Below, piece by piece: positions 1-32,589 of a stretch of 32,589 nucleotides of DNA. Positions within the stretch are counted from its first letter, which is position 1. Each line of letters begins with the position of its first letter. The position numbers and the translations under genes are program-made. This DNA comes from Zetaproteobacteria bacterium CG_4_9_14_3_um_filter_49_83 (GTDB lineage: Bacteria; Pseudomonadota; Zetaproteobacteria; Mariprofundales; Mariprofundaceae): the NCBI GenBank assembly GCA_002791545.1, contig PFXG01000066.1, positions 8,241-40,829 of the forward strand, read 5' to 3'. The notes below the pieces were generated by a model, which saw only the letters and a program-made list of their open reading frames with translations, was not told the origin of the DNA and searched no databases.

Positions 1-24
1 GCTGGACTATGGCTGGACTATGGC
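1..24. repeat. 12-bp tandem duplication
   Basis: The unit gctggactatgg occurs twice in a row at the window edge. It spans the stop codon of the leftward receiver gene, so the duplication shapes that protein's last residues. It may continue beyond the window. Confidence 0.7.
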
Positions 25-405
25 TTGAGTTCTTTTTGAGGGAATTGTTCCGACAAATTCGATCAGCTCTCTGACGTTAAAAGGTTTTTGCAATATGTGA
101 TCCACCGGATGTTTGTTTTTATGCTCATTGGAGTCACAGGAAGCAGCTGAACTGATGCCCTCGCGCATCAGGATGAAGGTGACGTCCGGATACTGTTGTT
201 TAATCAGTGTGGACAAGGCACAACCCATGCCTTCAGGTAGATCAATATTGGAAAACATCATATCCGGAGGGGTGTACGTGTCATTCAGCATGTAACAAAG
301 ATAACTTCTCTCTGAGCCAAATGTCTTTGATGGACTGCCCAAAAAGGCTGCGACTGTTGATACCAGGTCGCAGATAAAAGGTTCATTATCAATGATGTGG
401 ATCAT
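7..405 (-). CDS. Degenerate receiver-only response regulator
   Basis: A 132-residue CheY-like receiver with no output domain, clearly paralogous to the gene at 2607-2972 (same MIHIID start, same GCAL and KQQYPD segments, same KPFN end). Aligned with that paralogue, the phospho-accepting Asp53 is Asn (FSNID against LSDIN), the conserved Thr81 is Arg, and one acidic-pocket residue is Asn (DNE against DDE). Lys107 is kept. It therefore probably cannot be phosphorylated in the normal way and may act as a pseudo-receiver, partner or sponge; that role is inference. A palindrome shared with the paralogue lies 85 bp upstream, between this gene and the divergent SulP gene. The last codons and stop fall inside a 12-bp tandem duplication at the window edge, so the C-terminus may be altered. 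A Shine-Dalgarno-like AGGAGGG precedes the ATG. Confidence 0.85.
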   Translation of the reverse strand: MIHIIDNEPFICDLVSTVAAFLGSPSKTFGSERSYLCYMLNDTYTPPDMMFSNIDLPEGMGCALSTLIKQQYPDVTFILMREGISSAASCDSNEHKNKHPVDHILQKPFNVRELIEFVGTIPSKRTQAIVQP

Positions 406-489
406 GCTGAGCCCTCCTGCCTGTATCGCGCTGGCAATTAAAACGACAACGCGCTCTGATAGCGAACTTTAGTACGATATAAAAGTCGA

Positions 490-508
490 ACATCCCCTAT
501 ATGGGTGA
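490..508. promoter_or_regulatory. Shared palindromic operator, copy 1
   Basis: The sequence acatcccctatatgggtga contains an inverted CCCC/GGG pair around TATAT. The CCCC core starts 89 bp before the first base of the receiver gene at 7-405. A near-identical motif sits at exactly the same distance before the paralogous receiver gene (copy 2, 3054-3079), although the remaining upstream DNA is not alike. It lies in the 223-bp spacer shared with the divergent SulP gene and could control both. Inverted C/G-rich arms around an AT core resemble sites of NarL/FixJ-type regulators, but the regulator is not identified. Confidence 0.5.
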
Positions 509-628
509 TAAGAAGTGTTTCTTGCAGCGGTGTTCAAGTGTTCGCATCAGTGTCAAAATATATTCTTATTGCAGCCATATCGGCGCAGGCTCTAGATTCA
601 GCGGAGATTTGAGCAACTGGAGTTTATT

Positions 629-2185
629 TTGACAACTGGCCTTCAACTTAAAGGTAATCTGTTTGGTGGTATGACGGCGGCGGTGATTGCATTACCCCTG
701 GCTCTGGCTTTTGGCGTTGCCAGTGGTCTGGGAGCAACTGCCGGCTTATACGGCGCAATTATTCTGGGGTTGGTTTCAGCACTTGTCGGTGGTACACCGA
801 CGCAAATTTCCGGGCCTACCGGGCCGATGACGGTGATGATTGCCAGTGCCGTTGTTACCCTGCATCAGGATCTCAAGCTCATCGCCGCCACCATTTTTCT
901 TGCCGGTCTGTTTCAGCTGGTATTCGCTATGGCGCGAATCGGTCGGTTTGTCCGTTATATTCCCTATCCGGTTATCTCCGGCTTTATGAGTGGTATTGGT
1001 ATTATCATTATCATTCTGCAAATTCATCCGTTTCTGGGATTGTCACCGGAAGCGTCGGTCTTGCATATTCTGACCTCGCTACCGCAGCAGCTTCTGCAAA
1101 CCAATTTTAGTGCGGTTGTGCTGGCTGCTCTGGCACTGGCGATTGTTTTTTTTACCCCTCCCCATATCAGTCAATGGCTGCCTTCGCCGCTGATTGCCCT
1201 GATTGTTTTAACGCCGTTGAGCATGTTGCTGAACCTGCCCGTCGATACCATTGGTCAAATCCCGTCGACATGGCCTGATCTGGTGATTCCTTCTTTTGGT
1301 TTTGTCGATATTCGCCTGATTGTGCCGTTGGCATTTACACTGGCGGTGCTGGGGACCATCGATACGCTGTTGACCTCGATTGTTGCAGACTCCATCACCC
1401 AAACCCGTCATCAACCCAATAAGGAGCTGGTCGGTCAGGGATTGGGTAATGCCTTATGTGCTTTCGCTGGCGCGATACCTGGAGCAGGCGCAACCATGCG
1501 CACCGTGATTAACATCAAAAGTGGCGGTACCAATCGGTTATCAGGGATTTTTCATGCCCTGATTTTACTGCTGATAGTTATCTTTTTTGCGCCATTGGCA
1601 GCTGCTATTCCGATGGCGGTACTGGCCGGTATTCTGATTAAGGTCGGCATCGATATTCTCGATTACAGGTTTCTGGCGGTCTGGAAGGACAGCCCGCGTC
1701 ATGATCTGGGGATTATGGTCAGTGTGTTTTTTGTAACGGTATTTATTGATCTGATTACCGCTGTATTGCTCGGTATTGTCATGGCATCGCTGTCGATTGT
1801 TTACCGGATCACTCAGGCTACCCGGATTAATTTAATCAGTGAGGATAGTCCTACGGGACCTGTGGATTTAGAAAGCAAACAAGCCCGAATCATAAAAATT
1901 GAAGGCGCATTCTTTTTTGGCTCCAGTACAGCCTTTGAAAGCCATGTTAATAAAGCTCTGAATATTAAAACGATGATTATCGATATATCGGGTGTGCCGT
2001 TTCTTGATATTACGGCCATGTTCACGCTGAAGGATTTGCATGTCACTTTACAACATTCGGGTGTGGAAGTGATTATTGTTGCCAGCCATGAACTTCAACA
2101 GGAATTATTCAAACTCGACAGAGCTAAAACGTTCCGCAAAGACAAGTTTTTCACTTCACTCGAAGATGCTGTTCGCCAGCTGTAG
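629..2185 (+). CDS. SulP-family anion (probable bicarbonate) transporter
   Basis: A 518-residue inner-membrane transporter of the SulP/SLC26 family. The first ~400 residues are hydrophobic transmembrane segments, with the family signature GPTGPMTVM at about residues 62-70. The C-terminal ~95 residues form a cytoplasmic STAS domain (from about RIIKIEGAFFFGS). The gate-region sequence and compact size resemble the Na+/HCO3- symporter BicA, and a beta-carbonic anhydrase lies 0.9 kb downstream, so bicarbonate is the likely substrate; sulfate or another anion is not excluded. The start is TTG, chosen because GGAG lies 6 bases upstream and the product begins at the usual place. It is transcribed divergently from the degenerate receiver gene. 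Confidence 0.85.
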   Translation: MTTGLQLKGNLFGGMTAAVIALPLALAFGVASGLGATAGLYGAIILGLVSALVGGTPTQISGPTGPMTVMIASAVVTLHQDLKLIAATIFLAGLFQLVFAMARIGRFVRYIPYPVISGFMSGIGIIIIILQIHPFLGLSPEASVLHILTSLPQQLLQTNFSAVVLAALALAIVFFTPPHISQWLPSPLIALIVLTPLSMLLNLPVDTIGQIPSTWPDLVIPSFGFVDIRLIVPLAFTLAVLGTIDTLLTSIVADSITQTRHQPNKELVGQGLGNALCAFAGAIPGAGATMRTVINIKSGGTNRLSGIFHALILLLIVIFFAPLAAAIPMAVLAGILIKVGIDILDYRFLAVWKDSPRHDLGIMVSVFFVTVFIDLITAVLLGIVMASLSIVYRITQATRINLISEDSPTGPVDLESKQARIIKIEGAFFFGSSTAFESHVNKALNIKTMIIDISGVPFLDITAMFTLKDLHVTLQHSGVEVIIVASHELQQELFKLDRAKTFRKDKFFTSLEDAVRQL

Positions 2186-2368
2186 TCGGAAATGCCTCCT
2201 GGGAGTCTGTCCGGGAATAGAAACCGTCGCGAGGGAAAGCGGGATTGCGTCAGTTTTTCCGTTCATGTGAGGCGAATCCTGCTTGCATTTAACGAGAATG
2301 AACGGGGGAAATGGCCAATATCCGCTTTGCCGCAGCAGGTTCTTCTATTCTCGGACAGGCTCCTGGAC

Positions 2369-2605
2369 CCGGATTATTCATAAATTCTGTTGCACCCTTG
2401 CTTGCCCCTTTGAATACAGTTTGTCCGTAGCGAATCCTTCATCAGTTGTCCGTATGCACTGCTATGCACGCCTTCTTCAGAATTCGTTGCGAACAAACGT
2501 TCGGCGCACAAAAAGGCTGAACTGCCGTTTGGACGCACATAGTGCGCCCGAAGAGTAAGGGGTTTGCCCTGCGTCAATCAGCACAACGATTCATGAATAA
2601 TCCGG
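2369..2605. mobile_element. MITE-like element with 13-bp terminal inverted repeats
   Basis: The ends ccggattattcat (2369-2381) and its exact reverse complement (2593-2605) bound 237 bp with no credible gene. Similarity continues imperfectly inside both ends. An internal palindrome (cgcac-ata-gtgcg) and a repeated ttgtccgta are also present. This is the structure of a non-autonomous transposable element. I see no convincing target-site duplication and cannot name the parent IS family. It fills most of the 420-bp gap between the transporter and the second receiver gene, and its right end stops 1 bp before the receiver stop codon. The rest of the gap (2186-2368) shows nothing I recognise. Confidence 0.6.
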
Positions 2606-2606
2606 T

Positions 2607-2972
2607 CTAGTTGTTGTGAATAAACTCGGATAATTCTTTCAGGTTGAAAGGTTTGTAGAAGGTGCGATCAATCAGCGCATCATTTTTTTGACCATGACAA
2701 CAATGCGGTGTGCATTGTTCCGGATTACCGGTCATCAGGGCAAATGTAGTGTCGGGATACTGTTGCTTGACCAGTGGCGCCAGAGCACAACCGGTCATTT
2801 CAGGCATGTTGATATCCGAAAGAATGATGCTCGGTTGAATATATGCTTCTTCCTGCATGTATTGCAGATAACGGGTAGCGGAGTCAAAGCTTTGCGCTTG
2901 TTTTCCCATATGGGAAACGGCTTTTGATAACAATTCACGAATTAACATTTCATCGTCAATAATATGGATCAT
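2607..2972 (-). CDS. Receiver-only response regulator (CheY-like)
   Basis: A 121-residue stand-alone receiver domain with all key residues: acidic pocket IDDE (Asp6-Glu8), phospho-acceptor Asp53 in LSDINMPEMTG, Thr81 in LMTGN and Lys107 in YKPFN. It has no DNA-binding output, so it must act by protein contact or as a phosphotransfer intermediate. It is the intact paralogue of the gene at 7-405. The start ATG has TCTCCTG (reverse AGGAGA) just upstream. It lies downstream of and co-directional with the carbonic anhydrase gene (125-bp gap), and a palindrome shared with its paralogue lies in that gap. A cognate kinase is not adjacent. The hybrid kinase at 25992 is too far away to link with confidence. 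Confidence 0.88.
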   Translation of the reverse strand: MIHIIDDEMLIRELLSKAVSHMGKQAQSFDSATRYLQYMQEEAYIQPSIILSDINMPEMTGCALAPLVKQQYPDTTFALMTGNPEQCTPHCCHGQKNDALIDRTFYKPFNLKELSEFIHNN

Positions 2973-3053
2973 GCCAGATTCTCCTGTTAGGACATACGGA
3001 GTATTTCAGCTTTTCAACCTGATTGGGTTCTAACCTAGCAAGAGAATCGAGGG

Positions 3054-3079
3054 GTCACATCCCCTATTTGGGGGGTGAC
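3054..3079. promoter_or_regulatory. Shared palindromic operator, copy 2
   Basis: Nested inverted arms GTCAC..CCCC-TATTT-GGGG..GTGAC, with the CCCC core starting 89 bp before the receiver gene at 2607-2972, the same distance as copy 1 before its paralogue. There is no T-tract on either side, which argues against an intrinsic terminator for the upstream carbonic anhydrase. Best read as a binding site for an unidentified regulator. Confidence 0.5.
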
Positions 3080-3096
3080 AGGCCGTGCTTGATATT

Positions 3097-3738
3097 TTAG
3101 CTGCCGACAGGCCAGATTTCTGCCGCATCACCGGGACGCAGGCGGTAGATCGGGGCAACATCTTTGACGCTGGTTTTGGTGACGTCGAGATCGTGAATCA
3201 AACCATCATGCACCGACAGAGAAAACCCCTTTTCCCAAGTGTTCTGCACTATGCGGGTATGGCATATATTTTCTACCTGTCGCTTCACATTGAGTTCGCA
3301 CAGGCGATTGAGTCGCTGATGCTTATCCAGTGAGTTCAGAAGGGTTTTGTGCTGCATATAGGTGTCGCGAATGCTGCGAATCCAGTTGTCGACTATGCCG
3401 TGATGTTGTCCTTCCAGAGCCGCACGAACGCCACCGCAATCGTAGTGTCCGGTGATGACGATATGCTCCACATTCAGAACATCCACAGCATATTGCGCCG
3501 CCGACAGACAGTTCAGATCGGTGTGCGAGACCTGATTGGCGACGTTGCGATGCACAAAGACCATGCCCGGCTCCAGTCCGATAATTTCATTGGCCGGAAC
3601 CCGGCTGTCAGAGCATCCGATCCACAGGTATTTCGGATTTTTCAGCTCGGAAAGGTGTTTGAAATAATCAGGGTTGGCTGCGACTTTCTGTTCGGACCAC
3701 TTGCGGTTGTTTTTAAGTAGATCATCGGGTGAACACAT
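3097..3738 (-). CDS. can: Beta-class carbonic anhydrase
   Basis: A 213-residue cytoplasmic zinc enzyme interconverting CO2 and bicarbonate. The zinc ligands are visible as Cys42 in GCSDSRVPAN and His98/Cys101 in GHYDCGG; the Asp44-Arg46 dyad is intact. Length and N-terminus match the Can/CynT2 type (E. coli Can is about 220 residues). It is followed on the same strand by a receiver gene and lies close to the SulP transporter, which fits a role in supplying bicarbonate or CO2 to carboxylases. The start is at the usual place for the family, although the Shine-Dalgarno is weak. No carboxysome genes are seen here. Confidence 0.93.
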   Translation of the reverse strand: MCSPDDLLKNNRKWSEQKVAANPDYFKHLSELKNPKYLWIGCSDSRVPANEIIGLEPGMVFVHRNVANQVSHTDLNCLSAAQYAVDVLNVEHIVITGHYDCGGVRAALEGQHHGIVDNWIRSIRDTYMQHKTLLNSLDKHQRLNRLCELNVKRQVENICHTRIVQNTWEKGFSLSVHDGLIHDLDVTKTSVKDVAPIYRLRPGDAAEIWPVGS

Positions 3739-4001
3739 GACGGCAAGTTACTTGGAAGTCATTGATTCGACAAGTTTTTCTGCGCTTTCAGGTTGGAAAC
3801 AACGGCAGTATTGATGTCGGCCGGATCGTATCTGTTCTGTAAAGCGTGCATTGAATTTCAACGCTATGGATATCCTCATGATTTGATTTGTCATGCCGTT
3901 GAGCATGGGTGTAAATAATCAGTTGGTAATTTTGGGTATACGCTTATGCATGATTGCTTTTGCGAATTTTGATGTTTACGCTTCATGATCTTATGATTTC
4001 A

Positions 4002-4325
4002 ATGAACGGAATATTCAGGGTTTTGTTACCCCTTGGCCTGACGCTGTTGATCGTTGCTGTTGCACCTTTGCTGGCTGAAATGATCGTGTTTCAGGCGCAG
4101 GCACAGGAATGTCCCGTAAATCCGGCTCAGGATGATGCTGTTATTGAGCTTGTTGATGTAGAACGAGAGAAAGGGGAAGTTGATGGTGAGTACATTTGCC
4201 TTCCTGCAAGTAGCAGTGATTATTCTCAGGCATTGACACTATTCAGTTTGGCGGTAGCAACAGATGAGCCCTTATCCCATAGTCAGACCATAGCCAAAGT
4301 ACCCATTTTTACTTCCCTGATTTAA
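4002..4325 (+). CDS. Small exported or membrane-anchored protein, unknown
   Basis: A 107-residue product if started at the ATG at 4002 (an upstream TTG at 3954 would add 16 residues). It begins with a strongly hydrophobic stretch (about residues 5-27, LLPLGLTLLIVAVAPLL) that could be a signal peptide ending near AQAQ or an anchor. An acidic segment follows, with two cysteines at about 34 and 63 that could form a disulfide. I recognise no family. There is no strong Shine-Dalgarno, so the gene call is tentative. It precedes another exported unknown on the same strand. The 263 bp between the carbonic anhydrase start and this ATG show nothing else I can name. Confidence 0.4.
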   Translation: MNGIFRVLLPLGLTLLIVAVAPLLAEMIVFQAQAQECPVNPAQDDAVIELVDVEREKGEVDGEYICLPASSSDYSQALTLFSLAVATDEPLSHSQTIAKVPIFTSLI

Positions 4326-4476
4326 TAGACGCCGATTCTGAACAAGCGCTTCAGAAGACTGATTTTGCTGCTTTGTGTTCGCCATGAACACATCCGGCTC
4401 AATGGAAAAACAATTAAATCGGTGGTGCAGTGATGATGTTTGAAAATTGCTGCATTTAACACAGGAGATTGGAAAA

Positions 4477-5022
4477 ATGAGTACAAAGTTTGCTGGTATA
4501 GTCGTAACTATGGTGTGCGCAGCGATGCTGGCACTTGGAATGCCTGTTCAGGCAGAAATTAAGGCCGGTGATGTTACCGGGGGCGCTAAAGCACCGCATG
4601 TAAATATAGCGATCTTTCATAAATTACATGGGCAAGATGCTTTTGCTTATCCGGTTAGCGTTGCTAAAGGTGATATTCTGAAGGGGTTTTCCGGTAAAGC
4701 TCAGTTTATATCGATGAATCACACAGCTGGCTTAAAAGACAATGATGTTATTACCCTTTCAAACGATGTGTTGCGTGAAAATGCAGGTGCCTTTGAGGAT
4801 CTGGGCGTGGACTGTCAGGTCTCGGTTCATATAAAAAATACGGATGTATCGCTGGCAGGCATGTGTGAAATTTTCCTGATTGATCAGGATCATCGTGAAA
4901 TTGAACATAAAGGTATTATCAAGACCGTGACAGTCAAAAATGGTGCGGACTGGCAGCTTATTTACCTGGGTGAGGAAGACGGAATTGCCGTGTATGCAAA
5001 TCAGGAAATCGGGCTGGAGTAA
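4477..5022 (+). CDS. Exported protein of unknown function
   Basis: A 181-residue product from the ATG at 4477, chosen over an upstream TTG at 4447 because AGGAG lies 9 bases before it and the N-terminus then forms a clean signal peptide (MSTKFAGIVVT...GMPVQA, cleavage before EIK). The mature part, about 155 residues, has alternating beta-rich character and two cysteines about 20 residues apart (GVDCQV, AGMCEI) that could be disulfide-bonded in the periplasm. I do not recognise a family. It ends 76 bp before the leftward GMC oxidase fragment, with a strong palindrome between the two. Confidence 0.75.
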   Translation: MSTKFAGIVVTMVCAAMLALGMPVQAEIKAGDVTGGAKAPHVNIAIFHKLHGQDAFAYPVSVAKGDILKGFSGKAQFISMNHTAGLKDNDVITLSNDVLRENAGAFEDLGVDCQVSVHIKNTDVSLAGMCEIFLIDQDHREIEHKGIIKTVTVKNGADWQLIYLGEEDGIAVYANQEIGLE

Positions 5023-5030
5023 CAGGTCGC

Positions 5031-5084
5031 GGATTTAAACTCAGTCAACGGGGTCAGCAGAGCCCCGTTGACTGAGTAAATCCG
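5031..5084. terminator. Strong bidirectional hairpin between convergent genes
   Basis: A perfect 15-bp stem (5039-5053 with 5063-5077) closes on a 9-base loop. With a two-base bulge the pairing extends to 5031-5084 (ggattt/aaatcc). It lies between the convergent exported gene and the GMC oxidase. No clear U-tract follows, so it may act as a bidirectional terminator or a transcript-stabilising hairpin. Confidence 0.7.
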
Positions 5085-5098
5085 GGCTGTTCATATTC

Positions 5099-5560
5099 CT
5101 ATATTGCTGCTTTGCTATCTTCGCTTATGTGCTGAGCGATGCGCATGGCATTAGCCATAATGGTTTGTTGCGGGTTGACGCCGATATTGCTTGGTAGCAC
5201 CGATGCATCAACCACATAAAGCTTTTCGTGCAGATGCACCTTTCCCTTCATGTCACATACTGAATTGTAAGCATTGGTGCCCATAATGCAGCCGCCAAAC
5301 AGATGGGTGAGTGCCTGATAGTCTGAGGCGGAGGTTGAAGCGGTATTGATTTTATCAATATCAGCAACGGGAAGAACAGCCTCAAGGCCAGCTATGCCGT
5401 GCATCACATGTGTGGCTCCTGCCGCTTTATGCAATCTCGCCGCTTCGTAGATGCCTTTGCGGAAGCGTTTCATTTCAGTGTGATCGAGTTTGTAGACAAC
5501 TTCGGGCTTGCTGATACTTCCCAGCACCGTCCCCCATGTTTTAGCCCGGCAAGCCTGCAC
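5099..5560 (-). pseudogene. C-terminal part of the GMC oxidoreductase (other frame)
   Basis: This 153-residue frame carries the conserved C-terminal end of the GMC family. It has the active-site His in ALTHLFGG (about residue 86), the VVDASVLP segment and the Asn-Pro of GVNPQQTIMANAMRIA, the usual second catalytic position with FAD contacts. It has no sensible start of its own. It continues the oxidase at 5541-7724 after a one-base frameshift near 5565-5580. Together the two frames make a near-complete enzyme of about 870 residues. Confidence 0.85.
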
Positions 5561-7724
5561 AATAACCCATATAGTGCCAATTCCTGAGTTGATTCATCAG
5601 ACTGCTGCCAGAAAGCGGGATGCGCCCTGAAAACAGGTCCAGTGGTGCTGCCAGCGTCTCCAGTTTGAAGCCTGTATGCATATCATCATTTCGTTCACGA
5701 TAATACGTTGAAGCCCAGCCCTGCGTAACTGCATCGATGTGCCCGTCGCGTAGTTTGTAAACCTGCCGATCGTATACGCCAATGACATTGCTTCCGGGGT
5801 GCGCCTGAAAATGTTTACCCAGATCAGGCAGCTTTTTTTCAAGCGACGCTTTGAGTAGTAGCGGGGACATCACTGCCGATGCCGCAACAATGACGGCCCT
5901 TTTTGCGGTGATGGTGAAATTTGCCCCGCTGGTTTTACTTTCCGGATGCACAAAATTGCCCCGGACACCCTGCGCCACATCGTTCTGACTTCCCTGATGG
6001 TGTCGGATATCGATGTTTTGAACATGTGCATTGGACAGTATGGTGACAACAGGCTGATCCGCGATTCTGGTTTCCAGTGCTCTGGTTAGCAAAGAGAAAT
6101 CGAGACTTTGTTTGGCACCGATCGGGCAACCACGGAAGCATGAATTTTTTGCCGCGCAGCCATCGGTGTAACGATCAAGGAATCGATACTCATCGGAGGC
6201 ACCGTACAGACCTTCGGCGGCTGAGTTCACCTGTCGGTCGAAAGCTTCATCGCCGATCGAAGTCTCGGTCGACTGTGTAGGCATCAGCGTTTCAAGTTCA
6301 TCAAGCAGGGCGATGAATCTCGATTTTTCTTCCGGCTCATTTTTAAACCATGAATCGAGAATATCATCAGGTGTGCGATGGTGAATGGCTGAGTTGATGA
6401 CGGAAGTGCCGCCAACGGCATTGGCATGTACGACAGGCCATTGCGGGATAGTTTGCGCACTTGCAAATTGTGGTGAGGCTACGGTCATTCCCTGATTGTC
6501 CAGCAGTGATTGAATGACACCCAGTGCGCTATGCGCGAGTTGATCGTATTGCCGCCACTCGCCTTTTTCGATGATGGCAATGGATATCGGATCGTTGCTG
6601 TTTTTTGCTTCCCTGCATAATTCGAAAGCTGCCGCAGCACCGCCGGGGCCGCTGCCGACGATAACGTAGTCAAACAAGGTCTGACTCAGGGTTTCACCCT
6701 GAGCCTTGAACGGAATATGCTGCTGTTTAAAATCACGATGCGGTTGCAGCGATGTTTCAGGCTCATCCTCGTAGATGTCGAAGCCCAGTGATTGACGCAC
6801 AGCCGGATCTGCTCCCCAGCATAGCCCGGCATTGAGGCGGATAAATCCTTCCGCTACAGGATAAAAAGGTGAAAGCAAAGACGTGGAAGGCTTGCCGATC
6901 ATGGCCAGAATGGATTCCTGCTGCTCGCAATCAAGTTCTGCAAAACTGTAAATGTTGTGATCGTGCTCTTGCAGAAACGTGCGAAAAAGCCAGCTGACGG
7001 TTTTGATGTTTTTCAGGTAATCCTTGTTTCCTTTCATTTTTATTTTTGCGATATAGGCAGTGGCCGCTTCTTTGCTGACGCCTTGCATGCCATCAATACT
7101 CGGCATCATCGCCATCATACCGATTTTGAATGTTTCCAGTGTGATATCCCGTTCCTGACAAAGCGTGAAATAACCGGCATGGTGATCATTTCTGGTGGCC
7201 TTGCCGATGTAAAAGTCGTTGGAAATCTTTCTGACATGATCCTTGAGATGATGAAAGATACCATCATCGTTAGGGGTGATTTTACTCCAGCCTGCGGGTC
7301 TGGCTGCCACAGGCGGTGTGGCGCTGTAGTCGATGATGATTTCATGCAACGTATCTGTTTGACAGACAGAGAAAAATCCCATGCCGAATTTCGAGGGTTT
7401 AAGCAGCCTGGAATTGGCACCGTAAACATTTCCTTCATATCGATACATGGCCTTTTTGAACTTCTGAAATACCGGGAGCGTATTTTCACCGGCGTAGATC
7501 ACAGGCTCCAGAGAAGGCGTGTCTTCAGGCACCAGATCAGTCAGGCGAATAGTCAGGAAGTTCTCCGAGAGCTCCCACAGGCGCTGCTGATCGTCATTGT
7601 GCAGATCGCCTGTCATGCTGAGTTGCTCTGCCTTATTGAGCTGATCGAGAAACATTTTGATTTGTTCGGGCGTGCAATCTGGTGTTTCGAGTAAAGCTCT
7701 GAATTGGCGGATAATGGTGTTCAT
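5541..7724 (-). CDS. GMC-family FAD-dependent oxidoreductase, frameshifted
   Basis: The main 727-codon part of a large oxidoreductase. Residues 353-375 (DYVIVGSGPGG) are the FAD-binding dinucleotide fold. The segments around HANAVGGTSVINSAIHHRTP and CAAKNSCFRGCPIGAKQS are typical of bacterial GMC alcohol/cholesterol-oxidase relatives. About 350 residues precede the FAD fold. The portion at 260-315 (FAELDCEQQESIL...) recalls the extension of fatty-alcohol oxidases or a gluconate-dehydrogenase subunit 3-like region, while residues 60-200 I cannot assign. The frame ends in a stop just after WHYMGYCAGLPG. One base fewer at that point gives HYWVIVQACRAKTWG and joins the C-terminal frame at 5099-5560. 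The start ATG overlaps the stop of the upstream phosphodiesterase (ATGA), so the two are translationally coupled. No signal peptide. Substrate unknown, perhaps a lipid alcohol. Confidence 0.8.
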   Translation of the reverse strand: MNTIIRQFRALLETPDCTPEQIKMFLDQLNKAEQLSMTGDLHNDDQQRLWELSENFLTIRLTDLVPEDTPSLEPVIYAGENTLPVFQKFKKAMYRYEGNVYGANSRLLKPSKFGMGFFSVCQTDTLHEIIIDYSATPPVAARPAGWSKITPNDDGIFHHLKDHVRKISNDFYIGKATRNDHHAGYFTLCQERDITLETFKIGMMAMMPSIDGMQGVSKEAATAYIAKIKMKGNKDYLKNIKTVSWLFRTFLQEHDHNIYSFAELDCEQQESILAMIGKPSTSLLSPFYPVAEGFIRLNAGLCWGADPAVRQSLGFDIYEDEPETSLQPHRDFKQQHIPFKAQGETLSQTLFDYVIVGSGPGGAAAAFELCREAKNSNDPISIAIIEKGEWRQYDQLAHSALGVIQSLLDNQGMTVASPQFASAQTIPQWPVVHANAVGGTSVINSAIHHRTPDDILDSWFKNEPEEKSRFIALLDELETLMPTQSTETSIGDEAFDRQVNSAAEGLYGASDEYRFLDRYTDGCAAKNSCFRGCPIGAKQSLDFSLLTRALETRIADQPVVTILSNAHVQNIDIRHHQGSQNDVAQGVRGNFVHPESKTSGANFTITAKRAVIVAASAVMSPLLLKASLEKKLPDLGKHFQAHPGSNVIGVYDRQVYKLRDGHIDAVTQGWASTYYRERNDDMHTGFKLETLAAPLDLFSGRIPLSGSSLMNQLRNWHYMGYCAGLPG

Positions 7725-8671
7725 AGATTCTCCTGCGGGGCGATATGATCGAAACAGTAGTTCACGTAGAGGGGAAAATGATCCGATAAATCGTTATGTT
7801 TTTTGCCGAAGATCCAGCCTTTCCAGGGATGCTCTGCTCTGGGATGCTCAATGGAAATAGTCGATTTCGAGGTGTTGGGGGCGTTGGATACATTAAACAG
7901 CACATGGTCGAACAACTTATGAAGCTTACTGACCAGATCGTTTTTAGAAGCATCAAAAGTGAACTCTCCATCACGTTTGAGATGATTTGAATGCAGCGTT
8001 TCGAGCATGAATTGATAGTTGTCGGATGTTGGGTCGATATTGAAATCCCCTGCAATTATCGCCGGTTCATGCGGCGGGATATGTTGCTGCTCAATAAAAT
8101 TTACAAGCTGTCGGAGTTGTGCATTTTGTATGTCGATATTGGCACCACTGTCCGATGCATTGAGATGTATGCCGAAAATATGGTATCGCTGAGTTCGGGT
8201 AGCTTCGGTTTTTTCAATCATGGCATACACGCTGCCTTTTCTGGCTAAACCGTCGGTGAATGAGGTGTCACTGAAAACCAGTTGATCCTGCTTTTTGATG
8301 CTCCATTTGCTCAACAAAATGATACCGCCGTCCTGACGGAACAATGTGTCTTTGCCTAAGACTTTGGATGATTCTGTATAATGTTCTCCCAACTTCTTTA
8401 ACAGGATCGCGCGCGCAGCATCATCAAAAGCTTCCTGGAAAATAACCACATCCGCATCACGAAGCTTGTCTGGTATAGCGTCGGCACGAAATTTATTGTT
8501 GTACCAAAACCCGGGAGCTTCAGGGCGCATGAATACGTTGTAGGTTAAAATGCTCAGTTGTTGCGCATCGCAAACGCCTGCAAGCGCTGGTCTGGAAACT
8601 GGCAAGCAAAGCAAAGTAATAGCCAATGCAAAGATGTGAATTAAACAAATGCAGCGATTCTTTATGCCCAT
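7721..8671 (-). CDS. Exported EEP-family phosphodiesterase (sphingomyelinase-like)
   Basis: A 316-residue protein of the endonuclease/exonuclease/phosphatase fold. The start at 8671 is chosen because AGGGAGGGAG lies just upstream and it gives a clear signal peptide (residues 1-31, ...VSRPALA before GVC); an upstream in-frame start at 8734 would add 21 residues in front of the signal. Metal and catalytic motifs are present in order: Asn45 (TYNVF), Glu80 (VIFQEAF), His169/Asn171 (GIHLNAS), Asp209/Asn211 (GDFNID) and Asp297-His298 (SDHFPLYV). The spacing and the exported form resemble bacterial neutral sphingomyelinases more than cytosolic nucleases, but the substrate is unproven. Coupling by ATGA overlap to a GMC oxidase hints at joint lipid or membrane breakdown outside the cytoplasm. 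Confidence 0.85.
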   Translation of the reverse strand: MGIKNRCICLIHIFALAITLLCLPVSRPALAGVCDAQQLSILTYNVFMRPEAPGFWYNNKFRADAIPDKLRDADVVIFQEAFDDAARAILLKKLGEHYTESSKVLGKDTLFRQDGGIILLSKWSIKKQDQLVFSDTSFTDGLARKGSVYAMIEKTEATRTQRYHIFGIHLNASDSGANIDIQNAQLRQLVNFIEQQHIPPHEPAIIAGDFNIDPTSDNYQFMLETLHSNHLKRDGEFTFDASKNDLVSKLHKLFDHVLFNVSNAPNTSKSTISIEHPRAEHPWKGWIFGKKHNDLSDHFPLYVNYCFDHIAPQENL

Positions 8672-8796
8672 GATCTCCCTCCCTTCTCCAGGCAGGCAAC
8701 CATAATATGCGCGCGTATGCTTCGCATCACTCATTTGGGTGATTGATCAATGATGGGTTCCTTTGATTTTTCAGGTTGAGGGGAAGAGAAACAATG

Positions 8797-9321
8797 TTAG
8801 TCGTGAACCCAAAGCGATTTCCCCGTCGCATCCAGATAAGTGAGATAGACCCGCAGATCAAATTCAAGCTGATAATAATCCGCTTCCATATTGCAGCAGA
8901 GTTTGTAAAAGGCCTTGTTGTGATTCGACTCTTTCATGTGGGCGAGTTCGTGCACTGCGATCATGCGTAGAAACTCGGGCGGCATGTCTTTGAACATGGT
9001 CGCCACGTGAATTTCCCGTTTGGCCTTGAGTTTGCTTCCGTGAATCTGTGATTTGCTGGTGTGGATGCCCAATGCCTGGCGCGTGAGTAGCAGGGTGCTG
9101 TCAAAAGCGACCTTATTCAGTGGTGCGGATTTGCGCAGATAGGTTTCCTTGAGTTGCATGACATAATCATAAAGCGCCTTGTCGCTACGTATACCGTGTC
9201 GTTGCGGATATTTGCGCAGTAACCAGTCAGCCAGCTGATCCTGCTCAAGCATCAGTTGGATTTTCTCTGTTAGTTCGACGGGATAACCGGCAAGATAATT
9301 CGGTGGCAGTTTCGGACGCAT
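8797..9321 (-). CDS. YgjP/DUF45-type M48-like metallopeptidase
   Basis: A product of about 174 residues with the zinc motif HELAHMKESNHNKAFYKLC (HExxH with a downstream His), typical of the YgjP (DUF45/WLM-like) group. It also has the preceding GSKLKAKREIHVATMFKDMPPEFLRM block that characterises it. Function in these bacteria is unknown; a cytoplasmic protease or peptidase role is inferred from fold. The reading frame stays open to 9471, but that would overlap the divergent argS start. The ATG at 9321 (MRPKLPPNYLAGYP) matches the family N-terminus, although without a clear Shine-Dalgarno. It lies upstream of and co-directional with the phosphodiesterase gene, 125 bp away. Confidence 0.8.
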   Translation of the reverse strand: MRPKLPPNYLAGYPVELTEKIQLMLEQDQLADWLLRKYPQRHGIRSDKALYDYVMQLKETYLRKSAPLNKVAFDSTLLLTRQALGIHTSKSQIHGSKLKAKREIHVATMFKDMPPEFLRMIAVHELAHMKESNHNKAFYKLCCNMEADYYQLEFDLRVYLTYLDATGKSLWVHD

Positions 9322-9438
9322 GGACGCAGGGTAATCGCTGATGCTGGCAATCACCAAGGGAATCAGGGAAGTTCTTTCTTTTACTGTGCGGGGCGTCAAC
9401 GGTAGCATGCGCAGGAATTTCAGCGCGATGGAGAGAAT

Positions 9439-11139
9439 GTGAAGCAACAACTCGAACAGGCATTGCAACAATCGGTGGATATGTTGCTTGGTGAAAGCGG
9501 CATCAGTGAATCAGTCGAGGTGCAGTTAACCCGCACCAAACAGAAGGAACATGGTGATTATGCGGCCAATGTGGCGATGCCATTGGCGAAGACTCTGAAA
9601 ATGGCCCCGCATGCGATTGCGGTAAAAATTCTTGCAACGGTGCAATGGCCCGAAGCCGTGGAAGGTGCTGATATTGCAGGCCCGGGCTTTATCAATATCC
9701 GCCTGCGCAAGGCTGCCGAAGCAAAAATTCTCAAAGCTATCGTGCAAGCCGGTTCAGCTTATGGCATGGCGGAGCCGAAACATATCAAAGTGAATGTAGA
9801 GTTTGTCTCAGCCAATCCAACCGGACCGATGCATGTTGGCCATGGTCGTGGTGCTGTGATTGGTGATGCTTTGAGCCGGGTGTTGCAGGCCAGTGGTTTC
9901 GATGTGACGCGTGAGTATTATATCAACGATGCAGGCAATCAGATTGGCGTGTTGGCTGAATCGGTGTGGTTGCGTATGCGTGAATTACAGGGGGAGAAGG
10001 TAACGATTCCCGAGCGCTGCTATCCCGGCGATTACATTATCGAGATTGCCAGAGATTTGCTGCAAGAGGGTGATGATGTTGAATTGCTGGCGATGTCGGA
10101 TGAGGCACGTTTGCAGTGGGTCGGCTCACGCGCTGTGGCTGCCAATATGCAGATGATTCGCAACGATCTGGCGCAGTTGGGCATTGCTTTTGATGTATTC
10201 TTCTCCGAAAAACAATTACATGACTCCGGTCGGGTGCAAAGCCTGATCGAAAAACTTAAAACCGACGGGCTGGTCTATTTTGGTACGCTGCCACCGCCAA
10301 AGGGTAAGGAAATCGAGGATTATCAGGCGGCATCGCAATGGTTGTTCCGCACGACGCAATTTGGCGATGACGTCGATCGCCCTCTGGCCAAACAGGATGG
10401 TACAGCGACATATTTTGCTGCCGATATTGCTTATCATGAAGATAAAGCCTTGCGTAAATTTGAGCGCATGATCGATGTCTGGGGTGCCGATCACGGCGGC
10501 TATGTGACGCGCGTGCAATCAGCCGTCAAGGCATTAACCGGCAAAGATCAGCAACCGGAAGTGGTGCTGGTGCAGATGGTGAATCTGACACGTAATGGTC
10601 AGCCGGTGCGTATGTCCAAACGTGCGGGCACATTTGTAACGCTGGAAGAAGTGGTCAGTGAAGTCGGAGCCGATGCTGTGCGTTTTAACTTTCTGACGCG
10701 CCGGGCAGAGTCTCAGCTGGATTTTGACCTGGAAACGGCCAAGCAGAAGAACGACGAAAATCCGGTGTATTATGTGCAATATGCGCATGCGCGAATCAGC
10801 AATATGATCGATAAGGCGGCGGCTGAAGGGCTGACGCTGGGCGAGGTGGATGCGGTTGATCTTTCACATCTGACGTCGGATAAGGAAAGTGAATTAACCG
10901 CCAAGCTGATGGCTTACCCTGAGACCATCGAAAAAGCGGCTGAACGTTGTGAGCCATATCGGGTGGCCATCTACCTGATGGAGTTGGCGGCGGTATTTCA
11001 TCGGTTTTACCACGATCACCGGGTGATCGGTGATGATGTGGCGTTAAGCAAAGCCAGACTGATGCTGGTGACGGCAACACGTCAGGTATTGGCCAATGGA
11101 TTGCAATTACTCGGGGTAAGCACGCCCGAGCGCATGTAA
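9439..11139 (+). CDS. argS: Arginyl-tRNA synthetase
   Basis: A class I aminoacyl-tRNA synthetase of 566 residues charging tRNA-Arg. It has an N-terminal additional domain (1-110), then the HIGH-equivalent signature MHVGHGRG at 131-138 after ANPTGP, and the KMSKS-equivalent RMSKR at about 391-395. The C-terminal anticodon-binding DALR domain ends the protein. The start is GTG, placed by GGAG 6 bases upstream. Fifteen bases after its stop comes the SPOR-domain gene, suggesting one operon argS-SPOR-amgK. Two tRNA-Arg genes lie elsewhere in this window. Confidence 0.97.
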   Translation: MKQQLEQALQQSVDMLLGESGISESVEVQLTRTKQKEHGDYAANVAMPLAKTLKMAPHAIAVKILATVQWPEAVEGADIAGPGFINIRLRKAAEAKILKAIVQAGSAYGMAEPKHIKVNVEFVSANPTGPMHVGHGRGAVIGDALSRVLQASGFDVTREYYINDAGNQIGVLAESVWLRMRELQGEKVTIPERCYPGDYIIEIARDLLQEGDDVELLAMSDEARLQWVGSRAVAANMQMIRNDLAQLGIAFDVFFSEKQLHDSGRVQSLIEKLKTDGLVYFGTLPPPKGKEIEDYQAASQWLFRTTQFGDDVDRPLAKQDGTATYFAADIAYHEDKALRKFERMIDVWGADHGGYVTRVQSAVKALTGKDQQPEVVLVQMVNLTRNGQPVRMSKRAGTFVTLEEVVSEVGADAVRFNFLTRRAESQLDFDLETAKQKNDENPVYYVQYAHARISNMIDKAAAEGLTLGEVDAVDLSHLTSDKESELTAKLMAYPETIEKAAERCEPYRVAIYLMELAAVFHRFYHDHRVIGDDVALSKARLMLVTATRQVLANGLQLLGVSTPERM

Positions 11140-11154
11140 GGAAGAGTAACGATC

Positions 11155-11841
11155 ATGGCCGGAAAGGATTTCGCGCACATCCAACGACCCTTTGAAAAGG
11201 TGGACGATTCAGGACAGTGGAAAATCTGGCTGCTGGCGTGTTTGGTGGTGGCGGGTTTTCTCGCTAGTTTCTTTGCCGGTTTTTATGTCGGGCGGGATAA
11301 TACCGGGCAGTTAGCTGATTCGTCTGACGAGATAAAAATATTGAAGGATCAGTTGATCCAACAAAAATTGTCGCTGGAGGCGGCTCAGAAAGCGCTTGTG
11401 GCAAAAGAGGATATAAAAAGTTCCGAGTCCGAAACCAGTAAGGTGGGCGCGTTGACCTTTTACACCGATTTGCCAAAGCAAAAGGTGTTGCCTGAAGCGA
11501 TTGCCGAGCCGGAGCCCGTATCGGTTAAAGCCGACACACATGATCACGAGCAGCAGATTCAGCAGATTATCGAGCAGGAATTGGCTGATTCTCCGGCATC
11601 GGATCAGGCACAATATCTGTTGCAGATTGCCTCGTTTGAGAAAGACGCTGATGCCCAGAAAATGCAGCTTCGCTTGCAGAAAATGAGCCTGAAAACATCT
11701 GTGCAGAAAGTGAACGTACCATCGATAGGCTGGCGTTACCGGGTGGTGACCACACGTGCACTGGATAAGCAGGGGGCGACAGATTTGCAGCAACAACTTA
11801 AATCCGATTACAAATTATCTGCCTTGATGATTCGCCAGTGA
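11155..11841 (+). CDS. SPOR-domain membrane protein (FtsN-like)
   Basis: A 228-residue bitopic inner-membrane protein. It has a short cytoplasmic N-terminus, one transmembrane helix at about 24-46 (IWLLACLVVAGFLASFFAGFYVG), a periplasmic linker with coiled-coil-like heptads (about 57-82) and Gln/Glu-rich stretches, and a SPOR domain at about 152-228 (YLLQIASFEKDADAQKM...). SPOR domains bind denuded septal peptidoglycan, so a role in cell division or cell-wall remodelling is likely. Placement directly after argS is the common setting of the argS-linked FtsN/SPOR gene in proteobacteria. A GGAAGAG Shine-Dalgarno precedes the ATG. Its stop overlaps the next gene's GTG. Confidence 0.88.
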   Translation: MAGKDFAHIQRPFEKVDDSGQWKIWLLACLVVAGFLASFFAGFYVGRDNTGQLADSSDEIKILKDQLIQQKLSLEAAQKALVAKEDIKSSESETSKVGALTFYTDLPKQKVLPEAIAEPEPVSVKADTHDHEQQIQQIIEQELADSPASDQAQYLLQIASFEKDADAQKMQLRLQKMSLKTSVQKVNVPSIGWRYRVVTTRALDKQGATDLQQQLKSDYKLSALMIRQ

Positions 11842-12818
11842 TTTATTCGGATCCGCGAGTTGCACTGGCTGATGACTGGCTGAAAGGCCAGCTCAACGAA
11901 GCGTTCCGTATTCTGCCGCTGGCTGATGATGCTTCGTTCCGCCGCTACTTTCGTGTGGTGATGGGTGAAAGAACGCTGGTGCTGATGGATGCGCCTCCAG
12001 GCAAGGAAGATATTCAGCCGTTTATGTCGGTACGCTCGTGGATGGCTGGGGCCGGTTTGCATGTGCCCGAACTGTTGTTTGCTGATTTGCAGCAGGGCTT
12101 TTTGCTGCTGGAAGATTTGGGCGACCGCACTTGGGCCAGGTTTCTGCAGGCTGGCGGTGATGTGAATCAACTTATGCCCGATGCCATGCGGCAGTTACAT
12201 GCGCTACGATCGTCGCATGTCAGTTATTTGAAGCCGTTTGATATGGCACGCATGCATCTGGAGTTTGATCTGTATCTGGACTGGTATTTGCCAAAGGTGG
12301 CGGGTGTAAGGCTAAGCGAGGCGCAGAAAGCACGCTTCCATCAGGCTATTGAGCCGCTATTGCAGCAGATCAACAGCCTGCCCAAAGTGCCGGTCCATCT
12401 GGATTTCCACAGTCGTAACCTGATGGTGTTGTTCGATAACCAACGTCTGGGCGTGATTGATTTTCAGGATGCTGTGCAGGGCCCGTTGACCTACGATCTG
12501 GCCTCGTTGCTGTATGATTGCTATCAGAATTATCCGGAAGATCAGCGAAGCGTCTTGAGCCGGGCATTTTTTGCTGCTATGGATACTGGGTGGCAGGCGC
12601 ACTTTGACGATGCCGGACAATGGCACCGCCTGCTTCGTCTGACCGCAATGCAACGCCACATCAAGGCGATCGGTATTTTTTCCCGTTTGGCCTATCGCGA
12701 TGGTAAAACACATTTTCTCGATGAGATTCCACTGACCCGCAAACATCTGCTGGAAGCCATGCCGTTGTTTGATATTCCGACCGATCTGGCGCAGTTGTTG
12801 TCAATACCTCCGCAATGA
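11838..12818 (+). CDS. amgK: Anomeric MurNAc/GlcNAc kinase AmgK-like (APH fold)
   Basis: A 326-residue kinase of the aminoglycoside-phosphotransferase fold. The N-lobe begins with the family-typical DDASFRRYFRV (31-40). The catalytic loop is HLDFHSRNLMV (187-197) and the metal-binding segment is GVIDFQDAVQGPLTYDLASLL. This combination matches AmgK, which phosphorylates MurNAc and GlcNAc at the anomeric carbon in the peptidoglycan recycling route that bypasses MurA and fosfomycin inhibition. In Pseudomonas the partner uridylyltransferase murU is adjacent; here a cupin gene follows instead. Not a drug-resistance enzyme by context. The GTG start overlaps the SPOR stop by four bases, indicating coupling. 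Confidence 0.78.
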   Translation: MIYSDPRVALADDWLKGQLNEAFRILPLADDASFRRYFRVVMGERTLVLMDAPPGKEDIQPFMSVRSWMAGAGLHVPELLFADLQQGFLLLEDLGDRTWARFLQAGGDVNQLMPDAMRQLHALRSSHVSYLKPFDMARMHLEFDLYLDWYLPKVAGVRLSEAQKARFHQAIEPLLQQINSLPKVPVHLDFHSRNLMVLFDNQRLGVIDFQDAVQGPLTYDLASLLYDCYQNYPEDQRSVLSRAFFAAMDTGWQAHFDDAGQWHRLLRLTAMQRHIKAIGIFSRLAYRDGKTHFLDEIPLTRKHLLEAMPLFDIPTDLAQLLSIPPQ

Positions 12819-12843
12819 CGCCATCGTCTCGTGACGATATACC

Positions 12844-13185
12844 ATGAAGCTGGTACAGCTGGACCATGTGAAAGTTCAGGGACTATCGCATGATGCTGAT
12901 ATTCTGAAACGGGTATTGCTGAACGAGTCGGAATTACCGGCTTCGGTGCGCTTGTCGCATGCGGTGTTTAAACCGGGACAACAGGCATCGGCGCATAGCC
13001 ATGCCGATCTGCACGAGATTTTTTACGTGTTGGCAGGCACAGGCCAAATGCTGATTGACGGTGTTGCGTTTGCGCTGGCGCAGGGGAGTTGCATCCGCAT
13101 TGATCCGGGCGAAGTGCATGAATTGAGCAATAGCGGCGAAAGCGATATGAGTGTACTTTATTTTGGTTTAATGGCCGAAAACTGA
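12844..13185 (+). CDS. Single-domain cupin
   Basis: A 113-residue single cupin. Motif 1 fits G(x5)HxH(x4)E(x6)G exactly (Gly45, His51, His53, Glu58, Gly65). Motif 2 is IDPGEVHELSN with the metal-ligand His92 and Asn96. A bound metal is therefore likely, but the substrate, if any, is unknown. It starts 25 bp after amgK on the same strand and could be the last gene of that operon. It faces the zinc anti-sigma gene across a REP-like palindrome. Some zinc anti-sigmas (ChrR) carry a C-terminal cupin, so the neighbourhood is suggestive, though the strands converge and no link is shown. Confidence 0.88.
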   Translation: MKLVQLDHVKVQGLSHDADILKRVLLNESELPASVRLSHAVFKPGQQASAHSHADLHEIFYVLAGTGQMLIDGVAFALAQGSCIRIDPGEVHELSNSGESDMSVLYFGLMAEN

Positions 13186-13193
13186 GTGTGAAA

Positions 13194-13223
13194 GTAGGCC
13201 GGAAGAGCGAAGCGTCATCCGGC
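13194..13223. repeat. REP-like palindrome with GTAG head
   Basis: GTAG is followed by gccgga ... agcgaagcg ... tccggc (13198-13223), an imperfect palindrome closely resembling enterobacterial REP units, including the 5' GTAG tetranucleotide recognised by REP-associated transposases. It sits between the convergent cupin and anti-sigma genes and may also serve as a terminator hairpin. A remnant of a REP-associated transposase occurs at about 24617-24805. Confidence 0.5.
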
Positions 13224-13253
13224 AAGTGTGTGGATTGTTTTGCGTTTATTCAC

Positions 13254-13496
13254 TCAGTGAGTATTGGATATGGCATCCTTAATACGCTGGCGGGCGTTTT
13301 CGGAGAGTTTAATATTTTCATTGTCGCTGCGCATCGCCGCCAGTGCCTGATGCAGCAGTTTGATGGATTGGCTGTAATTGGCACAACTGCTGCAGATCCA
13401 CAGGTGCAGACGTAAGTTTATAGATTCGACCATAGTCAGGTCTCGCTCCATCGATTCGGAAGTCAGGTGGCTGGCATGTTTGCAGAAATGATTCAT
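13254..13496 (-). CDS. Small soluble zinc anti-sigma factor (zf-HC2-like)
   Basis: An 80-residue protein whose LHLWICSSC segment is the His-x3-Cys-x2-Cys zinc motif of ZAS anti-sigma domains. An additional Cys/His pair lies near the N-terminus (MNHFCKHAS). There is no membrane segment, so it would act in the cytoplasm on the adjacent sigma factor, possibly with redox- or metal-sensitive release. The start at 13496 is supported by AGGGAGA upstream and by the ATGA overlap with the sigma gene's stop. An upstream in-frame start at 13550 would extend it 18 residues into the sigma gene and is less likely. Confidence 0.82.
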   Translation of the reverse strand: MNHFCKHASHLTSESMERDLTMVESINLRLHLWICSSCANYSQSIKLLHQALAAMRSDNENIKLSENARQRIKDAISNTH

Positions 13497-14077
13497 GCAG
13501 ATGTTCTCCCTGCTGATGTTTTTTTTCCAAACCAGTGATTTTGCAGGCACTGGCGCAGCGACATGCGAGCGCGATACATGATCACATGCAGATTGGTCTG
13601 CGAAATCTCCAGATCATTACAGATTTCATCACCACTGATGCCGGCAAGTTCACGTAATTCAAATATTTTCTGCTGTTTGCCGGGTAATTTTTCGAGGCAT
13701 TGTTGTAGCGTATGGTGAAACTGTTCATTGGCCAGCAGTGATTCCGGGCTTGACTGCCATGCAGCGGGAGCATCTTTCCAGCTGCCGTTGTGATTAAACC
13801 AGATCGATGTCGGATCATGCTCAGCCTGCTCGTTCAGATTACGTGTGCGGATTTCTTTACGGATATAATCGGCGATTTTGTGCTTTAAAATGCCGGTCAG
13901 CCAGGTGCGTAGTGATGAATCTCCGGCAAAGCTTTTATGACTTTTCCAAGCCGCCAGAAAGGTTTCCTGCACCATATCCTCGGCCAGTTCACGTTTTTTC
14001 AAGCGCATCAGTGCAAAGCGGAAAAGGTAATCGCCATGCTCATCGAGCCAGCTCTCAGGGTTCTGTTGCTGTGTCAT
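13493..14077 (-). CDS. ECF-type RNA polymerase sigma factor
   Basis: A 194-residue sigma-70-family factor with only regions 2 and 4. Region 2 spans about 10-80, with the core-binding DMVQETFLAAWKSHKSF and the FxxWLTGILKHKIADYIRK block. A linker of about 45 residues follows, then region 4 at about 125-185, ending in the helix-turn-helix ISGDEICNDLEISQTNLHVIMYRARMSL. The next gene overlaps it by four bases and encodes a zinc anti-sigma, so activity is probably held in check post-translationally. Regulon and signal are not visible here. The Shine-Dalgarno before the ATG is weak. It is transcribed away from cca, with a 42-bp gap to that gene's end. Confidence 0.93.
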   Translation of the reverse strand: MTQQQNPESWLDEHGDYLFRFALMRLKKRELAEDMVQETFLAAWKSHKSFAGDSSLRTWLTGILKHKIADYIRKEIRTRNLNEQAEHDPTSIWFNHNGSWKDAPAAWQSSPESLLANEQFHHTLQQCLEKLPGKQQKIFELRELAGISGDEICNDLEISQTNLHVIMYRARMSLRQCLQNHWFGKKTSAGRTSA

Positions 14078-14119
14078 GCCGTGATCATGGCATGTAATAA
14101 ATAAGATGCAATTTGAGCG

Positions 14120-15517
14120 TTATTCAAGTGCTTCGGGCGCTGCGTGGTGAAGCTTATACCAGGCGATAGCTTCGGATTGATCATGGAAATCACCATCCAG
14201 CTGTGCCTGATAGGCAGCGTGAAGAATGTTCCCCATTTGGATGCCGGGCTTTTCTCCTAAGCTGAGCAGCAATTTCCCGGTCAGTAGCGGGGCTGACTTT
14301 TCGTGTTGAACCGACATAGTATGCGCTTGCTCCAGCCATGTTTTAGCCGGACGCGAGGCCGGTGCCGGATAGCGTCCTGATGCATCCGCCTCGACCAGCA
14401 TCTCCCAGCGTTCAATCGATGCCGGTTCTAGTCTTGCCGCAAGTCGGCGCACCGCGCGGGCGCTTGGCTGGCCGGATACATGCGCAATATGTTCGCGTAC
14501 CAGTGGCAGGGTGTGCTTGATCAATATGCCGGGTGCCTGAATGCGCGATAAAAATGTTTGCGTGGTTTGTATGCCGCAAATGCCGTGATTGGGTGAGCGA
14601 ATGTTGCCTTGTTCATCGATGCTGGTGGTTTCGGGCTTACCGAAATCATGACACAGGCCTGCAAATATCAGGTGTTCACGTTGTTTGTCGTTCAGCAGCT
14701 CTCTGCTGGCAATGGACGCAGCCTGATCGCAAACCTGCAGTGTATGAACCCATACATCGCCTTCCGGATGCCACATGGGGCTCTGTTGACAATCGATCAG
14801 TGCTGTTAATTCCGGATACAAGGATAACCAGCCGGTTTGTTGCAATACCAGTAAGCCTTTCGACGGATGATCGGCATGCGACCATTTCTGCCACTCCTGC
14901 CAGATGCGTGACGGCGGCAGGCTATCCGCCTCGGCCAGCAAGGTGCGACATAACTGCGCTGTTTCATCGGCCAGTGTACAGTTAAAGCGGGCTGCAAACT
15001 GCATGGCCCGGAGCACACGTAACGGGTCTTCGATAAAAGCTGGAGAGACATGACGCAGGATGCGCTGCTTGAGATCCTGTAAGCCGTGATGAAAATCGAG
15101 CAGTTCGCGCGTCAAAGGATTCAGCATCATGGCGTTGATGCTGAAATCACGCCGGCTGCTGGCGATTTCCGGTGGCAGGTTCGGGTCGGTCTCAACATCA
15201 AAACCACGGTGGCCGGAAGCGGTTTTCAGTTCGCGGCGCGGTAGCGCGATGTCGATGCATAGCTGTCGAGCGAATAGCTTGAAAACGCCGAACTGCTTGC
15301 CGACTGCTTCACAGTGACCCAGCGCATGACAAAGCAGCAGAATATCATCCTGACTCAGGCCGAAAACTTCTACATCAAAGTCCTGCGGCTGCTTTTGCAT
15401 GACAATATCACGCACACAACCGCCAACCAGCCAGGCCGTGCCGCCCTGCTGTCGAATGTGCTGGCATAGTGAGAGTACCAGGGGGGGCAGGTCTGTATGC
15501 CATGGTTGCGTTATCAT
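14120..15517 (-). CDS. cca: CCA tRNA nucleotidyltransferase / poly(A) polymerase family
   Basis: A 465-residue class II nucleotidyltransferase that would build or repair the 3' CCA of tRNAs. The head domain has GGCVRD (32-37) and the catalytic DFDVEVFG (DxD at 46-48). The ERhxxExxxhhh-type region follows near [20 protein letters not shown]-terminal HD motif ([10 protein letters not shown], about 288) is present, as in the E. coli-type multifunctional enzyme with phosphohydrolase activity. All seven tRNA genes in this window except none lack CCA: each encodes it, so the enzyme would act mainly in repair. It is divergent from the mdh operon; the promoter of the latter lies between them. Confidence 0.93.
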
Positions 15518-15532
15518 GCACGCATTTCACGT

Positions 15533-15560
15533 TCGACATCGATTAAGTGCAAGCTATAAT
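15533..15560 (+). promoter_or_regulatory. Sigma-70 promoter of mdh-sucCD
   Basis: A -35 element TCGACA (15533-15538, five of six consensus bases) and a perfect -10 TATAAT (15555-15560) are separated by 16 bp, 30 bp before the mdh start codon. It lies in the 73-bp gap between the divergent cca and mdh genes. Confidence 0.7.
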
Positions 15561-15590
15561 CGGCTAATATCAGCTTCTCGGGGGTGCATC

Positions 15591-16571
15591 ATGCAATGGT
15601 CTGGAATGATTCGCGGTGATAACCGCTTTTTTCAACGCAAGAAGGTCACCGTGGTGGGCTCGGGCAATGTCGGCGCAACAGCGGCATTTCTGGCAGCACA
15701 GCGGGAGCTGGCCGACATCGTGCTGCTTGATGTGGTGGAAGGTGTACCACAGGGCAAGGCGCTGGATATGTACGAGGCATCACCGATTCAGGGTTACAAT
15801 GCCAATATTTTAGGAACCAACGACTACGCCGATACTGCAGGTTCAGATCTGGTGATTATTACTGCTGGTATCGCCCGGAAGCCGGGAATGAGTCGGGATG
15901 ATTTGCTGGTGACCAACGTTAATATTGTGGCCGATGTGACACGGAAAATTGTTGAGTTGTCACCGGATGCGATTTTACTGGTGGTGACTAATCCGCTCGA
16001 TGCCATGGTGTACACGGCCAAACGGGTTTCCGGCTTTCCGCGTTCGCGGGTAATCGGCATGGCTGGTGTGCTGGATTCCGGACGTATGCGCTCGTTTATT
16101 GCGCAGGCGCTGGACGTGTCGATTGAGGATATTTCAGCCTTTGTGCTGGGTGGTCATGGCGATACGATGGTACCTTTGCCGCGTTATTCTACTGTGGCAG
16201 GCGTGTCGATTACCGAACTGATGTCGGAAGCCGAGGTGGCGGCAATTTGCCAGCGCACAGCACAGGGCGGTGCTGAAATTGTGCAACTGCTGAAAACGGG
16301 TTCGGCCTTTTATGCGCCCGGTGCAGCGGTGGTGGAAATGGCCGATGCGATTCTGAATGATAAAAACCGTGTGCTACCGTGTGCGGCATATCTGGAAGGC
16401 GAATATGGTGTAAATGGATATTTCATGGGCGTGCCGTGCAAGCTGGGCGGTGGCGGTATGGAAGGTGTGGTGGAGTTGGATTTGCTGCCGAGCGAAATGG
16501 AAGCGATGCATCGCTCGCTTGAATCGGTGAAGGCGCTGGTGGCACAGGTTGATGCTTTGGGAGTGTTTTAA
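15591..16571 (+). CDS. mdh: Malate dehydrogenase (LDH-like type)
   Basis: A 326-residue NAD-dependent enzyme interconverting malate and oxaloacetate. The Rossmann motif [10 protein letters not shown] (22-30) is followed by an Asp ending the second strand (LLDVVEG). Substrate-binding arginines are in [13 protein letters not shown], the VTNPLDAM segment follows, and the catalytic His is in [10 protein letters not shown]. The acidic LLDV residue predicts NAD preference. The ATG at 15591 is preferred; the N-terminal [15 protein letters not shown] is about 14 residues longer than typical LDH-like Mdh proteins, and 15606 is an alternative. It is the first gene of an operon with sucC (1-base overlap) and sucD. 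Confidence 0.93.
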
Positions 16572-17719
16572 TGAATATTCATGAATATCAGGCCAAAGAG
16601 GTATTGCGCTCATTTGGCGTGAATGTACCGCGCGGGCACTTGGCACAGAGTGTGGGCGAAGCAGTTGCAGCGGCAGATGAACTTGCCGGTTCCGTGTGGG
16701 TGGTCAAAGCGCAGATTCATGCCGGTGGTCGGGGTAAGGCCGGCGGCGTGCGGCTTTGCAAGTCTGTGGATGAGGTGAAAGCGGCGGCGCAAGCTTTGCT
16801 GGGCAGCGTGCTGGTAACCAAACAGACCGGCCCGGCGGGTAAGGAAGTCGGCAAACTGTATGTCGAGGAAGGGCTGAATATTGCGCACGAGTTTTATCTG
16901 TCGCTGCTGGTGGACCGTGAAGCTGAAGCGGTGGCGTTGGTGGTGAGTCCGGCTGGCGGCATGGATATTGAGGAAGTGGCGGCTACGGAGTCTGAAAAAA
17001 TCCGCACATTTCCCATTCGAAATATTGATGCTTTTGAGGCTGCTGAGATTGCTTCGTTCCTTGGGTTGCAGGGTGATGCGGCAGGGCAACTGAATGTTTT
17101 GCTGCGTCAGTTGTATCAAGCTTTCACCGAAAAAGATGCGGCGATGCTGGAATTGAACCCCCTCGTACTCACGGTAGAGGGCAATCTGGTGGCGCTGGAT
17201 GCCAAGTTTGTTGCTGATGATAACGGCTTGTATCGGCAGCCGGAGATTGTCGCCATGCGGGACCTGAGCGAGGAAGACCCGCGTGAGATTGAGGCGGCGC
17301 AATATGGTCTGAATTACATTCAGCTTGATGGTAATATCGGTTGCATGGTCAACGGTGCCGGGCTGGCGATGGCGACGATGGACATGATTCAGATGAAAGG
17401 TGCAAAACCTGCAAACTTTCTCGATGTTGGTGGAGGCGTGACGGTTCCGGCTGTCACGGAAGCTTTCAAGTTGCTGTTTTCCGATGCGCAGGTGAAAGCG
17501 GTACTGGTGAATATTTTCGGCGGCATTGTACGCTGCGATATTATTGCGCAGGGGCTTCTGGAAGCGATTAAAACGCATCCGATGAATGTGCCGGTAGTGA
17601 TGCGACTGGTTGGTACCAATGAAGATGCCGGACGCAAACTGGTCAAAGATGCAGGGCTTGATGTGCGCTGGGCAGAGAATCTCGATGAGGCGGCAAGTAT
17701 GGCGGTGGGTGCGATATGA
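16571..17719 (+). CDS. sucC: Succinyl-CoA synthetase beta subunit
   Basis: A 382-residue subunit (E. coli SucC has 388) of the enzyme making succinyl-CoA or ATP/GTP in the TCA cycle. The N-terminal ATP-grasp domain begins [17 protein letters not shown] with [17 protein letters not shown] (about 45-61). The metal-binding ELNPLVLT appears at about 195, and the CoA-ligase domain carries [10 protein letters not shown] and [14 protein letters not shown]. The ATG shares its A with the mdh stop (TAATG), and the gene's end overlaps sucD by ATGA, so the three are translated in concert. Confidence 0.97.
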
Positions 17720-18588
17720 GTGTGTTACTGGACCAATCAACGCGGGTGATCTGTCAGGGCTTTACAGGCAAGCAGGGAAGTTTTCATTCCGAGCAAATGC
17801 TGGCTTATGGCACCAACTTTGTCGGCGGTGTGACACCGGGCAAGGGCGGGCAACAACATCTGGATAAGCCGGTATTCAATTCGGTAGGTGATGCGGTGCG
17901 CGAGGAAGGGGCCGAAGCGACGGTTATTTTTGTGCCACCACGCTTTGCGGCCGATGCGATCATCGAAGCGGCGGATGCCGGACTGCGACTGATTGTCTGT
18001 ATTACTGAAGGTATTCCGGTGCTCGATATGCTCAGAGTCAAAGCGCAGTTGAAAGGCAGCGATGCTGTGCTGATCGGGCCGAACTGCCCCGGTATTATCA
18101 CGCCTGGGGCAGCCAAAATCGGCATTATGCCAGCGCATATTCATCAACCGGGGCGTGTTGGTGTGATTTCACGCTCAGGCACATTGACCTATGAAGCGGT
18201 TGATCAGCTGACACGGGTCGGTTTGGGGCAAAGCACCTGCATCGGCATGGGGGGAGACCCGATTCATGGCATGGATTTTATTGATGCATTGAAACTGTTC
18301 GAAGCCGATGAACAGACCGAGGGTATCGTTATGATCGGCGAAATCGGTGGTTCGGATGAAGAAAATGCAGCCGAGTTTATTCAGGCGCATGTATCCAAAC
18401 CCGTGGTTGCTTTCATTGCCGGAGCGACGGCGCCCAAAGGCAAGCGCATGGGCCATGCCGGTGCAATTATTTCCGGCGGCAAGGGCACGGCCAGGGCCAA
18501 GTTTGCCGCGCTTGAGGCTGCTGGCGTGGCAGTGGAACATAATCCGACCCTGCTTGGTCAGCGGATGGTGGCTCTACTCGGAAACTGA
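17716..18588 (+). CDS. sucD: Succinyl-CoA synthetase alpha subunit
   Basis: A 290-residue subunit holding the CoA-binding Rossmann domain ([24 protein letters not shown]) and the ligase domain with the phosphorylated active-site His in [15 protein letters not shown] (about 247). [11 protein letters not shown] is also present. It pairs with SucC. The start overlaps the sucC stop (ATGA). The 3' end overlaps the convergent gamma-glutamyltransferase gene by 15 bases, leaving no room for a classic terminator. Confidence 0.97.
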
Positions 18589-20232
18589 ATACATCAGCGC
18601 TTTGCCCTCTCCGCGCGGGTCAGTAAGTCCCCATAGCTGCTGCTTGTCCGGATCCCAATAAATCGCCTGCATGTTGCCGTATTTGTGGACTTCTTTGAGT
18701 TGATGGCCGCGTTTTTTCAGTTCTGCTATGGTGTTGTCGCTGAACGTATGCGGTTCATATTGTACGGTATCCGGTAAAAATTGATGGTGAAAGCGGGGGA
18801 GCCAGCTCCAGTAGGCCGGATCACCATTTTGACTGATGAAGTCGGTTGCCGTGAGCAGTACCATCGAAATAATTCGACTGCCACCGGGCGTACCGACAAT
18901 CAGTGTGCGCTTTTTGCCGCGAATAATTGTCGGTGTCATCGATGAGAGCATGCGTTTGCCCGGTGCGACGGCATTGGCTGCGCCCTGTACAAGTCCATAA
19001 GCATTGGCTTTGCCGGGTTGAGTGGCGAAATCATCCATTTCATCATTGAGCAGAATGCCGGTGGATGGTGAAACGTAGCCAGAACCAAAAGCATAATTGA
19101 TAGAAAGTGTGGCGGATACGATGTTGCCATCAGCATCCATAATGGAGAAATGGGTGGTATCCACACCGTCGCCGATAGGCTCGCTGTAATGACCGAGTTG
19201 ATCTGATGGTGTGGCTTTATCCATGTGAATGCTTGCGCGCAGTTTTTTCAGACGATCAGGGTCAAGTAAATCGGGGATGCTGATAAAATCTGTGTCACCC
19301 AAATATTGGTTGCGATCCCGGTAAGCCCGTTTCATGGATTCTATCAGCAGATGTGTACGATCTGTTTCATCAAGCGTTTGCAGTTGATCCGCTGTCAGCA
19401 TGCCAAAAATTTCAGCCAGAACCATGCCGCCGGAGGATGGCGGCGGCGCAGTGACAAAATGATTCCCCTGATATTCAAATGAAACAGGTTTGCGTTCAAT
19501 GGCCCGGTAGCTTTGCAGATCGTTCATGCGAATCAGGCCGCCGTGCTTTTTCATGTCGCTGACCAGTCGTTTTGCCGTCTCGCCGCGATAAAAATCATCG
19601 GCTCCGTGTCGGGCAAAGCGTTTCAGGGTGGCAGCGAGCTGTGCCTGTCGAATCACAGTATTTGCATCCGGTACTTTGCCGGGCAGAAAAATCTGCTGTG
19701 CAGTCGGACTCAATGCTTCTTTGCGCCATTGCAGCATGGATTGTAGTCGATGACCGGTTTTGAAACCGTCTGATGCAAGCGCTATCGCAGGTTTGGCAAT
19801 GACAGGACGATCAAGCGTGCCATAATGGACGATCAAGTGGTCAATGCCAGCAAGCAGGCCCGGTACAGCGGCACTTTGTGGCCCGTCAACACTCGATTGT
19901 GAGCGATATATTTCCCCATGACCAGCCAGTTCCGGCGAAGTTTCTCTCGCATCTATCATCACATAACGGTCTTCTTTGGCAATGTAGAGCAGGAAAAATC
20001 CACCGCCACCGATGCCGGATGATCCGGGTTCGACCACGCCCAGCGCCAGCGCAGTAGCTGCCGCCGCATCAAATGCATTGCCGCCTTGCCTGAGCATGCG
20101 GATGCCTGCATCAGCAGCTTCGCTGCGAGCAGCCACGACGATGCTTTTCCCGACAGTATCAGCCAGCCCCTGTTCGGGAGCCACCCAGGCCAGCGAAATG
20201 ATCAGTATCAGATAGAGATTATTTTTGTTCAT
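18574..20232 (-). CDS. ggt: Gamma-glutamyltransferase, exported
   Basis: A 552-residue N-terminal-nucleophile hydrolase from the ATG at 20232, which gives a signal peptide ([24 protein letters not shown]). The frame stays open to 20322, but that would run into the divergent MEMO gene. It transfers or hydrolyses the gamma-glutamyl group of glutathione in the periplasm. Family blocks: [20 protein letters not shown], the substrate-binding Arg in DARETSP, the self-cleavage and catalytic Thr in [12 protein letters not shown] (about 358), [20 protein letters not shown], and GTPGGSRI. It would mature into large and small subunits by cleavage before that Thr. No strong Shine-Dalgarno. Confidence 0.92.
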
Positions 20233-20294
20233 CCGGAAAATATAACCATGAAAATAAGTGACGAACAACATCATAAATAGGTAAGCAAATACGC

Positions 20295-20300
20295 TATAAT
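20295..20300 (+). promoter_or_regulatory. Possible -10 element of the AmmeMemoRadiSam operon
   Basis: A perfect TATAAT lies 20 bp before the ATG at 20321. No good -35 element stands at the proper distance (CATAAA at 17 bp), so this is a weak call. Confidence 0.35.
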
Positions 20301-20320
20301 GTTTGTTGAGGTAGGAAACC

Positions 20321-21133
20321 ATGCGAATACGTCCAGCAGCTGTTGCCGATTTATTTTATCCGGGAGACCCTCATGTCCTGCGAAACATGGTGGATAATAT
20401 GCTGGAGGAGTGTGAGGGTAAATTTTTCCACATGGGTTCTGTTCCCAAAGCATTACTGGTGCCGCATGCCGGATACATTTATTCAGGGGTGACTGCGGCG
20501 TATGCGTATAATCTGCTCCGTGGTGCAGATATTCGCCGCGTAGTGATGGCGGGGCCATCGCACAGGGTTCCCTGCCGGGGTTTGGTGTTGCCCGATGTCG
20601 ATTTTTTTTCCACACCGTTGGGTGATGTGCCACTTGATTTGTCGGGTGTTCGGATGGCGAGTGCTTGCGCCGGGGTTTCTATCCAGAATCCTCCGCATAT
20701 TCTGGAGCATTCACTGGAAGTGCAGTTGCCGTTTTTGCAACGGGTGCTGGATGATTTTTCTATTGTCCCTCTGGTGCTGGGTAAGGTCTCCTGTGAAGCC
20801 GTATCACAATTGCTGCACCAGCTGTGGGGCGATGCCCGGACGCTGATACTGATCAGCTCGGATTTGTCTCATTTTCACGATTACAGGGAGGCTTGTGCAA
20901 TAGATCGGGATAGCCTGACCCGAATTCTTAACCGGGAGGGGCATTTGTTGTCGCATCAGGCATGCGGCGCAACGGGTATCAATGGCTTACTCTCTGTTGC
21001 CAGTGAAAAAGGATTGACTGCCAATCTTCTGGATTACCGGAATTCCGGTGATACAGCAGGAGATAAAATGCGGGTGGTTGGATATGCTTCTGTGGCATTT
21101 TATGCGGCGGGTGAACAGGAGATTGCGCCTTGA
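20321..21133 (+). CDS. amrB: AmmeMemoRadiSam system protein B (MEMO1 family)
   Basis: A 270-residue protein of the MEMO1/LigB-like non-haem-iron dioxygenase fold. Conserved His/Asp positions are visible in VPHAGYIYSG (about 47), AGPSHRVPCRG (about 78), EHSLEVQLPFL (about 129) and SSDLSHFHDY (about 184), with the conserved Cys in QACGATGINGLL. Family members bind metal in this cleft; bacterial function is unknown. AGGTAGGA precedes the ATG. It is followed by an AMMECR1-like gene with a four-base overlap and then a radical SAM gene, the complete three-part system. The symbol follows common naming of the system. Confidence 0.9.
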   Translation: MRIRPAAVADLFYPGDPHVLRNMVDNMLEECEGKFFHMGSVPKALLVPHAGYIYSGVTAAYAYNLLRGADIRRVVMAGPSHRVPCRGLVLPDVDFFSTPLGDVPLDLSGVRMASACAGVSIQNPPHILEHSLEVQLPFLQRVLDDFSIVPLVLGKVSCEAVSQLLHQLWGDARTLILISSDLSHFHDYREACAIDRDSLTRILNREGHLLSHQACGATGINGLLSVASEKGLTANLLDYRNSGDTAGDKMRVVGYASVAFYAAGEQEIAP

Positions 21134-21690
21134 ACAAAGCATGTGGAACATGGCTGATTGCGCTTGCACGCAAGGCTATTTCAGAGGTATTTGCTGAGTC
21201 GTTGCATGAAACAACTGTTGAAGCAGGTGATGCTGAATGTTTACAGCAACAGGGGGCAACGTTTGTTACGCTAACGATAGAGGGGCGCTTGCGCGGTTGT
21301 ATCGGTTCACTGACAGCAAGGCGGAGTTTGCGTGAAGATGTGCAGGCCAACGCTGTTGCTGCGGCATTTCATGACCCGCGCTTTGCGCCACTGACAAGCG
21401 AAGAATGGACGGATACGTCTGTTGAAGTGTCGGTGTTGGGAGAAGCCAGAGCAATACATGGTGAAACAGAAGAACAGCTTAGGCGGGCTCTCGTGCCTTT
21501 TCAGGATGGTCTTATCCTGCGATATAAACAGCATCAGGCGACCTTTTTGCCACAAGTTTGGCAACAGTTGCCGCAAGCGGCGTTGTTTTTGCAACATTTG
21601 AAATTAAAGGCGGGTTTGCCTGCGGATTTCTGGTCAGAAGATATGCAGATGTCTGTTTATACTGTGGAAAAATTTAGTGATCATGACTGA
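21130..21690 (+). CDS. amrA: AmmeMemoRadiSam system protein A (AMMECR1 domain)
   Basis: A 186-residue protein made of the AMMECR1 domain, with the diagnostic LRGCIGS at 54-60 followed by LREDVQANAVAAAFHDPRF and SVEVSVLG. The conserved Cys is a candidate catalytic or ligand residue; the biochemical role is unknown in all domains of life. The start is TTG overlapping the stop of the MEMO1-like gene, so translation is probably coupled. Its own end overlaps the radical SAM gene. Confidence 0.9.
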   Translation: MNKACGTWLIALARKAISEVFAESLHETTVEAGDAECLQQQGATFVTLTIEGRLRGCIGSLTARRSLREDVQANAVAAAFHDPRFAPLTSEEWTDTSVEVSVLGEARAIHGETEEQLRRALVPFQDGLILRYKQHQATFLPQVWQQLPQAALFLQHLKLKAGLPADFWSEDMQMSVYTVEKFSDHD

Positions 21691-22750
21691 TACATTTCCG
21701 GCACGATATTGGCATCGATTAAAGGATGGGCGTATTCAGTGCGACCTTTGTCCGCGCGACTGTAAATTGCAGGAAGCTCAGCGCGGGGCATGTTTTGTTC
21801 GTCAGCGTATGGGTGATGTGATGGTGTTGTGTGCTTATGGTCGCTCTTCCGGATTTTGCATTGATCCTATCGAAAAGAAGCCATTGAATCATTTTTATCC
21901 GGGCACAAGCGTACTGTCGTTTGGTACAGCCGGATGTAATCTGTCCTGTCGCTTTTGTCAGAACTGGGATATTTCAAAGTCGCGTGAATTTGATCGCCTG
22001 AGCAGTCAGGCGATGCCGGAAAACATCGCTGATGCGGCAGTTCAGCATGGATGCCAAAGCGTGGCTTTTACTTACAACGATCCGGTTGTTTTTCTTGAAT
22101 ATGCAGTGGATACAGCAAAAGCCTGTCGGTTGAGCGGCATCAAAACCGTTGCTGTCACGGCAGCTTACTTGCATGAGGCAGCGCGACAGGAATTTTTTTC
22201 GCATATGGATGCAACCAACGTGGATCTGAAATCATTCAGCTATGATTTTTACCACAAGCTTTGTGCAGGGCATTTGCAGCCGGTGCTGGATACATTGTTG
22301 TATATTCGTCAGCAAACATCCTGCTGGTTGGAAATCACGACTCTGCTGATTCCCGGAAAAAATGATTCGGATGATGAGGTAAAGCGATTGTGTCACTGGC
22401 TTGTACAGCATTTGGGGTGCGATGTACCTTTGCATTTCACAGCATTTCATCCGGACTGGCATCTGCGTGATGTGCCAGCGACACCTTTATCCACCTTGCA
22501 GAGGGCACGTAATATTGCCATGCAAGAAGGCTTACAATTTGTTTATGTCGGCAATGTGCATGATGTGCAAAGTGATACGACATACTGTCCGAACTGCAAA
22601 GAGGCACTGATTGTGCGTGACTGGTATGAGATTCTGAGCTATCAGCTGGATGAAAAAGGGCGCTGTTTTGCATGTCATACACCGCTTGCGGGCAGGTTTG
22701 AGCACTATGCGGGTGGCTTTGGTCGCAAGCGTGTTGCTGTCTATTTTTGA
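21677..22750 (+). CDS. amrS: AmmeMemoRadiSam system radical SAM enzyme
   Basis: A 357-residue radical SAM protein. The CxxxCxxC cluster motif is in GCNLSCRFCQNW (Cys87, 91 and 94). Further cysteines lie N-terminally (CDLCPRDCKLQ, GACF) and in a C-terminal zinc-ribbon-like part (YCPNCKEAL ... CFACHTPL). It is related to pyruvate formate-lyase-activating enzymes, but no glycyl-radical enzyme is encoded nearby. It overlaps the AMMECR1 gene by 14 bases from the GTG at 21677, or by 8 from the ATG at 21683. The target is unknown. A tRNA-Ser promoter begins 20 bp after its stop. Confidence 0.9.
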   Translation: MIMTDTFPARYWHRLKDGRIQCDLCPRDCKLQEAQRGACFVRQRMGDVMVLCAYGRSSGFCIDPIEKKPLNHFYPGTSVLSFGTAGCNLSCRFCQNWDISKSREFDRLSSQAMPENIADAAVQHGCQSVAFTYNDPVVFLEYAVDTAKACRLSGIKTVAVTAAYLHEAARQEFFSHMDATNVDLKSFSYDFYHKLCAGHLQPVLDTLLYIRQQTSCWLEITTLLIPGKNDSDDEVKRLCHWLVQHLGCDVPLHFTAFHPDWHLRDVPATPLSTLQRARNIAMQEGLQFVYVGNVHDVQSDTTYCPNCKEALIVRDWYEILSYQLDEKGRCFACHTPLAGRFEHYAGGFGRKRVAVYF

Positions 22751-22769
22751 AGCGCATGCAAGCTGACGC

Positions 22770-22797
22770 TTGCCATGATTGACGCGGTTCCTATACT
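22770..22797 (+). promoter_or_regulatory. tRNA-Ser promoter with GC-rich discriminator
   Basis: TTGCCA (22770-22775), a 16-bp spacer, TATACT (22792-22797) and the discriminator GCGCGACT. The -10, discriminator and spacing are identical to those of the rplM promoter at 24886-24913. GC-rich discriminators are typical of promoters under stringent (ppGpp/DksA) control. Confidence 0.7.
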
Positions 22798-22838
22798 GCG
22801 CGACTTGTCCTTAAGTAGACAATGACTTGATACTGATT

Positions 22839-22928
22839 GGAGAGATGGCTGAGAGGCCGAAAGCGCGCCCCTGCTAAGGGTGTATAGGGTAAAACCTATC
22901 GAGGGTTCGAATCCCTCTCTCTCCGCCA
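22839..22928 (+). tRNA. tRNA-Ser(GCT)
   Basis: A 90-nt class II tRNA with a 7-bp acceptor (GGAGAGA/TCTCTCC), a long variable arm, anticodon GCT at 22873-22875 in loop CTGCTAA, the T-loop GGTTCGAATCC and an encoded CCA. It reads AGC/AGU codons. Confidence 0.97.
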
Positions 22929-22976
22929 GTGTCATGCCAGCTATAGTAATATGGTTGGAGAAAGTGGGTACCACGC

Positions 22977-23498
22977 ATGCATAGTTCATGGATTGGCAGA
23001 CATCTGGTTTTCTCCGCAGCTGTTTTAATGGCGGTTGCGCTGGGCGGCTGTGAGGCTGAAAATGAAAGTAATATTGCATGGCAGTTGCCGCTTCAGGCAC
23101 CGAACGATCCGCATGCGGCAAAAGAGCAGGCGGTTTTACCCGAGTGGGCTGGAGCTTCGCAGGGTTCGGTGGTTTTGGTTTTTTTAAATAAAGAAACAAC
23201 CAAAGTTGAATCCATCAAGGTTGAAACTGGTCAGGCAGTCAGCATGAATGGATGGGAAATTCAGCTGTTGGCAGTGGCCAAAGGGCTGCAGGTGAATGAA
23301 AACACTTTTATTGATGAAAAAAGTGTGCATAATCCCGCCGCTTTTGTTGCACTGACGTTGGATGGAACGTTGAAGTATCGCGGTTGGCTGTATCAGGAGT
23401 TTCAGGAATTATTCGGGCTTGATGATTCGGTCTGGAAAGTTTGGATAAACGACGTTATAGTGCGCGCCGCAGTAAGTGAGGGCGAAAGCGCTCAGTAG
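22977..23498 (+). CDS. DUF2155-domain putative lipoprotein
   Basis: A 173-residue protein with a lipoprotein signal (ALGGC, Cys25) followed by a DUF2155 domain at about 60-160: VVLVFLNKETTKVESIKVETGQAV, MNGWEIQLLAV, AAFVALTLDG, RGWLYQEF and VWKVWINDV. This family is usually found in alphaproteobacteria and relatives and may concern the cell envelope; function unknown. It lacks the paired cysteines seen in many alphaproteobacterial members. A GGAG lies 16 bases upstream of the ATG, which is distant. It lies between tRNA-Ser and tRNA-Arg genes on the same strand. Confidence 0.75.
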   Translation: MHSSWIGRHLVFSAAVLMAVALGGCEAENESNIAWQLPLQAPNDPHAAKEQAVLPEWAGASQGSVVLVFLNKETTKVESIKVETGQAVSMNGWEIQLLAVAKGLQVNENTFIDEKSVHNPAAFVALTLDGTLKYRGWLYQEFQELFGLDDSVWKVWINDVIVRAAVSEGESAQ

Positions 23499-23506
23499 TA
23501 AAGCAG

Positions 23507-23583
23507 GCTCCCTTAGCTCAGCTGGATAGAGCATCTGACTACGAATCAGAAGGCCGGGCGTTCGAATCGCTCAGGGAGCACCA
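23507..23583 (+). tRNA. tRNA-Arg(ACG)
   Basis: A 77-nt cloverleaf with acceptor GCTCCCT/AGGGAGC, anticodon ACG at 23541-23543 (A34 probably modified to inosine to read CGN), T-loop GTTCGAATC and encoded CCA. It directly follows the DUF2155 gene. Confidence 0.97.
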
Positions 23584-23591
23584 TAAAATCA

Positions 23592-23625
23592 AGGGGTTAC
23601 ACGAAAGTGTGGCCCCTTTCTTTTT
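23592..23625 (+). terminator. Rho-independent terminator after tRNA-Arg
   Basis: An 11-bp stem, AGGGGTTACAC/GTGTGGCCCCT, closed by a GAAA loop (two G-T pairs) and followed by TTTCTTTTT. Confidence 0.9.
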
Positions 23626-23753
23626 GTCATGCCGGTGGGAAGTAATTAAGCGTGAATTCAAGTTCCAAGTGCAACTTTATGAATTGTTTGAGTTGGTAAG
23701 CCGCGTTAGCAATCTTGCCTTTATCAAATGCCTCTCATCAATGGAGTAAATTC

Positions 23754-23860
23754 ATGATCTACACGCAGCTTACGATGGACGAGTGAAGCGGATCTACCAA
23801 TACATTTATGAAGATAAATCCAAAGATGGCGACCTTCATTGTTTTTTGTGCTGGCTGAGG
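23754..23860 (+). pseudogene. IS30-family transposase remnant
   Basis: An ATG preceded by GGAG begins MIYTQLTMDE, the typical start of IS30 transposases, and stops after ten codons. In another frame, RIYQYIYEDKSKDGDLH follows almost at once; this matches the internal IS30 block usually written WIYQYIYADK..GGDLHRHL. The region between was deleted and the rest is lost. The surrounding 23640-23970 shows no other recognisable gene. Confidence 0.6.
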
Positions 23861-23984
23861 AGTTCGGTTGCAGTCTTTTATCATTGTTGAGTCAGGCTGT
23901 CGCAAGGTTGCGCAAAAGGGTTAAGTAAAACAACTTACTGCAAAAGCGACAGGTAGGAGTGGTGGATGTAATTAGAATGTGTAA

Positions 23985-24332
23985 ATGTCAAGGCTGACCC
24001 GGTCTCCAGGTCTGTGTCCGCATCAGCAGTATTGTTCAAATGGAGCATGCCAGCAGTTTCGAGAGAGGCGTTGGCAGCAACATAAACTGAAAACGGATGC
24101 CGCCTACCGTGAGAATCAGGTAGCGGCCAGACAGCAGTGGGAAGCCGCCCATTCAGATTATTGGCGAACGTATCGGGCATCACATCCAGAGTATGTCGAG
24201 CGCAACAGGGCGCAGCAGCGTTAACGCGATCACGCGTCGCGTCTTGCAAAGATGGACGCGTCAACCGGAGAAACCGCCATTCCTTCAGATAGATACAGGC
24301 TTATACCTGTCCAGACGTACGATCTTGTTGAA
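23985..24332 (+). pseudogene. Cys-containing mobile-element-associated protein, decayed
   Basis: The frame reads PHQQYCSNGACQQFRERRW ... DYWRTYRASHPEYVERNRAQQR and then hits TAA at 24222-24224. In the same frame beyond the stop come RLAKMDAS and RYRLIPV. The whole resembles, from memory, a conserved protein of about 150 residues with a CxxC zinc motif often found beside transposons. The first Cys pair (CKC, upstream in another frame) suggests an N-terminal frameshift as well. The homology ends at about 24332, where group II intron sequence begins. Confidence 0.6.
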
Positions 24333-24580
24333 AGCCCCGTGAGTGTGAGAGTACCGATGCAGCACAGGGGCTGATCAGCTCGTAGTAGTGATGAAGTCTC
24401 TGTGGTGGAGATAAAGCGAAGGGGCTGACATGTCCAGAAATGGATTCCGGTCAACCAGCAATGGGAGGCACTGGAAAGATATGGAAACTTGGTACTACAA
24501 GTGGGTCTGAAGAGCCGTATGAGGTGAGAGTCTCACGTACGGTTCTGTGAGAGCCTGAAGGGGAAGTTCTTTCGGACGAC
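24333..24580 (+). mobile_element. Group II intron 3' fragment without its reverse transcriptase
   Basis: Domain V is intact at 24512-24545. It has 34 nt, starts GAGCCGTAT with the catalytic AGC triad, has a GAGA tetraloop, and ends CGTACGGTTC. Domain VI follows (about 24553-24574), and the intron end lies near 24580. Upstream, 24345-24450 resembles the conserved RNA that precedes the maturase ORF in bacterial group II introns (gagtgtgagagtaccgatgc, ggggctgatcagctcgtagt). No maturase ORF is present and most of domain I is missing, so it cannot self-splice and is a relic. The exact left limit is uncertain. Confidence 0.75.
24512..24545 (+). ncRNA. Group II intron domain V hairpin
   Basis: The 34-nt catalytic hairpin of a bacterial group II intron, with complementary outer and inner stems, a 2-nt bulge region and a GNRA-type loop. 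It is well preserved although the rest of the intron is broken. Confidence 0.85.
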
Positions 24581-24616
24581 GCGATCATTTACACATTCGT
24601 TGCCTGTTTTTAAGCA

Positions 24617-24805
24617 ATGGCAGTAAATTTAGAGTTCACTTTCCCAGAGGTTACTATCATGTGATGATGCGTGGTGGTTTCGTGGTGACATATTTTTTCT
24701 TCAGTGGACATAACGCGTTTCTGATATTTCATCAGCAAGGTGTTGAGCGGTACGGATGGTCGACACTACTGATGTTGATGGTTATCATGTTTTCCCCTGC
24801 ATAGA
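24617..24805 (+). pseudogene. REP-associated (Y1/IS200-like) transposase remnant
   Basis: The ATG frame starts MAVNLEFTFPE. After a one-base shift near 24650 it continues YYHVMMRG, which matches the start of REP-associated tyrosine transposases (...LEFPGAYYHVMxRG). RYGW and a decayed LMxNHYH-like HUH region (DGYHVFP) follow in shifting frames. Stops and shifts make it non-functional. The remaining 24806-24885 shows nothing recognisable. Confidence 0.5.
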
Positions 24806-24885
24806 AGGGTAATCAGATATATCAATATGTGCGGTTGAATATAGTTACGCCATTCAGGAAATTCTGTTAGTCGGCCGAATGTTCG

Positions 24886-24913
24886 TTGACAACGTCTGTT
24901 GCGCTTTTATACT
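24886..24913 (+). promoter_or_regulatory. rplM-rpsI promoter with GC-rich discriminator
   Basis: Consensus TTGACA (24886-24891), a 16-bp spacer and TATACT (24908-24913), then GCGCGACT. This is the same core and discriminator as the tRNA-Ser promoter at 22770-22797, as expected for stringently controlled translation genes. Confidence 0.85.
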
Positions 24914-24962
24914 GCGCGACTCTTATTAAACGGGTTCTTGTTACAGAGCTAGGAGAAGTTAT

Positions 24963-25391
24963 ATGCGTACTTGGACAGTTCGTCCCGGTGATATTGATCG
25001 GAAATGGTATATTGTTGATGCGGAAGGCAAAGTCCTTGGTCGCTTGGCAACAGAAATAGCGAATGTATTGCGTGGAAAAAACAACCCGCAATATACGCCA
25101 CATGCCGATTGTGGAGATCACGTAATTGTTATTAATGCCGACAAGGTTGCGGTAACCGGACGTAAAGAAGAGCAGAAAATCTATTATCGCCATAGTGGTT
25201 ATGCTGGCGGTCTGAAAAGCATTACGCTGCGTAATCAGCGTGAGAAGTTTCCTGAGCGTATCATTGAGGCTGCTGTTAAAGGCATGATGCCAAAGAATCC
25301 GTTGGGACGTAAAATGCTCTCGAAATTAAAGGTTTATGCTGGCAGTGATCATCCACATGCAGCACAACAACCTGAAGCATTGAATCTGTAA
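24963..25391 (+). CDS. rplM: 50S ribosomal protein L13
   Basis: A 142-residue protein of full family length, starting [30 protein letters not shown], with the L13 blocks [16 protein letters not shown] and [19 protein letters not shown]. It is an early assembly protein of the large subunit. AGGAG precedes the ATG. It is co-transcribed with rpsI, 31 bp downstream, in the order conserved across bacteria. Confidence 0.98.
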
Positions 25392-25422
25392 GCGATTCTT
25401 AAGGAAAAGGACTTAAATAATT

Positions 25423-25815
25423 ATGGCAGACACATATTACCAAGGAACCGGACGTCGTAAACGGAGTATTGCTCGCGTGATGATTAAACCGGGAAGCGGT
25501 CAGATTGAAATTAATGGTCGTTCATTGGACAACTATTTCCCGATTGAAATCATTCGTCAGCAGGCATTATTGCCGTTAACCAAAGTTGATTTGGCTTCTC
25601 GCTTTGATGTTCGCATCAATGTGATTGGTGGTGGTGTTTCAGGGCAGGCTGGTGCAGTTCGCCATGGCCTTGCACGAGCGCTGTTGACCTATGATGCCGG
25701 ACTGCGTGCCCAGTTAAAGGCGGAAGGCTTCCTGAGTCGTGACGCTCGTAAGGTTGAGCGTAAGAAATATGGTCTTAAGAAAGCACGTCGCGCACCTCAG
25801 TTCTCAAAGCGTTAA
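25423..25815 (+). CDS. rpsI: 30S ribosomal protein S9
   Basis: A 130-residue protein (standard length) with [22 protein letters not shown] at the start, [19 protein letters not shown] in the middle, and the basic C-terminal tail ending [11 protein letters not shown] that reaches the P-site tRNA. AAGGAAAAGGA lies upstream of the ATG. It ends the rplM operon, followed by a strong terminator. Confidence 0.98.
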
Positions 25816-25837
25816 TTGCTATCAGAATTTTATTTTC

Positions 25838-25866
25838 AGGGAGGCCTTTTGGTCTCCCTTTTTTTT
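25838..25866 (+). terminator. Rho-independent terminator of rplM-rpsI
   Basis: A 9-bp stem, AGGGAGGCC/GGTCTCCCT (one G-T pair), with a TTTT loop and a run of eight T. Confidence 0.95.
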
Positions 25867-25991
25867 GGTTGAGGCTTTTTTGAGCTTATGCATTCCAATA
25901 AGTATTAAATAGACATAGACTGAACATATCTGAGTTTTTCACCCTGATGCGGAGTTTTGATGGATATTAGAAATTCAAGGATGTTATCCTG

Positions 25992-28934
25992 ATGAAATTA
26001 TTACGTGTGGCTATGATCTTGTTGTTCATTGCCTTTTCCGCTCTGGCTTCTTCAGAAGTATTTGCTTTGGATAAGGTGAGTTTGCAATTGAACTGGAAGT
26101 ATCAATTCGAGTTTGCCGGTTTTGTTATGGCCAAGGAAAAGGGCTATTACGAGGAAGCCGGCTTACAGGTGGATATTCGTGAGTTTGTTCCCGGTGTGTC
26201 TGCAGATCAATTGGTCTCAGATGGCCATGCTGAATATGGCATATCCAATGCCGGTGCGTTGATAGCATTCAGTAAAGCCTTTGAGAAATTCAGTCAGGAA
26301 AAAAATGTTTCAACCATCCATGCTCTGGCTGCAATTATGCAGCATCAAATGTACGTCATTGCAGTGCCCGGCAATAGCCCGCTTAAAACGGCAAATGATT
26401 TGCGTGGAAAACGCATCGTTATGGATGTGAATGAGCTCAACGGGACGCTTCTGGCAGCGCTAAGTAAAATAGGCATCGGCCCCAATGATTTTATTGCTGT
26501 AACCAACGATGCTGATGTTGTGAGTATGTTTCGAGATGATGTTGATGCTTTTGCCGTTTTTTTAAGTAATGAACCGTTTTTGGCTAACTCAATGGGTTAT
26601 CCTATGCGAGTCATTCTGAATCCTGTTGATGAAGGTCTCGATTTTTATGAAGATGTCCTGATTGCATCGACCCATGAAATTCGCCATCACCCTGAACGCG
26701 TTAATCGTTTTATTGCGGCAAGTGTCAAAGGTTGGGAATATGCCCTGTCACACGTAGAAGAAACGATTCAAATTTTAACGAGTAAGTATAACAGCCAAAT
26801 GAAGGGGCACGAGGCTCTGCTGTTTGAAGCCAGAGCGTTGATTCCGGTTGTTCGTAGTGATGTGGCAGATATAGGCTATATGAGCCATTATCGCTGGCAG
26901 CTGATTGCAAAGGAATATCAGGAACAGGGATTAATCGATGCATCGATCCCGATTGATCAGCTCGTGGATAATTTTGTTTATTCGCCTGAAAAGAATTGGT
27001 GGGATTTTCTGAAAGAGAACCCGAAATTTCTTATTGTATTGTTGTTGATTCTAATTGTGGTCGGGGTCGTTAATAATAAATTATTACGCAAGATGGTTGA
27101 AGCGCAGCAGCTGGAATTGGATGATAAGCAAGCTGATGCTGAAAAATTGCATCAACGTTATTTATCATTGCTGGATGTGTTGCCGGATGCGGTTCTGGTA
27201 CACCGTTTTGATGGAACGATTGTCTTTGCCAATGAAAATGCTGTTGAGGTTTTGTGTTATCCATCGGTAAGTTATCTTTTGGATCAACACGTGACGTCAT
27301 TTATTCATCCGGATGATCATATGGAATGCGTACAGCGTATGCAGGATCTTATCGCCGGCCATCATGTTCAATTTCCGGTGGAAATGCGATTGTTGGATGT
27401 TAACCGCTGCATCATCATTACCGAAGTTCATGCATCTCTGGCAAGCTGGGATGGTGAGCCGGTAATTCAATCGTGTTTGAGAGATGTGACACAGCGAAAA
27501 CAGGCTGAGGAAGCTTTAAAGTCATCCGAAGACAGATTCAGAAAACTGATCAATTTTACGCCATTCATAATGGCCGTGCGAAGGGCCGGTCGCTGGATTT
27601 ATGCCAATAAATCAGCCAGAGAGATGTTCGGAGTACTCAGAGATGAGGATATGATCGGTAAACAAGTGCTGGATTTTATTCACCCTGACGAGCGGAGGGT
27701 GGTAGCCAACCGTCTGCAGAATGAACAAATCAATGCAGTATCATCCGATATAGAAGTGAAATTTCAGGCTCTGGATGGTCGCATTATCTATGCCAACGTG
27801 ACCACGATTGGTATCGAATATGAGGGTGGACCCGCAACACTGGTGATCGGACGGGATATTTCTGAGGAAAAAACACTTCGCGAACAGGTGCAGCAAGCGC
27901 AAAAGATGGAAGCCATGGGAACCATGGTCGGAGGCATTGCTCACGATTTTAATAATATGCTGGCTGGTATTTCCGGCACGGCATTTCTGGCTAAAGATTT
28001 AGCTGGGGTTACGCCTGAGATTCAGGAAAGTTTCGAAACTATCGAACGGTTGACTGAGCATGGAGCCGGGATTGTGGCGCAATTGATGGCCTTTGCCAGA
28101 AAGGGACGAACGCAGGCAAAAGATGTCGACTTTTCAGATTGTATGAAAAAAGCACATGTTCTGCTTAAGTCGACAGTGCCGGAAAATATAACGCTGACAT
28201 TCGATGCAGAAGCAGGCTCTATGCCCGTGAGGTGTGATGAAACTCAAATGCATCAGGTGCTTTTTAATCTGGTTAATAATGCCAAGTTTGCCGTTAATCG
28301 GATCAGGCGACCTAATATTTCAATCTATTTATCTATAGTGGCTGGAAGAGAGATTCATCGAAAGTCTGATGAGGTCGATGTTCATGCGCAATATGTTGCT
28401 TTGCAGGTCAAAGATAATGGGACGGGTATGAATGAAGAGCAACTTACCCATATGTTTGATCCATTTTATACGACCAAAGGTATTGGCGAAGGAACTGGCC
28501 TCGGTCTGTCCATGGTTTTTGGCGTGGTCAGGACGCATGACGGTATAATTCACGTGGAGAGTGAGGTGGGTAAAGGCACATCGTTCTATATTTACCTGCC
28601 ATTACAGCGGGCTCCGGACGTTACAGAAGATGTGATCGAAAAGAAGCACCTGCATATGGGAAATGGCGAAACAATATTATTGGTTGAAGATGATGAGCTG
28701 ATACGAGCAACAAATCAGGCGCTGGTGGAAAGGCTTGGTTACAAAGTACTGACAGCTGTTGATGGTATTGATGCAATCGGTATGTTTGAGAAGCACCAGC
28801 ATGAGATTGACCTGGTACTTTCCGATCTGGTTATGCCACGCCTGGGGGCGTTGAAGCGGCCTGGCGGATACGTGAAATGCGGGAGGATGTTCCTATCCTG
28901 TTTGTGTCGGGTTATGACCGGGATGCCTCTTTAG
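25992..28934 (+). CDS. Periplasmic-sensor hybrid histidine kinase (NMT1-PAS-PAS-HK-REC), frameshifted
   Basis: A 980-codon frame. It has a signal peptide (1-25), then a periplasmic NMT1/THI5-like solute-binding domain (about 26-330: VSLQLNWKYQFEFAGFVMAKEKGYY, LRGKRIVMDVNE). One membrane helix (345-362, FLIVLLLILIVVGVV) and a coiled linker lead to two PAS domains (about 393-505 and 513-630). The HisKA domain has phospho-accepting His651 in GGIAHDFNNML, the HATPase has NLVNNAKFAV, DNGTGM and GTGLGLS, and a receiver has EDDE and phospho-acceptor Asp945. The frame leaves the receiver after MPRLG at a run of five G (28844-28848); the correct tail lies in another frame to 29026. NMT1 modules in such kinases may sense thiamine-pyrimidine-like or other small ligands; the ligand here is unknown. 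It is a single gene with AAGGA 10 bases before the ATG. Confidence 0.85.
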   Translation: MKLLRVAMILLFIAFSALASSEVFALDKVSLQLNWKYQFEFAGFVMAKEKGYYEEAGLQVDIREFVPGVSADQLVSDGHAEYGISNAGALIAFSKAFEKFSQEKNVSTIHALAAIMQHQMYVIAVPGNSPLKTANDLRGKRIVMDVNELNGTLLAALSKIGIGPNDFIAVTNDADVVSMFRDDVDAFAVFLSNEPFLANSMGYPMRVILNPVDEGLDFYEDVLIASTHEIRHHPERVNRFIAASVKGWEYALSHVEETIQILTSKYNSQMKGHEALLFEARALIPVVRSDVADIGYMSHYRWQLIAKEYQEQGLIDASIPIDQLVDNFVYSPEKNWWDFLKENPKFLIVLLLILIVVGVVNNKLLRKMVEAQQLELDDKQADAEKLHQRYLSLLDVLPDAVLVHRFDGTIVFANENAVEVLCYPSVSYLLDQHVTSFIHPDDHMECVQRMQDLIAGHHVQFPVEMRLLDVNRCIIITEVHASLASWDGEPVIQSCLRDVTQRKQAEEALKSSEDRFRKLINFTPFIMAVRRAGRWIYANKSAREMFGVLRDEDMIGKQVLDFIHPDERRVVANRLQNEQINAVSSDIEVKFQALDGRIIYANVTTIGIEYEGGPATLVIGRDISEEKTLREQVQQAQKMEAMGTMVGGIAHDFNNMLAGISGTAFLAKDLAGVTPEIQESFETIERLTEHGAGIVAQLMAFARKGRTQAKDVDFSDCMKKAHVLLKSTVPENITLTFDAEAGSMPVRCDETQMHQVLFNLVNNAKFAVNRIRRPNISIYLSIVAGREIHRKSDEVDVHAQYVALQVKDNGTGMNEEQLTHMFDPFYTTKGIGEGTGLGLSMVFGVVRTHDGIIHVESEVGKGTSFYIYLPLQRAPDVTEDVIEKKHLHMGNGETILLVEDDELIRATNQALVERLGYKVLTAVDGIDAIGMFEKHQHEIDLVLSDLVMPRLGALKRPGGYVKCGRMFLSCLCRVMTGMPL

Positions 28935-29026
28935 CGGGTCAACGATCAGAATACGATGTGCTGAGTAAACCGTTTGAAATATATGAACTGGCCAGATACA
29001 TTCATCAGAAATTACATAAGCATTGA
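28847..29026 (+). pseudogene. Frame-shifted receiver tail of the hybrid kinase
   Basis: This frame reads GGVEAAWRIREMRED, then VPILFVSGYDRDA, then VLSKPFEIYELARYIH and ends at TGA 29024-29026. These are exactly the missing parts of a receiver domain, with the switch Ser in FVSGY and the conserved Lys-Pro. One extra G in the 28844-28848 run would restore a full-length kinase of about 1,011 residues. It is either a sequencing error or a real loss or slippage event. Confidence 0.85.
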
Positions 29027-29090
29027 ATCGTGATTGGATTATTTTGCATTTAAGATGCTGCATAAAAAAAGCATCTGTTGGTAGTTGTTT

Positions 29091-29136
29091 GCGCTGACCG
29101 TTCGCTTAATGCGAGCGGTCAGCGCATGTGTTTTTA
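29091..29136. terminator. Bidirectional terminator between kinase and hslU
   Basis: A 15-bp stem (29091-29105 with 29111-29125, one G-T pair) with loop TTAAT lies between convergent genes, with T-rich sequence to the right (29129-29135). A second small hairpin (gatgc...gcatc, 29054-29075) with an A-run serves the leftward direction. Confidence 0.75.
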
Positions 29137-30477
29137 AAGGATATAGCGCGATAAATCTTCGCTTTCGGCGATCTCTCCCAACTGCTGATGGACGTAAGCA
29201 GCGTTAACTTCGACATGCACGCCAGGGCATTCGCTGCCATTAAAGCTGATGTCTTCCAGTACATGTTCCAGCAATGTATGGAGTCGACGGGCTCCGATGT
29301 TTTCTGTGCGGTTGTTGACCTGTACAGCAATTTTTGCCATCGCTTCAATGCCGTCATCGGTGAACGTGATGGTGACGTCTTCGGTTTCCAATAGCGCTGC
29401 ATATTGACGTGTCAGGGAAGCTTCGGGTTCTACCAGTATACGTCTGAAATCGTCTTCACTCAGGGCATCAAGATTAACCCTGATGGGAAAACGCCCCTGA
29501 AGCTCAGGGATTAAATCGGAAGGTTTGGATAAATGAAATGCACCTGATGCGATAAACAGAATGTGGTCGGTATGAACCACACCATTGCGAGTGGATACTG
29601 CCGTGCCTTCAACCAGAGGTAACAAATCCCGCTGCACACCTTCGCGTGAAATATTACCGTCCTTTCCTTCGCGGTGCGTGATTTTGTCCATTTCATCTAT
29701 AAATACGATGCCGGAATTTTCGGTCAGTGAAATGGCATCTTGTTTGATTTTATCCTGATCTATTAATTGCTCGGATTCCTGTTGTTGCAGCACCTTCAGC
29801 GCATCGCGGACGGACATGCGCTTACGCTTTTTGGGGCCGGATCCGAACAGATTGCTGAATACGTCTTTCAGGCCGGAGTCCATATCATTCGGGTTCTGTC
29901 CCGGAATAACTTGCATCATCGGCATCTGGAGTTGTTCATGTACATCGATTTCGACTTGCCTGTCACCAAGCTCACCCAGTTGCAGTAAGCGGCGCATTTT
30001 TTCGCGAGAGTCCTGGCGGGAAGAAGGAGCATCAGCAGAAGTAGGTGCCTGAGTAACAGGATGCGGTATGAGAATATCGAGTAATTTCTCTTCGGCTGTC
30101 TGGCGGGCTTTGGTCTGAACTTTTGATCGATGCTCTTCTTCGACCATGCTGATAGCTATATCAAGAAGGTCACGGATAATGGATTCGACGTCGCGGCCGA
30201 CATATCCGATCTCGGTATATTTTGTAGCTTCAACCTTAATCAGGGGCGCTTTAGCCAGCGCTGCCAGTCGGCGGGCAATTTCAGTTTTTCCGACGCCGGT
30301 GGGGCCAATCATCAAAATATTCTTCGGGGTAATTTCCTCTCGCATCGGTGAGTTCACTTGCAGACGCCGCCAGCGATTACGCAGGGCAATCGCAACGGCG
30401 CGTTTGGCTGCTGCCTGCCCTACGATATGGCGGTCGAGTTGGGTGACGATTTGCTTTGGTGATAACGTGTCAAACAT
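29134..30477 (-). CDS. hslU: ATP-dependent protease ATPase subunit HslU (ClpY)
   Basis: A 447-residue AAA+ unfoldase that feeds substrates to the HslV peptidase. Walker A is GPTGVGKTE (58-66) and Walker B is GIVFIDEMDKI. The intervening I-domain, typical of HslU, contains the acidic/Gln-rich insert at about 105-235. The sensor-2 region includes NRTENIGARRLHTLLE, and the C-terminal LSRYIL is the conserved tail that docks in HslV. The ATG at 30477 has GGAG 8 bases upstream; a TTG at 30483 overlapping the hslV stop is possible. It is second in the hslV-hslU operon. Confidence 0.97.
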   Translation of the reverse strand: MFDTLSPKQIVTQLDRHIVGQAAAKRAVAIALRNRWRRLQVNSPMREEITPKNILMIGPTGVGKTEIARRLAALAKAPLIKVEATKYTEIGYVGRDVESIIRDLLDIAISMVEEEHRSKVQTKARQTAEEKLLDILIPHPVTQAPTSADAPSSRQDSREKMRRLLQLGELGDRQVEIDVHEQLQMPMMQVIPGQNPNDMDSGLKDVFSNLFGSGPKKRKRMSVRDALKVLQQQESEQLIDQDKIKQDAISLTENSGIVFIDEMDKITHREGKDGNISREGVQRDLLPLVEGTAVSTRNGVVHTDHILFIASGAFHLSKPSDLIPELQGRFPIRVNLDALSEDDFRRILVEPEASLTRQYAALLETEDVTITFTDDGIEAMAKIAVQVNNRTENIGARRLHTLLEHVLEDISFNGSECPGVHVEVNAAYVHQQLGEIAESEDLSRYIL

Positions 30478-30479
30478 GA

Positions 30480-31052
30480 TCAATGCTCCAGTGATTCAAT
30501 GGTGAACGATGTGTTGGTGTAGATACAGGTTTCGGCAGCAATGTTCATAGCCATGTGTACGATGTCCTGAGCTTTTTGTTCGCTGTGTCGTAAAAGGGCA
30601 GTGGCAGCGGCCTTGGCATAGGCACCGCCGGATCCGATTGCAGCAACACCTTCATCGGGTTCCAGAACGTCGCCATTGCCGGAAATAATAAGCGTGCGTT
30701 CGCTATCGGCAACAATCATCATCGCTTCAAGCTTGCGAAGTACCCGGTCAGTCCGCCAATCCTTGGCCAGCGCTACAGCGGCGCGGGTCAGGTTGCCACT
30801 ATGCTCATCAAGCTTGGCTTCGAATTTCTCAAACAGATTCATCGCATCAGCGGTAGAACCGGCAAAACCAATCAGAATAGATCCGTCACGAATTTTCCGA
30901 ACTTTACGTGCGCCATGCTTGATGACGATGTCGCCCAGTGTGACCTGGCCGTCTCCGGCAATGCTGACGTCATTTCCCTTGCGTACGCAGCAAATGGTAG
31001 TGCCTCGCATATTGATTGAGCTGTGCATCTGAGGCGTGGAATTCGTTCCCAT
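30480..31052 (-). CDS. hslV: ATP-dependent protease peptidase subunit HslV (ClpQ)
   Basis: A 190-residue threonine peptidase. The catalytic N-terminal Thr lies at residue 18 in [27 protein letters not shown]. Unlike E. coli HslV, where only Met precedes Thr, there is a 17-residue N-terminal extension that would have to be removed to activate the enzyme. The start at 31052 has GGAG 8 bases upstream, which supports the longer form; internal Met codons at residues 9 and 15 could give shorter ones. The [15 protein letters not shown] block confirms the family. It is first in the hslVU operon. I find no clear heat-shock promoter. Confidence 0.95.
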
Positions 31053-31132
31053 GATTGAATCTCCGATTTAAAATGTGAATTCAGTGATCCGCCAAGAGTA
31101 AACCCCTGCCGGTCAGACGTCACCTATCATTA

Positions 31133-31153
31133 CATGTTAAAATCTCTAACATG
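31133..31153. repeat. Small perfect inverted repeat upstream of hslV
   Basis: CATGTTA-aaatctc-TAACATG, an isolated 7-bp inverted repeat in the 230-bp gap between hslV and the tRNA cluster. It may be an operator or a weak hairpin. An overlapping aaaatc/gatttt pair is also present. Confidence 0.35.
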
Positions 31154-31251
31154 GTGATTTTAAAGGGATGGTATATTGATGTGGATCATGAATATACATT
31201 TATTCACTTTTCATGCTTGACGTATGGGTCATTGCATAAGAAGATGCGGCG

Positions 31252-31269
31252 CCTTCCGGATTCGGAAGG
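31252..31269 (+). other. Hairpin in the leader of the tRNA cluster
   Basis: CCTTCCG-gatt-CGGAAGG, a 7-bp perfect stem with a 4-nt loop, 13 bp before tRNA-Pro. A TTGACG at 31217-31222 could be the -35 of the cluster promoter, but the -10 is unclear. Confidence 0.45.
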
Positions 31270-31282
31270 AGCTTGAATGAAA

Positions 31283-31359
<77 letters not shown>

Positions 31360-31388
31360 TTCATTCAGGTTTCGATCTGCGAATATGA

Positions 31389-31465
<77 letters not shown>

Positions 31466-31477
31466 GCAGGGATATAT

Positions 31478-31553
31478 GGTGGTCGTAGTTCAATGGTAGA
31501 GCCCCGGCTTGTGATGCCGGTTGTTGGGGGTTCGAATCCCCTCGACCACCCCA
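31478..31553 (+). tRNA. tRNA-His(GTG)
   Basis: A 76-nt tRNA including the encoded G-1 identity base (31478). Acceptor GTGGTCG/CGACCAC, discriminator C, anticodon GTG at 31511-31513, encoded CCA. Confidence 0.97.
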
Positions 31554-31562
31554 TTTTTTTTC

Positions 31563-31638
<76 letters not shown>

Positions 31639-31647
31639 TTCAAATCG

Positions 31648-31673
31648 AGGAGTTACGAAAGTAGCTCCTTTTT
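31648..31673 (+). terminator. Rho-independent terminator of the tRNA cluster
   Basis: AGGAGTTAC-GAAA-GTAGCTCCT (one G-T pair) followed by TTTTT. It is the same design, including the GAAA loop, as the terminator after tRNA-Arg(ACG). Confidence 0.9.
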
Positions 31674-31747
31674 CTTATTTATGGCGAGATTTACTTTAGA
31701 CCTTGGTGAAAATGTCACTGCAAAGAACAGGCTTGCGGCATATATAA

Positions 31748-32010
31748 AGATTTTTCGGATCGTCGCTTGATGAATTGAAGGCATTTCCGACAGATGCAAA
31801 TGCGTGAAGCGGGCTTCCAATTGGACAGGGTGCAGAATGATCTTGATCCGATGGACTGGAAACCGATAAAGAGTATTGGTGTTGGCGTGCGTGAAGTTCT
31901 TATTCGCTGTGTTGATGGTGCTTGCCGGGTGATATATACAGCCAAGATTGGCGATGCCGTTTATGTGCTTCATACCTTTCAGAAAAAAGACTCAGCGAAT
32001 ATTTGATATA
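31748..32010 (+). pseudogene. HigB/RelE-like (phage Gp49 family) toxin, decayed
   Basis: The middle frame reads MREAGFQLDRVQNDLDPMDWKP...SIGVGVREVLIR...ACRVIYTAKIGDAVYVLHTFQKK, the core of Gp49-type toxins. The N-terminal part (FFGSSLDELKAFPTDA) is in another frame, joined near 31795-31801. The C-terminal KKTQRIFDI is in a third frame after an A-run at 31982-31988. At least two frameshifts therefore break it. The intact family continues past this point with about 20 more residues, and the HigA-type antitoxin that usually follows is missing. It lies directly after a tRNA cluster, a common insertion site. Confidence 0.7.
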
Positions 32011-32125
32011 TGTCACTTTTGTTTATTGCTGTGCGGCGTGGAAGCTGGCTTTTTCACTACGCAAACTTTGATGCGCGATATATTCTTGCGCGGCATGTTT
32101 TTGGTGACGGCTAACGGGAGAGTAT

Positions 32126-32545
32126 ATGTATCAATGGAACCCATTTAAACGGACAGGGGTAGTGCTAACACTTGCTTGTGTACTTGTTATGTTTGCGAGC
32201 AGTTCACAGGCTTTTGATTTTATGAAACAGGCTCAGGATGCTATGGGGGCAATCGGTGGTGCGGGAGGGAATTCAACCTCGACAGCAACGACAGCTGCAT
32301 CGCTGTCCAACACCGATATGGTTGCCGGTCTGAAAGATGCCTTGCGCGTGGGTAGTGAGCGTGTTGTGGCACAGTTAGGGGCGGTGGATGGATTCAATGC
32401 CGATGCGGCGATTCATATTCCTTTGCCGGAAAGTATGAAAACAGCGAAGTCTGCACTTTCTGCGATTGGTATGCAAGGGAGCATGGATGAGCTGGCACGG
32501 CAAATTTGTTCTAGGCCACCCTGCAACTATTTTTGGTCATTTTGA
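32126..32545 (+). CDS. Exported DUF4197-family protein, truncated
   Basis: A 139-residue product with a signal peptide (residues 1-29, ...MFASSSQA before FDF) and the N-terminal half of DUF4197: SNTDMVAGLKDALRVGSERVVAQLGAVDGF, HIPLPESMKTAKSALSAIGM. Family members run to about 220 residues and continue with a helix of the type MNRAAE after this point. Here the sequence departs after MDELARQ into an unrelated ICSRPPCNYFWSF and stops. No other frame restores the family sequence before the window ends, so an insertion or deletion is likely. GGGAGAG precedes the ATG. Function of the family is unknown. Confidence 0.75.
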   Translation: MYQWNPFKRTGVVLTLACVLVMFASSSQAFDFMKQAQDAMGAIGGAGGNSTSTATTAASLSNTDMVAGLKDALRVGSERVVAQLGAVDGFNADAAIHIPLPESMKTAKSALSAIGMQGSMDELARQICSRPPCNYFWSF

Positions 32546-32589
32546 GTATATCGAGTAATTGTCGTGTATTCAAAAGTAATTGGCGCATT

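Follow-up and report, generated by a model that had tools for sequence, protein, structure and literature searches.

Genes and dyad copies at the locus

The left part of the window (the whole stretch of DNA analysed, 32,589 nucleotides) carries two genes for stand-alone receiver proteins, a transporter gene and a carbonic anhydrase gene, together with two copies of a short palindrome, each located upstream of a receiver gene:

7..405, minus strand, receiver 1, a stand-alone receiver of 132 aa (Response_reg E-value 8.5e-07, just under the Pfam cut-off)
466..471, minus strand, -10-like hexamer TAAAGT, 22 nt past the GGGG of copy 1 (position scan and shuffle test)
490..508, minus strand, dyad copy 1, an exact match to the genome-wide motif (plus-strand letters ACATCCCCTATATGGGTGA)
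629..2185, plus strand, SulP/BicA-like anion transporter with STAS (Pfam Sulfate_transp and STAS), divergent from receiver 1
2607..2972, minus strand, receiver 2, a stand-alone receiver of 121 aa (Response_reg E-value 9e-14)
3032..3037, minus strand, -10-like hexamer TAGGTT, 23 nt past the GGGG of copy 2
3054..3079, minus strand, dyad copy 2, an exact match to the genome-wide motif (in gene direction TGTCACCCCCCAAATAGGGGATGTGA)
3097..3738, minus strand, beta-carbonic anhydrase (Pro_CA E-value 4e-47), upstream of copy 2 on the same strand

Response_reg is the sole domain of both receivers, a stand-alone architecture that FixT also has, and the two proteins are paralogs sharing an amino acid identity of 42%. 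In the alignment, receiver 2 keeps Asp6, Asp7, Asp53, Thr81 and Lys107 intact, whereas receiver 1 carries the substitutions D7N, D53N and T81R and qualifies as an aspartate-less receiver, with Asn53 where receiver 2 has Asp. Receiver 2 also contains four cysteines, C62 and a C87-x3-C91-C92 group, which possibly form a metal or Fe-S site. The C-x3-CC group recurs in a relative from another genome (G005:C23, L131) and is absent from receiver 1 and from a third receiver paralog of this genome on contig C74, while C62 is common to all four proteins. The AlphaFold model of receiver 2, predicted from the single sequence, has a pLDDT of 40 and was set aside. The C74 paralog is closest to receiver 1, and no copy of the palindrome was found at its gene.

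The sequence ACATCCCCTATWTGGG occurs as two exact copies in the window, at 490-505 and 3057-3072. Read in gene direction on the minus strand, copy 1 is TCACCCATATAGGGGATGT, with its GGGGATGT side facing receiver 1; copy 2 reads ACATCCCCTATTTGGGGGG on the plus strand, from 3057. The first-pass annotation had reported that the palindrome lies at the same distance before both receiver genes in otherwise dissimilar upstream regions, and both statements hold. The ORF coordinates give 89 bp from the first base of CCCC to the first base of the ATG in each case (494-405; 3061-2972), and identity outside the motif is 28% upstream and 34% downstream, which is about background. The direct repeat that joins the two regions (family D2) begins at the motif and fades within 35 nt. 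The flanks are thus no more alike than background although the receivers are paralogous, and the pair of copies therefore does not stem from a recent duplication; duplication of a larger segment was ruled out as the source of the match. A search for RNA families in window 1-5000 returned no match.

Several other features were observed in the window. Two adjacent dispersed repeats, of about 170 bp and about 238 bp, lie at 2196-2605, between the SulP gene and receiver 2; the second has 17-bp inverted ends at 2369-2385 and 2589-2605. This stretch has 58 matches in the genome, some of them fragments, with up to 96% identity, and the repeats resemble MITE-like elements. An 11-bp tandem repeat, GGACTATGGCT, is located at window 1-25 and again at L012 8137-8265 (G000:C80), just past the ends of receiver 1 and of a DNA-glycosylase-like gene; about 11 copies are seen in the assembly, with an N run between. 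At 5099-7724, the N and C parts of a GMC oxidoreductase are encoded on two overlapping ORFs (5541-7724 and 5099-5560), suggesting a frameshift or a sequencing error.

Genome-wide occurrence of the site and the genes behind it

Across the whole 2.68 Mb genome, the motif ACATCCCCTATNTGGG has four exact copies, and the reversed control pattern has none. Each of the four lies just upstream of a gene and in the same orientation; besides the two receivers, the downstream genes encode two response regulators of the NarL/FixJ type. A looser motif added two weaker copies:

C32:954, exact copy, preceding a response regulator with receiver and GerE domains
C59:11610, exact copy, preceding a second response regulator with receiver and GerE domains
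C21, weaker copy, preceding a large Ig/HYR-domain surface protein, 63 bp from its start codon
C42, weaker copy, preceding a 73-aa hydrophobic protein (a small membrane protein), 90 bp from its start codon

The motif is rare elsewhere. Five copies in total turned up among 398 further genomes of the phylum, never more than one per genome; four of these five lie within coding sequence and one is intergenic. At this rate about 0.009 copies would be expected in the present genome, against the four observed (P ~2e-10), both values assuming that genomes average 3.9 Mb; the motif is accordingly not frequent at random sites. Within the window, the two zero-mismatch matches compare with 0.49 matches expected at three or fewer mismatches in dinucleotide shuffles. 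Searching the genome with CCCCTATNTGGGG recovered three of the four sites and no others (copy 1 reads GGGT), and CC-N5-GGGGATGT recovered all four exact sites, the C21 and C42 copies and three coding matches. Allowing two mismatches gave nine matches versus four for the control pattern, and the weak matches on C49, C89, C13, C39 and C85 were discarded, since they either fall inside coding sequence or are wrongly spaced relative to a gene. These searches may have overlooked sites that lack ACATCCCC or GGGGATGT, and the ATGT flank appears invariant partly since the searches demanded ATGT. Seven stretches of viral contigs carry the site, all within long open frames, and were taken as chance matches. 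A literature search with the letters of the motif returned unrelated papers only, among the matches listed.

The GGGGATGT side faces the gene at all six sites, and the CCCC-to-ATG distances are 89, 89, 84, 69, 63 and 90 bp. Because the six sites lie anywhere from 63 to 90 bp from the ATG, 89 bp is not the rule, and the identical value in the two window copies is partly a coincidence. The C21 copy shows poor conservation of the left heptamer, and at C42 a CZB-GGDEF gene comes next after the 73-aa gene. In the C32 copy (L010, about 954-975), nine consecutive C make up the outer half of the dyad, compared with two to six elsewhere, a homopolymer that could change length. With this genome as the sole member of its genus, the site is absent from the regulator and receiver genes of all relatives of the class that were compared, and hence there is no phylogenetic footprint. 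The view that the site is selectively kept is well supported.

Candidate regulators of the site

The proteins encoded behind the C32 and C59 copies (G000:C32 and G000:C59) contain Response_reg and GerE domains, both above the Pfam cut-offs, which assigns them to the NarL/FixJ (LuxR/GerE) class, and they are paralogs with 67% identity. They are neither NarL nor NarP proper, scoring 85-98 bits against NCBIfam cut-offs of 250 and 343. Among the named families, both score highest with ErdR, and they fall outside ErdR/CrbR as well (134 and 98 bits against the NCBIfam ErdR cut-off of 390). When named genomes were scanned with the C59 regulator, no relative exceeded about 32% identity across its full length, and a plasmid search returned distant matches only, the best at about 36% among the matches listed.

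In the best copies the site reads as the heptamers ATCCCCT-AT-ATGGGGG, that is, two inverted heptamers around a 2-bp spacer, which is the 7-2-7 geometry of NarL-type sites. Relative to the NarL heptamer consensus TACYYMT, the CCCCT agrees, and the first two bases are AT rather than TA in all exact copies. The site thus resembles a NarL-type operator in arrangement, and is regarded as a putative one. The first-pass annotation had named NarL/FixJ-type regulators as the proteins to test for binding, and the site probably belongs to a regulator of this type. Since the site marks the promoters of both regulators themselves, autoregulation is the simplest reading. A comparable situation was detected in four related genomes, in which another 7-2-7-like dyad, TAACYAAAGTTA, stands directly upstream of NarL-type regulators of the same subfamily (G017:C1:6025, G004:C16:7683, G016:C10:80404 and G024:C110:424; for example TATAACCAAAGTTATA), four of its 11 matches in those genomes preceding regulators. 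It appears from this that regulators of the subfamily usually have a dyad in front of their own gene, and TAACYAAAGTTA is a candidate family-wide autoregulatory operator.

We therefore regard the palindrome as the probable operator of a NarL/FixJ-type regulon under autoregulation, in which the C32/C59 pair activates its own genes and those of the two stand-alone receivers. The main competing possibility, to which we give a clearly smaller yet appreciable chance, is that the dyad serves another NarL/FixJ-type regulator and that C32 and C59 are targets in a cascade. The genome encodes further NarL-type regulators, one on C22 and two on C73, any of which could be the binder, and no kinase was found beside the C32 or C59 regulators among the neighbours examined. 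On C73 (L016 6720-10593), a gene for a MASE1-PAS hybrid kinase (kinase-receiver) is followed by the two NarL-type regulators, and a one-mismatch copy of the dyad, TCATCCCCAATATGGG, is located about 280 bp upstream of the kinase gene. However, this copy has no -10-like hexamer at the common spacing and is one of the weak matches expected by chance, while it is C32 and C59 that have the perfect sites, as autoregulation predicts.

Promoter geometry and proposed mechanism

When the six promoters are aligned on GGGG, a common hexamer appears in which A2 and T6 are invariant (TAAAGT, TAGGTT, AATACT, CATACT, TATAGT and GAGAAT), beginning 22 nt past GGGG, or 23 nt in receiver 2. In a shuffle test in which the downstream sequences were shuffled and all offsets counted, the probability of such a hexamer at any offset was 0.003-0.006 for the four exact sites and 0/2000 for the six sites. 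A fixed distance to the ATG was consequently dropped as the constraint in favour of the distance to the -10-like hexamer. As -10 elements, CATACT, AATACT and GAGAAT are weak, and better-scoring hexamers exist further downstream at C32, C59 and C42. Scanned for sigma-70 elements, the two window promoters showed no good -35, which fits a dependence on an activator.

If the hexamers are -10 elements, the dyad would be centred near -41 and overlap the -35 region. Class II activators are recognised by an operator centred near -41.5, overlapping -35, with the -10 at a fixed spacing, and the layout seen here, taken with the predicted -10 elements, supports this type of activation. In the mechanism that we propose, the C32 and C59 regulators would bind the dyad as dimers, head to head on the two heptamers as NarL does, and would thereby cover the -35 region. 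The promoters would be of the sigma-70 type, with a -10-like hexamer and no good -35. The bound regulator would then recruit RNA polymerase at its own two genes and at both receiver genes. The receivers, in turn, may act back through protein contact on the kinase or phosphorelay above them, in the manner of FixT in FixL-FixJ, a role proposed by analogy only.

The same overlap with the -35 position could also reflect a repressor that occludes this region, and NarL itself is known to repress frdA from 7-2-7 sites close to the start (PMC4549865). This explanation appears unlikely, as the two window promoters have no recognisable -35 in the sigma-70 scan. Repressor sites, moreover, more often span -10 to +1, which counts against it further.

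The proposed link to CO2 and bicarbonate

Based on the neighbouring genes, the first-pass annotation had proposed a CO2- or bicarbonate-responsive regulon, with copy 1 in the divergent promoter of the SulP transporter and copy 2 behind carbonic anhydrase. Copy 1 is indeed located between receiver 1 and the SulP gene, for which BicA is the best NCBIfam model (448 bits against a cut-off of 880), and copy 2 does lie behind the carbonic anhydrase gene, whose product reaches 246.5 bits in NCBIfam PRK10437 (cut-off 251). However, copy 1 faces receiver 1, and no hexamer with A2 and T6 occurs at the common spacing in the SulP direction, so that the SulP gene is not clearly a target. Copy 2 can serve receiver 2 only, and the scan of the region upstream of carbonic anhydrase for the site was empty. 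The expected motif at RuBisCO genes did not appear either: the single RuBisCO locus (C87:28757-29659) has no ACATCCCCTATNTGGG at two or fewer mismatches and no CC-N5-GGGGATGT. The remaining targets (regulators, a surface protein, a small membrane protein) have no relation to CO2. The CO2 regulon was rejected after these two scans, and we regard it as very improbable.

Least credible, with a negligible probability, is that the sites are chance matches or a small mobile repeat: the site is just 16-19 bp long and mobile repeats exist nearby, but its rarity in other genomes, promoter placement, single orientation and unrelated flanks largely refute this by the counts given above.

From two matching sequences, the analysis arrives at a small, defined regulon whose site can be tested and for which there are candidate regulators and a likely promoter layout, and a tempting but unsupported connection to CO2 sensing has been removed. 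Activation by the C32/C59 pair, if confirmed, would connect two receivers that have no known role with a named switch pair, and would show a NarL-type operator gaining a new sequence in one lineage while its sister regulators use another dyad.

Comparison with known regulatory systems

The site shares with the E. coli NarL sites of ogt, yeaR-yoaG and napF the head-to-head heptamers, the 2-bp spacer and the CCCCT half-site (PMC7419079, PMC4549865), and both this half-site and the 7-2-7 spacing are common to the engineered high-affinity NarL site TACCCCTAAAGGGGTA (PMC4549865). The closest parallel in layout is yeaR-yoaG, where NarL activates via a single 7-2-7 site just upstream of -35; the present promoters likewise have a single dyad, predicted to abut -35, an arrangement that at yeaR suffices for activation (PMC7419079). 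The differences are that the gene-proximal heptamer here is ATCCCCT in place of TACYYMT, that the targets belong to signalling and not to the nitrate genes, and that C32 and C59 fall far short of the cut-offs of the NarL and NarP models. A second parallel is the ACTU motif of CrbR/ErdR, the acetate switch, an imperfect inverted repeat that is needed for activation by a LuxR-type response regulator (PMC5715377). Both are imperfect inverted repeats just upstream of the core promoter, a comparison of layout and not of letters, and in contrast to the ACTU system no acetate genes are among the targets seen.

With regard to the receivers, receiver 1 is similar to aspartate-less receivers in having no phosphorylatable Asp (PMC4395418) and differs from those compared in being stand-alone. 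FixT is a stand-alone receiver that is induced by a FixJ-family regulator and inhibits FixL, and the Caulobacter protein binds an Fe-S cluster via four cysteines (PMC7078487). The proposed arrangement is like FixL-FixJ-FixT in that stand-alone receivers would be placed under a regulator of the NarL/FixJ family, and receiver 2 has four cysteines as well. Their positions differ, however: Caulobacter FixT uses C53, C56, C59 and C64, and receiver 2, with C62 and C87-x3-C91-C92, has other spacings and does not match the Caulobacter four-cysteine motif. It is conceivable, although we would put little weight on it, that the system represents a FixT-like circuit outside Alphaproteobacteria, in which the duplicated regulator pair would switch on its own genes and those of the two divergent receivers, one of them aspartate-less and the other binding a metal or an Fe-S cluster (through C62, C87, C91 and C92), and the receivers would provide phosphate-independent feedback, sensitive to redox state or iron, on that pathway.
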